64,000 nt of DNA, taken from contig NZ_JBAJNO010000008.1 in the NCBI RefSeq assembly GCF_036880985.1, positions 496,001 to 560,000 of the forward strand, written 5' to 3'. The position numbers were made by a program, and so were the translations under genes. Shown here piece by piece: positions 1-64,000 of this stretch; the first letter of the stretch is position 1; each line of letters starts with the position of its first letter. The notes below the pieces were generated by a model. That model was not told the origin of the DNA and did no database searches. It was given only the letters and a program-made list of their open reading frames with translations. Origin of the DNA: Limibacter armeniacum. Its GTDB lineage: Bacteria > Bacteroidota > Bacteroidia > Cytophagales > Flammeovirgaceae.

Positions 1-2
1 TC

Positions 3-578
3 ATACAAGCAGAACTTGATACGCTTCGCAATCAAGTCCAGCCTCACTTCTTTTTCAATACACTGAACACCTTGCGAGATATCATCGATCACAGTCCCAA
101 AGAAGAAGCCAAGAAGTTTGTAGACAAACTATCGGATATCTACCGCTTCTTGCTGGAATCAGGTAACACTAATTTGATTTCATTAAAGTCTGAGCTGAAG
201 TTTGTGAAAGCCTATATTCACGTTCAATCGGAACGATTTGGAGAGAACCTAAAATTGAATTGGAACATCCCAGTAGCACTGGAAGATAAGCTCATCGCAC
301 CGATGAGCCTGCAATTACTCTTAGAAAATGCCATTAAACATAATGTGGTTTCCAAGGCTAAAACACTGGTGATTAACATTGACGTTGCGGATGATTTTGT
401 TGTGGTAACGAACAAGATTCAAAAAAAATCCACACAGCTGCCTTCTACAAAAATGGGATTAAAGAATATTGAAAAGCGATACGCACTTATCTCAGACCGA
501 GCTGTGGAAATAGCGAATGATGGAAATGAATTTTCCGTGGCTCTCCCCCTACTGAGGGAAGACATGCTTAAAAAATGA
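3..578 (+). CDS. LytS-type sensor histidine kinase, C-terminal part (5' end outside window)
   Basis: The reading frame is open from base 3, so the gene begins upstream of the window. The first residues contain the H-box of the LytS/YehU class (QPHFFFNTLN), whose histidine is the phosphorylation site. An N-box-like LLLENAIKHN follows about 80 residues later, and a short ATP-binding domain ends with GLKNIEKRY. These kinases are normally membrane-anchored and phosphorylate a LytTR response regulator. The stop overlaps the next gene's start by four bases (575-578), the usual coupling of such a pair. The sensor input part cannot be seen. Confidence 0.9.
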   Translation: MQAELDTLRNQVQPHFFFNTLNTLRDIIDHSPKEEAKKFVDKLSDIYRFLLESGNTNLISLKSELKFVKAYIHVQSERFGENLKLNWNIPVALEDKLIAPMSLQLLLENAIKHNVVSKAKTLVINIDVADDFVVVTNKIQKKSTQLPSTKMGLKNIEKRYALISDRAVEIANDGNEFSVALPLLREDMLKK

Positions 579-1018
579 CTATGAAAACCTTAATCATCGA
601 AGACGAAATTCGGGCGGTTAACCAATTGCAATTACTATTGAAAGACTGTGACTTTACGTTCGAATTGCTGGAAATTATCGATACGGTTGAAGATGCCGTG
701 GTATGGTTTCAGCAAAACGAAACCCCCGATCTAGTATTTATGGACATCCAACTAGCTGATGGCTTAAGCTTTGAAATTTTTCAAAAAACAACGGTAGTGG
801 CACCCATTATATTTACGACAGCCTTTGACCAATACGCCATTCAAGCTTTTAAGGTAAACAGTGTCGACTATTTGCTAAAGCCAATACAAAAGGATGATCT
901 GAACACTGCACTTGACAAATTCATCCAATCCAACAGGTCTTTCCCATTAGATCAGGTTACCTTGCCCATTTCTCATTTCACAAAGCTCTTCTATCTCACT
1001 CCAATTATTTTGATATGA
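575..1018 (+). pseudogene. Response regulator of the LytR/AlgR type, truncated after the receiver domain
   Basis: The receiver domain is intact: acidic residues E9, D10 and E11, phospho-acceptor D57 in FMDIQ, T81 or T82, and K102 in LLKPI. Normally a linker and a LytTR DNA-binding domain of about 100 residues follow. Here the homology stops near residue 125 (about base 950) and the frame runs through unrelated sequence to a stop at 1018. The lost part coincides with the 3' end of an equally truncated reverse-strand gene, so a rearrangement or insertion cut the gene. Without LytTR it cannot bind DNA in the usual way. It is probably a remnant, though a receiver-only protein is possible. Confidence 0.8.
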
Positions 1019-1141
1019 GTAGTACCTAAATTCCCACTCAGGGCAGATAATTGCTTCTAAAGCAGAAATGGATTTACAAACCTGTTGTAACTCAATTGGA
1101 TTTGGGAGCAGGCTTAAATTTTTAGTCGAAAGAATACTCAT
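947..1141 (-). pseudogene. N-terminal fragment of a conserved hypothetical protein
   Basis: This is a 64-residue reverse-strand frame. Its C-terminal half (PEWEFRYYSYQ, then EMRNGQG) resembles a family I remember from many bacteria that carries RYYSF...W...E.MASMRNG, in which more than 100 further residues follow. Here the frame ends just after MRNG. The end falls exactly where the forward-strand response regulator loses its homology, so both genes are broken at one junction near 950-960. The family function is unknown to me, and family membership is from memory only. Confidence 0.5.
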
Positions 1142-1224
1142 TGTTTTGTAATTGGTAATGATAGCTCTGCATCCATAGTATGGATCTTCATTTTGGCATA
1201 TAGCACTTATTCGTAGCTATTTTT

Positions 1225-1839
1225 TTAATTCGTTTTATAAATTAGCTTTTCTATGAAGCCCTTATTTCTGAAAGCTTTCCAGATAAAGACAGTACTAATT
1301 CCAGAAATAAGTGTTCCAAAAAACAAAACTCCCTCTGATCCTAGTATTTCAGCTAGACCCAATGATAATCCTCCCAAAACCCCTATTCTTCCACGAATCT
1401 CATAAGTATAACCCAACTCCATATTTTTTGCATAGTCGTAAGAAAAAATAACAACCCCTAAAGTAATCAAAAGCATAATCAAAGGATTTTTAGCTCTTGT
1501 AAAAAAACTTTCCTCTTCCAATACATATTTCGGTTGTAGACTTAAGCCATCCTTAAGGTATGAGAAAATTTCTTTCTTATGTTCCCCAGCATGGATTAAT
1601 AGCTCACTGTCTTTGCCATAATTCAGTTGAATCTTAGGTGACCCCACCTTAGAAGAAATACTTCTTATGTAGCTAAGAGGAGTCCCTGTCAATTTTTTAG
1701 GGATCTTTCCTTGGCGAAGTTCTTCCTCGAAGAGATAAAGTTGATTTAAGCCAGGATTGAAGTTATAAATAACATCATCAGACACTACAATAAGCTTGTC
1801 ATTACCGCTCTTTGATACCCAATATTTCATCTTATACAA
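1225..1839 (-). CDS. Hypothetical membrane protein in a possible lone cassette
   Basis: 204 residues. About 120 hydrophilic residues are followed by two hydrophobic segments (roughly residues 118-135 and 165-190), so the N-terminal part is probably a cytoplasmic domain anchored by two helices. I do not recognise the family. About 80 bases upstream on the same strand is an attC-like site (1920-2009) related to those of the cassette array at 28751-36036. The arrangement attC, short spacer, ORF matches the cassettes there. No matching GTTAGAG complement was found beyond its stop codon, so a complete cassette cannot be shown. Confidence 0.65.
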   Translation of the reverse strand: MYKMKYWVSKSGNDKLIVVSDDVIYNFNPGLNQLYLFEEELRQGKIPKKLTGTPLSYIRSISSKVGSPKIQLNYGKDSELLIHAGEHKKEIFSYLKDGLSLQPKYVLEEESFFTRAKNPLIMLLITLGVVIFSYDYAKNMELGYTYEIRGRIGVLGGLSLGLAEILGSEGVLFFGTLISGISTVFIWKAFRNKGFIEKLIYKTN

Positions 1840-1919
1840 AATTGTTTTTTGAAACTCTTACAGCATATTTTTAGTGTAAGGTCTTATTTTTATTATTTCA
1901 ATCTCAAAAAGTCTTTGGT

Positions 1920-2009
1920 CTCTAACATCAAGCTATCGTTTGTTCAAGCTTGATGCTGCTCAATATAGTACTAATCCAAGATTAATAAACAGAGACTAGG
2001 TGTTATAAA
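1920..2009 (-). other. Isolated attC-like site, reverse orientation
   Basis: Read on the minus strand it starts with TTTATAAC, ends with GTTAGAG and carries the same central block (TTGGATTAGTACTATATTGAG, then ATCAAGCTTGAACAAACGATAGCTTG) as the attC sites near 30300, 31800, 34830 and 35990. The arms fold with CTTGGAT against ATCAAG, leaving an extra base, and GTTT against AAAC. It is more diverged than the array copies. A stretch of about 370 bases between genes (1840-2211) holds this site and nothing else I can identify. Confidence 0.65.
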
Positions 2010-2211
2010 CTATTTTATGGTTTTAACTTGGGTTGTTTATAATAAGAACCTCATAAGCCCAAATATAGGCTTTAGCATACTACCTTATAAAAAGAACCTA
2101 ACTCATCCTTTACTTAAAAATATGCAACATTTTATGGTTGAATAGATGTTAAGTAAAGAGATATCCCTCCTAAGAAAAGTAACCAGTAAATAACACTTAA
2201 ACTATTCTGTA

Positions 2212-3282
2212 ATGGCACAAGAAACCACCCCAAAAGTCATTCGAGCATATGCAGCTCAAGAACAAGGTGCAACTCCTGCACCGTGGCAGTACGAACCTCG
2301 TCAACCCCGTCCGGATGATGTGTCCATTGAAATTCTCTATTGTGGCGTATGTCATTCGGATATCCATTTTGTGGATAATGATTGGAATATGACCGTTTAT
2401 CCTGTTGTCCCTGGACACGAGATTGTAGGTCGGGTAAAAGCAGTTGGCTCTGAAGTATCCAAATACAAGGTAGGAGATATGGTAGGAGTTGGTTGTTTGG
2501 TGGACTCATGCCGTCAATGTTCAAGTTGTAATGAAGGCTTGGAGCAGTATTGTGCCCAAGGTGTTTGGACTTATAATGGAGTAGACCGGTTTGATGGTAA
2601 GATGACATATGGTGGTTACTCTGAACATATTATTGTGAGTGAGCGCTTTGTGGTACACCTTCCTGATGGGCTAGACCCTGCAGCAGCAGCACCAATATTG
2701 TGTGCTGGTATTACTACTTATTCTCCCCTTAAATATGTTGGTGTAAAACCTGGAGATAAAGTTGGAGTAGTTGGTATGGGAGGTCTTGGACATATGGGAA
2801 TCAAGTTTGCTAAGGCAATGGGGGCAGAGGTCACACTTTTTACCCGTTCTGAAAGTAAGATTGAGGAAGGAAGAAGAAATGGGGCAGATCACTTTGTGAT
2901 TAGTACTGTAGAAGACCAAATGAATCAAGCAGCCGGATCACTAGATTATATTCTCGATACAGTGCCTGTGGAGCATGACCTAAATCCTTATGTCGCTTGC
3001 TTGAAAGTGAATGGGACTTATATTCTGGTTGGACAGCTGACACCTCTGAACCCGCCTATTGAAGCCATACAATTGGTGTTGGGTAGGCGGTCGATTCTTG
3101 GTTCGGCTATTGGCGGTATGCCTGAAACACAGGAAGTTCTTGATTTCTGTGCTGAACACGGTATTAGTTGTGATGTCGAGATGTTGGATATTCACAAGAT
3201 TGGTGAGGCATACGAACGGATGAAGCGGGGAGATGTTCGTTACCGTTTTGTAATTGATATGGAATCACTCAAAAATTCTTGA
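2212..3282 (+). CDS. Zinc-dependent alcohol dehydrogenase (cinnamyl-alcohol dehydrogenase class)
   Basis: A 356-residue medium-chain dehydrogenase that interconverts alcohols and aldehydes or ketones with NAD(P)H in the cytoplasm. The catalytic zinc ligands are C47 (GVCHSD), H69 (PGHE) and C164. The structural zinc is held by C100, C103, C106 and C114. The nucleotide-binding loop is GMGGLGHMG (188-196). Length and motifs match the YahK/AdhA branch. It stands alone, with the reverse-strand peroxidase gene converging from the right and a shared hairpin between them. The substrate cannot be told from sequence. Confidence 0.93.
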   Translation: MAQETTPKVIRAYAAQEQGATPAPWQYEPRQPRPDDVSIEILYCGVCHSDIHFVDNDWNMTVYPVVPGHEIVGRVKAVGSEVSKYKVGDMVGVGCLVDSCRQCSSCNEGLEQYCAQGVWTYNGVDRFDGKMTYGGYSEHIIVSERFVVHLPDGLDPAAAAPILCAGITTYSPLKYVGVKPGDKVGVVGMGGLGHMGIKFAKAMGAEVTLFTRSESKIEEGRRNGADHFVISTVEDQMNQAAGSLDYILDTVPVEHDLNPYVACLKVNGTYILVGQLTPLNPPIEAIQLVLGRRSILGSAIGGMPETQEVLDFCAEHGISCDVEMLDIHKIGEAYERMKRGDVRYRFVIDMESLKNS

Positions 3283-3325
3283 GGGCCAGAATACTTTGCC
3301 ATCAAATAGTGATGGTTCATAAATG

Positions 3326-3354
3326 AGAAAGGTAGGGGATCAGCCTACCTTTCT
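3326..3354. terminator. Bidirectional terminator between convergent genes
   Basis: A perfect 11-bp inverted repeat (AGAAAGGTAGG and CCTACCTTTCT) with a 7-base loop, followed by a T-rich stretch, lies between the alcohol dehydrogenase stop and the di-heme peroxidase stop. Confidence 0.8.
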
Positions 3355-3364
3355 TAATTTTAGG

Positions 3365-4522
3365 TTATAGAGGAGAGGTCATAAATACAGGGCGTGATGA
3401 AATCGCTTGCATAAACGCAACAACAGCCTCTTTTTCTCTCTTGGTCAGGTGAAGTGGTTTTAATAGTTCGGATTGTTCAGGGAATGGCAATTTGTACTCT
3501 TTTTTAGGATGCTTTTTTCCTACAGGAATAGCCTTGTCGTATAGTGCCACAATGCCAAACATATCATCAAATAGACCATTGTGCATCCAAGGGCCAGTGT
3601 ACATTACATCCCTTAGTGAGGGTGTCCTGAATTTAGCAATGTCAGCTTCGTCTTGGGTAACGTTGTACTTTCCTAAATCTTCAAAAGGCCTTCCCATTTG
3701 ATGAAGCCCTGTAACGTGAAGCTTATTATCAGAAAACAGTGGTGTATTGTGACAGTTGATACATCTTGCTTTTGTTCTAAACAGGTGTAGCCCTTCTACC
3801 TCGAGGTCACTTAATAAGGTTTCTTTTCCTTCAACGAAGTGATCAAAACGGTTTGATTGGCTATTGATGCCACGTTCGAATGTAGCGATTGCTTGTCCAA
3901 TGGTTTCAGGTGAAATGGTTTTTTCAGGAAATGCTTGCTTGAAGAGTTTTGGATAAGTCTCGTGTGATTGTAACTCTTTTACTAGCTCATCAAGGTTCTG
4001 ATTCATTTCGACAGGATCCTGAATAGGGAAAAGTGCCTGTGCTTCTATAGAGGGGGCTCTTCCGTCCCAAAATAAGGTCTGCCAATGTCCTGCATTGAGT
4101 ATGGTTGGAGCATTTCTCTTGCCTAATTGCCTGTTATGTCCATGAGACTGCCTTTTGCCATCTCCCCATCCCAATTCAGGAACGTGACAAGAGGCACAGG
4201 CTATCTGGTTGGACTTGGAAAGGATTGGGTCAAAGAACAAACGTTTACCCAATGCTACTTTTTCTTCAGAATAGGGGTTGTGCTTTGGATATGTAGGTTT
4301 AGGGAGTGGTCCAATATCTACAAATCCATCTTCTGCTGTTTTATCTAAAGTTGGTTTGGGCCAATTGGATTTTTCTTGGCTGTATAGTGTCCGTAATGTA
4401 TTGATTGTATATCCATCAAACGTAGTGTAAGTATCTTCAGTAAGCTCCTCTGGTTTCAATAAAAAAAAGGAAGAGAAGACAACGGTAGGTAACAATAAAA
4501 GTATTAGATGGTTCTGTTTCAT
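3365..4522 (-). CDS. Di-heme cytochrome c peroxidase / MauG family protein
   Basis: Two heme c sites are visible: CASCH at residues 109-113 and CINCH in the second half. The fold matches CcpA/MauG proteins, which reduce hydrogen peroxide or oxidise a partner in the periplasm. I start at the ATG at 4522 because it opens directly into a signal segment (MKQNHLILLLLPTVV). An upstream in-frame ATG at 4561 would lie inside a terminator hairpin. It follows the SusC, SusD and Calx-beta lipoprotein genes on the same strand, so it may serve the same uptake or oxidation system, but the hairpin between them could limit co-transcription. Confidence 0.88.
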   Translation of the reverse strand: MKQNHLILLLLPTVVFSSFFLLKPEELTEDTYTTFDGYTINTLRTLYSQEKSNWPKPTLDKTAEDGFVDIGPLPKPTYPKHNPYSEEKVALGKRLFFDPILSKSNQIACASCHVPELGWGDGKRQSHGHNRQLGKRNAPTILNAGHWQTLFWDGRAPSIEAQALFPIQDPVEMNQNLDELVKELQSHETYPKLFKQAFPEKTISPETIGQAIATFERGINSQSNRFDHFVEGKETLLSDLEVEGLHLFRTKARCINCHNTPLFSDNKLHVTGLHQMGRPFEDLGKYNVTQDEADIAKFRTPSLRDVMYTGPWMHNGLFDDMFGIVALYDKAIPVGKKHPKKEYKLPFPEQSELLKPLHLTKREKEAVVAFMQAISSRPVFMTSPL

Positions 4523-4548
4523 TGTTTTACAATATGAAGAAAGGGAAA

Positions 4549-4573
4549 AGAGCTGTCTCAAAGAGACAGCTCT
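4549..4573 (-). terminator. Hairpin between the lipoprotein and peroxidase genes
   Basis: A perfect 11-bp stem (AGAGCTGTCTC and GAGACAGCTCT) with a 3-base loop sits 6 bases after the lipoprotein stop and 27 bases before the peroxidase ATG. It is flanked by T-rich runs on the minus strand. It could terminate or attenuate the SusCD transcript. Confidence 0.75.
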
Positions 4574-4579
4574 AAAAAA

Positions 4580-6151
4580 TTAGTTAGGGAGGTCACTTTT
4601 TAGTGGTACCATGCGATAGATCATGGAGGTCATTTCCAGATTAGGGTCTTCTGAAGCAAAGTTTAATGTTACTTCAATCAACTTAGCATTGATATCATAA
4701 GTACCTTCACCGCTAATAGTTACTTCAATTGCGGTTACATTATTTGATAGGCTGATGTCGCCTAATGTCTCATTGGAGTCAATTTTATAGTTATACTCCT
4801 CATTTTCTGTTTCTGCAACATAGGTCTTTCCTTTCCACTCATATCCATCTTTTGCCCTGTAGACAGTTACAGTCTGTGTTGGTATGATTACTTTGCCAGC
4901 AGCAGTGTTATCTGGGTCAGTTGCGGCAAAGCGTATAAACTTTTCAAGTTTAACCCCTGAAGAGTTATATCCTACCAAATAGTTAGAAGGGAATATGTCA
5001 CGGATATCAAATGCATTCGAAATATACGTGTAATAATAAGGGTATGAAGTGCTGCCAGGTTTTGGGACAGTCTTGTAGGTCATAGTCCAGTCACCTTTCA
5101 GCAAGTTCGCATCCGTTTCATCTTGATGGATGTAAGGGGCAGGTGAAGCAGCTGTCCAGCTTCCTGTTTCAGGGTTGATACGCTGAGTATATGGTTGGTA
5201 TATACCATCTACGACTACTGATGGCAGAGCATTACCCTCTTCATCATAGGCACGTTCTCCATTTTCATTTGTGGCAACAACAACAGCACCATTTCCAGTT
5301 TGATCAGCATAGTCAGCTCTCTCCAATAACCAAGTTGATAATGCAACTTCTGGGTCAAACAGGTGGAGTTCAAAAGTGGCTTTACCTTCAGTCACAGCTA
5401 CATCAGTTCTGGAAATGTCAGTAATTTTAGCTAATACGTTTTTGTCTGTACCTGCACTCCCTTTAAATAGTGGAGTTATCTGGAATGAAGCTGAAACTTC
5501 TCCAGCAGGAATTACCAACTCTGTTCCATTTGTCAAGCCATCTATTTCTATATCCTCACCAATTGTAGCAGAGCTTTCTGCAAAGTCAAATGTTAGCGTC
5601 ACATCTTCTGTTAAAGCTTCAGCCAAACCTACCGTTACCTCGACAGCTTCCTGAAGGTAAGGGTTGGTTACAGTGTTGCTGGTAGCAATTGCGACAGCGG
5701 TAGCATTCTCCAGTGTAGTGGCATTGTCCAGAATATTGACAGTTGTTTTTCCTTCATCATCTGAAACTTGGTAATTATCGCCCGATACAAGTTCAATAAT
5801 CACCTGCTTGTCACCGTCAATGCTAGCTACGTTAATCGGATTCAAGAATACTGTAGCTGTCTGCTCGCCCGCATTAAATGTGACTGTTTTTTCCTCAATA
5901 GACTGAAAGTTAACGCCTTCTTCTGCTGTGCCTGAGAGCTTAAAAGCAACTTCTATAGCACTTTGAGAAGCTTTGTCCAGTGTCAGGACTAGTTCGGCTG
6001 CTGAAGTGGCTGTTTCAGAAATGCTTAGTTCGCTTTGCTCAAAGCTTACGCTTGGAGGTGTCGCTACTTCGTCATCATCTTTACATCCTGTTTGGAATGT
6101 TAGTAGTCCCGCAGTTAGCAATAAACTGCTTTTGGTCAACCATTTGTTCAT
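4580..6151 (-). CDS. Surface lipoprotein with Calx-beta-like domains, partner of SusCD
   Basis: 523 residues with a lipoprotein signal ending LTFQTGC (Cys23) and an acidic stretch after it (KDDDE), which in Bacteroidota favours export to the cell surface. The next 250 residues hold two Calx-beta-like repeats, each ending in a strand such as GKTTVNILDN or GKATFELHLFD. The C-terminal half is a separate unknown domain. It lies 35 bases after susD, the usual place of a surface substrate-binding lipoprotein. The substrate is unknown. Confidence 0.8.
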   Translation of the reverse strand: MNKWLTKSSLLLTAGLLTFQTGCKDDDEVATPPSVSFEQSELSISETATSAAELVLTLDKASQSAIEVAFKLSGTAEEGVNFQSIEEKTVTFNAGEQTATVFLNPINVASIDGDKQVIIELVSGDNYQVSDDEGKTTVNILDNATTLENATAVAIATSNTVTNPYLQEAVEVTVGLAEALTEDVTLTFDFAESSATIGEDIEIDGLTNGTELVIPAGEVSASFQITPLFKGSAGTDKNVLAKITDISRTDVAVTEGKATFELHLFDPEVALSTWLLERADYADQTGNGAVVVATNENGERAYDEEGNALPSVVVDGIYQPYTQRINPETGSWTAASPAPYIHQDETDANLLKGDWTMTYKTVPKPGSTSYPYYYTYISNAFDIRDIFPSNYLVGYNSSGVKLEKFIRFAATDPDNTAAGKVIIPTQTVTVYRAKDGYEWKGKTYVAETENEEYNYKIDSNETLGDISLSNNVTAIEVTISGEGTYDINAKLIEVTLNFASEDPNLEMTSMIYRMVPLKSDLPN

Positions 6152-6186
6152 CTTTTTTGTAAGTTTAGTACAAGTAATAGTTATAA

Positions 6187-7611
6187 TTAATAGCCTTGGT
6201 TTTGCTCAAGATTATCATTGATGTTAATGTTTTTCTGTGGGATCGGGAGGATCTGAAGGTCGCTAGGAGTGCTGACCGTACAGTTCATGCTGGCATTACA
6301 GTCTGTTCTTACTATATCCTTTCCTCTTCTGATCAGGTCAAAGTAATAATGACCTTCCAGTGCAAGCTCTTTTCTTCTTTCGAGTAAGATGGCATCTTTT
6401 AAAGCATCTCCTGATAGGGTGACTGGAGAAGCATCGGGGTTTGCCCTTTGCTGAATAATACCCAAGTCAGCTCTAGCCTGAATATTGTCTCCAATTTCAG
6501 CACTGCTTTCTGCCCTTATCAGATACATCTCTGCCAAACGAATAATTGGGAAATAACGGTCGCCATAGCTGGCGTCATAATGGAACTTACGAGTCACATA
6601 AGCTCCCTCTTTTTTCTCTTCAATCAGCTCTGCTCTAATATCCCCGTCATCATATATTTCCAATAGGTCTTTTGTTAAAATCCCAACTGTTGTTTGAGTA
6701 CCTATTTGCCCAAACTGAGCAGCTAGCTTAGGGGCGCCATTTTCACTGGTTTCCAAGACAAAAATATCTTCTTGGTTGGTTGTGGTAGCAGCCCAAGCTG
6801 CTAGGTAGTTGTCATGGTTTACCAGTTGATAATCTTGGTTTGAAATAACTTTGGAGGCGTATGTGATGGCATTGTTCCAATCTTTTTTATAGAGATAGAC
6901 TCTTGCCAAAAGTGCTTGAGCTACACCTTTACTGATAAATGCTTTTGTGACTCTGCCGCTTCTATATCCTCCAAGTAGTGATTCAGCTTGTTCCAGATCA
7001 CTGATTATTAACCTGTAGGCTTCATAAAGTGGACTTCTTGAAGGCAGTTCAAAGACACCAATATTCTCAGGAAGGGTTACAATGCCTAAGTGGGTGCCAT
7101 TTTGAGTGTAACTGTATGGTTGTGCATACAATCTTGTCAAGTCAAAATGAGCCAATGCTCTAAGTGTCAAAGCTTCTCCTAAGTACTGATTTTTTAGTGT
7201 CTGGTCTCCATCAGCAAGGTTGGGAATTGCCTCAATGATGTTATTAGCATATGTAATCAGTTGATATAATGATTGGTAAGAGCCAATGATAGGGCTGCTG
7301 TCTGATGGTAGTGTATTAAACTCATAAACAGGAAGCATGTTGGTAGTGGCAATACCACTGAAGCTGTTATTAAGTTTTACATTGCCAGATCGTAGGGCTG
7401 TATACATTTGCATTCCTTTTAGATAATAATAATCACTATTAATCAGTCTGCTATATACACCAGCTAATGCAAAGTTAATTCCGTCAAGGTCACTCAATAG
7501 TTCTTCATTTGAAACCTCTGAAGTAGGTTCTCTGTCAAGAAAGTCTTCGCAACTACTAATTATGAAGCAGCTAACGAAAAGTACTATAGCAGTTCTCACT
7601 TTATTTTTCAT
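6187..7611 (-). CDS. RagB/SusD family nutrient-binding outer membrane lipoprotein
   Basis: 474 residues. The signal ends FIISSCEDFLDREPTSEVS, with Cys21 lipidated and the FLDREP motif typical of SusD. The central part (TLRALAHFDLTRLYAQPYS) and the C-terminal RRKELALEGHYYFDLIRRG are family signatures. SusD proteins cap the SusC channel on the cell surface and deliver ligands to it. It lies 18 bases downstream of the SusC gene and upstream of a Calx-beta lipoprotein. No glycoside hydrolase is nearby, so the ligand need not be a glycan. Confidence 0.95.
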   Translation of the reverse strand: MKNKVRTAIVLFVSCFIISSCEDFLDREPTSEVSNEELLSDLDGINFALAGVYSRLINSDYYYLKGMQMYTALRSGNVKLNNSFSGIATTNMLPVYEFNTLPSDSSPIIGSYQSLYQLITYANNIIEAIPNLADGDQTLKNQYLGEALTLRALAHFDLTRLYAQPYSYTQNGTHLGIVTLPENIGVFELPSRSPLYEAYRLIISDLEQAESLLGGYRSGRVTKAFISKGVAQALLARVYLYKKDWNNAITYASKVISNQDYQLVNHDNYLAAWAATTTNQEDIFVLETSENGAPKLAAQFGQIGTQTTVGILTKDLLEIYDDGDIRAELIEEKKEGAYVTRKFHYDASYGDRYFPIIRLAEMYLIRAESSAEIGDNIQARADLGIIQQRANPDASPVTLSGDALKDAILLERRKELALEGHYYFDLIRRGKDIVRTDCNASMNCTVSTPSDLQILPIPQKNININDNLEQNQGY

Positions 7612-7629
7612 ATGATGGTTTCCTTTTGA

Positions 7630-10600
7630 TTAGAATGTGACATTCAGACCGGCTTGAATAGTCCTTGATTCGGGGAAAGTATAACGGTATTCAGCAATCC
7701 CATTCCGGTCGCTTCTGTTATCTTCCTTGTACCAGTAGCCAAGATTGTTGGCACTCAAGTTTACATTGATTGAGCTGGCATGAAGCTTTTGGCTAACAGC
7801 CTTTGGTAGCTGGTATGAAAGTTTGACATTGCTTAACTTGATATGTGTCATATCATACATAAAGCGAGTAGTATTGCTAACCAAAGATGCAGAAGTGCTG
7901 AGTTTTGGCACATCTGTCTGATCTCCTTCCTGCTGCCAACGGTCCAGAGCATTAACACTCTGGTTCATATAATTGAACCTCACCCCATCTGACATGGCTG
8001 TGGCCGCTGTAGTAGATATCATTCTGTCACCTCCTAACTGGTAGGTTAGCAAAACGGACAGGCTAAGTCCTTTATAAGACCATGTGTTTGTCCATCCTCC
8101 TTGTGCATCAGGGCTGGTGTTTCCGATAGCTATTCTGTTTTCTAGTTCTTTAGCTAATGAGCTATCTTCTGTAATGGTTCCATCTGCCAGTTGCCACTTA
8201 GGAGCCCCATTGTCAGGATTTACTCCTACGTAGATGACACCATAGATGGTAGTGTTTGAGTTTCCTTCTACCACACCGTTGATTTGGGAATCATGCTGTG
8301 GTGTTTGTTCTTTGTTGACATAAGTAATCAGGTTCTCGTTATGGGCAATGTTGAAGTTAGAATGCCAAGAGAAGGTAGGCTTATTGATAAAATATCCTTT
8401 CACTGAAAGTTCCCAGCCTGTATTGCGCATATCTGCTAGATTGACAGCTACACTGTTAAAGCCACTTTCATAAGGAACACTTAAAGTGGAGATGGCATCT
8501 GTGATGTAGTCACGGTAGTGCTCCAAGGTGATGTCAAAAAGATGGCTGATGCCAATATCCAGTCCAAAATTGGTTTTCAGGGTTTTCTCCCAGCCTAATG
8601 ATGGATTAGGTGCAGATGATGGTAGAGCGCCAAGTTGTCCATTATAACCATTGTATTTACTATAGGAATACAAACCTCTTGCTGCATAGGTACCTACCTT
8701 TGAGTTTCCTGTTGTACCAATTGAAGCTCTTAGCTTAAGGTTATCCAGCCATTGATTTTGACTTTGGAACCATTGTTCATTGGACATTGTCCAACCTAAT
8801 CCGAGAGAGCTGAAAAGGCCTTTTTGTACATCTCCTCCAAAAATAGAAGTGGCATCTTGTCTGACACTTGCCTGTAGACTGTATTTGTTGTCAAATGTAT
8901 AACTCAATTGTCCGTATTGCGAAATGGTTCCATCACTCAGTGAAACAGAGCTAGTAGACTGGTTCGCCTTATCTCCTTGTCCCAATACTGGGTTCTCTTC
9001 AAAAGGCAAGTTTGATTCACTACCTCTCAAGCTATGGCGGTACTGGTCTTGAATTTCAAAGCCTGCAAGTGCCGATATAGCATGCTTTTCGGCAATTGTT
9101 TTCTGATAGTGCAATTGAGTAAAAGAGATCCAGCGGGAGGTATTATCTTTTTTCTCTGAAATATATCCGTTTCTATTGGCACCTAAAGCGTTTTCTTTGG
9201 AGTAAAAATAGTACTGGTGACTATTGGAGGCATCAATACCCAAGGTAGAGGAAAGGGTTAATCCATTCAGAATCTTATAAGACAACTTTAAGTTTCCATT
9301 GATATTCCATTCATTATGGTATTGATTGTTTTGAGCCAGTGCTGCCAGTGGATTTGCACGAGACTCAAAGAATCCACTATTATTGAATGATCCATCCTCA
9401 TTGTATGGGGAGATGTTGGGAATGAAATCCAATGAGTTGAACTGGTTGAAAATATCCTTGTGCAAGTGACCTATACCCAGTACAACTGTTGAATGCAGTC
9501 GATCCGTCAGTTGGTTGTTAAGTGATATACGGGAAGACAACCGTTGTAGTCCATTCCCTTTTGAGATCGCTTGTTGGTCAAAGTAATTCAAAGACACCCG
9601 ATAAGTGTTTTCAGGAGTACCTCCAGAAAGGCTGATTCCCGCTTGGGTAGTACTTCCTGTTCTCAGTACCAAGTCTTGCCAGTCTGTATAGATATCTGTT
9701 GTACCAACTCTATCAGCAGCCTCTTCAGGCGATACACCAGAGTTGATCAGGGTCTCGGTGTAGAGTGTTACATATTGTTCACTGTTCAAGTACTTGATTG
9801 GGTTGATGATTTCAGATACACCGTGCGAAAAGTTGAATTTTGCCTGCATCTTACCTGATTTTCCTTTTTTGGTAGTAATCAGTACCACTCCATTGGCAGC
9901 GTTGGCACCATATATAGACGCCGCCGCTGCATCCTTCAGTACCGAAATGGACTCAATATCGTTGGGGCTAAGTAATGAAAGTGGATTTATGTCAGTTGAA
10001 GTAAATGCCCCACCAGTTGTTTTGAGAACATTGCTTTCATGTACATCAAAAAGAGGAACACCATCCAGTACATACAATGGCTGGGAAGAAGCGGTAACTC
10101 CTGTAGAGGAGACTGAGTTAAGTGTATTCTGACCACGGACAAATACCTTGACCGGAGTCCCGGGATCAGCAGAACTCATTTCCACTTGTACCCCTGCAAC
10201 CATACCTTCAAGCATCTTGTCTACGCTTTCCACAGGGCGATCTGCCTGAAGTGCTTCAGATGTGACAGAGGCTATACTACCAGTTAGTTTTTCCTTTTCC
10301 TGTTCTCCAGCATAACCAGTGATTACTACTTCATTCAGTTGCTCTTCCTTATATTCTAAGAATACTTCGAAGTTTTTTTGCCCATTGACAGGAACTTCTT
10401 TTCGCTTCATTCCAAGATACATGAAAACCAATTTTCCATCTTCAGTATCTACTCTAACCTTGAAGTAACCATTAAAATCGGTGAGCACTCCAGTACCAGT
10501 TCCTTTAACTTGTACCATTACACCAGGCAAAGGTTGCTGATCTTCCTGAGCGTGGACGATGCCTTCTACAAATCTGGTTTGGGCAATAGCAGGATCGCTT

Positions 10601-10656
10601 CCTGCTAGCCATATAAGTACAGCCAGTAAGAGATAAAATAGTTTGTTGTTAGTCAT
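7630..10656 (-). CDS. SusC/RagA family TonB-dependent outer membrane receptor
   Basis: 1008 residues. After a signal peptide (ending near PAIAQ) comes a carboxypeptidase-regulatory-like domain (about 29-110, with GVMVQVKGTGTGVLTDFNGYF). Then come the plug domain (EVVITGYAGEQEKEKLTGSIASV, later SVLKDAAAASIYGANAANGVVLITT) and a beta barrel ending in VTF. It imports a ligand energised by TonB and works with the SusD protein next to it. It is first in a reverse-strand unit with 440 bases of noncoding DNA upstream. No ECF sigma or anti-sigma gene is adjacent. Confidence 0.96.
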   Translation of the reverse strand: MTNNKLFYLLLAVLIWLAGSDPAIAQTRFVEGIVHAQEDQQPLPGVMVQVKGTGTGVLTDFNGYFKVRVDTEDGKLVFMYLGMKRKEVPVNGQKNFEVFLEYKEEQLNEVVITGYAGEQEKEKLTGSIASVTSEALQADRPVESVDKMLEGMVAGVQVEMSSADPGTPVKVFVRGQNTLNSVSSTGVTASSQPLYVLDGVPLFDVHESNVLKTTGGAFTSTDINPLSLLSPNDIESISVLKDAAAASIYGANAANGVVLITTKKGKSGKMQAKFNFSHGVSEIINPIKYLNSEQYVTLYTETLINSGVSPEEAADRVGTTDIYTDWQDLVLRTGSTTQAGISLSGGTPENTYRVSLNYFDQQAISKGNGLQRLSSRISLNNQLTDRLHSTVVLGIGHLHKDIFNQFNSLDFIPNISPYNEDGSFNNSGFFESRANPLAALAQNNQYHNEWNINGNLKLSYKILNGLTLSSTLGIDASNSHQYYFYSKENALGANRNGYISEKKDNTSRWISFTQLHYQKTIAEKHAISALAGFEIQDQYRHSLRGSESNLPFEENPVLGQGDKANQSTSSVSLSDGTISQYGQLSYTFDNKYSLQASVRQDATSIFGGDVQKGLFSSLGLGWTMSNEQWFQSQNQWLDNLKLRASIGTTGNSKVGTYAARGLYSYSKYNGYNGQLGALPSSAPNPSLGWEKTLKTNFGLDIGISHLFDITLEHYRDYITDAISTLSVPYESGFNSVAVNLADMRNTGWELSVKGYFINKPTFSWHSNFNIAHNENLITYVNKEQTPQHDSQINGVVEGNSNTTIYGVIYVGVNPDNGAPKWQLADGTITEDSSLAKELENRIAIGNTSPDAQGGWTNTWSYKGLSLSVLLTYQLGGDRMISTTAATAMSDGVRFNYMNQSVNALDRWQQEGDQTDVPKLSTSASLVSNTTRFMYDMTHIKLSNVKLSYQLPKAVSQKLHASSINVNLSANNLGYWYKEDNRSDRNGIAEYRYTFPESRTIQAGLNVTF

Positions 10657-11097
10657 TGTTCAGTTCTAGTTTCTCCGCCTTTTCCCTACAGGAGTGTAGG
10701 TGAAAAACAGCAGATAATCTCTGGTTTTAAATTGCTAATTATATTCTGCATCACATCTTTGATACAGAATGTATGTTTGATTTATTTTCAATAAATCGAA
10801 TGAAATATTTAATTACACACTGCGGATAGATAGATTTATTCTCAATTTCACAATTGAAGGCGCTAAATTAGATTAAATCTAAATAATAAGTCAAAAAAAG
10901 TTTGAATTTTTTTAAGTGTTGATTTGACTTGAAAATGAAGAGAGTGGGATGTAATGACTATTACTTTCGAGTAGGCAATAAGGACAGTATATACATTGAA
11001 GCGTGATTCTCAGTTAATCGAATTGTAAGTGTTAGTATATTGATAGTCAACCCTTTAATTGGTTGTGGTGTGTCGGTGATTAAAGAATATGATTACC
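10657..11097. other. Noncoding region upstream of the SusCD operon
   Basis: About 440 AT-rich bases between the SusC start and the stop of the TPR gene, both on the minus strand. It should hold the SusC promoter, but I see no clear TAnnTTTG box with a good upstream TTG. The only structure noted is AGATTAAATCT near 10872, a short palindrome. No gene is visible. Confidence 0.4.
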
Positions 11098-12351
11098 CTA
11101 CTTGAATAGGGTTGATATTTTATGATATGCTAATGGAAGAATCCGAAAAATGATATTTGAAATAATGAAATAGACTGTACTTTGGTTAAACTCATAAATA
11201 CTGAAGATGGCAATGACAATTGTAATAATTACATAGCTAATTGACCAGTATTTGGCACTGTGTGATGAGTTTAAAACTTGGTAAATTAAAGTGATAAAAG
11301 GAATAATGTGTAGAGAAATTAGATATGAGGTGATTGATGCATAAGCATTTATATAAAAACTAAATGACAAAATCAGCAGTACCATGATTAACAATGTGCT
11401 GATTGTCTGTGTAGTATTGAATAAGTATCTCGATCTTCGATTAGAAATGTATAACCAGAAGTCATATATACCCATTGGAATTATCATAATGAGGGGATGA
11501 ATTAGGTTTATATTCCAAAATATTAAGTAAATAGATAACCATGGAATGGCATTTTTAAAGCCTAATTCACTACTGTATAAGTTTGCGATACAAAAGAGAA
11601 TAAAGGTAGAGTAAATTATGCCAATAAGATGAGCTTCATTACTTCCTTTTTGACCTAAGTTACGAGCAACTTTTTGAATTGTATTATAACCTGGCAGTTT
11701 GTTGCGCAGGGATACCTTGTAAGCATTTTGAAAAAAAGGATTATTAGGTTGCTTAAATAATGCTGATGATAACATTTCAGTAGAGGACTCATCTCCATGT
11801 GTAAGAGAAATAAGTCCGTCAGTGAAAAGGTTTTGTGCATTAATAGGGTTATCTCCTAATAAAAAATCCGATATATGTTTTGCTTCATCTTGTTGACCTA
11901 AGAAAGAGAGTACTAATGCTTTTGCCCTAAGGCATTTTGCATTGGTTGGGTCTATACTTAGACCATTATTTGCTAATTCCAATGCTTTATCAAAATTGCG
12001 TTTTATAACATATAGGGAACTAAGGTCTCCAAATATATTGGCATCATTGGGATTGAATGCTATAGCTCTGTTTAAGTGATCTATTGCTTTATCAGCATTT
12101 TGAAGTTGCATTTGAATTTTTGCAGCTAACTGGTAGTGTGCACATTCTATAGGGTTAAGGCTTATAGCCGTAGCAATAGCTTTGACAGATTCATTCAATT
12201 GACCTAATTGGCAATAATAGATAGCTAAAAATGCATGAAGACCATCATCATTAGGAGAGGTAGCTAGTAAGTCTTGAATATATTTTATCCCTTGTTTGTA
12301 TTTTTTGTTTTGAACATAAAACCTAGCACTTGTTACCTCTTCGATAGTCAT
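11098..12351 (-). CDS. TPR-repeat protein with a C-terminal membrane domain
   Basis: 417 residues. Residues about 1-200 form tetratricopeptide repeats (for example the segments around LNPIECAHYQLAAKIQ and FNPNDANIFGDLSSLY). The remainder holds about six to seven hydrophobic helices (from ILFCIANLY onward). TPR arrays bind proteins, so this may be a membrane-bound scaffold. It lies on the same strand as the exosortase operon, 82 bases after its last gene, and could belong to that unit. No catalytic motif is seen and the role is unknown. Confidence 0.75.
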   Translation of the reverse strand: MTIEEVTSARFYVQNKKYKQGIKYIQDLLATSPNDDGLHAFLAIYYCQLGQLNESVKAIATAISLNPIECAHYQLAAKIQMQLQNADKAIDHLNRAIAFNPNDANIFGDLSSLYVIKRNFDKALELANNGLSIDPTNAKCLRAKALVLSFLGQQDEAKHISDFLLGDNPINAQNLFTDGLISLTHGDESSTEMLSSALFKQPNNPFFQNAYKVSLRNKLPGYNTIQKVARNLGQKGSNEAHLIGIIYSTFILFCIANLYSSELGFKNAIPWLSIYLIFWNINLIHPLIMIIPMGIYDFWLYISNRRSRYLFNTTQTISTLLIMVLLILSFSFYINAYASITSYLISLHIIPFITLIYQVLNSSHSAKYWSISYVIITIVIAIFSIYEFNQSTVYFIISNIIFRILPLAYHKISTLFK

Positions 12352-12433
12352 TTTAAAATAGTTGAATAAAAAAATATTAACCTTATTACCTATAGATGTT
12401 TATTATATTTATAAGTGGAGTGAAATACTAATT

Positions 12434-13255
12434 TTACCCTAAAATAAAATCACTATCAATTATTTTAAGTGTTATGTGCTTGCCTGTAGGGTAATTCTCA
12501 AAACCGGAGATATGACCTGTAAGGACGTTATACCTTTCAATCAGTTGCTCCAACCCAGTCTCGAATTGATGGATATCCACTTTCTGTTTTTGTGTTAACT
12601 CTCTTCCTTGTCGTCCATTCGTAAAGAACAACATTAAGTTATACTGATCTCCACACCTTTTTTCAAGATAATGGACAACATTGATATTGGCTTCATCGGT
12701 GATAGTCAAAAGGTCTTTAAGGAAACCTTCTTTGTTGGCTGAAAATAAGTTACAGTCAAATCGGATAGAAGAGGTTTCTGCATTCCATTTCTTAGGTGAA
12801 GAAGAGACTATGCTCAGGTAAGGCTTGCTTATACCTAAAGCTTGATTATCTGCTGGATTTGAAAGTTTAATCAATTCAGCATCTGTTGCTCGTTTTTCTG
12901 TGCTTATCAGTTGTGTCCCATGATTTTTTAAAATATCCTCTACCTTGATAAGTAACTCGAATTCAAAATCATTTATCATATATCCCCCAGTCCCAATCCT
13001 TAGATGGTTACCTGATTTGTAAACAAAAATGTAAGCACCCTTATGGGTACTCACAAGCTTTTCAATATCAGATAACAGTAGGTGAGTATTCTCAACTGAT
13101 ATATCAGTCATTAACTCTGCTGGGGCATCTGCAAAACCACCCAGTCCTTTTCTGAATTTGAAAAAGTCATAGGAATATAATCCTTCCGGAAAACCATAAT
13201 ACCAATAAACACCTAATACCATACTGACTATATATTTTGATAATTCACTACTCAT
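12434..13255 (-). CDS. Unknown protein, third gene of the exosortase operon
   Basis: 273 residues with no signal peptide, no clear membrane helix and no motif I recognise. It overlaps the end of the MSEP-CTERM gene by eight bases, which argues for translational coupling. It may therefore be a dedicated partner of the exosortase pair. Conserved-looking features are a YWYYGFPEGLYSYDFFKF segment near the N terminus and a RIGTGGYMI block near residue 87. It may be a cytoplasmic accessory or immunity-like factor, but that is inference only. Confidence 0.7.
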   Translation of the reverse strand: MSSELSKYIVSMVLGVYWYYGFPEGLYSYDFFKFRKGLGGFADAPAELMTDISVENTHLLLSDIEKLVSTHKGAYIFVYKSGNHLRIGTGGYMINDFEFELLIKVEDILKNHGTQLISTEKRATDAELIKLSNPADNQALGISKPYLSIVSSSPKKWNAETSSIRFDCNLFSANKEGFLKDLLTITDEANINVVHYLEKRCGDQYNLMLFFTNGRQGRELTQKQKVDIHQFETGLEQLIERYNVLTGHISGFENYPTGKHITLKIIDSDFILG

Positions 13256-16058
13256 TAGTAGCAGTTCTTCTCTGTTTATACCATATCACAAAGATCAGCA
13301 GAACAGCTAGTAATATAAGACTTGGTTCACTCATTCTTTGCGTGTCCTCACTCAGATCCAATGATCTATTGCCTGACAAAACCTGCTTCTGTTTCTTTTT
13401 GAGAATGGCTTTTTGTGCTTCATTTTCTACAACTAAATATGACGTTACCGGTGTCATGATTTTAGAAGTAAAACTATACTTTACCAAGTTCAGCCACTCT
13501 TGGCTAGAGGTCTCAGGATGTAGGGTATTAGAAATCCATTTGCCTTGCAAAATCAGGGCAGAAGTCCAGTCTTTTTCAGAAATGTCGGCTGATTGAACCT
13601 CAAAGAGGTCTGACTTTAGAATGACACTTGCCTTTTGATTATCAGGGATATATCTGATAGAATTGTCTTTTAATTTATATGCCAATACTGGGTGGCTAAA
13701 AGACAATGGCTTATTGCTGCGAATTGACTGATAAGGATTTGAAGTTAGGGAGTGAGGCTCCAATTCACCTGATTCATTGAGGTTATAGAATATATCTCCT
13801 TCAGGAAAGGCAAATTGCCAATCGGATAAATCTTTATTAAACACTGCATTTTCAAGATTATCTGTAACAACAACCATTACAGGGTATGTGTCAGATTGTG
13901 CTTTGTAAGAATTAAATAGTGTAGTCTTGATGGCTCTGTCAATATAAAATCCTTCTCCAAAGTTTTCCTCTTGGAGTTGCTGCTCCCAATTGTCATCAAG
14001 TGAGGTCGTAGAAACAACACTGTTGACCAAGCTGATTTTGGCGTTTTCAGTCAGGCTTTTATACTTCTCAGTAATGAAACCAATTTGTTTTTTGAACCTT
14101 GAAATGTTCTCTTCTTTGGAAATATCCAAGATGAAATGAAAGTAAGGTTTTCGGTATACTTTGGTCAGTTCTTGTTTCTGTTGTACTGATACATATACCA
14201 TGTCATCAGTCTCAACAATGTGCTCCTGATCAGTTTTTGGCTTTCCAAGCTCAACAGTGTGTTCATCAATAGTGAACTGGATAGGTTCTTTATGAATCAG
14301 TTCAAACCCTGTTTTTCTTGTTTCATTATTGGAAAAAGGGAAGACCCTGAAGGCGACTTTATTGCCAGTTAAGTAATACAATATTCCAGGGTCCCGATTC
14401 TCACTACGGATATTTGAAAACACCCACATAGCGGACTTTTTCTCAGCGAGTATACCCATTTCTTTTTTGTCACCTACATAGAGGTAGTAATCACTGATCC
14501 ATGTACCTTCAGGTAGGTCCAATGTTGTCGCATATTCTGATAGCCATCTGGCATCCTTATTTTGATTGGTGATTTCTAACTCCACCCAGCTTTTCCAAGC
14601 ATTTTGGGATTGATCAAATACACTGTTTGTTGAAATGTTGGAAATGGAAACCTTGTCATTCTGAATATTTTCAGTTCGTAGTTCAAGTGAAGTACGACCA
14701 AAGAATATCTTTTCGATGGTGTTGATCTTGGCATCAGATAAGGTCAGGTTATCCAATACAAGAAAGTTGAAATATGAAGACAGGTAAGGTTGATGGCTTC
14801 CAAAAAAGTCATTATTATTTTTCTCCTTATGCTTTTTGATAACCGCTAAGGTGTTCTGAAGTGAAGCTTTGTCTAGGTGATATTTTTTTGAATAGTCAGG
14901 ACTGTAGAGGTAGTCTAAAGTCTGGTGTAAAGTCTTTCTGTCATTCAGGTAATCGTTTGTGATAATAAGGGGAATCGTCATAAAACCTACAATGGAAAAT
15001 ATCCATATCGCACTGTTGGTATAGTATGTTCTCAGGAATGTGAAATCATTAGCCAACTCATTGATATGAACTATAAATAAAACTAATGGAGTCAGCATCA
15101 GGAATCCTGTACCAATTGCTACAATGGCAATAACGGATAACGGAAGAAAAGGAAGGAATACAATGAAAAAGTAAAAAGTGTAGGCAAATGTAAGACACCT
15201 GCCAAAGAAAAGGAGTATGCGGTATAACTTATGTTCACGGTTGGGCAAACAGATAAAAATACCATTCAGGAGAGCAATGATATAAAACCAATGGTTGGAG
15301 AAATTTCCAAAAATGCCTATTTCTCCCATTGTGAGGCTGTCGTTTAAGACCCCATTGTTTAATGCCAATCCTGTCAAGGGGAGAATGATTGAGATAGGAA
15401 CCTTCCAATACAATTGATATTTCTGCCAGACCACTGATTTTTTAGTAGCTAAGATCAGTATACCACGGACTAGGAAGAATAGAAAAGCTAAAGTACCTGC
15501 TATGAGGAGGATTAGTATCACATGAATATTAAAAAAGCTTTCAGTAGGTTGCCATAGCGGCAGTATTACTTGTGCAAAAACATACCATACGATAGGTATC
15601 ATAATGGCCATGTAAAAGCTTTTTTTAGCTTTGAGACCTTGGTCTACTGGCGTGAAATGTGTCACCAGAATAAACAAGGCATAAGCAAGTGTCGGCATCA
15701 GAAATGTGCCAACATATATAACCATACTACCTGGTATCATCCAGTCAGGAATAGAAGAAGGAATTATCTCCTGAAGGTGAAAAGCATAAAGGTAAATAAA
15801 AGGAAGATGAGAGAGTAAGGCGAAAATGGCATAGTAGAACGAAATACTTTGCTGCTTTAGGATAAGGTAGGTTGCATATCCAAAGTTAAGTAGCCCTAGA
15901 ACACCCAATGTCAATCCAAATGTTTTCCAAAGGGTTATATTCTCTTCACTCAATAGGCTCTTGATAATCTGAAACTCACCATATAAGATTAAAAACAGTA
16001 TAACAATGGGTAGTGTATTGATGATGAGTATCCATTTCGGATTAAGTAAGTTTCGCAT
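13248..16058 (-). CDS. MSEP-CTERM membrane protein, predicted exosortase substrate
   Basis: 936 residues. The N-terminal 370 or so hold many transmembrane helices. About 530 exported residues follow, resembling the VIT-domain-like MSEP-CTERM proteins of Bacteroidota. The C terminus has the tripartite sorting signal: MSEP at 909-912, a hydrophobic helix (LILLAVLLIFVIWY) and a basic tail (KQRR). Such proteins occur beside a dedicated exosortase that is thought to cut at or near MSEP. The exosortase gene is directly upstream, overlapping by 17 bases. The family assignment (TIGR04286-like) is from memory. Confidence 0.82.
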   Translation of the reverse strand: MRNLLNPKWILIINTLPIVILFLILYGEFQIIKSLLSEENITLWKTFGLTLGVLGLLNFGYATYLILKQQSISFYYAIFALLSHLPFIYLYAFHLQEIIPSSIPDWMIPGSMVIYVGTFLMPTLAYALFILVTHFTPVDQGLKAKKSFYMAIMIPIVWYVFAQVILPLWQPTESFFNIHVILILLIAGTLAFLFFLVRGILILATKKSVVWQKYQLYWKVPISIILPLTGLALNNGVLNDSLTMGEIGIFGNFSNHWFYIIALLNGIFICLPNREHKLYRILLFFGRCLTFAYTFYFFIVFLPFLPLSVIAIVAIGTGFLMLTPLVLFIVHINELANDFTFLRTYYTNSAIWIFSIVGFMTIPLIITNDYLNDRKTLHQTLDYLYSPDYSKKYHLDKASLQNTLAVIKKHKEKNNNDFFGSHQPYLSSYFNFLVLDNLTLSDAKINTIEKIFFGRTSLELRTENIQNDKVSISNISTNSVFDQSQNAWKSWVELEITNQNKDARWLSEYATTLDLPEGTWISDYYLYVGDKKEMGILAEKKSAMWVFSNIRSENRDPGILYYLTGNKVAFRVFPFSNNETRKTGFELIHKEPIQFTIDEHTVELGKPKTDQEHIVETDDMVYVSVQQKQELTKVYRKPYFHFILDISKEENISRFKKQIGFITEKYKSLTENAKISLVNSVVSTTSLDDNWEQQLQEENFGEGFYIDRAIKTTLFNSYKAQSDTYPVMVVVTDNLENAVFNKDLSDWQFAFPEGDIFYNLNESGELEPHSLTSNPYQSIRSNKPLSFSHPVLAYKLKDNSIRYIPDNQKASVILKSDLFEVQSADISEKDWTSALILQGKWISNTLHPETSSQEWLNLVKYSFTSKIMTPVTSYLVVENEAQKAILKKKQKQVLSGNRSLDLSEDTQRMSEPSLILLAVLLIFVIWYKQRRTATNE

Positions 16059-16575
16059 TAGCGTTTCTAGTTTTAAGTATCCTCTCTGTTATTAAGTATA
16101 TAAGTATCAAAAAAGTCAGGTTGGTGAGTATACCAATGCCTTCATGAATGATTTTCTCCTTGATAGGAAGTGCCAAGGCTGCTTGTTTCTGGATAATCAC
16201 AGAGACAAAAATCCTTGAACTATTTACCAATACAGTAAATATATAAGCTCCTATAAATGAAAAAATAAATGCTGAGATTTTAAGAATCACTTTCTCAAAA
16301 TATTTTAAGCTAAGGAATACCAGCATTAAAAAGCATAAGAGCCAAAAGTTAAACCCTGCACATGATTTGTCTATAATGATATCTAATTGTTGAAAATAGT
16401 ACCCACTGTCTTGAATGAAAACAGATTTAGCACCTGTCAAAAATTTGACAACAAGATTGGTAGGTTCAAGTAAAAAAATTAAGTCAGATATGTCCGCTAT
16501 CGTATACAGGTACTTCAGTATGATAAATAACCCAATAGCACTTATGTAGTAGGGTATGTTTTTATGTTCTATCAC
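16042..16575 (-). CDS. xrtK: Exosortase, probably exosortase K (XrtK)
   Basis: A 177-residue multi-helix membrane protein with the exosortase catalytic triad: C72 in KSCAGFNFW, R121 in NSSRIF and H144 in IHEGIG. Exosortases are membrane transpeptidases or proteases that process PEP-CTERM-like C-terminal signals. The short single-domain form next to an MSEP-CTERM protein fits XrtK. XrtN is the alternative Bacteroidota type with a VIT-domain partner, and only a profile search would separate them. It is the first gene of the three-gene reverse-strand operon. Confidence 0.82.
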   Translation of the reverse strand: MIEHKNIPYYISAIGLFIILKYLYTIADISDLIFLLEPTNLVVKFLTGAKSVFIQDSGYYFQQLDIIIDKSCAGFNFWLLCFLMLVFLSLKYFEKVILKISAFIFSFIGAYIFTVLVNSSRIFVSVIIQKQAALALPIKEKIIHEGIGILTNLTFLILIYLITERILKTRNANAKLT

Positions 16576-16756
16576 AGTTTATGGGGCTTTCTAAAGAACT
16601 GTCACAATATAATACTATTATCCTTTGGTAGGATAGCAGAATCAAACCTTCCCATACATCACAAATACAAGCCACTTTATCCCTAACTGCTTGACAACAT
16701 AGCTTTTTGCTATAGTGAGGAATAAAATTGTTCCATAAACTTTAAAGCAAAATTTT

Positions 16757-17584
16757 ATGAAGCATTCAATTTTTTTTCAATTCCAGACCATGCTGTTGGT
16801 GACTTTTATTTTGTGCTTATCAGGCTGCCAAAGTGACGGTTGGTCATCTGTGCAGAACAGTGAAACGCATTACTTGAAGTCTAAATACACCAATTCAAAT
16901 TACAGGATTAATGTATGGTACCCTGAAGGGTATCAGAGCAGTGAAGACTATCATGCAGTTTATTTATTGGATGGTGATGATTACTTCAGGGAAGTGGCCG
17001 AATATCTTACTGGAGTGGGTAGGGAAGACATTGTTCTGATAGGGATTGGATATAAAGGAGACAACCAGAGAGGCCGAGATTTTTCCTACCCTGAAGATGA
17101 TGACTTTCCCAATGATTCAGGTGGAGCAAAGCAATACATTCAGTTCCTGAACCATGAGTTGATTCCCTTTATAGAAAAAGACCTGAACCTCAATAGTATT
17201 GACAATACTCTCTTTGGGCATTCATTAGGTGGGTATTTAAGTTTGTATTTACTCTATCAGCAGGAGTATGAAAACCCATTTGATTATCACATTGCAGCAA
17301 GTCCCAATATTATGTGGTACCGCCACTACTTGTTTGAGTTGGAAGATGACTTTTATCGGATGGAGCAAGTCATAACTCAAAATATCTATGTGACTGTCGG
17401 TGATTTGGAGGGAGTAGCCTTGAATACATCTTTTGATGCTTTTCAAAACCTGCTGGAAAGTAGAGATTATAAGACGACAGTAGCTTTTGAGCGGTTACCA
17501 AATACAACTCACCGGAATAGCCCAATTCAGTCATTTATAAAAGGAATAGCCTTATTTTTTAATACTAAAGTTATTGCAAAATGA
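16757..17584 (+). CDS. Lipoprotein esterase, alpha/beta hydrolase of the esterase D type
   Basis: 275 residues. The signal ends CLSGC with Cys24 as lipid anchor. The nucleophile elbow is FGHSLGG with Ser156, the acid probably lies in the VTVGDLEG segment, and the histidine in NTTHRNSP. This fits the Esterase family (PF00756) that includes ferri-siderophore and S-formylglutathione esterases. The stop overlaps the next gene's ATG by four bases, so the two are co-translated. The substrate is not evident. Confidence 0.85.
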   Translation: MKHSIFFQFQTMLLVTFILCLSGCQSDGWSSVQNSETHYLKSKYTNSNYRINVWYPEGYQSSEDYHAVYLLDGDDYFREVAEYLTGVGREDIVLIGIGYKGDNQRGRDFSYPEDDDFPNDSGGAKQYIQFLNHELIPFIEKDLNLNSIDNTLFGHSLGGYLSLYLLYQQEYENPFDYHIAASPNIMWYRHYLFELEDDFYRMEQVITQNIYVTVGDLEGVALNTSFDAFQNLLESRDYKTTVAFERLPNTTHRNSPIQSFIKGIALFFNTKVIAK

Positions 17585-18198
17585 AAAATTACCTGACCCT
17601 GATATTTGTGTTGATCAGCCTGCCGACATTGTCTCAAAATCCATATAACAGTCCTGCTGATTATAGAAGGTGGCAAGTAGCAATAAACTTTACGACAGAT
17701 TTATTAAATACCAGTTATGGGGATAACTATGGTATAGTGGCTAAAGCAAAAAGAAGTGCCTTTAACAGTCGTCATTTTCAGATGTATTATGGTGTCGCTT
17801 ATCAACATAATGTTATTGATGAGCACAAAAACCTTTTTTCTGATTATGTAAAAGGTTATACCAGAGATATTGGGGCTTATGCTGTATATGAGGTCGTTTA
17901 CTATCCGTTTAGGCAGGTAGGAGTATTGTTGTCTTTGGAACCTTTTGTGGGGTATACCCATCTGCACTCTATAGGTAAATTGAAAATGCCACACCATGAT
18001 GTTTACGTTAAGTACCATCACAATTATGGTTACTTTAACTATGGCTTCACCCAATCTTTAGGATATACAATCAATCGGTTTACAATCAATGGCTTTGCAA
18101 TGGTATCCTTGAAAGGAATGACAGATAGTGGACGTTTTCGTCCGGGTGATTTTGATTCCAGAATATTATTGGGTGTAGGTTTGGCTTATGGTTTCTGA
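17581..18198 (+). CDS. Secreted protein, possible small outer-membrane barrel
   Basis: 205 residues with a signal peptide (LTLIFVLISLPTLSQ). The mature part has alternating aromatic and glycine-rich strands, such as YYGVAYQHN and FNYGFTQSLGY, and a terminal aromatic residue (GLAYGF), suggesting an outer-membrane beta barrel. It is coupled to the esterase gene upstream and overlaps the convergent LytTR gene by 13 bases at 18186-18198. I do not recognise a family. Confidence 0.75.
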   Translation: MKNYLTLIFVLISLPTLSQNPYNSPADYRRWQVAINFTTDLLNTSYGDNYGIVAKAKRSAFNSRHFQMYYGVAYQHNVIDEHKNLFSDYVKGYTRDIGAYAVYEVVYYPFRQVGVLLSLEPFVGYTHLHSIGKLKMPHHDVYVKYHHNYGYFNYGFTQSLGYTINRFTINGFAMVSLKGMTDSGRFRPGDFDSRILLGVGLAYGF

Positions 18199-19082
18199 CT
18201 GAAAAAAGCGGTTTTGAATGCCTGATACTTATTTCTTGAGATTGGGATTCCTTCCGCTACATTTTCAAGTGATAGTTTGAAATTCCGGGCATTCCCTGAG
18301 GCGGCTGTTATTTTGTTCAGGTTAATAATATAAGAACGGTGAGGACTCATAATAAAGGCAACGTCAGAGAGAGAGTCCATTAGCTTTTTGATGGAAATGC
18401 GGTATGGCGTATAGACCACCTCACCATCTTGTTTTGTAACAATGTCCACGTAGTTCCCTTCTGATTTGGCAAAGATAAAACAGTTCAGGTTTAGCGTTAT
18501 GACTTCATGCTTGTTGTTGGTCTGAATCTGAATTGTTTTATCTGTTTCTATACCTTGTTGGTTAATTCTTTTCTCTAAAACTGTGTTGTAGGCATGTGCA
18601 GTCTGTAAGTTCCTTTTCAGTATAATGGTATAATTTAGCCACACAACCATTAGTGTTGGGATAGAGCCTAGTCCAAGAACATAAAATGCGGCATTTCCGA
18701 ACCTTTTCAGAAAGTTGGAAATGGGTTCTTCCAGTAAAAAGGAGAAGACAATGTTGTTGAAAAAGGCAATGGTCAGCAGCAGTAATAAAACCAATAATAC
18801 CTCCTTGCCAATCGTCCAGTTTTCTTTGGTTTCAATAGAAATGAATAAACGTGGAGCAAGCTCTACAGTCAGTATAATACTGAGGAAAGTTATGCTTGCA
18901 GCAATTAGACAAACCTCCAATACAGAAAATGAAAGATGCGTCGGAAGAAATGACCTGTTTATCAGTAGGTAATTCATTCCATAGACCATTACACTTATGA
19001 CCGATGCTATTAAAAAATTCCTTTTGGGTGTTAATAAATAGGGGTAAGACTGGTTTAACCCTTGATATAAACTATTTAGCAT
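18186..19082 (-). CDS. Membrane-bound LytTR transcriptional regulator
   Basis: 298 residues. Four hydrophobic helices fill the first 160 residues, followed by a LytTR DNA-binding domain. Its signatures are FIFAKSEGNYVDIVT, then MSPHRSYIINLNKI and PISRNKYQAFKTAF. There is no receiver domain, so it resembles the membrane-anchored LytTR proteins of Bacteroidota. It converges on the esterase/barrel pair and may control it, but no operator can be proposed. Confidence 0.88.
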   Translation of the reverse strand: MLNSLYQGLNQSYPYLLTPKRNFLIASVISVMVYGMNYLLINRSFLPTHLSFSVLEVCLIAASITFLSIILTVELAPRLFISIETKENWTIGKEVLLVLLLLLTIAFFNNIVFSFLLEEPISNFLKRFGNAAFYVLGLGSIPTLMVVWLNYTIILKRNLQTAHAYNTVLEKRINQQGIETDKTIQIQTNNKHEVITLNLNCFIFAKSEGNYVDIVTKQDGEVVYTPYRISIKKLMDSLSDVAFIMSPHRSYIINLNKITAASGNARNFKLSLENVAEGIPISRNKYQAFKTAFFSQKP

Positions 19083-19116
19083 ATTAGCCTGACTTCCGTT
19101 TCAATAGATTGTGATA

Positions 19117-19150
19117 AAACCTCATTTTGCTTTTATACAAAATGAGGTTT
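19117..19150 (-). terminator. Terminator after the LysE gene
   Basis: A 13-bp stem (AAACCTCATTTTG and CAAAATGAGGTTT) with an 8-base loop, downstream of the LysE-family stop on the minus strand and upstream of the LytTR start. Confidence 0.7.
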
Positions 19151-19245
19151 AGTAAGGCGAAATAACAATTATCTTTTCTATTGAGTGATAACCCTATATT
19201 AACTTTTGATGATCGTAAAAATGAGAAGGTTGACCCTTGCTTACA

Positions 19246-19878
19246 TTACCTTTCTGATAAAGCCAGTTTGATGCCCAGCAAGACAAAAATCCCACCTGTT
19301 ATTTTATCTAACCAGATCTTGAACTTGTAATTCTCTCGGATTCTGGTGGACATCTTGGATGCGAAAAGCGCCAGTATCAGGCACCATACAGTTCCAGTAG
19401 CTAAGAAAACCAGGCCAAGGATTAAGAAAGGAATGGGGCTTTGAGCAAAATTCGGGTCGATGAACTGAGGCAAAAATACTAAAAAGAATAAGGCAACCTT
19501 AGGATTGAGGATATTGGTGAAAATGCCAGACAGAAAGACTTTTTTGTAGTTGGTGCTTTCTTGAGAGGTGTCTACTTTAAAATCCTCTTTTGTTTTACTG
19601 AAGAGTGTCTTAATGCCTAAATAGATAAGGTATGCAGCTCCTAGGTATTTTACAGCCATAAATGCAATAGCTGACTTTGCAAGAATGATAGAAAGACCCA
19701 ATGCTGCAAAAATGCAGTGTACCAGCTCTCCTGTTGAGATGCCAAGAGCCGATAAAATTCCTGCTTTTTTTCCTTGAGAGATACTTCTTCCCAAAATGTA
19801 CATTGTGTCAGCACCAGGCGTCAGGTTCAAGATGATACCTGCGATAAGAAATGCTTCAAAGTTGATTATTCCGAACAT
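19246..19878 (-). CDS. LysE/RhtB family exporter
   Basis: A 210-residue inner-membrane protein with about six helices. The N-terminal signature (NLTPGADTMYILGRSISQGKKAG) and the following GELVH segment are typical of RhtB/LysE exporters, which expel amino acids or related small molecules. It starts 24 bases after the OsmC-family stop on the same strand, so it is probably transcribed with the MarR and OsmC genes. The substrate is unknown. Confidence 0.9.
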   Translation of the reverse strand: MFGIINFEAFLIAGIILNLTPGADTMYILGRSISQGKKAGILSALGISTGELVHCIFAALGLSIILAKSAIAFMAVKYLGAAYLIYLGIKTLFSKTKEDFKVDTSQESTNYKKVFLSGIFTNILNPKVALFFLVFLPQFIDPNFAQSPIPFLILGLVFLATGTVWCLILALFASKMSTRIRENYKFKIWLDKITGGIFVLLGIKLALSER

Positions 19879-19902
19879 AAAAAAAGTATGGTGGTAAAGA
19901 AA

Positions 19903-20385
19903 CTATTTGATTTTAATTTCAGGGTTATGTGAAACGATAAAGTTACACGAATTAGCGATAAAACACATCTTGTTGGCTGCTTCATGTAATTCAATAGCCA
20001 GTTGTTTTTTTTCTAGGTTGTCTATTGTTACAACTGGATTGAGCGTAACCTCTACAAACTTCCCACTGCCATTATCACTTTCTTCCATAATGCCGGTAGC
20101 ATTGTCCTGATATTCAGAAACAATAATATTGTTGGTAGCACAAAGGTGTAAATACCAAAGCATATGACATGAGGATAGTGATGAGAGAAATAGTTCTTCA
20201 GGGTTGTACCTGCTTTTGTCACCTAGAAAGGCAGGGTCAGAAGATGCCTTGATGGAATCATATTTACCTACAACACTAATAAGGTGATCCCTGTTGTAGG
20301 ATTTGTAATTCAACGTTCCTTCTCCCTCATTACCTGTCCATTCGACCGTAGTTTGATAATTATGAAGCTTCGCCATCTTGTTCAC
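19903..20385 (-). CDS. OsmC/Ohr family peroxide-detoxifying protein
   Basis: 160 residues. The two redox cysteines of the family are C73 (LSSCHMLWYLHL) and C141 (KMCFIANSCN). OsmC/Ohr proteins reduce organic hydroperoxides using these thiols. The N terminus overlaps the end of the marR gene by 26 bases (or fewer, if the second ATG at 20376 is used), so translation is coupled. The MarR neighbour suggests oxidant-responsive control, as in ohrR-ohr loci. Confidence 0.88.
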   Translation of the reverse strand: MNKMAKLHNYQTTVEWTGNEGEGTLNYKSYNRDHLISVVGKYDSIKASSDPAFLGDKSRYNPEELFLSSLSSCHMLWYLHLCATNNIIVSEYQDNATGIMEESDNGSGKFVEVTLNPVVTIDNLEKKQLAIELHEAANKMCFIANSCNFIVSHNPEIKIK

Positions 20386-20863
20386 TTTTTAGTTTATGAA
20401 TGATTCTGTCCCCAAATGAGGATTGATTGAACTGCTGTTCTATGGTATCCAAGTATTTTAAAATTTCAGTTTGGTGATGAAGCATTTCTGTGATCACCTC
20501 CTCACCGCAATCCCATATTTGTTCCACCGCCGGAAGCGTATCAATAGCTTTCGGGGTGAGGGTAAATACAGTCCTTCTTAAGTCATTGGCATCTTTGGCA
20601 CTTTTCAGGTATCCTTTCTTGATCATCTTATTGGTAATGGTAATCACAGATTGGTGTGTAAAGCCAATACTGTCAGCTATATCGATTACGGATATAGCCT
20701 TACGCTCATTGACCAGTTTTAAAATCAAATACCAGTTAGGCTCTATATCCAAGTCCAGTTTTTTATACATAGCTCTGGAACTGTGTGACATCGCATCGGC
20801 AATTCTTTTGAGTCTTGTTCCCAGTGCCCTAAGACCTAACTCTTTTACTAAATCCTCTTTCAT
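20360..20863 (-). CDS. MarR family transcriptional regulator
   Basis: 167 residues with a winged helix: the recognition helix region reads DIADSIGFTHQSVITITNKMIKKGYL and the wing DANDLRRTVFTLT. It probably represses its own operon, which continues with OsmC and LysE genes. A TACCTTTG box lies 6-13 bases before the start, and a palindrome lies just upstream at 20882-20901. There is no conserved N-terminal cysteine, so if it senses oxidants it does not do so in the classical OhrR way. Confidence 0.88.
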   Translation of the reverse strand: MKEDLVKELGLRALGTRLKRIADAMSHSSRAMYKKLDLDIEPNWYLILKLVNERKAISVIDIADSIGFTHQSVITITNKMIKKGYLKSAKDANDLRRTVFTLTPKAIDTLPAVEQIWDCGEEVITEMLHHQTEILKYLDTIEQQFNQSSFGDRIIHKLKSEQDGEAS

Positions 20864-20881
20864 AAGGGCAAAGGTAATACT

Positions 20882-20901
20882 TTATGCAGTTGACTGCGTA
20901 A
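20882..20901. promoter_or_regulatory. Candidate MarR operator upstream of marR-osmC-lysE
   Basis: A near-perfect palindrome (TTATGCAGT, two bases, ACTGCGTAA) lies 19 bases upstream of the marR ATG. It is next to a minus-strand TACCTTTG box at 20869-20876, where a repressor would block transcription. The rest of the 390-base gap to katG (20864-21253) shows no gene. Confidence 0.55.
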
Positions 20902-21241
20902 TGTTTTATTATTCGTTAGCAGAGCTTTAGTAAGCTGCTTATTTACTGCTTTTAATGGTCGAATTGCTTGTGGTAAAGTAAGGTGTTTTTGAAAGTAATA
21001 ATGTGAAGAGGGTGTTAGGGGTAGGTGTTGTATTTTCTAAGCAGTCTTACAGTCTATGGCTTGGTTATTAAATGATTGATATACTTCTGTTTAGGGTCTT
21101 TTATATGAGACATATTTCTGTAAATTTAGATTAAACCCAATCAGTGTTGTAACCATAACTCCAGTCTATATATGTATAAGCTTTTTCAATTTATATATAG
21201 AGAAATTATATCGTAAATTAATTACACCAATAATAACCTAA

Positions 21242-23449
<2,208 letters not shown>

Positions 23450-23478
23450 TCACAAAACCAGTAGCTGGTTTTATTTAG

Positions 23479-23510
23479 AAAGGGTGACCATCACAATGGT
23501 CACCCTTTTT
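23479..23510 (+). terminator. katG terminator
   Basis: A stem of 12-13 bp (AAGGGTGACCAT and ATGGTCACCCTT) with a 4-base loop and a T run, 30 bases after the katG stop. Confidence 0.9.
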
Positions 23511-23900
23511 TCGTCCTTTTAGGACTGAAAATATCATTTGCATGATGAAGGACTAAAGTCCATCGCTGATATATTTTGTTCCTTCAGGACTTTTGCCCTG
23601 AAAGGAAGGCATAATCCATAGTTCACGTTAAATAGAGAAGTTCATCTCCTTTGGAGTTGGATAAATGTGATTTACTTACACCACAGGCAAAAGCCTACGG
23701 TTACTATTGTTCAATCCCTTCGGGATTATTTTCTCTTACAGCAAACACCGTTTCTGAAGGAAACAAACAAAAATAGCCACAGGTGTGAGCCTGTGGTACA
23801 TTGTTCCATGTCTTCCTAACCCCAATAGGGGTTGAATGGGTGATGCCTATTAATTAGGACAACTTAATTATCCCATTGTAAAGGAGCGAACCTTTTTTAA
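23511..23900. repeat. Cluster of short palindromic intergenic repeats (REP-like)
   Basis: This 390-base gene-free stretch is a string of small inverted repeats: CCTTCAGGACTTTTGCCCTGAAAGG, CTCCTTTGGAG, CCACAGGCAAAAGCCTACGG, ATCCCTTCGGGAT, CCACAGGTGTGAGCCTGTGG and CCCCAATAGGGG. The segment at about 23560-23605 recurs inverted at about 27217-27262. Such clusters resemble REP elements dispersed by RAYT-type transposases. No RAYT gene is in the window. Confidence 0.6.
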
Positions 23901-23951
23901 GTACTGAAAGGGAAAGGTATGGTAGCATTGAATCTCAATCCATTTCATCGG

Positions 23952-24686
23952 TTAGCGATTTTCAGCAACTATGTTAGCCTCTTTGGTTTCGGTATCAAAT
24001 ACAATCATCCCTTCCTCTTCAGTACCAAGCTGAGCCAGTAGCTGACCGTCCTTGTTCCAAACCGAAGACTTACCTGCACATGCATATCCACCAGACGTGC
24101 CAATAAAGTTTGCCATCATCGTGGTCATCTGGTATTGCTTGGCGATGTCACCCAACTTCTCCAGATCGGCGTCAACCCCGCTTACAGCGTTCAGTACACT
24201 GGCTACGTAGGCAGTAGCCTTGTTCTGTGCAGCCATTTCGTGGTGTTCCTTATTGGAAAGCTCATAGCAGATGGCAGGTGCAACGGTTTCAGCACCAAAG
24301 GGAAGCGCCAGTGGGTTATTGGCTGCTGTAAAAACGGAAGTTTCAGTCGGGTATAGGAACTGCTTTGAATAGGTGATGCGCGCCTGGCTAGGACGGAATA
24401 TAATCATGCTGATAAACAAATTGTCTCCGTCTCTTGTTGGTAAGCCTGCTCCAACCGTAACCTGATATTCATTGCTTAACGCTTGAATAACATCCAGTCG
24501 CTTGTCGTCTTGGTTGGTGGCGATGGAACTGGCAAGTTCAGGCTCATACCCACTTAATGAAAGCTCAGGGAACACCACCATGTCGGCACCTTGTTGGGCT
24601 GCCTTTTTGATCCAGCTTACATGTTGGGTGATGTTTTTTTCAATGTCTCCTTTTACGGGCTCCAGTTGTACAATGGCAAGTTTCAT
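23952..24686 (-). CDS. Carbon-nitrogen hydrolase (nitrilase superfamily amidase)
   Basis: 244 residues with the nitrilase Glu-Lys-Cys triad: E41 in FPELSLSGYEPE, K108 in YSKQFLYPTE and C140 in APAICYELSN. The family hydrolyses C-N bonds of amides such as omega-amides or N-carbamoyl compounds in the cytoplasm. Divergent from the AraC regulator at 24883, which may control it. The substrate is unknown. Confidence 0.9.
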   Translation of the reverse strand: MKLAIVQLEPVKGDIEKNITQHVSWIKKAAQQGADMVVFPELSLSGYEPELASSIATNQDDKRLDVIQALSNEYQVTVGAGLPTRDGDNLFISMIIFRPSQARITYSKQFLYPTETSVFTAANNPLALPFGAETVAPAICYELSNKEHHEMAAQNKATAYVASVLNAVSGVDADLEKLGDIAKQYQMTTMMANFIGTSGGYACAGKSSVWNKDGQLLAQLGTEEEGMIVFDTETKEANIVAENR

Positions 24687-24882
24687 TTTTGGCTTCTGTT
24701 AATTTAGTCTGATTGTGAAATCACATAATGGCTAGGAAGGTATAGGTCCCCCAAGCCGCTACGAAATTATCGAATGAAAGGGAATTAACACCAAGATGTT
24801 GAATGAATTATTCAGGTTGGTTTTACCTTTAGGTACTGATAATAGAGGGAGATGTATTTCAAAGCAGCAGACAGATAAAGCA

Positions 24883-25707
24883 ATGGAGAAAGCGGTTAAG
24901 ATAAATGACAAGTTGAGGCATGGGGCACCCCTGAAAGTGGCCCCATTCAGAAAGCATATCCGCAAGACGGAACCCCATAAGCACAATAGTTATTTCGAGA
25001 TCATTTTCCTGTCAAAGGGAAGCGGTAGCCATACCATTGATGGACGTCAGTACCCAATCAATCCGCCTATGCTGTTTTATATCCGTAAAGAGCAGGTCCA
25101 CTGTTGGGACATCACCACTGAGCCGGAAGGTTATGTGTTGTTGCTTAAGAAAAACTTTTTGGATCAGTGTCTTGATCGGGCATTGGATGAGCTGGTATTG
25201 AAAGCCAGTGCTGTTACAGCCGCTACAGTTACCAACCCAGACCCTATCGTAAAGCTGTTTGATTTTTTGATAGAAGCCAATAACGTTGAAAGCCCCTATC
25301 AACAGACCATATTGGAAGGATTGCTGAAAGCGTTGCTTGGCAGTTGCCTTAGCCATTCCCAAACAATTGACCCGCTTCAGGAAAGAAAAAACACGCTATT
25401 CAATGCTTTCAGAAAGGCATTGGAAGAAAACAGTTATGAGCAGCGAGATATTCAGTACTACGCCGAAAAGCTGAATACATCACCACAGAACCTGAACCAT
25501 GCCTGCCGTTTGGCGGTAAATCAATCTGCCTCCGCATTTGTAGCAGAAACCATGATCAGTGAAGCCAAGCGCATGTTGCTCTACACAGACCAATCTGTAG
25601 CCCAGATCGCTTTCCAGCTTCACTTTGCAGACCCATCCCATTTTGGCAAGTATTTCAAAAGGCATACAGCGCTGACCCCATTGGCTTTCCGGAAGATGCA
25701 TGCATAA
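24883..25707 (+). CDS. AraC family transcriptional regulator
   Basis: An N-terminal cupin-like ligand domain (HKHNSYFEIIFLSKGSGSHTIDG) is followed by two C-terminal HTH motifs (YYAEKLNTSPQNLNHACRLAVNQSASAFV, then QIAFQLHFADPSHFGKYFKRHTALTP). I use the ATG at 24883, just ahead of the conserved part. An in-frame ATG at 24796 would add 29 residues unlike the family. It lies divergent to the nitrilase and 82 bases upstream of the chromate transporter, so either could be its target. Confidence 0.88.
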   Translation: MEKAVKINDKLRHGAPLKVAPFRKHIRKTEPHKHNSYFEIIFLSKGSGSHTIDGRQYPINPPMLFYIRKEQVHCWDITTEPEGYVLLLKKNFLDQCLDRALDELVLKASAVTAATVTNPDPIVKLFDFLIEANNVESPYQQTILEGLLKALLGSCLSHSQTIDPLQERKNTLFNAFRKALEENSYEQRDIQYYAEKLNTSPQNLNHACRLAVNQSASAFVAETMISEAKRMLLYTDQSVAQIAFQLHFADPSHFGKYFKRHTALTPLAFRKMHA

Positions 25708-25789
25708 GACCATTCTATTTTCAAATCGACCATAATACCTATAAAGCATGTTCTAAATTTGTAGCAATTGAGAATGAATAGAACAGGAC

Positions 25790-26935
25790 ATGTTAGAAGA
25801 AAGAATAGACAATAAGGAAAGACTGAAGGAAGTCGGGAAGTTATTTTTCAAGTTGGGATGTATCGCCTTTGGTGGTCCTGCTGCCCATATTGCCATGATG
25901 GAGGAAGAGGTGATCAGCAAAAGGAAATGGATGGACAGGCAACACTTTTTGGACTTGATGGGCGCAACCAACCTGATACCCGGACCCAACTCTACAGAGA
26001 TGGTGATGCACTGTGGGCATGAAAGGGCAGGCTGGAAGGGAATGGTAGTGGCAGGGCTGGCTTTTATATTTCCGGCAGTTATGATAACCGCCGTATTTGC
26101 ATGGCTATATCAGCAGTATGGTCAGTTGCCAGCCGTAGCACCTTTTATATATGGCATAAAGCCAGCGGTAATCGCCATTATCCTGTCTGCCATGCTCAAG
26201 CTGGGTCAGAAGGCATTGAAGCATACTCAGCTTTGGGTGCTGGCAGGGCTGACGGTATTGGCATGTGTACTGGGAGTCAATGAGATTGCCGCCATGTTTT
26301 CCTGTGGTGTGATAGGGGTGTTCCTGTATTATATACAAAGTTCCGGATCAGCCTCTCCCAAAAGTTTTGTTCCGTTGCTGGCAGTTCAGGCAGCCTATGC
26401 ACTACAGGAAAGCATGACGCTGAAAGTATTTTGGCATTTCCTGAAGATCGGCAGCTTGCTATATGGAAGCGGTTATGTGCTGTTTGCTTTTCTGGATGCC
26501 GAGTTGGTTGCCAACGGATGGCTGACAAGGCAGGAGCTGATGGATGCCGTAGCGGTAGGACAGTTTACCCCCGGACCCGTACTTTCTACAGCGACATTTG
26601 TAGGTTGGCAAATGGGAGGCGGACCGGCAGGGGCATTGGCCGCAACGGTAGGAATCTTTGCACCATCTTTTATACTGGTGGCTATCCTTAATCCATTGAT
26701 GGGAAAGGTAAGGAAGTCAAAACCCATTTCAGCATTCTTGGATGCCGTAAATGCCGCAGCAGTGGCGGTGATTGCAGCAGTAATGATAGAGATGGGGCAG
26801 GAGACGCTGACCGATTGGCGAACGATTGCAATTGCCCTGATCAGTATAGCCGTTACGCAGTATTGGAAATCACTGAACAGTGCCTATGTGGTAGTGGGAG
26901 GTGCATTAATAGGTTATGTACTTCATTTGATTTAG
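25790..26935 (+). CDS. chrA: ChrA family chromate transporter
   Basis: 381 residues, the long two-domain CHR form. The family signature appears in both halves: FFKLGCIAFGGPAAHIAMMEEE with LMGATNLIPGPNSTEM, and FLKIGSLLYGSGYVLFAFL with AVGQFTPGPVLSTATFVGW. ChrA exports chromate, usually at the expense of the proton gradient. It is preceded by an AraC regulator, so chromate or another signal may induce it. No ChrB is nearby. Confidence 0.92.
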   Translation: MLEERIDNKERLKEVGKLFFKLGCIAFGGPAAHIAMMEEEVISKRKWMDRQHFLDLMGATNLIPGPNSTEMVMHCGHERAGWKGMVVAGLAFIFPAVMITAVFAWLYQQYGQLPAVAPFIYGIKPAVIAIILSAMLKLGQKALKHTQLWVLAGLTVLACVLGVNEIAAMFSCGVIGVFLYYIQSSGSASPKSFVPLLAVQAAYALQESMTLKVFWHFLKIGSLLYGSGYVLFAFLDAELVANGWLTRQELMDAVAVGQFTPGPVLSTATFVGWQMGGGPAGALAATVGIFAPSFILVAILNPLMGKVRKSKPISAFLDAVNAAAVAVIAAVMIEMGQETLTDWRTIAIALISIAVTQYWKSLNSAYVVVGGALIGYVLHLI

Positions 26936-27703
26936 GTAAAGCAATACCCAATTTAATGTGTGATGTAGGATCACGGCTAGGTCGTGGTCTTGCAGACCAT
27001 AACCAAATCCTGTTGGTATGATTGAATACAACCTAGCTGTGTTTTTACTTGATAACATTAGAGGTTTCGCTGCTACAGAGCTTGTCATCATAAGAAAGGA
27101 CTCACTACAAAGGTTTTGCTGCTATGGAGCTGTTCTTTTATAATGTGAGTTATGGATTAGCATTATTTCGTCCTTTTAGGGTGTGGTGTTGTATTAGTTG
27201 TTATTACATGAAATCCTTTCAGGGCATAAGTCCTGAAGGGACAAAATATATTAGCGACGGGTTTTAACCCGTTGTCATAAAAAGATCCATTAGCCCTGAA
27301 AGGGCGGTATAAAAATGAGCTACTAAACCAAGTGTCCTGCATGCTGTCAAATGAAGGTTTCTGTCCTAGGCATAAATCCATCACACATATTAAACATCAC
27401 TAAATCAAGCAGAAGCTCTGCCGCAAAAAATTTACTACGGAGAACCCCGCCCATTCAGAAGTAAACGCAACACTTCTGTAGGGATGACCCCATATGGTCA
27501 ACCTAAAAATTATATAATTACCAAACGGTTGTGGAATTTCATTCAAAAAAGGGGAAAAGTTAGTTCAAAAAATTACAGCTGAGCATTTCGGCTGTGCTCA
27601 ATATCCACATGTACAGTTACTGAGCATTTCGGATACGCTCAATGACCACACATATGGCTGCTGAACGGAGCCGAAGCACATAGATACTGAGCTTGCTAAA
27701 GCA
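26936..27703. repeat. Gene-free repeat region between chrA and the HTH gene
   Basis: About 770 bases. Two direct repeats of about 25 bases (GAGGTTTCGCTGCTACAGAGCT near 27060 and AAGGTTTTGCTGCTATGGAGCT near 27112). At about 27217-27262 lies an inverted copy of the REP-like unit found after katG. At 27585-27690 lies a series of small hairpins of the type TGAGCATTTCGGCTGTGCTCA and TGAGCATTTCGGATACGCTCA. No coding region is credible here. Confidence 0.55.
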
Positions 27704-28471
27704 TCACGCAGCCCAACCTGGACCACTGCGGCACTTTACCTCCACAGCAGCAGTATCAACCGCTATTGGCTTAGGCTGCTGTATTTCCCTATACAGCAAG
27801 ATGCCCTCGTCTTGTGCTTGCGCTTTAGGTATAGCTATCTTGACCTCAATAGCACACTCCTGCGGTTTTTTCTTATACAGCCACCACCAGTATTTGGGCA
27901 TTCTGATATAAGGGCGCTCACGATAGGGCTTCTGCCTGATAGACTTGCCCGTTCCTGTAGGAAAAGAAAAGTAATTGTGCCGCCCAAACCGGTAACGCTC
28001 AGAATTCTCACAGTACATACCCCACCAGTCACGTTTGCGATGCAAATTGAGCCAAGCTTTCCTTACCTTATGGTTGTAGTCATAGCGGCTACGGTAGCTA
28101 CGCATGTCATGCCACCACCAAACACGTTTGCGGGGCTTTCGTACCTCCAACCGATCCCTCCAAGTCCACTCAGCAACGCCTACAAACCGTAAACTCAAAT
28201 GGTAGGAACGCTTATAAGTACTGATACCACCCTTGGGCATAGGCTGTGGCTGTCTGTTCCTGTAAGACTTTATACCTGCTTCCATCCTGCGCAGATGGGC
28301 TTTGCGGTTCGCTTGAAAAGCAAGATAGCGACCATCTGCCTCACTATTGCGCGCCACCTCACGACTTACCGTAGAACGGTGAACACCAAGCGCACGGGCA
28401 ATGGCTGCCAATGACTTGCCAGCTTCCAGCATAAGACTGATCTGTCTGCGGTGTTCGTTGTGGAGACGCAT
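27704..28471 (-). CDS. IS30-type HTH domain fused to an aromatic- and arginine-rich tail
   Basis: 255 residues. The first 60 are a clear HTH_38-like domain of IS30 transposases (MLEAGKSLAAIARALGVHRSTVSREVARN). The rest lacks the DDE catalytic core expected of a 300-400-residue IS30 transposase. Instead it is rich in Trp, Tyr and Arg (RKRVWWWHDMRSYRSRYDY, RDWWGMYCEN, PKYWWWLYKKK). It may be a nucleic-acid-binding protein derived from a transposase. I know no family for the tail. It sits between hairpin repeats and the cassette array. GC content is higher than in its surroundings. Confidence 0.65.
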   Translation of the reverse strand: MRLHNEHRRQISLMLEAGKSLAAIARALGVHRSTVSREVARNSEADGRYLAFQANRKAHLRRMEAGIKSYRNRQPQPMPKGGISTYKRSYHLSLRFVGVAEWTWRDRLEVRKPRKRVWWWHDMRSYRSRYDYNHKVRKAWLNLHRKRDWWGMYCENSERYRFGRHNYFSFPTGTGKSIRQKPYRERPYIRMPKYWWWLYKKKPQECAIEVKIAIPKAQAQDEGILLYREIQQPKPIAVDTAAVEVKCRSGPGWAA

Positions 28472-28537
28472 TTATTCGTTGAGGATTGAGACGTTTAGAT
28501 GAGTTTACAAAAAATTGTTGAGAATAGGAAGAAGGAG

Positions 28538-28584
28538 CTAACCGTTGATTATTCGTTTATTAAACGTTTAATCCACGGTTAGGT
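28538..28584. repeat. Imperfect palindrome upstream of the HTH gene
   Basis: A 46-base inverted repeat: CTAACCG and CGGTTAG outer arms, then TTGATTA against TTTAATCCA, with a central TTTATTAAA-type core. It lies upstream of the reverse-strand HTH gene. It could be a binding site or a short recombination site, as its right end reads GTTAGGT. Confidence 0.4.
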
Positions 28585-28750
28585 AAGCAGCTTTGATTAT
28601 CTTATCAAATGGATAAAAGAAAGGATAGCCTTTAGAGATATAAAAGAACGCATCGTGTTACCGGTCTATAACCTTCTATATAAAGGTAATATGTCTGCAA
28701 AGAAGTTTTGTACAATATTGATATATGCTGTAGCTTAATGGAGTTTTTGA

Positions 28751-28834
28751 CACAGTGTGTATATCAACCATGGTGCTTTTACCCCCTGATTTTACGGAAT
28801 ATATACCACTGTGCACTATATACAATTGTTATCA
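28751..28834 (+). other. Probable attC-like site or left boundary of the array
   Basis: Arms CACAGTGTGTATAT (28751-28764) and ATATACCACTGTG (28801-28813) pair over 13 bases with one bulged base. The core GTTATCATC follows at 28828. A matching RYYYAAC-type left core is not clear, so the site may be decayed or may mark the array edge. No gene lies in 28472-28856. Confidence 0.5.
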
Positions 28835-28856
28835 TCAACTTGACTTATAAAACTGA

Positions 28857-29702
28857 ATGGATTGGAGTAGGTTAGAAAATGATATAAAAGTCGCAATAGC
28901 TTCAAAACAGAAAATAAGCTTTTTAGTAGGTGCTGGCCTAAGTGCGGAAAGTGGTATTCCAACCTTTCGAGGAAAAGATGGCTTTTGGAAAGTCGGATCA
29001 AAAAACTATCAACCCGAAGAGATTGGAACTTACAGAATGTTCTGTTTGAACTCCGAGGAAGTTTGGAAGTGGTTTTTATTTAGAAAGACTATTTGCAAGA
29101 ATGCTCAACCTAATGAAGGGCATTTGGCTCTAGTAGAAATCGAGGATTTATTGAATGATCAATTTGCTCTAATAACTCAGAATGTCGATGGATTACACAA
29201 GAAAGCTGGCAACTCTTTAGAAAGAACTTATTATGTACATGGTGATTTGGATTTTGTAAGATGTGGTGATGAGTGCACTTCAAATTTATACCCTTTTCCC
29301 CAAGGTATTTCCGACAAGAAAAGAGGAGATCGAATAACAGAACAAGAACAGAAATTACTGAAATGTCCAAATTGTGGTGAAGACCTCAGACCACATGTGC
29401 TATGGTTTGATGAAACGTACAACGAAAAATATTATAAGTTTCAAACAGTACGTGACATAGCTGACAACACGGCATTACTATTCATTATTGGAACTTCCGG
29501 TGCAACTTATCTTCCAACTGAGTTTGTGGATAGGGTTAGTTTCTTCAACGGTGGAATAGTTGATATTAATCTTGATGACAACAACTTCACTGAGTTTATC
29601 AAATCCTACGATAAAGGATACTTAGTAAGGGACTCTAGCAGTCAAGTGTTACCGAAAATTGTGGAGCTGATGAAAAAGATGATAACACTAGGTAAAAAGT
29701 AA
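28857..29702 (+). CDS. Sirtuin: Sir2 family NAD-dependent protein deacylase (cassette gene)
   Basis: 281 residues with all class signatures: NAD loop GAGLSAESGIPTFRG, TQNVDGLH, catalytic histidine in YVHGDL, two zinc cysteine pairs (VRCGDEC and LKCPNC) and RPHVLWFDE. It removes acyl groups from lysines with NAD in the cytoplasm. It is the first gene of the array, 20 bases after the cassette start. The left core of its attC (29678-29686) lies inside the coding end, so its last residues (MITLGKK region) are encoded by recombination-site DNA. It resembles CobB-type enzymes more than SIR2 domains of phage-defence proteins. Confidence 0.92.
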   Translation: MDWSRLENDIKVAIASKQKISFLVGAGLSAESGIPTFRGKDGFWKVGSKNYQPEEIGTYRMFCLNSEEVWKWFLFRKTICKNAQPNEGHLALVEIEDLLNDQFALITQNVDGLHKKAGNSLERTYYVHGDLDFVRCGDECTSNLYPFPQGISDKKRGDRITEQEQKLLKCPNCGEDLRPHVLWFDETYNEKYYKFQTVRDIADNTALLFIIGTSGATYLPTEFVDRVSFFNGGIVDINLDDNNFTEFIKSYDKGYLVRDSSSQVLPKIVELMKKMITLGKK

Positions 29703-29767
29703 TAGCTGCGCAAAGCCTTGCGAGCAAAAGGCCAAGCTACTACTTTTACCAATGTACGTTATAAGCC
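29678..29767 (+). other. attC site of the sirtuin cassette
   Basis: The left core GATGATAAC complements the cassette start at 28828. The arms GGTAAAAAGTAATAGCT (29691-29707) and AGCTACTACTTTTACC (29735-29750) pair with one extra base and one mismatch, and the right core GTTATAAGCC is at 29758. The unpaired bases fit the extrahelical-base rule of attC folding. Confidence 0.82.
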
Positions 29768-30357
29768 ATTCGGAAAGTCCTGCGTTTTGGTGGAGAGGTG
29801 GCAAGCAAGGAGATAAGTAATGGCAGCCGCAAGGTGGTTTTTAAAGAAAAAAATAAAGCTTAGCTTTTCTGCGCCAGACCCGAAGGGTTTGGTTTTTTAC
29901 TTTCAGCCTGAGGCTTAGAGAAAACCTGTTTTCGGAAAGCGGAAGGTAGCAGGTGAAAAAAAGCTGATAACCTGTCAGCGTATGCAGAAAAGCTAACGTA
30001 ATTAAAGGACAAAAACCACCTTACGCCGATAAATGAACAGCATCTCCTTAGCAAAGGTGTAGCCCCAAAACAGGTTTCGTGCCGGCTTGTCCATTGGAGA
30101 AACGGCCGATAGTTTAGCCACAGCCTCAAACTCCATCCGTTTCATTTTTTAATAACTCCCTACTAGCGTAAAGAAAAAGCCGGATCGAACAAAGTAGCAG
30201 GAGCAGGAATTCCCGACGGTATCTGTTTTACTTTCACACACTGTGCCTCACCAAAGAAGCGCTGTAAAACAGCTTATAACATGCGCCATCGGTTTATTAA
30301 ATCTTGGATTAGTACTATCTTGAGAAAGATCAAGCTTGAACAAACGATAGCTTGTTG
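29758..30357 (+). mobile_element. Recurring ~600-bp cassette without a credible gene, copy A
   Basis: It starts GTTATAAGCC and ends in an attC with left core AGCTTATAAC (30271-30280). It is almost identical to 31259-31856. A reverse ORF (29860-30129) is not kept in frame in copy B. A 32-codon forward ORF from the ATG near 29820 is also broken in copy B. Purine and T runs plus several small inverted repeats are seen. It may be an ORF-less, promoter or RNA cassette. Confidence 0.75.
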
Positions 30358-30364
30358 TTGGCGA
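30271..30364 (+). other. attC site of repeat cassette A
   Basis: Left core AGCTTATAAC and right core GTTGGCGA. Inner arms: GTTTATTAAATCTTGGAT against ATCAAGCTTGAACAAAC, with a bulged G, around a loop containing TAGTACTAT. The same block recurs at 31770, 34782 and 35943, and on the other strand at 1920. Confidence 0.8.
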
Positions 30365-30375
30365 CAATACTGAAA

Positions 30376-31095
30376 ATGACCATAGTATACAATACAATTA
30401 TTACTTTAATATCCTGGCTAATTATTTATCTGATTGAAAAACGGAATATTTTTAAAGCATGGATAGAACCGACAAAAAAGCGATTTAAAGAATTCATTAA
30501 AGGGTTTTCCTTAATGGCTATTTTATGTGTGATTACGCAATTAATTCTCTCCATGTCAAGTAATATAACATGGAAATTGTCAAACGATTTAAACATTAAA
30601 AAACTATTATCTTCTATCTATTATGATATAAACTCAGTGCTGTTCGAAGAGTTTCTATTCCGAGGTGTACTGCTATATTTGCTAATTAAATACTTGAATA
30701 GTAGAAGTGGTGTTTTAATATCATCTATTGCTTTTGGTATTTATCACTGGTATGCGAACGGAGTTTTAGGCAACCTTCCTGCAATGACCCTAGTTTTTTT
30801 GGTAACAGGATTTATGGGTTATGTTTTCGCTACTTCGTATGACAAGACAAAATCGTTAATCTTGCCAATAGGATTGCACTTAGGCTGGAACTTGACTAAT
30901 CACAACATCTTTTCAAACGGACCAAATGGAATAATGATCCTTCAGGTTAATGGACAGCTCGAAGTTTCAAATTCACATCAACTGATTTCATTTGGTCTAT
31001 ACATGATCACAATTACAGGAGCATTGCTTTTTGTAAAATCAAAATACATTACAAAACAAGAAAGAACTATCGCCAACAATGTATATAGCAAATAG
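30376..31095 (+). CDS. CPBP family intramembrane metalloprotease (cassette gene)
   Basis: 239 residues from the ATG at 30376 (a TTG start at 30352 would lie within the attC). There are about six to eight membrane helices. Motifs of the ABI/CPBP family: EEFLFRGVL (two glutamates and arginine), FGIYHWYAN and HLGWNLTNH. The family includes Rce1-like proteases and bacteriocin-immunity proteins. It follows repeat cassette A. Its attC starts inside the gene: R'' TCGCCAAC at 31070 and the stop codon in the left arm, so the C terminus is encoded by attC. Confidence 0.88.
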   Translation: MTIVYNTIITLISWLIIYLIEKRNIFKAWIEPTKKRFKEFIKGFSLMAILCVITQLILSMSSNITWKLSNDLNIKKLLSSIYYDINSVLFEEFLFRGVLLYLLIKYLNSRSGVLISSIAFGIYHWYANGVLGNLPAMTLVFLVTGFMGYVFATSYDKTKSLILPIGLHLGWNLTNHNIFSNGPNGIMILQVNGQLEVSNSHQLISFGLYMITITGALLFVKSKYITKQERTIANNVYSK

Positions 31096-31268
31096 GGCGT
31101 TCGGTGGTTACCCAAAGTTCAGTGCTATTTACAAACACCGCCAAATCGTTGATTTGGCTTTTAAGAATGAATAAGTTAAAAACAAAATACAACGCTTTGG
31201 CTCGGAGCTAGCTTGAAAGGACTTTGCTTTCTATAGCCCTACATGCCATATACTAATCGTTATAAGCC
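31070..31268 (+). other. Long attC site of the CPBP cassette
   Basis: Left core TCGCCAAC complements the cassette start GTTGGCGA. The outer arms GTATATAGCAAATAGGGC (31081-31098) and GCCCTACATGCCATATAC (31236-31253) pair with few mismatches. An inner hairpin (CGCCAAATCGTTGATTTGGC) is in the middle. The right core GTTATAAGCC is at 31259. About 200 bases, long for attC but within the known range for the family. Confidence 0.78.
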
Positions 31269-31856
31269 ATTCGGAAAGTCCTGCGTTTTGGTGGAGAGGT
31301 AGCAAGCAAGGAGATAAGTAATGGCAGCCACAAGGAGGTTTTTGAGTAAAAAATAAAGCTTAGCTTTTCTGCGCCAGACCCGAAGGGTTTGGTTTTTTAC
31401 TTTCCGCCTGAAGCCTTGAGAAAACGTGTTTTCAGAAAGTGGAAGGTAGCAGGTGAAAAAAGCTGATAACCTGTCAGCGTATGCAGAAAAGCTAACGTAA
31501 TTAAAGGACAAAAACCACCTTACTCCGATAAATGAACAGCATCTCCTTTGGCAGAAGAGTAGCCCCAAAACTGGTTTCGTACCGGCTTGTACATTGGAGA
31601 AACGGCCGATAGTTTAGCCACAGCCTCAAACTCCATCCGTTTCATTTTTTAATACTCCCTTCTAGCGTAAAGAAAAAGCCGGATCGAACAAAGTAGCAGG
31701 AGCAGGAATTCCCGACGGTACCTGTTTTACTTTCACACACTGTGTCTCGCCAAAGAAGCGCCGTAAAACGGCTTATAACATGCGCTATCAGTTTATTAAA
31801 TCTTGGATTAGTACTATATTGAGAAGGATCAAGCTTGAACTAACAATAGCTTGGTG
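31259..31856 (+). mobile_element. Recurring ~600-bp cassette without a credible gene, copy B
   Basis: Nearly identical to copy A at 29758, with scattered substitutions and single-base indels that break the ORFs of copy A. Start GTTATAAGCC and left attC core GGCTTATAAC (31770-31779) are perfect 10-bp reverse complements. It lies between the CPBP and 31889 gene cassettes. Confidence 0.78.
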
Positions 31857-31863
31857 TTGGCAA
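31770..31863 (+). other. attC site of repeat cassette B
   Basis: Left core GGCTTATAAC, right core GTTGGCAA. Arms GCTATC against the later ATAGC, GTTT against AAC, and CTTGGAT against ATCAAG with an unpaired G. It shares the central block of the other repeat-cassette sites. Confidence 0.8.
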
Positions 31864-31888
31864 CAATAAGGAAAGAGAGACTTTTACC

Positions 31889-32521
31889 ATGAGGAATATT
31901 TTAATTAGTGTACTTTTATTAACAACTATTCAGGTTTTTTCTCAGAATCTAACTACAGAAGATTATAGAATACTTGAGACTGTTATATGTAATGAATCAA
32001 GTAAAAAGATAAAAGTTGAGTCAATGTGCTTTTATTCTATTAGTAAGTTTGATTTTTATCAAGACAGCTCTTTTCTGGATAAGGAAAAACTAGAAGGAAA
32101 AATTAGAATAGGACATACTCCATTGATTGAAAAGTATGATAAGATACCTTATGTAACCATTTTGAATCATATAGATTTAGATACTTCTCAGATTAATAAG
32201 TATCTTGACATAAAAGTAGATGGAGTTTTTTGGGATGCACGGAAAATCAAATGTAAGAGATTAGTAATTAAGAATTCTCTACGATTTGAAAAATTAGGAT
32301 ATAAAGTGGTTCGACCTTTTAGAAATACATTTTCCTCAATAAAATTTAGAACAGTCGGCAGACCGATTTATTTGGATAAAAACAATGTACTGATTAATAC
32401 AGCATATTTTAATGTAAAAAAAGGAAAAGGAGCTAAAGAGTATGAAGTTGATTTGTACTATCTTCAAAAGGTTGATAACAACTGGATTATAAAAGAAAGA
32501 TTTAATTTTAATATACACTAG
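31889..32521 (+). CDS. Unknown secreted protein (cassette gene)
   Basis: 210 residues with a signal peptide (NILISVLLLTTIQVFSQ). The mature protein is basic and beta-rich. The C-terminal part, YYLQKVDNNWIIKERFNF, resembles the end of small secreted Bacteroidota proteins. I do not recognise a family. It starts 33 bases after its cassette core GTTGGCAA, and its attC follows 16 bases after the stop. It is AT-rich compared with chromosomal neighbours, as cassette genes often are. Confidence 0.75.
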   Translation: MRNILISVLLLTTIQVFSQNLTTEDYRILETVICNESSKKIKVESMCFYSISKFDFYQDSSFLDKEKLEGKIRIGHTPLIEKYDKIPYVTILNHIDLDTSQINKYLDIKVDGVFWDARKIKCKRLVIKNSLRFEKLGYKVVRPFRNTFSSIKFRTVGRPIYLDKNNVLINTAYFNVKKGKGAKEYEVDLYYLQKVDNNWIIKERFNFNIH

Positions 32522-32536
32522 AAATATGAAATACTG

Positions 32537-32669
32537 TTGCCAACAAAGTGTCATAAGTAATAGCGGCAAAGTGCTGTATTTCAGCATTTGTGGTACGCAT
32601 CAACATCATCAAAATTTGATGCATTCCACTACGCAAGTCGCTACTACTCATACACAAGGCCGTTGTGCG
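32537..32669 (+). other. attC site of the 31889 cassette
   Basis: Left core TTGCCAAC complements the start GTTGGCAA at 31856. The outer arms GTGTCATAAGTAATAGCG (32548-32565) and CGCTACTACTCATACAC (32639-32655) pair with one bulge. An inner stem GTGG..CGCATCAA against TTGATGC..CCAC follows. The right core is GTTGTGCG at 32662. Confidence 0.85.
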
Positions 32670-33143
32670 TCAGCTAAAAAAAACGACACCTGAGAATTAA
32701 AAATGGGATTTGGATTTAATTTATTCTTCATTTTCATTCTTGTCCCATTGACAGGAATTCTATTGATAGCTTGGCTTCTATCGAGGAAACTTTGGATTGG
32801 AAAAATACTTGGATTTATTTGGCTCGGAATTTTTGGACTTGCACTACTGTCAGGTATTGTTCGGTGGTTAACTTCAAAGACAGAATTGGACAAGGACGAT
32901 TACTATGGAGAATATGTTATTAATCGAGGCTATTTCAAAGGCAAACAGACTGATTGGCAATACAACCATTTTCGTTTTGAAATAACTAACAAGGACTCAA
33001 TTTTCTTCTATGTGACTGACAAAGAGAAAATATTGAAAACTTATCGTGGGACAATTAAAACAACAACACCATACAGTTCAGCTAGATTAATAATTGAAAT
33101 GGAACAACCGATACACCACATTTTGACAAGTATTCCGACAACT

Positions 33144-34422
33144 CACTCTACGGTACACTTTTTTATAACCAACTAAAAACCAGTTTTTCAGATGGTGTTT
33201 TGGGACTAATTCCCCTCCAAAACTTCTTCCAAAGTCCTTTGATCTCATTACCTACTTGGCGGGATCTCGTACAGAAATGTTCCTGCAACAGATCTTTTCC
33301 CTTTCTGAAATAGCTGTTCTCCCTGTAACCGTGGTTCTTTACTTTTATGTTTTGTACTTTTTCATGGAAAGCCACGCCAAATAAGTGACAAACAGCAAAG
33401 GCCATACACACCACAGCAAAAAGTCTTTCAAGCCGATCCAATTTGGTCAGGTGAGTGGCTTCCAGGTTGAATCCCCGCCCTTTGAGCGACTGGAAGAACA
33501 CCTCGATGCTCCACCGTTTTCTATAGCTTGACAGCAAGCCTCTTTTCATCAGGTTTGAGACTACGATCAGGTAGTCCTTTCGCCCGTTTTTATCCTTGGT
33601 CATCTGCATGGAAAGAGTCAGGTCCATTCCATAGATCGTCGCTCTTCGGTCAGTACAGCGAAAGCCTTCTTTGCTCCATACCTCTCCTGTTTTCTCCACA
33701 CCATCGATGCTGATTTTGTGGTGTGATGGAATCCGAACGCAGAAGACAATCCCTTGCATGGTCATAAACCGAAGCCACTTTTTGCCGATAAACTCCCGGT
33801 CTGCAATCACTTTCCCGATCCGCTCGGGAGGTACAATCTGAAGCACTTCCTTCAGCAAATCAATACGCTCCTGCTGGTGGCTGTTTCCTTTTTTGTCCAG
33901 TAGCCGAAAAGCCAGTGGGAAACCCACGCCATGACTGTAGGCTGTCACGGCCAGAATATTCACTGCCTGCTTTCTGGACTGCCAGTTGGTTCGGTCAATG
34001 CAGAGGGTGATCTTTCCGGATGGCAGGCAGGAAAACAACCATGCCATCAGGGCCTGATAATTGAACACAGCTCCTGACATAAAGCGTTTGACTTGCTTGG
34101 TCCGAGAAGCTTTTTGCGCCTTGGATGGCAAGTTTTTGGCTATCTGATGAAATTGCACATTTTCATCTTCCACCAAGGCCGTAATTAGCTTGGCTAGTAC
34201 CTGTTTGCTTGGTTTGCCTTTGACGATTTGGAAACCGCAGAGGATTTCAAGTATATTTGCAGTCAACATAAAGGTAAAGGTCTGGCTTGTGGTTTTGGCG
34301 AACGGCAAAGTTAGACCTTTGCTTTTTCTTGCCCCAATCAGCCCTTAAATAACCTGCAAATATCCTGTAATCCAGCATTACACCCTTAATTCACTTTGTT
34401 ATTAAAACTGTACCGTAGAGTG
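33144..34422 (-). mobile_element. IS4-family insertion sequence
   Basis: 1279 bp, bounded by perfect 13-bp terminal inverted repeats (CACTCTACGGTAC at 33144-33156, complement at 34410-34422). It is flanked by a 9-bp target duplication CCGACAACT (33135-33143 and 34423-34431). One intact transposase fills it on the minus strand. It disrupts a cassette gene and is probably the youngest event in the array. Confidence 0.92.
33163..34308 (-). CDS. IS4-family DDE transposase
   Basis: 381 residues. The catalytic motifs are D in TLCIDRTNWQ, D in VIADREFIGKKW and the Y-R-E-K region YRKRWSIEVFFQSLKGRGF, which marks the IS4 family. It cuts and pastes the element at 33144-34422. The frame is intact, so the element may still be active. 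Its stop lies only 19 bases from the left end of the element. Confidence 0.93.
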   Translation of the reverse strand: MPFAKTTSQTFTFMLTANILEILCGFQIVKGKPSKQVLAKLITALVEDENVQFHQIAKNLPSKAQKASRTKQVKRFMSGAVFNYQALMAWLFSCLPSGKITLCIDRTNWQSRKQAVNILAVTAYSHGVGFPLAFRLLDKKGNSHQQERIDLLKEVLQIVPPERIGKVIADREFIGKKWLRFMTMQGIVFCVRIPSHHKISIDGVEKTGEVWSKEGFRCTDRRATIYGMDLTLSMQMTKDKNGRKDYLIVVSNLMKRGLLSSYRKRWSIEVFFQSLKGRGFNLEATHLTKLDRLERLFAVVCMAFAVCHLFGVAFHEKVQNIKVKNHGYRENSYFRKGKDLLQEHFCTRSRQVGNEIKGLWKKFWRGISPKTPSEKLVFSWL

Positions 34423-34540
34423 CCGACAACTTACAGAAATGCTTGGGATTTCTATTTGGTGTTTAAGTCGCCAAAATTTTACAACGTATTTTTCGAAAAA
34501 GGAAAATGGAAGCCAATAGAATGAAAAAGAAAAAGCCGAT

Positions 34541-34614
34541 CGCACAACATGGGCTAAATCAAACACGGTTTGACGATGAACTTGACACTTACTAACTTTC
34601 TAATAACTTTATCT
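34541..34614 (+). other. Left half of a truncated attC site
   Basis: The left core CGCACAAC (34541-34548) is the exact complement of the cassette start GTTGTGCG at 32662, so the interrupted gene lies in a genuine cassette. No right arm or right core follows. At 34615 the sequence switches to the middle of the repeat cassette. A deletion probably joined the two. Confidence 0.72.
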
Positions 34615-34868
34615 CGGCCGATAGTTTAGCCACAGCCTCAAACTCTATCCGTTTCATTTTTTAATACTCCTTTCTATCGTAAAGAAAAAGCCGGATCGAA
34701 CAAAGTAGCAGGAGCAGGAATTCCCGACGGTACCTGTTTTACTTTCACACACTGTGCCTCACCAAAGAAGCGCTGTAAAACAGCTTATAATATGCATTAT
34801 CAGTTTATTAAATCTTAGATTAGTACTATATTGAGAAGGATCAAGCTTGAACAAACGATAGCTTGGTG
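34615..34868 (+). mobile_element. Repeat cassette, 5'-truncated copy C with attC
   Basis: About 255 bases, matching the last 40 percent of copies A and B from CGGCCGATAG onward. The left attC core is decayed (AGCTTATAAT, 34782-34791) and the right core is GTTAGCC at 34868. The first 350 bases of the repeat cassette are missing. Confidence 0.78.
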
Positions 34869-34882
34869 TTAGCCTTAATAGA

Positions 34883-35623
34883 ATGAAAATTCCTGAAAAT
34901 TCAATATTACACCTATACCAAGGATCTCCAACGATAGAGCTATTGGAGAAAATAGGATGTGACGAACATGATATAAATGGGGCTAAAAATGAAGAAGTCT
35001 TTTGGTTAAATACGCCGGGACCAATCTATACCACACAAACTGATAATTGTGGAACAGGGCAACCAGAAGCCCCTAACAATGTAGGGGGAGATGAAAACTA
35101 CTATGAGTTTATTTTCAAACAACCTCTTAGTACTATCGAATTAAACCAAATAAAGAATGCAGCTGATATTGATCCTTTTGGAGGTTATTATTTTGACGGG
35201 AATAACTATTGGACAAACGAACGAATTATTACATGGTGGTCAAAAATAGAGATAGTCATAGAGTATATGATTGACAGATATGAAGAAGAACTTCAATTGC
35301 CATTAAACGCTCATAATACACTGTTTGATTTTGGAAAAGGACCTGAAGAAGCTCATTTTTTTGGACCAGTCACTCCAATGCCCGAAAACTATAAAAGTGC
35401 ACTTGATTTTTATCAAACCGAATTAAAAAATTACCTTGAATGGTATATGGTCACTAATAATAAATCAGCAGCTAAGTTAAACGAGCTAGATTTCAATTGG
35501 AGCGAGAAGGTTGAGCTCGATAAAAAATTAAAAAATTTCAATCCTCAAACAAGAGACTTAGTTAGAGAACTCCCAAAATCTAACCAAAATCAGTCAATTT
35601 TGAATAAGAAGAAAGGATTTTAG
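34883..35623 (+). CDS. Unknown protein (cassette gene)
   Basis: 246 residues, acidic and soluble, without signal peptide or membrane helix. The N-terminal half has a distinctive stretch (FWLNTPGPIYTTQTDNCGTGQP). The middle is rich in Trp and Tyr (NNYWTNERIITWWSKIEIV). I do not recognise the family. Standalone acidic cytoplasmic proteins in cassettes are often immunity or effector proteins, but nothing here proves that. It starts 15 bases after the core GTTAGCC. Its own attC left core follows 28 bases after the stop. Confidence 0.75.
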   Translation: MKIPENSILHLYQGSPTIELLEKIGCDEHDINGAKNEEVFWLNTPGPIYTTQTDNCGTGQPEAPNNVGGDENYYEFIFKQPLSTIELNQIKNAADIDPFGGYYFDGNNYWTNERIITWWSKIEIVIEYMIDRYEEELQLPLNAHNTLFDFGKGPEEAHFFGPVTPMPENYKSALDFYQTELKNYLEWYMVTNNKSAAKLNELDFNWSEKVELDKKLKNFNPQTRDLVRELPKSNQNQSILNKKKGF

Positions 35624-35647
35624 GATAGGGTAAGAGAATTAATAAAA

Positions 35648-35788
35648 TAAGGCTAACAACACCTATGACGCCATGTCGTGCTAGTAGGTTACGACAGGTT
35701 TGTGGCTATTTACCAATCCCGCAAATCCTCTGAATTCGCTACTTAGATAAACGAAACGAAATACGAACTTAAACACGTCACGGTGCAT
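35648..35788 (+). other. Partial attC site of the 34883 cassette
   Basis: The left core TAAGGCTAAC is a 10-base complement of the cassette start GTTAGCCTTA at 34868. Arms near CCTATGACGCC and CACGTCACGGTGCATAG pair imperfectly. No right core GTT is present. The sequence runs directly into truncated repeat copy D at 35789. Confidence 0.68.
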
Positions 35789-36036
35789 AGCCATAGCCTC
35801 AAACTCCATCCGTTTCATTTTTTAATTCTCTCTCCTAGCGTAAAGAAAAAGCCGGATCGAACAAAGTAGCAGGAGCAGGACTTCCCTATGGTATCCGTTT
35901 TACTTTCACTCACTGTACCTCACCAAAGAAACGCTGTAAAACAGCTTATAACATGCGCTATCAGTTTATTAAACCTTGGATTAGTACTATATTGAGAAGG
36001 ATCAAGCTTGAACAAACGATAGCTTGTTGTTATGTG
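35789..36036 (+). mobile_element. Repeat cassette, 5'-truncated copy D with attC
   Basis: About 245 bases from AGCCATAGCCTC, matching the 3' part of copies A and B. The attC has left core AGCTTATAAC (35943-35952) and right core GTTATGTG (36029-36036). Here the outermost arms pair best: ATAACA with TGTTAT, GCTATC with GATAGC, GTTT with AAAC. Confidence 0.78.
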
Positions 36037-36121
36037 TCCTTATATAACCAATAATTAAGTATTGCTTTGATGTGTAATCTTTATGGATGGGGTTTAATTG
36101 ATTTTAATTCAAGAAGTGAAT

Positions 36122-36556
36122 ATGATGCGGAAAAAGAAAGTGTATGTGAATAAATTAATTGATTACTTAACTGAAGATAATGAATATAGATCAGTAGGGA
36201 TAGTATTTATGCTATCATTTTTTATTTCTATTACTATGTCAATTCAGTCAGAAGATGAAATGGTGTCTGTTATTTTTTTAATGCCAGTAGGTGGGATTTT
36301 TGGGGGGATATTTTTAAATCTGTTAATGAGTATGCAAAGTGGTGTACTTAGTACCTTTATGAAAGGTGAGGATAAATCATCTGAATATAATTTTAGAGTG
36401 TTGATTTTGGCTTATTTGCCAGTGGTAGTGTTTATTGTTGTTTTTTATTCCCTCTTTGAATCTGGATTTGAATTAATTTTCATACCATCCATTGCTTTAT
36501 CATCAATATTTTATGTGATTTTAATTAAATGGATTGAAAATATAGATGGTGAGTAA
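36122..36556 (+). CDS. Small unknown membrane protein (last cassette position)
   Basis: 144 residues from the ATG at 36122 (an upstream TTG at 36098 is less likely). There are four hydrophobic segments: near residues 25-45, 55-75, 95-115 and 120-137. No family recognised. It follows the right core GTTATGTG of copy D by about 85 bases, but no CACATAAC complement exists downstream. This cassette has therefore lost its attC, or the gene is chromosomal and marks the array end. Strongly AT-rich. Confidence 0.65.
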   Translation: MMRKKKVYVNKLIDYLTEDNEYRSVGIVFMLSFFISITMSIQSEDEMVSVIFLMPVGGIFGGIFLNLLMSMQSGVLSTFMKGEDKSSEYNFRVLILAYLPVVVFIVVFYSLFESGFELIFIPSIALSSIFYVILIKWIENIDGE

Positions 36557-36955
36557 TTAAGGTTGATTAGCTGTTTAAAGATAATAATTGATTCTCTTAA
36601 AGAATGTAGTCTATTCAAACGGAGTCTATAGTAGTGCTACTTTAAATAATGAAGTTTGGTGAGATTGTGTGTTGTAGTGAAAGGATTAATTGTCTATTCA
36701 ATTTTAATGAACTCAAATAAATAAGAGAATGAATCAAATGTAAAGGAAGAGAATGCTTTTTAAACATTGTGAGAGGGGTTTTTATTTTTTTATTAAAACG
36801 ATAAGCTATCTGTAAATCATTGAGCATTTTTTTATAGATATGTAGCTGAATGAATAGATAAAGAAAGGTGAATAACAATAACTATCACTCAAAGCAGATA
36901 CACAAATAAGTGCTATTTGTAATATCTATAACGTTGAGTGTGTTTGAAATAAAAA
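36557..36955. other. Gene-free AT-rich spacer with an imperfect palindrome
   Basis: No credible gene in about 400 bases. Near its right end (36886-36940) is a 55-base imperfect palindrome. The outer arms are CACTCAA and TTGAGTG, the inner arms AGATACACAAATA and TATTTGTAATATCT, and the loop is AGTGC. The right end reads GTTGAGT, a perfect GTTRRRY core. It could be a diverged attC or a regulatory site for the gene at 36956. Confidence 0.4.
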
Positions 36956-37531
36956 ATGATAGTTGAGAGCAAAGGCTTTGATTTGAATGGATTTTGGATT
37001 CCTGAGTTTCATCTTGATAAAGATGAAATGATAGGTATATGCTTGTATAGCGGAGCTCATTTCTTCGACTTAGAAAAATCACTAGTAGACCTTTTGACTA
37101 AAAAAAGTACTCATAAGTCTCTTGCTGTAATCCAGAAATTTGAGTTTGTAGAGCGTTTTATTGAGACCAATAAATTGAAGTCATTATTTTTCACAAAAAC
37201 TATCGAAAATTATTTAGACAAGCATGTAAACAGTGATAGCATTTGGATTGAAAAATTATTCGAAATAGATGGAGTTCAACTAGAAACACGAATTAACACC
37301 TTAGCAGGGAACTATCGAAAGTGGTTAGAGCTTTTTGCAACATTCTCAACAACAAATAATATTGTGTTTGATATGGTGGGGCAAGATGTCCTTGGAGCAA
37401 AAAAGACATTAGAATATGTGAAAGATTTTGTTGATAGAGGAGGCTCTGCGATTATGTTGGATAACTTTGATGACCCACACTCAATTTTTGATAGATACTA
37501 TAAACTTAAAAATAAAAACTACACAAAATAA
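36956..37531 (+). CDS. Unknown protein with an ATPase-like C-terminal segment
   Basis: 191 residues, soluble. The C-terminal part (NNIVFDMVGQDVLGAKKTLEYVKDFVDRGGSAIMLDNFDD) faintly resembles the region after the Walker B strand in ABC-type ATPases. No Walker A P-loop is present, so it would be degenerate. No confident family. It lies just beyond the cassette array and is AT-rich like it. Confidence 0.6.
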   Translation: MIVESKGFDLNGFWIPEFHLDKDEMIGICLYSGAHFFDLEKSLVDLLTKKSTHKSLAVIQKFEFVERFIETNKLKSLFFTKTIENYLDKHVNSDSIWIEKLFEIDGVQLETRINTLAGNYRKWLELFATFSTTNNIVFDMVGQDVLGAKKTLEYVKDFVDRGGSAIMLDNFDDPHSIFDRYYKLKNKNYTK

Positions 37532-37604
37532 GAGCCAAATGTCCATGCCTTGCGATTGCTTCTCCACGGCATTTAACAAGAACGTTTATCGTAATCAGAT
37601 AAGA

Positions 37605-37826
37605 ATGAGGAAGTATCTGCAATTTTATATGGTGGTTATTTTGTGCCTTTTCCTTGCATGCAGCAAAGGACAGCAAAGAAATGATCAGCTCGAAGACAGT
37701 ACTGAACAGAGTGCAGGTGAATTGCTTGGGAGTACGCTCTCTGTTAAAGGAATTGATACTGTATTTATAGCGATAACTTCATTGCTGCTGTTGAATCAAA
37801 TAGATAAAATAATAGGGCTATGCTGA
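37605..37826 (+). CDS. Small putative lipoprotein
   Basis: 73 residues from the ATG at 37605. The signal ends LCLFLACSKG, with the cysteine as a likely lipid anchor. An acidic stretch and a C-terminal hydrophobic helix follow. A longer frame from 37428 would overlap the preceding gene and hide the signal peptide, so I reject it. It overlaps the next gene's start by seven bases, which suggests a pair. Confidence 0.5.
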   Translation: MRKYLQFYMVVILCLFLACSKGQQRNDQLEDSTEQSAGELLGSTLSVKGIDTVFIAITSLLLLNQIDKIIGLC

Positions 37827-38209
37827 AATGGTTTAGATCTCAATCAAGTGACTCTCGAGAAGATATTCTGAATAAAGGCTATAAAATGAGTCTTGAATTT
37901 GGGGGAAATTGGTTGAAGCCAATTAACGAGCGACTAGGTAAAAAATATCCAAAGCTGTCATCAAATGAACTAGATGAGTTTAGTGCTATTTGTGAAAGGC
38001 TAAGAGCTGAGGCTATTAATTTTATAAATAAGTATCTGGAAGCTAAAGCAGAAGGAAATCAACAAATCGTGGAAAAGGAACTACAGATAGCATTCACGAA
38101 TTGGGCACTTGAATATTACCCTTGGTTATCCAAATCAAATATTAAAGGTACGGTCAGTCAAGGACTTTACTTTGCTTGGAAAGGTGGACTGGTTAAGCAA
38201 GTGAAATAA
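37820..38209 (+). CDS. Conserved hypothetical helical protein
   Basis: 129 residues, mostly helical and soluble, with many charged residues and a long central helix (EFSAICERLRAEAINFINKYLEAKAEGNQ). The C terminus is beta/aromatic (GTVSQGLYFAWKGGL). I do not recognise it. Its overlap with the small lipoprotein gene suggests joint expression. Confidence 0.65.
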   Translation: MLKWFRSQSSDSREDILNKGYKMSLEFGGNWLKPINERLGKKYPKLSSNELDEFSAICERLRAEAINFINKYLEAKAEGNQQIVEKELQIAFTNWALEYYPWLSKSNIKGTVSQGLYFAWKGGLVKQVK

Positions 38210-38289
38210 TGAAATTTGAAATATCATTAAGTACAGCTCAAGCAGGAAGTTCTATTCCTACTTGAACTGACTTTTAGCTAAATTAAAAC

Positions 38290-39270
38290 CTAGGAAGCAA
38301 CCATTCTTTGTAATGCCTCAGGGTATCGGTCACCTTTGAGCGCACCAATCCCAAAAGCGTTATTTAAGTCGCTTATTTCATCAGGAGTGAATGTTACATT
38401 TAAGGTTTGAAGGTTGTCATCTACCCGATGAGGTTTGCTCATGCCGACGATCGGAATAATATCTTCACCTTGCTGTAGTAGCCATGCGAGTGCCAGTTGA
38501 CTTGCAGATACATTTTTTTGGCTTGCCATATCCTTTAAGTAATCCACCTTTTTAAGATTGAATTCCAGATTGTCTCCCTGAAACCTTGGCAACATACTAC
38601 GATAATCGCCTTTGGGCAATGGGAAAGACAGGTTACCAGTCAGTAAGCCGTAGCTCAGCACTGAATAAGGAACAATGCTGACTCCCAGTTCTCTGGCAGT
38701 GGGTAGGATCTCATTTTCAATAAACCTTGTCGCCAATGAGTATTCTATTTCCAAGGCTGAAACGGGGTGAACTTTATTGGCACGTTTAAGCTGTTCGGCA
38801 TTGGCTTCTGATAGGCCTAGGTATCTAACCTTTCCTTCATCAATCAAATCCTTGATAGCACCGACTGTCTCTTCGATAGGAACATTGGGGTCTATGCGTG
38901 CAGGTTGGTAGAGGTCTATCTCATCAACTCCTAAGCGGGTGAGGGAATAGGAACAGAAATTTTTAATGGCATCCGGTCTACAGTCCAGCCCCAGAAATTG
39001 ACCTTTGTGGTTTCTCAGTGTACCTGTTTTTACGCTTAGAAATACCTTGTCCCTTCTGCCTTTAATGGCTTCTCCTATAAGTAGCTCATTCATACCCATG
39101 CCGTAAAAGTCCGCCGTGTTCAAAAAGTTGATGCCTTTGTCTATGGCATACTGCAATGTTTCAATGATTTGCTGTTTGTCTGCCTTTTTTTCATTGACAG
39201 ACCTTGAACCCATGGAGATGGCGGATACTTCAGGACCGTTTATGCCTAATTTTCTGGTTTGCATTTTCAT
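38290..39270 (-). CDS. Aldo/keto reductase
   Basis: 326 residues of the TIM-barrel AKR superfamily, which reduces aldehydes and ketones with NADPH. Active-site residues: D54 and Y56 in NTADFYG and K81 in SVKTG. The catalytic histidine usually seen as QHR is replaced (LYQPARIDP), a change also known in some AKR branches. The cofactor region near IPIVGMSKPHRVDDN is normal. It starts downstream of the divergently read 39361 region and follows the AraC gene on the same strand, which may control it. Confidence 0.92.
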   Translation of the reverse strand: MKMQTRKLGINGPEVSAISMGSRSVNEKKADKQQIIETLQYAIDKGINFLNTADFYGMGMNELLIGEAIKGRRDKVFLSVKTGTLRNHKGQFLGLDCRPDAIKNFCSYSLTRLGVDEIDLYQPARIDPNVPIEETVGAIKDLIDEGKVRYLGLSEANAEQLKRANKVHPVSALEIEYSLATRFIENEILPTARELGVSIVPYSVLSYGLLTGNLSFPLPKGDYRSMLPRFQGDNLEFNLKKVDYLKDMASQKNVSASQLALAWLLQQGEDIIPIVGMSKPHRVDDNLQTLNVTFTPDEISDLNNAFGIGALKGDRYPEALQRMVAS

Positions 39271-39380
39271 CTGTTGTTTATCTGATTAGGATGATTAATT
39301 GAGATGATGCAAAGTTGAGGAGCTTAACGCTCAGATAGAAGGTCTGAATATCCGATAAAATGGTCTAGATGTCGGATGGG

Positions 39381-40250
39381 TTAGTGAAGGGACTTCCTGT
39401 ATTGCAATGGACTCATTCCTGTAATGCGTTTGAAAAACTTGCCAAAAAAGGAAGGGTTGGGAAAGTTGAGCAATTCAGCAACCTCAGCTATATTCAATTG
39501 CTGAACCTGAAGCAATACTTTAGCCTCCAGACAGACCAAATCATCTATCAGTTCGCTGGCAGTTTTTCCTGTTTGTTCCTTCAGCGTTTGAGAAAGGTGC
39601 TTGGGAGAGATATGTAGTTGCTCGGCATAATACTGTACTTCCCGTTGTGCTTTAAAATGTTGGGTTAGCAGCTTCTTAAATTGGATGGTGATGTGTTGGG
39701 CTTGTGAAAATGAAGCAGGTTTGTTGTTGTCTTCCTGTAAACTTTCAACCTCAAATAACAGCACGTGGATAAGTGATCGGATACTTTCCATACGGTTAAA
39801 AGCAGTCGAGTGATCTTTTTGTGCTATCAATTCAAAGATGGCTTGCAGGTGTCGGAAGGTTTCATTGTTGAGCGGAATGTATTGCTTTCCTGTTGGTTTG
39901 TAAAAAGGAAAATGGGTTAGGAAAAGCGGGTCAGAAAGCCCTTCTACTGCAAAGCTTTCGGAGAAAAAGATACTGACTGTCTGAATGCTTTCATTGACTG
40001 TCCATTGTCTTACCTGCTCGGGACTGACAGCCAAGACAGCTGGCGCTTGTACTTCATATTGGTTTATGCCAACATGGAAGGTGGCTTTCCCCTCGACAAT
40101 CAAACCGAGACTGTACATGGAAGAGCGATGCGGCTCATGCTGTCGGTTTGGTGTCATTTCCAGAGGCTTGAATATATAATTAGTGGAAGTTGTCTCAAGC
40201 CCGTACTTTTGGGAAAGCGCTAGGTTGTCAAGGCGTTTTATCTTTTTCAT
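39381..40250 (-). CDS. AraC family transcriptional regulator
   Basis: 289 residues. The N-terminal cupin-like sensor (about 20-150, MYSLGLIVEGKATFHVGINQYEV) is followed by two HTH motifs (YYAEQLHISPKHLSQTLKEQTGKTASELI and EVAELLNFPNPSFFGKFFKRITGMSPLQYR). It probably senses a small molecule and activates the neighbouring reductase or acetyltransferase gene. It starts 17 bases after the acetyltransferase stop, so the two may share a transcript. Confidence 0.92.
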   Translation of the reverse strand: MKKIKRLDNLALSQKYGLETTSTNYIFKPLEMTPNRQHEPHRSSMYSLGLIVEGKATFHVGINQYEVQAPAVLAVSPEQVRQWTVNESIQTVSIFFSESFAVEGLSDPLFLTHFPFYKPTGKQYIPLNNETFRHLQAIFELIAQKDHSTAFNRMESIRSLIHVLLFEVESLQEDNNKPASFSQAQHITIQFKKLLTQHFKAQREVQYYAEQLHISPKHLSQTLKEQTGKTASELIDDLVCLEAKVLLQVQQLNIAEVAELLNFPNPSFFGKFFKRITGMSPLQYRKSLH

Positions 40251-40267
40251 ATTGCTTAAGGCAGCCT

Positions 40268-41032
40268 CTATTGATGTCCTTTGATCCCAAAGTATTCGGC
40301 AAGGTATCGGTTAAAGTCCGCTTCACTTTCAAATGGCAACTGAGTGGTTTCTTTTCCATTTTCACTAATCTTCAGGTAGTCATCAGAAAGGGTAATTCTG
40401 CCATTTGGCGTAGGTTTACTGATTACTTTCTTTTGGGTAAAATGTGATGCCGGATTGCTTTGATGGTATGTACACATCCCGCCAAATTCTGTAAATGCTC
40501 TGGGAGTTGTTGTGAAGATATAGTTGAACTCCTTTTGGTCTCCGTTCAGTTTAGACACACGGTAATATCCGTCTTCGGTTTTTTCAATCACAAATGCACC
40601 ATTTGGATCGTGTTGCACTTCATTCAGTACAAGCTTCAAGGGCTTTATGGTAAACTCTCCAAAACCGACATCTACCAGATACTGCTCCTGATTGATTGTG
40701 GCAACGATTGCCATATGGTCGAATTCTGCTCCGTAGTTACCATTCTTGCTGTCAAATACACGGGCTGAAATTCTGATAACATCGAATCCCAAATGCTTTA
40801 AAAGCTCGAAGAACAATCCATTCAGTTCATAACAGAAACCACCTCTTTGATGGTTAATCAGCTTGGTATAGATTTTTTCGGTGTCAAGTAGGATAGGGTT
40901 GCCATAGTGAATGTCCAGGTTCTCGAAGGGAATATGCAGCAGGTGATGGGTTTGCAGCGCTTCCAATACTTCAATCGTTGTCTCAAGTTGTCCTTTGTAT
41001 TGGATTCTTTCTAGGTACTTGTTTTTGTCCAT
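40268..41032 (-). CDS. Arylamine N-acetyltransferase
   Basis: 254 residues with the Cys-His-Asp triad: C67 in RGGFCYELNGLF, H106 in EFDHMAIV and D121 in LVDVGFGE. The family transfers acetyl groups from acetyl-CoA to arylamines and hydrazines in the cytoplasm. It is first in a probable reverse-strand unit with the AraC gene. Length and motifs are complete. Confidence 0.94.
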   Translation of the reverse strand: MDKNKYLERIQYKGQLETTIEVLEALQTHHLLHIPFENLDIHYGNPILLDTEKIYTKLINHQRGGFCYELNGLFFELLKHLGFDVIRISARVFDSKNGNYGAEFDHMAIVATINQEQYLVDVGFGEFTIKPLKLVLNEVQHDPNGAFVIEKTEDGYYRVSKLNGDQKEFNYIFTTTPRAFTEFGGMCTYHQSNPASHFTQKKVISKPTPNGRITLSDDYLKISENGKETTQLPFESEADFNRYLAEYFGIKGHQ

Positions 41033-41189
41033 TTTTATTAGTGTTAGTTTATCAGCATTGTATTAACCTACACATAATTTGTTTTGTTTGAACGCCTTCA
41101 GGCGCTTTAGTTCAAGTGTTAGTAAGTTTAATCCGTAAGCCTTTGAGACTGAATTTATAAGCATTTGCTTATCTGTTCTTTAGATGGTT

Positions 41190-41221
41190 TTGATTCATTT
41201 TCTTACCTTTGGACAGTTTTA
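41190..41221 (+). promoter_or_regulatory. fabG promoter
   Basis: A TTG (41190-41192) and a TACCTTTG box (41214-41221), 21 bases apart, fit the Bacteroidota sigma factor consensus. Transcription would begin near 41228, which rules out a start codon at 41184. Confidence 0.6.
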
Positions 41222-41288
41222 TCACAATAAAGTACCAAGTAAGGGAATCGTCCCTTATCATTATCCATCAAGTTTTATTCAAGAAAAA

Positions 41289-42041
41289 ATGAAACTATTA
41301 GAAGGTAAGAACATTCTGATTACAGGCGGCGCTAGAGGCATCGGTAGATCTATTGTATTGAAGTTTGCTGAAATGGGCGCAAATGTAGCGTTTACATACG
41401 TTTCTGAGTCATCTGCAGCTAAAGCTGAAGAACTTGCGAAAGAAGTAGAAGCACTAGGCGTAAAAGCAAAAGCATTCCGCTCTGACGCTTCTATTATGGC
41501 TGATGCAGAGCAGCTGATCAAAGACTATTCTGCAGAGTTTGATACATTGGATGCATTGGTAAACAATGCTGGTATCACTAAGGATACGCTGTTGATGCGT
41601 ATGTCTGAGGAGCAGTTTGACAAAGTAATTGAGGTGAACCTGAAGTCAGTATTTAACCTGACTAAGGCAGCTATGAGAACGCTGTTGAAGCAGAAGTTCG
41701 GTTCAGTGATAAACATGTCATCGGTAGTAGGTGTACGTGGTAACGCTGGACAGGCTAACTATGCGGCTTCAAAAGCTGGTATCATCGGTTTCTCTAAGTC
41801 GGTAGCGTTGGAGTTGGGTGCAAGAAACATCCGTTGTAACGTAATTGCGCCGGGCTTTATCGAAACTGAGATGACTGATGCATTGGATCAGGATCAGATC
41901 GCTGCTTGGGTAGAAAACATTCCAATGAAGCGTGGTGGTAAGGCAGATGAGGTTGCTGACCTGACTGCATTCCTTGCTTCTGATATGTCGACTTACATCA
42001 CTGGTCAAGTGATTGAGATCAACGGTGGTATGAATACCTAA
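41289..42041 (+). CDS. fabG: 3-oxoacyl-ACP reductase FabG
   Basis: 250 residues, a short-chain dehydrogenase that reduces beta-ketoacyl-ACP with NADPH in fatty acid elongation. NADP site TGGARGIGRS, NNAG, catalytic NMSSVVG and YAASKAG, and the FabG-typical tail PGFIETEMTDAL and GQVIEINGGM. I start at the ATG at 41289, where homology begins. Codon use is that of a highly expressed gene. It is apparently monocistronic, outside a fab cluster. Confidence 0.95.
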   Translation: MKLLEGKNILITGGARGIGRSIVLKFAEMGANVAFTYVSESSAAKAEELAKEVEALGVKAKAFRSDASIMADAEQLIKDYSAEFDTLDALVNNAGITKDTLLMRMSEEQFDKVIEVNLKSVFNLTKAAMRTLLKQKFGSVINMSSVVGVRGNAGQANYAASKAGIIGFSKSVALELGARNIRCNVIAPGFIETEMTDALDQDQIAAWVENIPMKRGGKADEVADLTAFLASDMSTYITGQVIEINGGMNT

Positions 42042-42112
42042 GATAGATGCTAGATATTAGATGCTAGAAGCTAGACAGAATTCTAGTTTCTAGCATCTAA
42101 CTTCTAGTTTCT
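42042..42112. repeat. Iterated TAGATGCTAGA-type intergenic sequence
   Basis: Short overlapping repeats of CTAGATGCTAGA/CTAGAAGCTAGA, with an inverted stretch after GAATTC (AGTTTCTAGCATCTA). It lies between the convergent fabG and SDR genes, and may act as a terminator-like structure. A comparable run of GAGATAGGAGAT and CTCAAGTCTCAAATCTC lies at about 59300-59375. Confidence 0.5.
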
Positions 42113-42117
42113 TAAAA

Positions 42118-42912
42118 TTACAGATCGTAACTGTTACGGATTATTTTTTCAGCCAGCTTGTCCGGCAGCAATCTCTTCACAAACTTCAGTAATCCTGCAT
42201 TTCCGCCTGCCACATATACTGGTTTGGTGTCACGCTTTTCAATTGCATTCACAACGGCATTCACAATTATCTGAGGGCTTTCAGCATGTGCCATATTGGC
42301 TTTTACCTTTTCTCTCACCTTGTTAGCCATAGGATAGTACTCAGCCTCATTGCGGCAAAGGAATTCCGGAACGATAGAGGTTCCGATATCATTTGGCTCT
42401 ATCAACACGACTTTAACCCCAAAGTCCATCATTTCACTTCTTAGTGACTGGGTAAAGCCCGAAAGTGCAAACTTGGTCGCACAATAGCTAGAGTAGTAAG
42501 GCAGTGCAAAACGCCCTGTCAGTGAACCGATATTGATGATGGTACCGCTCTTGCGCTCTCGCATTTGAGGTAGGATATATTTGGTCAGCTTTAGTAGTCC
42601 AAAGAAGTTAACCTCAAAAAGGTAACGGTATTTCTCCATATCACTTTCCTCTACAGGGCCCAGTTGGGATTGTCCTGCATTGTTGACCAGAATATCGATG
42701 CGGGTATCCTTGATGTGCTCGTATAGCTCCTCTACACTTTGTTCATTGGAGAGGTCAAGTGGCAGGTAAGTGGCGCCTTCTAGTTTGTCTTTTACTGTTT
42801 CCGGATTACGGGCAGTTCCGATAACATGGTAGCCTTTCTGAAGCATGGTTTGTCCGATGGCTTTTCCGATACCACGTGACATGCCCGTGATCAGTACTGT
42901 TTGCTTGCTCAT
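42118..42912 (-). CDS. Short-chain dehydrogenase/reductase
   Basis: 264 residues. NAD(P) motif TGMSRGIGKA, NNAGQ, catalytic serine in NIGSLTGRF and YSSYCATKFAL with the Tyr-Lys pair. The classical SDR fold ends with an extended C-terminal part (FVKRLLPDKLAEKII) similar to retinol-dehydrogenase-like members. The substrate is unknown. It converges on fabG but is not closely similar to it. Confidence 0.9.
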   Translation of the reverse strand: MSKQTVLITGMSRGIGKAIGQTMLQKGYHVIGTARNPETVKDKLEGATYLPLDLSNEQSVEELYEHIKDTRIDILVNNAGQSQLGPVEESDMEKYRYLFEVNFFGLLKLTKYILPQMRERKSGTIINIGSLTGRFALPYYSSYCATKFALSGFTQSLRSEMMDFGVKVVLIEPNDIGTSIVPEFLCRNEAEYYPMANKVREKVKANMAHAESPQIIVNAVVNAIEKRDTKPVYVAGGNAGLLKFVKRLLPDKLAEKIIRNSYDL

Positions 42913-43010
42913 ATGGATAATTGGATAATTTTTTCTCAGGAAAATGCTAATATAGTAAAGTCAATAGACAGAGAGGTAAGAAACAGTACAATTCCACAAA
43001 TCGACCAGCA

Positions 43011-43556
43011 ATGAAACTGTATTTTATAGCCGTTGTACCACCAGAACCAGTCAGAAGTGAAGTCTGGGATATGAAGCATTATATGGCGGATCATTTTGAG
43101 ACGAGAGGGGCGCTCAAATCACCTCCTCATATAACTTTACAGCCTCCTTTCAAATGGGAAGAAGCGAGAGAAGGAGAACTTATGCGAGCACTTAAGACAC
43201 ATTTGGAAACCACAAAACCATTTGAGCTTAACCTAAAAGGGTATAGCTGTTTCAAGCCAAAGGTCATTTTTGTAGATATGGAAGAAAGTGAACCTTTATT
43301 GGCTTTACAGGCAGGAATCAAAGAGATGGTGCAGCAAGATTGGGGTATTATGGAAGAACGGTATGGAGACAAGCCTTTTCATCCACATATGACCATTGCC
43401 TTTAAGGATTTGAGAAAGGAGATGTTTGGTTTGGCTTGGGATGAGTTTAAGGAGAAAATGTATGATCGGCTAATTGAAATAGGAAGTGTCTGTCTGTTGA
43501 AGCACGATGGCAAAAAATGGCATATTGCCCGAGAGATTCCTTTTGGAACTTTATAG
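43011..43556 (+). CDS. 2H phosphoesterase, LigT/2'-5' RNA ligase-like
   Basis: 181 residues with two HxT motifs, HITLQ (in SPPHITLQPPF) and HMTIA (in HPHMTIAFKDL), which form the active site of 2H phosphoesterases. These act on 2'-5' RNA links or cyclic phosphodiesters. Monocistronic. The true substrate cannot be inferred. Confidence 0.88.
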   Translation: MKLYFIAVVPPEPVRSEVWDMKHYMADHFETRGALKSPPHITLQPPFKWEEAREGELMRALKTHLETTKPFELNLKGYSCFKPKVIFVDMEESEPLLALQAGIKEMVQQDWGIMEERYGDKPFHPHMTIAFKDLRKEMFGLAWDEFKEKMYDRLIEIGSVCLLKHDGKKWHIAREIPFGTL

Positions 43557-43594
43557 AAGCTGGATGACTTGGTCCAGCTTCCTGACATTGGTGG

Positions 43595-44011
43595 TTACAT
43601 CACCCATTCGAGGTAATCCCCAGATGTAATCCGTTTTTTCTCTTCAATATCCCAGTTATATAGGTAAACCCAGCAGTGGTAGTTCTTGCGGGGAGTGTGA
43701 ATTTCAACCAATTCCCGAGTATATTCATTCTTGTGTTCACCCTCGCCGGTTACGCCTTCATAGCGGTCAAGCTCCAACAGTACTTCCTCCTTGTTTTCTC
43801 CTAACTTGAAGATGCTGCCATATACCTTGTGTTCTGAGTCGTTACTTACTCGGGCACCTGGATAGCCGTCAATTTCATAAAGTTTTCCATTGAAATATCC
43901 GCGAGCAAGGTAGGCTCCATTTTTTCGTAAAAAGTCAGCCATAGGCTCCCTTTCTTCTTGTATTAGGGTGCCGTAAGCGAATAACAGGTCTGAGTCTTGA
44001 TGAGTTTTCAT
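43595..44011 (-). CDS. Gamma-glutamylcyclotransferase-like (AIG2 family) protein
   Basis: 138 residues. The substrate loop FAYGTLIQEE is the YGSL-type motif of the family. The likely catalytic glutamate lies in GVTGEGEHKNEYTRE. Members convert gamma-glutamyl compounds to 5-oxoproline or act on gamma-glutamylamines. It converges on the 2H phosphoesterase with 38 bases between the stops. Confidence 0.85.
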   Translation of the reverse strand: MKTHQDSDLLFAYGTLIQEEREPMADFLRKNGAYLARGYFNGKLYEIDGYPGARVSNDSEHKVYGSIFKLGENKEEVLLELDRYEGVTGEGEHKNEYTRELVEIHTPRKNYHCWVYLYNWDIEEKKRITSGDYLEWVM

Positions 44012-44101
44012 ATCATTGATCTTATTTAGCGCAGTTGTAAAAAAATAAGATCAGAAATTAGGAAACTGTTTGTCAATTTCCTTGTAAAATATGATGATTT
44101 T

Positions 44102-44317
44102 TTACTGGAAGCCTGTCGGTTGGTTGTCTAGCAGGTCCATGAGGTGGGAATAAAGCGCCGCTTTCTGATGCTCCTCAAAATAGTATAATTGGCAGTTTGC
44201 TTTTACGATGAAGGTTTCTGATTCATAGCGGATACATCCGAAAGGTGTAAACCAGTAATCTTGCCCTTCATTGTCAGTTGCTTCTTGTATGATATCATCA
44301 AGCTGTTGGTCCATCAT
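44102..44317 (-). CDS. Small hypothetical protein
   Basis: 71-72 residues from the methionine pair at 44317/44314 (MMDQQLDDIIQEATDNEGQ). It is acidic and soluble with a beta-rich centre (FGCIRYESETFIVKANCQLYYF). A longer frame from 44368 would sit wholly inside the preceding membrane gene. It overlaps the end of that gene by about 20 bases, so the two are coupled. No family recognised. Confidence 0.6.
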   Translation of the reverse strand: MMDQQLDDIIQEATDNEGQDYWFTPFGCIRYESETFIVKANCQLYYFEEHQKAALYSHLMDLLDNQPTGFQ

Positions 44318-44549
44318 CTGCGTAATGCCTTCTGTTGATTTTTGAAATCTGATAAAAGTTAACCACAATTATAACACTGTTGGTTAATATAACAGGCAAA
44401 TAGCCTCCCATAAAACCATAAATTACAAAAAATGCACAGCCTAGAATATTGATCATTCTCAGAAGTTGGATGTCCTTCATCAGAAAAGAAGCCATTACAA
44501 GGGCAGAAGCTAAGTAACCCAGTATTTCAGTGAGCATTTCGAGGTTCAT
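44298..44549 (-). CDS. YgjV-like small membrane protein
   Basis: 83 residues with three hydrophobic helices (EILGYLASALVMASFLM, RMINILGCAFFVIYGFMGG, LPVILTNSVIIVVNFYQI). The pattern of two helices joined by a KDIQLLRMIN-type loop matches the YgjV/Imp-YgjV family of inner-membrane proteins of unknown role. It is followed on the same strand by the overlapping 44102 gene. Confidence 0.7.
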   Translation of the reverse strand: MNLEMLTEILGYLASALVMASFLMKDIQLLRMINILGCAFFVIYGFMGGYLPVILTNSVIIVVNFYQISKINRRHYADDGPTA

Positions 44550-44724
44550 AGTTAGTTCAGTTATGAGCGAATGTAATTTTTAAACACCTTTATAAAGAAG
44601 AAAACGGGTGGAGTTTGTTCCTTTTCCGCCGTTAACAAGCTCCAACAAAGGTGAAGGAAGTTTTACAATCACAGTACAGCGTGTACTTTTGTGTTTTGAA
44701 TATTTGAGACTAAACAGACTGCAA

Positions 44725-45204
44725 ATGAAAAATTTACTAACAATGGTGCTACTGCTTTGGGCTGCAGTAGGATTTAGTCAGGGAAAGCTTTATCACCCAG
44801 AAGCTGATGCCCGCCAACAGCTTGAAAAGGCAGTGGCTGAGGCGAAACAAGAAGGAAAACATGTATTGGTACAGGTAGGGGGAAACTGGTGTTCGTGGTG
44901 TATCAAGTTCAATAAGTTTGTACATAGTGATGAGGAAGTAGCAAATTACTTGGACAGTAACTATGTAGTGGTTCACTTGAACTATAGCCCTGAAAATAAG
45001 AATGAGGAAATATTGGCTGAATTGAGCTATCCACAGCGTTTCGGCTTTCCGGTATTTGTTGTGTTGGATGGGGAAGGCAGAAATATCCATATCCAAAACT
45101 CAGCTTATCTGGAGCAGGACAAAGGGTATAGCAAAAAGAAGGTAATTGGCTTTTTCAAAGGTTGGGCTCCTGCTGCACTTGACCCAAAGACATACAGTCA
45201 TTAG
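44725..45204 (+). CDS. Exported thioredoxin-fold protein
   Basis: 159 residues from the ATG at 44725, which opens a signal peptide (NLLTMVLLLWAAVGFSQ). An upstream frame from 44608 lacks one and is rejected. The active site is WCSWC, with a cis-proline at GFPVFVV. It belongs to the DUF255/thioredoxin_7-like group. It acts in the periplasm in disulfide reduction or as a chaperone. A terminator hairpin follows. Confidence 0.85.
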   Translation: MKNLLTMVLLLWAAVGFSQGKLYHPEADARQQLEKAVAEAKQEGKHVLVQVGGNWCSWCIKFNKFVHSDEEVANYLDSNYVVVHLNYSPENKNEEILAELSYPQRFGFPVFVVLDGEGRNIHIQNSAYLEQDKGYSKKKVIGFFKGWAPAALDPKTYSH

Positions 45205-45234
45205 CCTGTAAGAATATAAGTTTGCCTTGTAAGG

Positions 45235-45262
45235 AAACCATCTGATCAAAGATGGTTTTTTT
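45235..45262 (+). terminator. Terminator of the thioredoxin gene
   Basis: A 9-bp stem (AAACCATCT and AGATGGTTT) with a 6-base loop and a T run, 30 bases after the stop. Confidence 0.88.
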
Positions 45263-45544
45263 ATTATATCAATATAAAATATTGTTTTTTGAATAAATAC
45301 TTAATATTAAATATAACTATGTTGTTAAATGTTTTTGCGGTGTATATATTCGTTAGGAGATAATTGTTATAGAATAAAATTTTGTCTCTAAGAGACTCCT
45401 TAAGATATAATAAGCAATTTAGCAGGAAACTAAAACCACCCCTCAGGGGGTGAGATTTGAAAATCACCATCTTTAATAACTCAAAAAAAATATTGCCTGC
45501 TGGCAAGGAATTGCTAACAACCCTATTAATCAATCATTTTTATT
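45263..45544. other. Gene-free region, possible small RNA
   Basis: No credible protein gene. It contains ACCACCCCTCAGGGGGTGAG near 45432, AAATATTGCCTGCTGGCAAGG near 45487 and AT-rich flanks. It ends at an isolated strong hairpin at 45545 that terminates no protein gene on the plus strand, since the upstream gene already has its own terminator. A noncoding transcript ending there is possible. Confidence 0.35.
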
Positions 45545-45585
45545 AAGGCCTGAGAGCAATGCTCTACAGGCCTTTTGCTTTTTTT
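45545..45585 (+). terminator. Strong terminator with no protein gene before it
   Basis: Nested stem: AAGGCCTG with CAGGCCTT and AGAGC with GCTCT around AAT, then a T-rich tail. Confidence 0.85.
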
Positions 45586-45586
45586 A

Positions 45587-45594
45587 TATATTTG
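45587..45594 (+). promoter_or_regulatory. -7 box of the M23 peptidase gene
   Basis: TATATTTG matches TAnnTTTG, about 120 bases before the ATG at 45713. It lies directly after the terminator at 45545. Confidence 0.5.
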
Positions 45595-45712
45595 CGGAAC
45601 TATTATGCTACAGTTTTTGTATAGAGATACGCAAGAGTGTGTGAATCTTCATTTACCACAATCTTTTCTATAATTTATCACATTACAACGCTATTCAACC
45701 GAACTCTGACAG

Positions 45713-47008
45713 ATGCAGAAGAAAATCACAATCACTATTATTGGCCTAATTATCTTATTGGTAGGAGGACTGTCATTTTTTTACACCACACAGGAGGACT
45801 TAGCGATCAGCTATTCAGCCGCAGATGAAGCACTTAAGGATTCTTTGCAGGTAGACATCAAGAAAGCCAAAGAAATACGCTATGGCATTGAGGTTGACTC
45901 CCTTGAAGTACTGGACAAGAAAATCAATAGGAATGAGACATTGGCAGATATTCTCTTGCCTTACAATGTTTCTTTTGAGGCGATCAACCAGATTGCCGCT
46001 AACTCACGAGAGGTCTTTGATGTAAGAAAGTTTCGTGCAGGAGGTAGTTATACCATGATTTCTGAGAGAGACTCTATCGAGACAGGTAAATACCTTATAT
46101 ACCATGTAAACCCAGTAGATTATGTGGTATATGAGTTGTCCGATTCTCTGAAGGTATATGAGGGACACCATGAGGTAGAGATCCATGAAAAAGTGATTAC
46201 TGCTGAAATCAACTCCTCTCTGTATCAGGCAATGATAGATGCAGGGGCAACGCCATTGTTGGCGAATAACCTGTCAGACATTTTTGCTTGGCAGATTGAC
46301 TTCTTCCATATTCAGAAAGGGGACCGTTTCAAGGTGGTTTATGAAGAGCAGAGCGTTAAAGACAAGTTTGTAGGGGTCGGAGAGATTAAGTCTGCCTTCT
46401 TCCTTCATGCTGGCGAAGAGTTCTATGCATTCCTTTACCAACGTCCTGACCATGAGGGAATGGAGTATTTTGATGAAAAAGGAAATAGCTTGAGAAAAGC
46501 TTTCTTGAAGGCTCCATTGAACTATGCGAGAATCAGCTCAAGATTTAATAGAAACCGTTTTCACCCAGTACTGAAGCGTGTCAAACCACACTTGGGTACT
46601 GATTATGCTGCTCCAACAGGTACGCCAATCCAATCAGTGGGTGATGGTGTTGTAATTGCGAAGGGTTATACCAGAGGCAATGGTAACTATGTGAAGATTC
46701 GCCATAATGGTACTTATACCACGCAATACCTTCATATGTCTAAATTTGCAAAAGGCATGAAACAAGGTAAAGCCGTAAAACAAGGGGATGTGATCGGTTA
46801 TGTAGGTAGTACGGGACTGGCAACGGGACCTCACTTGTGCTTCAGGTTCTGGAAAAATGGCAGACAGGTAGACTGGCTAAGAGAAAAGATGCCAGCATCT
46901 GAACCAATTGAAAAAGCATATGAGCTGGATTACCTGCACCATATGGATACGTTAAAGCAGCATTTGGATAACCTGTTGTATGAAGACAATTCAGATCAGG
47001 TCATGTGA
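45713..47008 (+). CDS. M23 family metallopeptidase (peptidoglycan endopeptidase)
   Basis: 431 residues. An N-terminal membrane anchor (ITITIIGLIILLVGGLSFFY) is followed by an OapA/LysM-like region (NRNETLADILLPYNVSFEAINQI) and a C-terminal LytM domain. The zinc ligands are in HLGTDYAAP, TTQYLHMS and GPHLCFRFW (HxH-type motifs). It cuts peptide crosslinks in the cell wall. Length and architecture match NlpD/MepM-like enzymes. Monocistronic with a terminator. Confidence 0.93.
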   Translation: MQKKITITIIGLIILLVGGLSFFYTTQEDLAISYSAADEALKDSLQVDIKKAKEIRYGIEVDSLEVLDKKINRNETLADILLPYNVSFEAINQIAANSREVFDVRKFRAGGSYTMISERDSIETGKYLIYHVNPVDYVVYELSDSLKVYEGHHEVEIHEKVITAEINSSLYQAMIDAGATPLLANNLSDIFAWQIDFFHIQKGDRFKVVYEEQSVKDKFVGVGEIKSAFFLHAGEEFYAFLYQRPDHEGMEYFDEKGNSLRKAFLKAPLNYARISSRFNRNRFHPVLKRVKPHLGTDYAAPTGTPIQSVGDGVVIAKGYTRGNGNYVKIRHNGTYTTQYLHMSKFAKGMKQGKAVKQGDVIGYVGSTGLATGPHLCFRFWKNGRQVDWLREKMPASEPIEKAYELDYLHHMDTLKQHLDNLLYEDNSDQVM

Positions 47009-47038
47009 TAGATAAAGCATCGTAGAGATATATTAAAG

Positions 47039-47073
47039 AGCCCATTATACCTTGGCGTATAGTGGGCTTTTTA
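47039..47073 (+). terminator. Terminator of the M23 peptidase gene
   Basis: AGCCCATTATAC pairs with GTATAGTGGGCT, 6-base loop, then TTTTT. Confidence 0.85.
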
Positions 47074-47144
47074 TATGTTCTAGCCCGAATTAACATTTAT
47101 TCTGAGGGCTTGCAGTAAAAAAAAGTAGAATCACTTGTAAATAA

Positions 47145-47165
47145 TTTACATGTAAACTATATTTG
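47145..47165 (+). promoter_or_regulatory. MarR operator overlapping the marR promoter
   Basis: The palindrome TTTACATGTAAA (47145-47156) lies immediately upstream of the -7 box TATATTTG (47158-47165). A bound repressor would block polymerase. The same palindrome recurs upstream of yceI. Confidence 0.75.
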
Positions 47166-47195
47166 CGTCATAATCATTGAACAAGAAGAAAAACG

Positions 47196-47648
47196 ATGAG
47201 GATAGAGGACGAAATAAAACAATCGAAATTTAAGGATCCACAAATAAAGGCAATGCTTAATATTGTTTTCACTGCAAACTGGTGGAATGCCAAGACTGCA
47301 GCAGTAATGAAGCCTTTCGGTATTTCGCCTCAACAGTACAATATCTTGCGTATTCTGAGAGGTTCACATCCCACAAAATTATCTGTTCTTTCCATTAAGG
47401 AACGAATGCTTGATAAGACACCCAATACAACAAGGCTTGTTGATAAATTGCTAGCCAAGGATCTTGTTGGGAGAAAGCGTTGTGAAAATGACAGGCGAGT
47501 GGTTTATATCAGTATTACTGAAGCAGGACTTCAGTTGTTAAAAGAAATCGATGAGAACGTCAAAGAGATGGATGCTAAGAGTTCGATGGACCTGACTGAT
47601 GAGGAGGCGGAGACGTTGAGTAGACTGCTTGACAAAATGAGAAAATAG
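47196..47648 (+). CDS. MarR family transcriptional regulator
   Basis: 150 residues. The winged helix is PQQYNILRILRGSHPTKLSVLSIKERMLDKTPNTTRLVDKL, with a DRRVVYISIT wing. Operator palindromes flank the gene, one over its own promoter and one before yceI, so it probably represses both. The DNA motif TTTACATGTAAA fits a dimeric MarR protein. The ligand is unknown. It resembles the MarR regulators that often precede yceI in Bacteroidota. Confidence 0.9.
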   Translation: MRIEDEIKQSKFKDPQIKAMLNIVFTANWWNAKTAAVMKPFGISPQQYNILRILRGSHPTKLSVLSIKERMLDKTPNTTRLVDKLLAKDLVGRKRCENDRRVVYISITEAGLQLLKEIDENVKEMDAKSSMDLTDEEAETLSRLLDKMRK

Positions 47649-47673
47649 CGAAGGCTATTTTTTTGAATAAATA

Positions 47674-47687
47674 TTTTACATGTAAAA
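47674..47687 (+). promoter_or_regulatory. MarR operator upstream of yceI
   Basis: A perfect 14-base palindrome, TTTTACATGTAAAA, 25 bases after the marR stop and 187 bases before the yceI start. Confidence 0.72.
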
Positions 47688-47873
47688 CAATTTTAAGTAA
47701 ACTAATGTTATAACGATATTGTTATATCTAAAATAGAAAAAGTGCAAGCTCCAATGAGCAGTTTCATATTAAAATAAATAAAGTTTTATCCGGTAGTGGC
47801 ATTAAGGTAGTGTCCTGCTAGTATTAAATACATATCAGAAAGATTTATCCATTTACTAGAAAATTTAGAAATC

Positions 47874-48485
47874 ATGAAAAACACAAAAGTAGTTTCAATC
47901 GTTCTTGCAGCTATTGCATTGTTAAGCTTCTCATTCAAAGCAGCTGATTTGGCTGATGTATTTACAGTTAGCACTCAGAAAAGTACGCTGAAGTGGGTTG
48001 GTAAAAAAGTAACAGGTGAGCATAGCGGTACTATCCAACTGAAGAGTGGTGCACTGGAAGTGAAAAACGGAAAGCTGACAGGTGGTTCATTTGAGATCGA
48101 TATGAACTCAATTATTTGTGAAGACCTTGAGGATGAAGGTTACAATGCAAAACTGATCGGTCACTTGAAGTCTGATGATTTCTTCTCAGTAGACAAGTTC
48201 CCTGTAGCGAAATTTGATATCAAGAAAGCTAAAGCTCAGGGTGGTGGCAAATACCAGATTACAGGTGATTTGACCATCAAAGGAATCAAAAATGAAATCA
48301 CTTTCCCTGCAGAGGTTAATGTAGAGGGTAATACAGTTGAAGCAAACGCTGATATCAAGGTTGACCGTACAAAATGGAATATCCGTTACGGTTCAGGTAG
48401 TTTCTTCGACAACCTTGGCGATAAAACAATTGATGACAACTTTGAACTGTCATTGGCTTTTGTAGCATCAAAAAGCAACAACTAA
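47874..48485 (+). CDS. yceI: YceI family periplasmic protein
   Basis: 203 residues with a signal peptide (VVSIVLAAIALLSFSFKA). The mature part shows the lipocalin-like YceI fold: STLKWVGKKVTGEHSGTIQLKSG, then FPVAKFDIKKA, LTIKGIKNEITFPAEV and FDNLGDKTIDDNFEL. YceI proteins bind isoprenoid or other amphiphiles in the periplasm. It is probably regulated by the adjacent MarR. A terminator follows. Confidence 0.93.
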   Translation: MKNTKVVSIVLAAIALLSFSFKAADLADVFTVSTQKSTLKWVGKKVTGEHSGTIQLKSGALEVKNGKLTGGSFEIDMNSIICEDLEDEGYNAKLIGHLKSDDFFSVDKFPVAKFDIKKAKAQGGGKYQITGDLTIKGIKNEITFPAEVNVEGNTVEANADIKVDRTKWNIRYGSGSFFDNLGDKTIDDNFELSLAFVASKSNN

Positions 48486-48525
48486 GCATTATATCTTAAC
48501 TGACGAGTTGAATACATTATCTTTT

Positions 48526-48557
48526 AACACCAATGGGTCATATGACTCATTGGTGTT
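48526..48557 (+). terminator. yceI terminator
   Basis: AACACCAATGGGTCAT pairs with ATGACTCATTGGTGTT, followed by TTTTT. Downstream to 48812 (about 250 bases) nothing else is evident. Confidence 0.85.
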
Positions 48558-48812
48558 TTTTTGTTTTAAATCAGGTTGTGGTTGAAATGTTAAAATGGGT
48601 TTCGATAAAACACGGTGCATCAGTTGTCGGAGGGGGGAGGTTGTATTAATTTCATTTTCAGTATGAAAATTCCATACTGATTATATCTATGATACACTAA
48701 CTTTTTAGGATGAATATCCTGGTGGTGGAATATCTATCTATTCTTGATTGTGTGTCGCCAAGGATTGAAACTAACTTGACTAAAACGACGGAACAGTTTA
48801 ACCTTCTCGAAA

Positions 48813-49217
48813 ATGAAAATCTTTGAAAGTAAGTACCTCAAACTCTACTTTTTTGAAGAATGCCGGATAATGGAATGGGTGTTTACACAGGAAAGCGTGT
48901 TGATGAAAGAATCAGACTTTAAACATGATATAAGAACAGTACATAACCTTGCGAGAGAAGTGGACCCTGTGAGTCACTTGATTGACTTTTCGCAGTTTGG
49001 TTATATACTGAATGATGATGAAAAAGGATGGTTGAGCAGCCAGTTTTCTGCATGTGTTAGGAAGGGTGATATTTTGAGTATTGCCAGTACCGTATCGACA
49101 TTTCTTTATGCACAGATAGCGATAGAAGATTTTTTTGAACGATTTCTGAGTGTCCCTTGTGAATACTTTGAAGCAAAGGAAGCTGCACGTGAGTGGCTGA
49201 TGAAAGATGCAGATTGA
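48813..49217 (+). CDS. Hypothetical protein, possibly SpoIIAA/STAS-like
   Basis: 134 residues, soluble, mixed alpha/beta. The order of segments (KYLKLYFFEECRIMEWVF, HDIRTVHNLAREVDPVSHLIDFSQF, FLYAQIAIEDFFERF) is reminiscent of small STAS-like proteins of Bacteroidota. I cannot confirm it. Monocistronic with a bidirectional terminator. Confidence 0.65.
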   Translation: MKIFESKYLKLYFFEECRIMEWVFTQESVLMKESDFKHDIRTVHNLAREVDPVSHLIDFSQFGYILNDDEKGWLSSQFSACVRKGDILSIASTVSTFLYAQIAIEDFFERFLSVPCEYFEAKEAAREWLMKDAD

Positions 49218-49226
49218 GCTATAAGC

Positions 49227-49262
49227 AAAAAAGTCCGGAAAACGATTTTTCCGGACTTTTTT
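49227..49262. terminator. Bidirectional terminator
   Basis: AAAAAAGTCCGGAAAA pairs with TTTTCCGGACTTTTTT around CGAT. It serves the converging 48813 gene and the TonB receptor gene. Confidence 0.88.
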
Positions 49263-49280
49263 GGTTGTATAAGGTAGGTG

Positions 49281-51686
49281 TTAAATCTTGAATCGTACCG
49301 CAATCAGGAAGTTTCTACCTGCCTGTGGGTAGTAGTAGTTCTGTCTGACTGTTTCACCTCCCCATATGTAGCCATAGGTATAGCCGTTGGATTCATACAA
49401 CTCATCAAAGATGTTGTTGAACAGTGCACTGATACCAATTTCCTTGAAAACGCCTGCCGAGAAAGTGTAGTTTAGGCGAATGTCATTGGTAAGGTACGCC
49501 TCTATCTTGCGACTATCGGTTTGGGTGTTGTCAAGGTATTGCTCACCTACATACTTGGTTAGCAAGGCTACTTTCAAGCCGTTGGTAGGTCTGTAAGCAA
49601 GTTGGCTACCAGCTATCAGGTTTGGCGAGAAGGCAATGTCAGTATCTTTATAAGTGATCGCCTGCTGCTCTCCGCTATCATAATTGTCCAGAAACTCTGT
49701 GAATTCCTTGATCTTGTTTTGGCTTAACGTCATGTTGGCATCCCAAGATACCTGATCCGTGATATTCCATTTACCTTGCAACTCAATGCCCATACGGTAA
49801 CTGTCCTTGACATTTTCACGGATATAAGCTCCTACATCATTGATTTTACCTGTTGAAATTAATTGGTTGTCATAATCCATCAGGTAATAGTTGGCAGCAA
49901 ATGCCAGTTTTGAACCCGCAAAACTGTAGCCTACTTCAAGGTTTCTTAACTCTTCCGCTTCAGGCCAGTTCTGTTCTACAGCGCCTGTGAAGTCATCCCT
50001 GTTAGGTTCCTTGTGTCCAATCCCGAATGAAGAATAGATAGTGCTTTTACCTAGCTTGTAGGTAATGCCAGTTTTTGGGTTGAAGAAACTTAAATCTGTT
50101 TGTTGAGGCAACTCTGTAAATACAGGTTGTCCAGTTTCGGGATTGGTAGTTTGTGTAGGGCCAAGGAAATTGTATTGCACTTTTCTTAATTGCAGGTCAC
50201 CAAATACAAACAGGTTTTCAACTACTTGATAGTTCGCTTTTGCATAGATATTGAAATCCTTTTTTGTGGCATTATTGTCATAGTAACGGTGACGGATATT
50301 GCCATTGCTCATGTACTGAGCCCAAATCACTTCTCCAAAGTGCTGACCTTCATAGCGGTTCCAACCACCACCAACGGTTACATCCAATACAGGAGCACCT
50401 TTCAGCATTTCAGGACTTTGGTAGTTGATAGAGAAAATACCACCATAAAAGTCGTTGTCCAGCCATCTTCTGCGGATCAGGTCAGTATTCGAAATGGTTG
50501 TGTCTCCAATTACCAGCGTTTCCAATCCATACTCCGTCAGCGACTGGTCAGCTTTATACTGCTCAAAGTAGCCACGACCTTTGGTGTAGTGCAAGGCTGC
50601 ATTCAGGAACCATTGTGAACCTATTTGCTTGTCGTATAGAAACTGTAGGTGGTCTTGTTGGTAGTTGTCGACCTCGTTGTCATAACCCGCCAACTCATTG
50701 AAAGTGCGGTCACCTTCTGCTATCTTTTGCTCCGATACACCGTTCCAGGCCTGGAATGTAACCTCTTTTCCTGAGAACACATTTGCGGTAAAGTTACCGG
50801 CTTTGCTTTCGTATTTCCCTGAAAGGTAGAATGACTTTAAGTCAACCCATGCATTATCGATATAGCCATCCGATTCTGTTTTGGAAAGTCTGCCATACAA
50901 GCTGAAGTGGTCATTCAGTTTTCCTGTTGAAAACTCTGTGTTGACCTTCCATGTGCCAAATGAGCCAACAGTAGTACCAACCTGCGCATATGGTTTGTCA
51001 GCAGGGGCTTCAGTCGTAAGGTTTACTGATGCGCCAAATGCACCAGCACCATTTACTGAAGTACCGACACCACGCTGGATCGCAATATTGTCTACAGAAG
51101 AAGCAAAATCAGGCATATTGACCCAGAATACTCCTTGAGATTCTGCATCGTTGAGAGGAATACCGTTGATGGTGACGTTGATACGGGTTGGGTCCGAACC
51201 TCTGATACGCATGCCTGTATAACCGATGCCAGCTCCTGCATCAGAAGTAGTGACGATAGAAGGTTGGAAGTTCAGTAATACAGGAAGGTCCTGCCCGAGG
51301 TTTTGAGGTGCAATCTCTTCCGCTGTCAGTTCTGTTACAGTAACAGGGTAGTCCTTTTTGGCATAAATGATGGCTGTTCCCAACTCTTTGAAGTCTTCCT
51401 TGAGGGGGATGTCCAATATTACATCCTGCTTCAGGGTAATTGGTTGAGAGAAAGGCACAAAGCCAAGGAAAGAAACAGATAGTGTGTAGTTACCTTCCGG
51501 TAGTCCACTTATCTTATAAGCACCAGAAGCATCTGTAATGATACCTTTATTAAGTTCTTCTATTGAGACAGTCGCACCGAATAGTGCTTCTTGATTAGAG
51601 GCTTGTGTTACTTTGCCCGAAATGGAATATTGTCCGAAAGACAATACGGGTAACATCAGCAACATGGAAAATAAAACAGCTCTCAT
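49281..51686 (-). CDS. TonB-dependent receptor under TPP riboswitch control (probable thiamin uptake)
   Basis: 801 residues. Signal peptide, carboxypeptidase-regulatory-like domain (about 20-100, ATVSIEELNKGIITDASGAYKI), plug domain (about 125-230, GIGYTGMRIRGSDPTRINVTINGIPLND) and beta barrel ending FLIAVRFKI. TonB receptors import ligands over the outer membrane. A TPP riboswitch lies in its leader, so the ligand is probably thiamin or a precursor. It corresponds to the Omr1-type receptors of thiamin regulons. No other thiamin gene is beside it. Confidence 0.92.
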   Translation of the reverse strand: MRAVLFSMLLMLPVLSFGQYSISGKVTQASNQEALFGATVSIEELNKGIITDASGAYKISGLPEGNYTLSVSFLGFVPFSQPITLKQDVILDIPLKEDFKELGTAIIYAKKDYPVTVTELTAEEIAPQNLGQDLPVLLNFQPSIVTTSDAGAGIGYTGMRIRGSDPTRINVTINGIPLNDAESQGVFWVNMPDFASSVDNIAIQRGVGTSVNGAGAFGASVNLTTEAPADKPYAQVGTTVGSFGTWKVNTEFSTGKLNDHFSLYGRLSKTESDGYIDNAWVDLKSFYLSGKYESKAGNFTANVFSGKEVTFQAWNGVSEQKIAEGDRTFNELAGYDNEVDNYQQDHLQFLYDKQIGSQWFLNAALHYTKGRGYFEQYKADQSLTEYGLETLVIGDTTISNTDLIRRRWLDNDFYGGIFSINYQSPEMLKGAPVLDVTVGGGWNRYEGQHFGEVIWAQYMSNGNIRHRYYDNNATKKDFNIYAKANYQVVENLFVFGDLQLRKVQYNFLGPTQTTNPETGQPVFTELPQQTDLSFFNPKTGITYKLGKSTIYSSFGIGHKEPNRDDFTGAVEQNWPEAEELRNLEVGYSFAGSKLAFAANYYLMDYDNQLISTGKINDVGAYIRENVKDSYRMGIELQGKWNITDQVSWDANMTLSQNKIKEFTEFLDNYDSGEQQAITYKDTDIAFSPNLIAGSQLAYRPTNGLKVALLTKYVGEQYLDNTQTDSRKIEAYLTNDIRLNYTFSAGVFKEIGISALFNNIFDELYESNGYTYGYIWGGETVRQNYYYPQAGRNFLIAVRFKI

Positions 51687-51819
51687 CTTTACTTTTAGTT
51701 TGTAGTGATTAAAACTTAAAGCGTATGATGAGTGCGAAAAAAGAGATTACGGGAAACGGATGCATACTGTACGCTTACAGTATGGTTGATTTCAGACAAC
51801 TATAAAAACAAAGGCTGTC

Positions 51820-51900
51820 TTTTGCTCCCTTCGCAGGAATTACCCTGTTCAGGTTCTATGGGTATAATCTCAGCTTTTCAGCACCCCAGCATACTATACC
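51820..51900 (-). promoter_or_regulatory. TPP (thi-box) riboswitch
   Basis: Read on the minus strand: GGGGTGCTGAAAAGCTGAGA, then ATACCCATAGAACCTGAACAG, GGTAATTCCTGCGAAGGGA. These are the conserved CTGAGA, ACCC, GAACCTGA and GCG-AGGGA blocks of the thi box. It lies 135-215 bases upstream of the TonB receptor start. In Bacteroidota it represses expression when TPP is bound. Confidence 0.92.
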
Positions 51901-51950
51901 GGCACTTGCCAGTACAATCATTTTGCGAGCCACCCTTTTGGATGGCGCTG

Positions 51951-51982
51951 CAAAGATATGCCGATTTATATTTTATTTACAA
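51951..51982 (-). promoter_or_regulatory. Promoter of the riboswitch-TonB receptor transcript
   Basis: On the minus strand TATCTTTG (51958 to 51951) is preceded by TTG (51982 to 51980) 21 bases away, matching the Bacteroidota consensus. Transcription would start near 51944 and include the whole riboswitch. Confidence 0.65.
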
Positions 51983-52072
51983 ATTGTCCTATTCTTTTCT
52001 TTATTTTCGAATCTTGATAAAGATGAAATGAAAACAACGGGGCAATACCTTTACCCCAAAAACAATATTGGA

Positions 52073-54274
52073 ATGAAAATTCTTTTAGGGACGCTATTTT
52101 TTCTCAGCAGCCTTTGCGCAATGGGGCAGGATATTCCTGTAGGCAGCTGGCGGACACACCTGACTTATCACAATACCCATATTGTAGAATTTGGAGAAAA
52201 CAAGGTTTATGCAGCTTCTGCCAATGGACTCTTTTTTCTTGACTTGGAAACCAATGAGCTTCAGCCAATCACCAAGGTGGATGGCTTGAGTGATAGTGAT
52301 GTGGGTGCCTTATCTTACAGGGCTGCTAATGGTCAGTTGCTGATTGCCTATCGCAATGGGAATATCGATGTTCTGGAACAGGATGGTATCGTCAATATTA
52401 GGACAATACTAAACGCTGATTACCCTGACAAGACACTTTATGATGCAGAGAATGTTGGAATGTTTACTTACATCTCCTCGGAGTTTGGGATTGTCAGGTT
52501 GGATATGGATACCTATAATATACGGGATACTTATGCTGAGATTGGCATTGATGGAGAGCAGGTAGCCGTCTATGATTTACAGGTAATTCGTGATACCATT
52601 TTTGCGGCAACTGCGGAAGGGTTAAAAGCGGCTCCAATTGATGAGTCTGTCAATAAACAGGATTTTAGAAATTGGACTTTGCTGAGAAGCTCCAACAGTA
52701 TTAGAAAAGTGGCAGGTGGAGATGATAAGGTATATTTTTGGGAAGAAACATCAGGTGTTTGGGAATATGCCGCTGACACAGCGCTTCTGATAACTGATAC
52801 TGAACTTTCATCCATAAATGGTATTGCTTACGGAGATGAGGCATTGCTTGTCTTGCGAAATGAGCAGATTGAGAAAATAGGTTCAGAGGTGACTACTTTA
52901 GAAGGATCGCAAATTGTTTCTCCACAAGATGCGACCTTTGGAGATGATGGAACACTTTGGGTAGCAGATAAGGCTACCGGACTGACAACATTAGGAGATG
53001 ATATAACGGAAAGTTTTTTCCCTTCAGGTACTTATGCACCAGAGGTGTACAGGCTATTTTACTTTGAGGACCGAATAGTCGCAGTAAGAGGAGGGTATGC
53101 AAATGGTTCAGCGCAAGGACTTCCTGCTTCCTTTTATCTTTTTGAAGAAGGAAAGTGGACAAATTTTACAGCAGAGTCAAACAATGTTGGGGCTGTAAAT
53201 TTACCTGACATTAATGATTTAACAGGGTTTGTTTATAACCCATTTGATGGGAAAGGCTACTTTACAAGTTATGGGGGTGGTCTATTGGTATGGAATATTG
53301 AGGAGAATACTTTTGAAGTCATTAAAAGTGGTTTTGAGCAGGATACACAAGGTAATGTAAACCTTCACAGTATTGTGGTGGATGGAGTAGGCGACCTTTG
53401 GATGGGTGCCAATAGAAATGTTTATACGCTTCCGCTAAATGGAACAGTGAACAAGATAGCTGTCAATGGTTTGACCTCGCCACTGGATATGGCCATTGAT
53501 GATTTTGCCCAATTATGGTTCAGGAAGTCAACAGGTGGGTTGTTGGTATATCAGAATGGTGTTTCAAGATCATTATCTGAGGGGAGTAATAATGGAGGTT
53601 TGCCAAGCCAGACAGTGCTTTCCCTTTCAAATGATAGAGAAGGGAGCATTTGGGTAGGAACAGCTGAGGGCGTTGCAGAGTTTTTCAGTCCGTCAACGGC
53701 ATTGTCAAGTTCACCTGAAGATGCTGTACTGCCACGTTTTGAAGGCAGACCAATCCTTCAGGAAGATCAGGTGACTGCTATTGCTGTAGATGGAGGCAAC
53801 CGTAAGTGGTTGGGTACCAATAATGGCTTGTGGCTGTTTGGTCCTGACGGCAGTAGTATGATTCAGCAGTTTACTGCTGAGAACAGTCCTTTACTTTCCA
53901 ATCGTATTACTTCATTGGTTGTCCATCCGAAAACAGGAGAGGTTTTTATAGGGACAGATAAAGGCTTAGTCTCATACAGGAGTGATGCTACAGTAGCAAG
54001 CCAACAACATGCTGATGTGAAAGTCTTTCCAAATCCTGTAAGACCTAATTACAGTGGTGTGGTGAGTATTTCCGGACTGGCAGAAGATGTAGAGGTCAAG
54101 ATCACGGATATTTCAGGTGAATTGGTTTGGGAAACACAGGCAGCTGGTGGTACAGCCACTTGGAATATACGTGACTATAATGGAAAAAGAGTCAAGACAG
54201 GTGTTTACCTGATATTCAGCAGTAGTGAAGATGGAGAGGAGACCTTTGTGACAAAAGTCGCAGTGGTTGAATAG
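52073..54274 (+). CDS. porZ: PorZ-like type IX secretion system protein with T9SS sorting tail
   Basis: 733 residues from the ATG at 52073, which opens a signal peptide (LLGTLFFLSSLCAMGQ). A longer frame from 51923 would overlap the reverse promoter region. The N-terminal IPVGSWRTHLTYHNT and two beta-propeller regions (repeat units such as ITALAVDG-like segments and GSIWVGTAEGVAEF) match PorZ, which helps attach A-LPS to secreted cargo. The end (FPNPVRPNYSGVVSISGLAEDVEVKITDISGELV...) is a T9SS C-terminal sorting domain. Outer-membrane or surface location is expected. Confidence 0.88.
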   Translation: MKILLGTLFFLSSLCAMGQDIPVGSWRTHLTYHNTHIVEFGENKVYAASANGLFFLDLETNELQPITKVDGLSDSDVGALSYRAANGQLLIAYRNGNIDVLEQDGIVNIRTILNADYPDKTLYDAENVGMFTYISSEFGIVRLDMDTYNIRDTYAEIGIDGEQVAVYDLQVIRDTIFAATAEGLKAAPIDESVNKQDFRNWTLLRSSNSIRKVAGGDDKVYFWEETSGVWEYAADTALLITDTELSSINGIAYGDEALLVLRNEQIEKIGSEVTTLEGSQIVSPQDATFGDDGTLWVADKATGLTTLGDDITESFFPSGTYAPEVYRLFYFEDRIVAVRGGYANGSAQGLPASFYLFEEGKWTNFTAESNNVGAVNLPDINDLTGFVYNPFDGKGYFTSYGGGLLVWNIEENTFEVIKSGFEQDTQGNVNLHSIVVDGVGDLWMGANRNVYTLPLNGTVNKIAVNGLTSPLDMAIDDFAQLWFRKSTGGLLVYQNGVSRSLSEGSNNGGLPSQTVLSLSNDREGSIWVGTAEGVAEFFSPSTALSSSPEDAVLPRFEGRPILQEDQVTAIAVDGGNRKWLGTNNGLWLFGPDGSSMIQQFTAENSPLLSNRITSLVVHPKTGEVFIGTDKGLVSYRSDATVASQQHADVKVFPNPVRPNYSGVVSISGLAEDVEVKITDISGELVWETQAAGGTATWNIRDYNGKRVKTGVYLIFSSSEDGEETFVTKVAVVE

Positions 54275-54284
54275 AAAGATAACA

Positions 54285-54322
54285 AAAGCACTTCTGGAAG
54301 TGACAGTTTCCTGAAGTGCTTT
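54285..54322 (+). terminator. porZ terminator
   Basis: AAAGCACTTC and GAAGTGCTTT form a 10-bp stem 11 bases after the stop. Confidence 0.75.
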
Positions 54323-54405
54323 ATGTATCCTTTTGAAGTAGGTTATTAAAGAATATCTTGTCTATATACAAACAAACTTGTGTTAGAACAGCGACTGCTG
54401 TTTGC

Positions 54406-54774
54406 TTAGAGATATAATACATCCAGCTTTTTTACACTAGCTTTTGGATGGAAAATAAGCTCAGCGTGGAGCTTCTGAAGCGCTGAGTCCACTGTGATTT
54501 TTAGCAGTACCTGTTCCTGAATGTCTTTGTGCTTCAGCATCACGTAGTTGAAACCACTGATGTCTATCGGTTCATCATCTACGTTACAGACATGCTGTAC
54601 CTTTGAGATTTTAATTCTATCCTGATATGAATCCCAAACAATCAGGAATATTGCCGGAATTTCCGGTGTTGTTACCTTCAAATAATGCAAGTCCGACACA
54701 GCCAACATGTCTTCTCTCTGTGTCAGTTCTTGCCAGATTGCTGCAATTTGTGCCTCACTCATTAACACTTCCAT
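54406..54774 (-). CDS. Hypothetical small soluble protein
   Basis: 122 residues with no signal or membrane segment. Alternating beta strands (DLHYLKVTTPEIPAIFLIVWDSYQ, KISKVQHVCNVDDEPIDISGFNYVML) suggest a small beta-rich domain. I do not recognise it. It stands alone. The 450 bases up to nqrA hold the nqrA promoter and otherwise nothing visible. Confidence 0.6.
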   Translation of the reverse strand: MEVLMSEAQIAAIWQELTQREDMLAVSDLHYLKVTTPEIPAIFLIVWDSYQDRIKISKVQHVCNVDDEPIDISGFNYVMLKHKDIQEQVLLKITVDSALQKLHAELIFHPKASVKKLDVLYL

Positions 54775-55151
54775 TTCTGAATATTTTGTTTTAAGCCGAT
54801 AGGCCTTAGTCTGATACTAATGTAACGGTAAATGCTGATATATTGTATTAAGAATTGAAAAAATATAAACATTTCGATTGTCAAACAAGGAATTGTAAAC
54901 GAAAGCAAGGTAAGGATAAAGCCGGTTTATGACTGAAGTGAAGTATGGTTGTTTGGCTTGACCAAAAACGAAGGAAACAAAAAAATAACACAGTTTGTTC
55001 TGCGGTTAAATCCATTTTTTGGAAGTGAAGTTAGGATAAAACGGTCTTTGATATCAGTGAAGTTAATGAGTCAAATTTGGATTTAAGTGTTTGAAATACA
55101 ATTACTGGATATTCCAAAATGGGAGTGTTGTATTGTTTTTTTAATAAAATT

Positions 55152-55187
55152 TCGTGTTTTATCCTAAATCTTTATTTAGTAGTTTTG
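55152..55187 (+). promoter_or_regulatory. nqr operon promoter
   Basis: The -7 box TAGTTTTG (55180-55187) fits TAnnTTTG. TTCGTGTTT at about 55151-55159 stands at the -33 position. The start would be near 55194, so NqrA begins at 55229 rather than at 55154. Confidence 0.6.
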
Positions 55188-55228
55188 CACCAAAATTTTG
55201 GAGCGTTAAAATTCTCACAGTATATCCA

Positions 55229-56584
55229 ATGTCTAAAAACATTCAACTGAAGAAAGGGTTTGACATCAAGCTGGTAGGGCAAGCGCAACCAAGCGTAGCC
55301 ACCATTGAGCAACCCGAAACATTCGCAGTAAAGCCTACTGATTTTGCAGGCTTTCAGAGACCAAAGGTATTGGTGAAGGAAGGAGATACCGTAAAAGCTG
55401 GTGACGTACTCTTCTTTGACAGAAAGCAAGAAGATGTAATGTACACAGCTCCTGTAAGCGGTGAAGTTGTTGAGATCAAGAGAGGTGCACAGCGTAAGCT
55501 ATTGGAAGTAATTATCTTGGCTGACAAACAAATCGAGTACAAGCAGTTTTCTGTTCCTTCTATTGCCGACCTGAGCCTTGAGCAGGCAAAAGCTACCATG
55601 CTGGAGTCTGGTGTATGGCCACAGATCGTGCAAAGACCATTTGCCGTTGTTGCAAACTCTGAAGTAACACCTAGAGCAGTCTTCATTTCAGGCTTTGATT
55701 CTCATCCACTGGCACCGGACTTCGAGTTCCTTTACAAAGGACAAGAGAAGTACCTGCAGGCTGGTATCGACGTATTGAAGAAATTCACTAGCGACGTTCA
55801 TGTGAACATTAACAGTGCAGCTTCTTCATCGATCTTTGCTAACCTGAATGGTGTAACAGTAAACAAGGTTAGCGGACCTCACCCTGCGGGTAACGTAGGT
55901 GTGCAGATTCACCACATTGCACCTATTGCTGGCGCAGAAGACGTGGTTTGGACGCTGAACCCAACTGGTCTGGCTCAGATTGGTAAACTGTTCACTGAAG
56001 GTATCTACGACACGAAGAAACTGGTAGCAATTGCTGGTTCGGAGGTAGAAAGCCCTGAGTATGTAGAAACTTATGGAGGTGCTCGCCTGAACAAGGTTGT
56101 AGCAGCTAAAGTGAAAAACAGTCACGTACGTATCATCTCAGGAAACGTACTGACAGGTGAATCAGTAGGTAAAGATGGTTACTTGGGTTACTATGACCAG
56201 CTTGTAACTGTGCTTCCAGAAGGCGATAAGCCAAGGTTCTTCCTGACTGATGGTTGGTTAGGCTTTATCACGGACCGTTTGAGCTTCCACAGAGCATTTG
56301 GTCTGTTGGGTGGTAAGAACAAGACTTACAAACTGGATACTTCACTGAACGGTGAGGAAAGAGCGTTTGTAATGACTGGTGCGTTTGAAAAAGTATTGCC
56401 AATGGATATTTACCCTACTTACCTGCTGAAAGCAATCATGGCAGGTGACTATGAGGAGATGGAAGCATTGGGTATTTACGAGGTCGCAGAGGAAGATCTG
56501 GCGCTTTGTGAGTTTATCGACGTGTCGAAGCATGACGTACAGGCAATGATCAGAGAAGGCATTGAAATGCTGAGATTGTCATAA
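55229..56584 (+). CDS. nqrA: Na+-translocating NADH:quinone reductase subunit A
   Basis: 451 residues beginning MSKNIQLKKGFDIKLVG, the conserved NqrA start. Family blocks are visible: FQRPKVLVKEGDTVKAGD, SGEVVEIKRGAQRKLLE, FISGFDSHPLAPDF, GPHPAGNVGVQIHHIAP and the C-terminal LALCEFIDVSKHDVQ. NqrA is the peripheral quinone-binding subunit of the sodium pump. First gene of nqrABCDE. Confidence 0.97.
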   Translation: MSKNIQLKKGFDIKLVGQAQPSVATIEQPETFAVKPTDFAGFQRPKVLVKEGDTVKAGDVLFFDRKQEDVMYTAPVSGEVVEIKRGAQRKLLEVIILADKQIEYKQFSVPSIADLSLEQAKATMLESGVWPQIVQRPFAVVANSEVTPRAVFISGFDSHPLAPDFEFLYKGQEKYLQAGIDVLKKFTSDVHVNINSAASSSIFANLNGVTVNKVSGPHPAGNVGVQIHHIAPIAGAEDVVWTLNPTGLAQIGKLFTEGIYDTKKLVAIAGSEVESPEYVETYGGARLNKVVAAKVKNSHVRIISGNVLTGESVGKDGYLGYYDQLVTVLPEGDKPRFFLTDGWLGFITDRLSFHRAFGLLGGKNKTYKLDTSLNGEERAFVMTGAFEKVLPMDIYPTYLLKAIMAGDYEEMEALGIYEVAEEDLALCEFIDVSKHDVQAMIREGIEMLRLS

Positions 56585-56659
56585 TTGCATTGTACAGACT
56601 TACTAATACAAGTTGGTTGAAACCGATTCGGTTTCAATAGTTTAAATATTAAAGAATAA

Positions 56660-57850
56660 ATGAAATTCTTACACGAAATACTGGAAAAACAAAAGCCAAT
56701 GTTCGAGAAGGGAGGTAAGCTAGAGAAGTTCTACTACCTTTTCGAGGCTGGTGAAACATTCCTGTTTACCCCTTCTACGGTAACGAAGAACAAGGGTGTT
56801 CAGGTAAGGGACGCCATTGACCTGAAGCGTATGATGATCACAGTAGTGATTGCCATGGTTCCTGCGCTGCTGTTCGGTATGTGGAACGTGGGTAACCTAC
56901 ACTATCAGGCAATTGGTGAAGCTGCAAGCTTTATGGAAAAGTTCCTGATTGGTTTGAAAGTTACTTTACCAATCATCTTGGTATCATATGCTGCGGGTGG
57001 TGCTGTTGAGGCTATCTTCGCAATTATGAGAAGACACCCAATCAACGAGGGCTTCCTGGTAACAGGTATGCTTGTTCCATTGGTGATGCCTCCAACCATT
57101 CCTTTGTGGCAAGTGGCTTTTGCGACTATCTTCGCTGTACTGATCGCTAAAGAGATCTTTGGTGGTACAGGTATGAACATCTTGAACGTAGCACTTACTG
57201 CTCGTGCTTTCCTTTACTTTGCTTACCCTCAGCAGATCTCAGGCGATAACGTTTGGGTTTACTTTGGTGATGCAGTGGCACAGGATGGTTACTCTGGTGC
57301 GACATTCTTGGGTCTTGCTCAAGCGGCAATCGGTTCAGGAACTGACGTGGTAGATTATGTAGCAAAAGGTTCATTTGACTTCAGTGCTATGAGCTTGTTC
57401 TTGGGTACAATCCCTGGTTCAATTGGTGAGACATCTACACTGATGTGTCTGATTGGTGCTGTTATTCTGATCGCAACTGGTGTAGGTAGTGCAAGAATCA
57501 TCATTGGTACTTTCACAGGTGCAGTTTTGATGGGTCTTATCATGAATGCATTCGGTGATGTGAACGAATACATGAATATGCCATTCTGGTATCACCTGAT
57601 CATTGGTGGTTTTGCATTTGGTGCGGTATTTATGGCAACAGACCCAGTTTCTGCGTCACACACTGGCACAGGTAAGTGGATCTACGGTATCCTAATCGGT
57701 ATCATGACAGTGATCATCCGTGTTTGGAACCCTGCATATCCAGAAGGTATCATGCTGGCAATCCTGCTGATGAACGTATTGGCACCACTGATCGATTTCT
57801 ATGTAGTACAAGCAAACAAAAACAGAAGATTAAAACGTGCAACAGTCTAA
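56660..57850 (+). CDS. nqrB: Na+-translocating NADH:quinone reductase subunit B
   Basis: 396 residues with about ten membrane helices. The covalent FMN threonine lies in DGYSGATFLG, and NIGVGT-like ion channel residues follow. NqrB carries FMN, riboflavin and the sodium path. It starts 75 bases after nqrA and overlaps nqrC by 14 bases. Confidence 0.97.
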   Translation: MKFLHEILEKQKPMFEKGGKLEKFYYLFEAGETFLFTPSTVTKNKGVQVRDAIDLKRMMITVVIAMVPALLFGMWNVGNLHYQAIGEAASFMEKFLIGLKVTLPIILVSYAAGGAVEAIFAIMRRHPINEGFLVTGMLVPLVMPPTIPLWQVAFATIFAVLIAKEIFGGTGMNILNVALTARAFLYFAYPQQISGDNVWVYFGDAVAQDGYSGATFLGLAQAAIGSGTDVVDYVAKGSFDFSAMSLFLGTIPGSIGETSTLMCLIGAVILIATGVGSARIIIGTFTGAVLMGLIMNAFGDVNEYMNMPFWYHLIIGGFAFGAVFMATDPVSASHTGTGKWIYGILIGIMTVIIRVWNPAYPEGIMLAILLMNVLAPLIDFYVVQANKNRRLKRATV

Positions 57851-58565
57851 CGGATATATCATCGGTTTCGCAGTGGCAATGACAGTAATCCTTGGCGGTT
57901 TGCTTTCATTCACTGCTGTATCGCTCAAGCCAAGACAGCAACATGAGATTGAGCTGGATACGAAAAAACAAATTCTGGCGTCAGTAGGCATTACTGGTGA
58001 AGACAAGATGAAGCTTTCAAACCTTTTCGATGAGAAGGTAGAGGCAGTTGTTGTTAACGCCGCAGGTGAGCAGGTTGACTACTCAGGCAATGTGCTTAAG
58101 CTGAACGTTCAGAAAGAGTGGAAAAAGAAAAACGCTGCTGAAAAACTTCTGCCTGTTTACAAGGTGAAAGGTGATGACGGCAAAGTTTCATCATATATTT
58201 TCCCTGTTTACGGTTACGGACTTTGGAATGAAATCTGGGGTTACGTTGCTTTGGAAGCTGACCTGAACACTGTAAAAGGTGTTGTGTTTGACCACAAAGG
58301 TGAAACGCCAGGTTTGGGTGCTAGAATCGCTTCAGAGCAGATTCAGGACCGTTACGTAGGCAAGAAAATTAAAGACAACAGTGACTTGAAAGGTGTAGTA
58401 ATGCTGAAAGGTGAAGGTAATGCTAACGTTGACGATTACCACGTTGACGGTATGTCAGGTGCTACCCTTACAGCCAACGGTCTGAACAAGATGGTTGTGA
58501 ACTACATGGAGCTTTACAAGTCATACATGTCAAAAGCTAAAGGAACTGCTGCAGTTCTGAACTAA
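57837..58565 (+). CDS. nqrC: Na+-translocating NADH:quinone reductase subunit C
   Basis: 242 residues. A GTG start at 57837 within the end of nqrB opens the membrane anchor (GYIIGFAVAMTVILGGLL). The covalent FMN threonine lies in DGMSGATLTANG near residue 210. It faces the periplasm and passes electrons to NqrB. The overlap implies translational coupling. Confidence 0.97.
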   Translation: MQQSNGYIIGFAVAMTVILGGLLSFTAVSLKPRQQHEIELDTKKQILASVGITGEDKMKLSNLFDEKVEAVVVNAAGEQVDYSGNVLKLNVQKEWKKKNAAEKLLPVYKVKGDDGKVSSYIFPVYGYGLWNEIWGYVALEADLNTVKGVVFDHKGETPGLGARIASEQIQDRYVGKKIKDNSDLKGVVMLKGEGNANVDDYHVDGMSGATLTANGLNKMVVNYMELYKSYMSKAKGTAAVLN

Positions 58566-58647
58566 TTTCAGCAGCCTTGTTCCCAATATTTACTTTCTGA
58601 AATTATTTCGGGGTAACCGGAATCATTTAGTAAAAGAATTTGAAAAA

Positions 58648-59295
58648 ATGAGTACAGAAACTGCAGAAGTAAAAAAGTCTGAGGCGTTGCTGTCAAAGAG
58701 AAGAAAAGGGATCATCACTGACCCTCTCGATGATAACAACCCCGTAACGGTACAGGTACTTGGTATCTGTTCTGCCCTGGCGGTAACTTCAAAGTTGGAG
58801 CCGACGCTGGTTATGTCAATTTCCGTAATGTTCGTGGTTGTATTCTCCAACCTGATCATTTCATTGCTGAGAAACGCAATTCCTCAGCGTATCCGTATCA
58901 TCGTTCAGTTGGGTATTGTAGCCTCTCTGGTAATTATCGTAGACCAGGTGCTGAAAGCTTATCTTTACGATGTATCTAAAATTGTAGGTGTTTACGTAGG
59001 TCTGATCATTACCAACTGTATTGTAATGGGGCGTCTGGAAGCATTTGCAATGGGTAATAAGCCTTATGACTCAATCCTTGATGGATTTGGTTCTTCATTT
59101 GGTTATGCTTGGGTGATCTTGGTAGTTGCCTTCTTCAGGGAACTATTGGGTAACGGTACCCTGTTTGATTTCCAAGTAATGCCTGATGCTTTCCCTAAAG
59201 TAGGTCTGATGACATCTCCAGTAGGTGCATTTATCATCATCGGTCTGCTGATCTGGGTACAGCGTTGGAGAAACGGATATGTAGAAGCGGAGTAA
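58648..59295 (+). CDS. nqrD: Na+-translocating NADH:quinone reductase subunit D
   Basis: 215 residues with six membrane helices. The two cysteines that contribute to the buried iron-sulfur centre lie in LGICSALAVTSK and TNCIVMGRLEAFA. Paralogous to NqrE. It is preceded by an 82-base gap after nqrC and followed by a short repeat-rich gap. Confidence 0.97.
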   Translation: MSTETAEVKKSEALLSKRRKGIITDPLDDNNPVTVQVLGICSALAVTSKLEPTLVMSISVMFVVVFSNLIISLLRNAIPQRIRIIVQLGIVASLVIIVDQVLKAYLYDVSKIVGVYVGLIITNCIVMGRLEAFAMGNKPYDSILDGFGSSFGYAWVILVVAFFRELLGNGTLFDFQVMPDAFPKVGLMTSPVGAFIIIGLLIWVQRWRNGYVEAE

Positions 59296-59386
59296 GAAAA
59301 CTTAGATAAGAGATAGGAGATATAAGGCGTGAGAAAAGCGTCTCATGTCTAGAATCTCAAGTCTCAAATCTCAAAAAATAGAAACA

Positions 59387-60001
59387 ATGGATTTAATAAA
59401 CCTCGGTATAAAGTCGATTTTTATCGAAAACATGATCTTCGCTTACTTCCTGGGTATGTGTTCATACTTGGCAGTATCGAAGAAGGTGTCGACGGCGATG
59501 GGTCTAGGTCTTGCGGTAACATTCGTATTGACACTGACTGTACCTATCAACTGGGCGATCAACGAGTACGTACTGAAAGAAGGTGCTTTGGCTTGGATCG
59601 GTCCTCAGTTTGCAAACGTTGACCTGACATTCCTGCAATTCATCATGTTTATTGCAGTAATTGCTTCATTCGTACAGTTGGTAGAGATGATCGTTGAGAA
59701 AGTATCTCCAGCACTTTACGGGTCGTTGGGTATCTTCCTTCCACTGATTGCAGTAAACTGTTCAATCTTGGGTGCTTCATTCTTTATGGTACCTAAAGAC
59801 TACACAACTCCAGTTGAGCCTATCGTTTACGGTTTCTCTTCAGGTATTGGTTGGTTATTGGCAATCATCGCGTTGGCGGCTATCCGTGAGAAGATGAAGT
59901 ATTCTAACGTACCAGGTCCTTTGAAAGGCTTGGGCATTACGTTCATCATCACAGGTCTTATGGGCCTTGCATTTATGTCATTCATGGGTATTTCTCTGTA
60001 A
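59387..60001 (+). CDS. nqrE: Na+-translocating NADH:quinone reductase subunit E
   Basis: 204 residues from the ATG at 59387 ([23 protein letters not shown]). An earlier in-frame start at 59345 would translate the repeat-rich gap. The conserved cysteines lie in MCSYLAVSK and [10 protein letters not shown]. It forms the other half of the NqrD/E iron-sulfur site. The last gene of the operon: a terminator follows and no nqrF is present. Confidence 0.97.
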
Positions 60002-60027
60002 GAAGTACTTTAAGACATATATTTTCT

Positions 60028-60063
60028 AAACCGCTATCTGATTTTCGAATCGGGTAGCGGTTT
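60028..60063 (+). terminator. nqr operon terminator
   Basis: AAACCGCTATC pairs with GGTAGCGGTTT around ATTTTCGAATC, with a run of seven T. It closes the operon after nqrE. Confidence 0.88.
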
Positions 60064-60228
60064 TTTTATGTCCAATACAGAAGTAAGAATGTTATTCGCT
60101 ACGCATTTACCAAATAGTACAAATAATAAGCGGAGTGTGCTTGTAGTATGTCTGTTTATCAATACCTTATATAGGTAGAATTACATTTTAACCTATTCAT
60201 TGTTAGAAAACTAAAACCCAAACCCAAA

Positions 60229-61071
60229 ATGAGAAAACTAACATTATTATTGCTGTACTGGTGTGTTCCGCTGTTTATAGGTTGCTCTGATGAATTCCCT
60301 CCCAAAGGTGCTGATGAAACAGAAATAGTCCCTCCCTTGACGTTAAAAACTTTGACTTTAGGAGACGTAGGTGGTGATATTACCTTAACCCATCAGTACG
60401 CATTTGACGAAGGATTGCTTATAGGTGTGAGAGTGACGGATTTTGAAGATGGGGTGTCTGTATATGAAGTCAATTATGCGCTTGAATACAAGGAAGAGCA
60501 GTTAGTGAAAGTCATCAAGTTTGAGGGAAATGAAGCTTTTGTTTTTGAAATAACCTACGGTGAAGAGCAAATTGAAGTGAATGCAAAAGATTATCAGGAT
60601 GTGATGGTGTACGACCTTTCCAATGGTTATATATCAAGAATCGCGTACTATTACCAGATCGGTGGTGTATTGACTAAGAGGAGTTATGAAGAGACTTTTA
60701 GTTATGATGGGAAAGGGAATCTTCTTGAGAAGACGCTTGATTATTCATCTGATAAGTATGTTACGACCTATACTTATGATGATATGATAAATCCATTTCT
60801 GGTTTTGGGGAAAGACCATATTACCCGTTTTATGGTCAATCAGATATTGGGATATGATGGGTTGATAGTCCCTTTAGGTAAAAATAATATTCTGGAGCAT
60901 GTAGAAAGCCATATTGTTGAAGGGGTGGATAATACTACAGCAGAAAGTTACCGATTTCGCTTTAACTACCTTTATAACGAAGAAGGATTACCCTCCAAGC
61001 TTATTTTTAGTGACATGTATGATGTGACTGAAATCATGTACCTGTATAGTAGGAATGAACTCAACCTGTAA
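60229..61071 (+). CDS. Lipoprotein with YD-repeat-like sequence, paralog 1
   Basis: 280 residues. Signal ending PLFIGCSDEF with a lipid-anchor cysteine and acidic residues after it. The mature part holds short beta units such as LEYKEEQLVKVIKF and FSYDGKGNLLEKTLDY, then YDDMINPF. This is the pattern of DUF4595-like Bacteroidota lipoproteins. The next gene is a diverged paralog with the same layout. Function unknown. Confidence 0.75.
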   Translation: MRKLTLLLLYWCVPLFIGCSDEFPPKGADETEIVPPLTLKTLTLGDVGGDITLTHQYAFDEGLLIGVRVTDFEDGVSVYEVNYALEYKEEQLVKVIKFEGNEAFVFEITYGEEQIEVNAKDYQDVMVYDLSNGYISRIAYYYQIGGVLTKRSYEETFSYDGKGNLLEKTLDYSSDKYVTTYTYDDMINPFLVLGKDHITRFMVNQILGYDGLIVPLGKNNILEHVESHIVEGVDNTTAESYRFRFNYLYNEEGLPSKLIFSDMYDVTEIMYLYSRNELNL

Positions 61072-61131
61072 AGTTTGGGGACACTATAAGGTTTTCTGGG
61101 CAATGTAATAAATCTGTTGAAGGATACAGGT

Positions 61132-61170
61132 AAAACCACTTTTAGGGTATATTTCTTAAAAGTGGTTTTT
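61132..61170 (+). terminator. Terminator between the two lipoprotein paralogs
   Basis: AAAACCACTTTTA and TAAAAGTGGTTTT form a 13-bp stem followed by TTTTACTTTTTC. The two paralogs are thus transcribed separately. The remaining gap to 61415 shows no gene. Confidence 0.85.
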
Positions 61171-61415
61171 ACTTTTTCTATTAAAACAGCTGAATATAAG
61201 GACCGCTTTATACAAACAGAATCTGTAAGAAATACATAAGAGGTGTTGGTTTGTTTTTTAGAAACAGCGTGTTAAGGACTTGAACTTACCTGCAAGATAC
61301 TATTGGTTTTTAGGGACTTTTTGGGCATTGAATCAGGTTTGGTTAGACTTGAATAGTTGGCGAAGGGAATTCATCCTGCCATCAAATATTCGTAAAAAAC
61401 AAAACCCAACCTGAA

Positions 61416-62324
61416 ATGAAAAAGCTTTATTATTTATTAATGATATTGGGCATCCTGTCCTTTACAGCATGTTCGGAAGATGACTCATCTGATGGAGGAG
61501 GATCAAATGTGACACCATCCCTGACAATAAGTGAGATCGAAGAAGAGGAAGAGTATAAGGAAGTTTACAGTTACTCAAATGACAAGCTTGTCTCCATTGG
61601 GTATTATTATTTTGATAATGCATATGTTCTGGAAGAAGAAATCTCATTCGAGTATGATAATGAGAACAGGATTTCAAAGATCACTTCTAATGATGAGGAA
61701 GAGGAAATGATTACAATCTTGACAGTGTCCTATGATGGTGATAAAATCAAGGATGTAACCATGGAAATAGAAACCCAAAGCATTACAGCTGAAGTGTTTG
61801 AAGAGAAGAAAAGGAAAAACTTTTTAATGACTCACCTTAAACCAATTCCATCGAATTATAGAGTAGCTGAAAGTGTATTGACAGGAACAGCAACTTTTGT
61901 TTATTCAGGTAACCTAATCACTAAAATGACTTTTACTCCAAGTGAAGATTTTGCTGAATTTATTGATCCAATAGAGCAAGTCTTAAGTTATGATGGTGAT
62001 GAGAACTTGAAAAAGGTTGTGATTACTGATGAAGAGTCTACTTCTAGTTTGGAAATGACTTACGATACAAAAGTGAGCCCTTACTTGGTCTTTGGTTCTT
62101 ATAATAACCGTTTCCTTGCTGGAATGGTTGCTGGTGAAAGCAGTGCCTCTTTTTACATGAGTAAGCACAATGTAACCTCTATTAATACCAAGTATGAAGA
62201 AACGGGATATTCTGAAGAGTTTAATACCACTTTTGAATACAGCTTTAATGAGGAAGAGCTTCCTGTACAGCTGAGTTGGTCTGATGATGCTGATGATACA
62301 GGAACAGTTGTGATAAGGTACTAA
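61416..62324 (+). CDS. Lipoprotein with YD-repeat-like sequence, paralog 2
   Basis: 302 residues. Signal ending ILSFTACSEDDSSDGGG, with a lipid-anchor cysteine and an acidic surface-export-like stretch. Units such as FEYDNENRISKITS, LSYDGDENLKKVVI and MTYDTKVSPYLVFG parallel those of the upstream paralog. The region just before both start codons is also alike (CAAAACCCAACCTGAA). The two probably arose by tandem duplication. Function unknown. Confidence 0.75.
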   Translation: MKKLYYLLMILGILSFTACSEDDSSDGGGSNVTPSLTISEIEEEEEYKEVYSYSNDKLVSIGYYYFDNAYVLEEEISFEYDNENRISKITSNDEEEEMITILTVSYDGDKIKDVTMEIETQSITAEVFEEKKRKNFLMTHLKPIPSNYRVAESVLTGTATFVYSGNLITKMTFTPSEDFAEFIDPIEQVLSYDGDENLKKVVITDEESTSSLEMTYDTKVSPYLVFGSYNNRFLAGMVAGESSASFYMSKHNVTSINTKYEETGYSEEFNTTFEYSFNEEELPVQLSWSDDADDTGTVVIRY

Positions 62325-62341
62325 GCAACCATAGTACAAAA

Positions 62342-62377
62342 GAGCCCTGATACGAATTTAAGTGTGTATCAGGGCTC
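62342..62377. terminator. Bidirectional terminator
   Basis: GAGCCCTGATAC pairs with GTATCAGGGCTC, between the convergent lipoprotein and 62386 genes. Confidence 0.85.
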
Positions 62378-62385
62378 CTTTGTGA

Positions 62386-62646
62386 TTAAAGCTGTACTTT
62401 CAGTGTATTGATCGTTTCTATGGCTTTTTGCTTGTTCTTTTCAGCTTGAGCATTGCCATCTACATTCATGTCAGATAATGCCGTCTCAACCTTGCTTACA
62501 ATATCCTTTAATACTTCAGGAGTAATAGCATCGTTCATTTTCAGGAAAGCAAAGGCCTGCTGAATTAGCATGGCAATGTTGTTTTCGTTTTCGGCAGTCA
62601 TGATCTGTGCCTTGAACTGTTCGGCAATTGCTTTTTCGTCAAACAT
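62386..62646 (-). CDS. Small helical hypothetical protein
   Basis: 86 residues, all helical and acidic, without cysteine, signal or membrane segment. Sequence such as QFKAQIMTAENENNIAMLIQQAF and VSKVETALSDMN suggests a helical bundle. No family recognised. Monocistronic. Confidence 0.65.
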   Translation of the reverse strand: MFDEKAIAEQFKAQIMTAENENNIAMLIQQAFAFLKMNDAITPEVLKDIVSKVETALSDMNVDGNAQAEKNKQKAIETINTLKVQL

Positions 62647-62738
62647 ATTATCTTTTTTGTCGGTTGAAAATATTCTGAATCTTGAAAAGGCGTAAAAATA
62701 GTAGTTTACACCATAAAATGCTGTTGAAGGACAACAAA

Positions 62739-62771
62739 AAATCCCTGTTGCGGTATAGGCAACAGGGATTT
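62739..62771 (-). terminator. Terminator of the T9SS-sorted protein gene
   Basis: AAATCCCTGTTGC pairs perfectly with GCAACAGGGATTT, 7-base loop, 26 bases past the stop on the minus strand, with T-rich sequence after it. Confidence 0.88.
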
Positions 62772-62796
62772 GTTTGTAGTAACCGTCATAGTCTTA

Positions 62797-63216
62797 TTAC
62801 TTGACGATAAATTTCTTGGTCACTCTCTCAGCCCCGTTCTTTAAGGTGAGGAAGTACAGTCCTTGTTTCAGTTCTTCTTTTGGCGTAATAACGAATGCCA
62901 TATTGTTGGTCACGCTTTTGAGAAGTGTTCTGTAGACTACATTCCCAATTGAGTTGTAGACAGTTATTTCAAGGAAATGATTCAAATTAGCGCCAGTGAT
63001 ATTAACTTTTACCTCTTTGGTTGTAGTTGGATTTGGAGTGACGCTGAAATCCAGCGATTTGTCCAATGGCGTTATATCTGTACTCTCATCCACCTCGATC
63101 ATCCCAAACTCATCATAATGGAGAGTGCTAGAAGCATGGGTGTACCCCGACATAAGCGTTATGCAGAGTAGGCAAATGCCAAGGCACTTCACATAGATCG
63201 AGTGAAGTTTCATCAT
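62797..63216 (-). CDS. Small secreted protein with T9SS C-terminal sorting domain
   Basis: 139 residues. Signal peptide (CLGICLLCITLMSGYTHA), a short linker and then a complete type A T9SS sorting domain: FSVTPNPTTTKEVKVNI, EITVYNSIGNVVYRT and LKQGLYFLTLKNGAERVTKKFIVK. Almost the entire mature protein is the sorting domain, which normally directs a larger cargo through the T9SS. It may be a remnant or a small surface peptide. Confidence 0.82.
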   Translation of the reverse strand: MMKLHSIYVKCLGICLLCITLMSGYTHASSTLHYDEFGMIEVDESTDITPLDKSLDFSVTPNPTTTKEVKVNITGANLNHFLEITVYNSIGNVVYRTLLKSVTNNMAFVITPKEELKQGLYFLTLKNGAERVTKKFIVK

Positions 63217-63379
63217 GATATTAATGTATTTGTATAGCTTATAGAGATTGTTTTTTTGTTAAAAAATGGATACTTACGATACAATATTCTCAAAAAAAGG
63301 AAGGATTGCAAAAGTTTAACTACGTTTAACAGAGTATTTTATGCAATTTTTTCCTTCCTTTATTTCGGTGTTTAGACCG

Positions 63380-63877
63380 TTAGGAAGCTACCTGTTTGAG
63401 GTATCGCTTGAGCCATGTATTTTCCATTTCCACTTGCCAGCGAGACCTAAATTCTGACAGATTCTGAACAGTATTGTCAAATGTGATGGAAGTTCCTTCT
63501 AACTCACCATCAGCTACGGCTTGTTTGATAGCAGTCATAGGAAGTGTAAAGACTTTGCCTTCTGTTTGGAATGCAATATCCGTTCTGCTAAATAAGCTGA
63601 TGCTTAAGCTCTGTTCTATTCCTCTTATTAGGTCCACAGACTTGTCTATAGAGCATCCGGTTGGCGAGTGGTGGTCTTGGTCCACTGCTAGAATAATAAA
63701 CCGATTATAGGCTACCAAAAAGCTTGCAGCAAGAGGAGCACCATGTGCTTCCCAGTTTTCTGTAAACTTTTCCAGTAAAACGGAAATATCTGCAACTTCG
63801 CTATCTGTTAGTTCCCTATCTGATTGGTAAATCCATACCCTGGCACTGTCAGGCAGTGTATCAAATGGTTTGTACAT
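63380..63877 (-). CDS. Conserved Bacteroidota hypothetical protein
   Basis: 165 residues from MYKPFDTLPDSARVWIYQSDR, a start I remember as conserved in Bacteroidota proteins often mislabelled ABC transporter ATPase. There is no P-loop. The motifs W..HG.PL.ASF and DQ..HSPTGCSIDKSV are visible. An upstream ATG at 63964 adds residues unlike the family. Function unknown. Confidence 0.7.
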   Translation of the reverse strand: MYKPFDTLPDSARVWIYQSDRELTDSEVADISVLLEKFTENWEAHGAPLAASFLVAYNRFIILAVDQDHHSPTGCSIDKSVDLIRGIEQSLSISLFSRTDIAFQTEGKVFTLPMTAIKQAVADGELEGTSITFDNTVQNLSEFRSRWQVEMENTWLKRYLKQVAS

Positions 63878-64000
63878 ATAGTTATTCTTTTTTGTGTTGA
63901 AATCTTGCTTGATGTAATTATACAACGGTATAATCACATGAAAGTTCTGAACACAAAGGTGCAATATATTTTGAATAGGATAATTAGTGGATAGGACATT

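Follow-up and report, generated by a model that had tools for sequence, protein, structure and literature searches.

How did an attC-like element come to lie inverted beside a two-component system whose response regulator lacks its DNA-binding half? The question arises at the left edge of a 64,000-nucleotide stretch of Limibacter armeniacum DNA (the window; bases 496,001–560,000 of contig 8 in a genome of 8.04 Mb in 9 contigs). The first-pass annotation had proposed that cassettes or array ends recombined 27 kb away and disrupted the two-component system. On balance, we think it probable that two separate things sit side by side here: a solitary, decayed attC that carries a promoter, and a deletion or other illegitimate join at ~950. 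An attC with a central promoter would close an ORF-less cassette of ~520 bp that is set before gene cassettes in arrays; solitary copies would have kept the GTT end together with the boxes that resemble a promoter, while their hairpin weakened and the matched cassette was mostly lost; the copy at 1920–2011 would transcribe a gene for a 204-aa protein; and the separate event at ~950 would have left lytS with a receiver-only partner. The genomes used for comparison include members of the source's family and order, none of its genus; C8 and C9 denote contigs 8 and 9 of the source genome, and L-numbers separately examined stretches of DNA.

The element at 1920–2011 and the gene behind it

The observation that the attC block of the window's array recurs, diverged and inverted, at 1920–2009 is borne out. 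The core of ~90 bp (1920–2011, reverse strand) is 82–87% identical to the copies of the array at 30.3–36.0 kb, and a family model built on 18 copies, this one among them, gives it 83.5 bits (E 6.6e-23); a plain DNA search found the family independently. The array copies match the same core, which places both in one family, and they are closer to one another than to the copy at 1920–2011, which argues against its recent export from the 30-kb array.

What remains of an attC site in this copy? Its right-hand end carries the G|TT of a cassette start (GTTAGAG at 1926–1920), the would-be cassette beginning GTTAGAGACC (1917–1926, reverse strand). At the left-hand ..AAC end, TTATAAC is present, but the only complementary cassette start upstream is an AT-rich 8-nt match ~40 nt away. 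Between the element and 950, GTTAGAGACC has no partner end even with 2 mismatches allowed (best 7/10), and the matched end GGTCTCTAAC is missing from 950–1917, ahead of the junction; it may have been deleted. Upstream of the element, the ORF-less cassette body is absent. The hairpin forms 12 of 17 arm pairs relative to a reference fold taken from one array copy, and the fold has a z of −1.45 with the canonical stem outside the minimum-energy fold. Scored for cassette chains, the region gives 0.

Behind the element on the same strand lies, as the first-pass annotation had it, a gene for a protein with hydrophobic stretches (1225–1839, reverse strand; 204 aa, or 201 aa from the ATG), its start codon ~90 nt downstream of the element. 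The inverted orientation of the copy follows the gene that it precedes. The protein matched no Pfam or NCBIfam family; among 296 Bacteroidota genomes its own family occurs in four, the source and three others with distant relatives, and one member (L098) sits within a cassette-like pair GTTGGCAGT...ACTGCCAAC. Calling the gene cassette-like is therefore apt as regards this patchy distribution, which is that of cassette genes, but not as regards structure, given the missing cassette end and the chain score. In the same vein, the piece 945–2009 does contain this gene but holds two genes rather than one, the second being an antisense fragment next to the junction. To its right, the element borders on an intact zinc alcohol/aldehyde dehydrogenase gene (2212–3282, forward strand; ADH_N E 3.4e-27; best NCBIfam match the Ahr aldehyde reductase, under its cut-off), so that it occupies the divergent intergenic space between the two genes.

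As an attC-type site with no integrase nearby, the element resembles a solitary attC or, in IntegronFinder usage, a CALIN, but the latter is a cluster of attC sites, whereas here a single diverged copy stands without a cassette end. Off-target cassette insertion at genomic (attG-type) sites would also leave an attC in the ordinary chromosome; here, however, the attC comes before the gene, a cassette end is missing, and the far side lacks the second half of the host gene.

Could the locus instead be the remnant of an inverted array, with both the 204-aa and the antisense gene as cassette genes behind a real attC and with the far end taken by the deletion? We regard this as doubtful, yet as the alternative to be taken most seriously. 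The right-hand GTT boundary, the patchy distribution of both genes, the cassette-like unit around the 204-aa relative in another genome and the array on the opposite strand that stops ~160 bp before lytS would all fit such an origin, which is harder to reconcile with the lack of a recognisable attC between the two genes, of a cassette end and of any chain score, and with relatives of the second gene that have no clear cassette ends. Even so, a cassette holding both genes whose end was lost in the deletion would look identical.

Array and solitary copies as putative promoters

The element had been described as a lone attC; it is one of about 45. With the sequence model, the genome yields 45 copies at E ≤ 0.01, and 27 relatives yield none. 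Eight lie in cassette arrays; most others stand alone, their hairpin weaker and a cassette end mostly missing; besides the copy at 1920–2011 there are about 20 such solitary diverged copies, most of them directly upstream of genes.

The array copies of the core are true cassette boundaries. In seven of the eight, whose GTT opens a cassette, the inverted end of that cassette (9–10 of 10 nt) lies 576–967 bp downstream and is followed by attC-like sequence; in controls, 10/10 was hardly ever reached and 9/10 sometimes. Within arrays, the core is the attC that closes the ORF-less cassette of ~520 bp (GTTATAAGCY...RGCTTATAAC). This cassette recurs in near-identical form (window 29758–30352 and 31259–31856; L009 9986–10578; L044 13564–14161), alternating with gene cassettes and always directly preceding the start of a gene. 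Among the diverged copies, one at C9:3,088,170 may have a cassette (9/10, 1520 bp). Arm pairs number 13–16 of 17 in array copies and 8–15 (median 12) in solitary ones, counts that lean towards the array copies because the reference fold is itself an array copy. The solitary copies are conserved at GTTTATT, CTATATTG, AAGCTTGAA and GATAGCT, with a variable left flank, and most retain the GTT right end and the left TTATAAC.

Among the best-conserved positions of the whole family are GTTTATT and TATATTG, next AAGCTTGAA and GATAGCT. The first two suggest a promoter. In the copy at 1920–2011, the −7-like box TATATTG (1961–1967) and, upstream of it, the −33-like box GTTTATT (1984–1990, both reverse strand) are spaced one base more closely than in most copies. 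Bacteroidota promoters carry TTTG near −33 and TAnnTTTG at −7 (PMC7366714), and in a flavobacterium the −7 boxes include both TAnnTTTG and the variant TAnnTTGY (PMC9723704). The likeness to promoters of the Bacteroidota primary sigma factor thus lies in two conserved boxes at about the expected distance ahead of genes; it stops short of an exact consensus match, the −7 box, TATATTG(A/G), being one base shorter than the main consensus (and nearer TAnnTTGY) and the −33 box being weak. A generic sigma-70 scan, which says little for Bacteroidota, gave promoter-like sites no more often than in shuffled sequence.

The position of the copies points the same way. Of the 29 copies with flanks, 23 have an ORF start in the interval from −25 to +120 nt, counted from their right end, 15 of the 21 solitary ones among them, compared with 12% of random positions. 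By eye, sulfatase-like, HAD-phosphatase-like and LysE-like proteins are among those encoded behind solitary copies. Two copies, at L045 7505–7600 and C8:1,040,457, precede large genes (490 and at least 488 aa, the first sulfatase-like) and have nearly identical upstream sequence, which suggests that promoter and gene were duplicated jointly. From the sequence, we read the element at 1920–2011 with moderate confidence as a decayed promoter-carrying attC that reads into the 204-aa gene, and the other solitary copies as sites of the same kind, bearing in mind that conservation of the boxes could stem in part from common descent and not from selection.

The solitary copies, we infer, descended from cassettes, not the reverse. 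The opposite course, in which an ORF-less cassette captured a host promoter family, so that the solitary copies would be ancestral and the array attC derived, seems unlikely to us. It would explain why solitary copies outnumber array copies and are more diverged, why the genes behind them look like ordinary chromosomal ones and why some share cassette sequence further upstream; it leaves unexplained why the attC-type GTT and the left TTATAAC, needless for a plain promoter, were mostly kept, and it sits poorly with the zero copies in relatives.

The truncated genes at the junction

The window opens within an intact lytS-type histidine kinase gene, whose 3′ part spans 1–578 on the forward strand (355 aa; Pfam His_kinase E 1.9e-24); its start lies 490 bp ahead of the window, and the complete ORF is found in L009 at 11512–12579. 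The lytR gene that follows (575–955, forward strand) retains the receiver domain (Response_reg E 8.7e-13) and lacks the LytTR domain that, together with a receiver, defines this class of regulator. Intact LytR relatives, with which it is co-linear, measure about 250–300 aa. As all listed relatives, except one at a contig end, have open frames of ~236 aa or more, the receiver-only product is a truncated one, and the loss of the DNA-binding half at ~950, already remarked on in the first-pass annotation, is confirmed. From ~947–958 the lytR frame runs antisense to another gene, up to a stop at 1018.

That other gene is likewise the fragment it had been taken for. Only its first ~63 codons remain (947–1141, reverse strand), whereas members of its family run to about 210 aa: homology to relatives in L032–L034 (54%, 45% and 37% identity) reaches codon 62–63, and the relatives continue beyond the cut, so this gene, too, is truncated at the junction. 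The junction falls within 947–958 (local sequence GATCAGGTTACC), its exact base not being resolvable. A genome-wide LytTR search returned no orphan half; it returned full-length LytTR genes, one insignificant match and one frameshifted gene (C8:818,446–818,737, split over two frames of 68 and 241 aa). The remainder of the antisense gene was not detected in the genome either, in a search that used a distant homologue as query and had no positive control. Among 194 genomes of the order there is no close lytSR orthologue, the best LytS reaching 37% identity. A separate candidate, lytSR as a cassette starting GTTAGCAAC, was discarded, as the window's first 30 kb contain no exact end.

In itself, the truncation of lytR is ordinary gene decay. 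Since no att site is found at ~950, both genes are cut and their missing halves go undetected, a deletion would account for both truncations, and so would an inversion with subsequent loss; a deletion or other illegitimate join, removing the LytTR half together with the 3′ part of the antisense gene, fits best, and between deletion and inversion with loss we would choose the former.

Did an integrase contribute? That recombination between the array at 27–36 kb, or its cassettes, and lytR made the junction appears very improbable. GTTACC at the junction resembles the G|TT point of integrases, six bases being too few to build on, and real arrays exist on both sides. The array 27 kb away is not the nearest one, however: an array on the plus strand stops at about C8:495,350, ~160 bp before lytS, which makes the array upstream of lytS the nearest. 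Neither attC nor attI was found at ~950, and the copy at 1920–2011 has diverged from the array copies. Moreover, a cassette insertion would have kept the second half of lytR on its far side and left the second gene uncut, and neither half was found. Without an att site at 950, a cassette end or a chain score above 0, no cassette insertion or array-end exchange is visible, and the presence of about 20 similar solitary copies elsewhere means that this one requires no rearrangement 27 kb away. An assembly error that joined two unrelated places at ~950 is the least credible option: repeats are plentiful in the genome, but neither side of the junction is one (901–1000 has no second copy in the examined stretches, and a DNA search finds a single full copy of positions 1–3000 in the genome), and the assembly comprises just 9 contigs.

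A possible source of chromosomal promoters

Where would such cassettes come from? The window array is a chain of six cassettes (28,828–34,548), compared with at most two in shuffles. Inside one of them, a transposase-like ORF (33163–34308, reverse strand; 381 aa, IS4-type by eye) seems to interrupt a 157-aa ORF starting at 32703. Elsewhere, an integrase of 374 aa (C9:1,638,522–1,639,643) that resembles XerA/XerD has behind it a leader ending ATACAATTGTT and, next, five chained cassettes. It matches the integron-integrase model below cut-off and in two pieces that skip positions 181–239, so the IntI-specific insertion appears to be absent. At C8:1,070k, a broken second copy is accompanied by the same leader and by four cassettes, and the leader also stands, without an integrase, before the window array (about 28,738–28,830). 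Upstream of the leader in the window lies an HTH_38 (IS30-like) ORF of 255 aa (27704–28471); the array that precedes lytS has such an ORF in front of it as well (L009 6737–7504). Further to the right, a TPP riboswitch (51809–51898, reverse strand; 68.1 bits) is the sole Rfam match in the window.

Relatives of the integrase with 57–61% identity occur in Flagellimonas onchidii, Cytophagales bacterium Alg240-R148 and three further genomes, beside chains of 4–8 cassettes. The source genome and other Bacteroidota, a group in which few integrons were reported by IntegronFinder 2.0 (PMC9024848), carry integron-like platforms whose Xer-type integrase appears to lack the IntI insertion; its gene shares a strand with a leader and 4–8 chained cassettes (platform loci: L046 8523–13610, from C9:1,638,522 onward; L041 14222–18584; L112, L113, L114, L121 and L122).

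Gene-less cassettes of Vibrio are known to act as promoters, one of them with start sites inside attC (PMC11014356). The cassettes described here resemble such ORF-less promoter cassettes of Vibrionaceae (PMC11014356) and of an oral metagenome (PMC6557892) in being placed before other cassettes and in the promoter proposed on the sense strand; they differ in their Bacteroidota host, in that the putative promoter boxes are among their most conserved parts, and in the many solitary copies outside arrays in Limibacter armeniacum. We tentatively suggest that a Xer-type integron-like system of Bacteroidota may have spread an attC with a built-in promoter in the form of an ORF-less cassette, and that this attC may have seeded dozens of solitary copies across one genome, which became promoters of ordinary genes and lost their recombination features. 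If true, integrons would be a mobile source of promoters for the whole chromosome: attC sites that leave arrays and come to precede ordinary genes genome-wide would show integrons to reshape chromosomal expression, beyond gene content.
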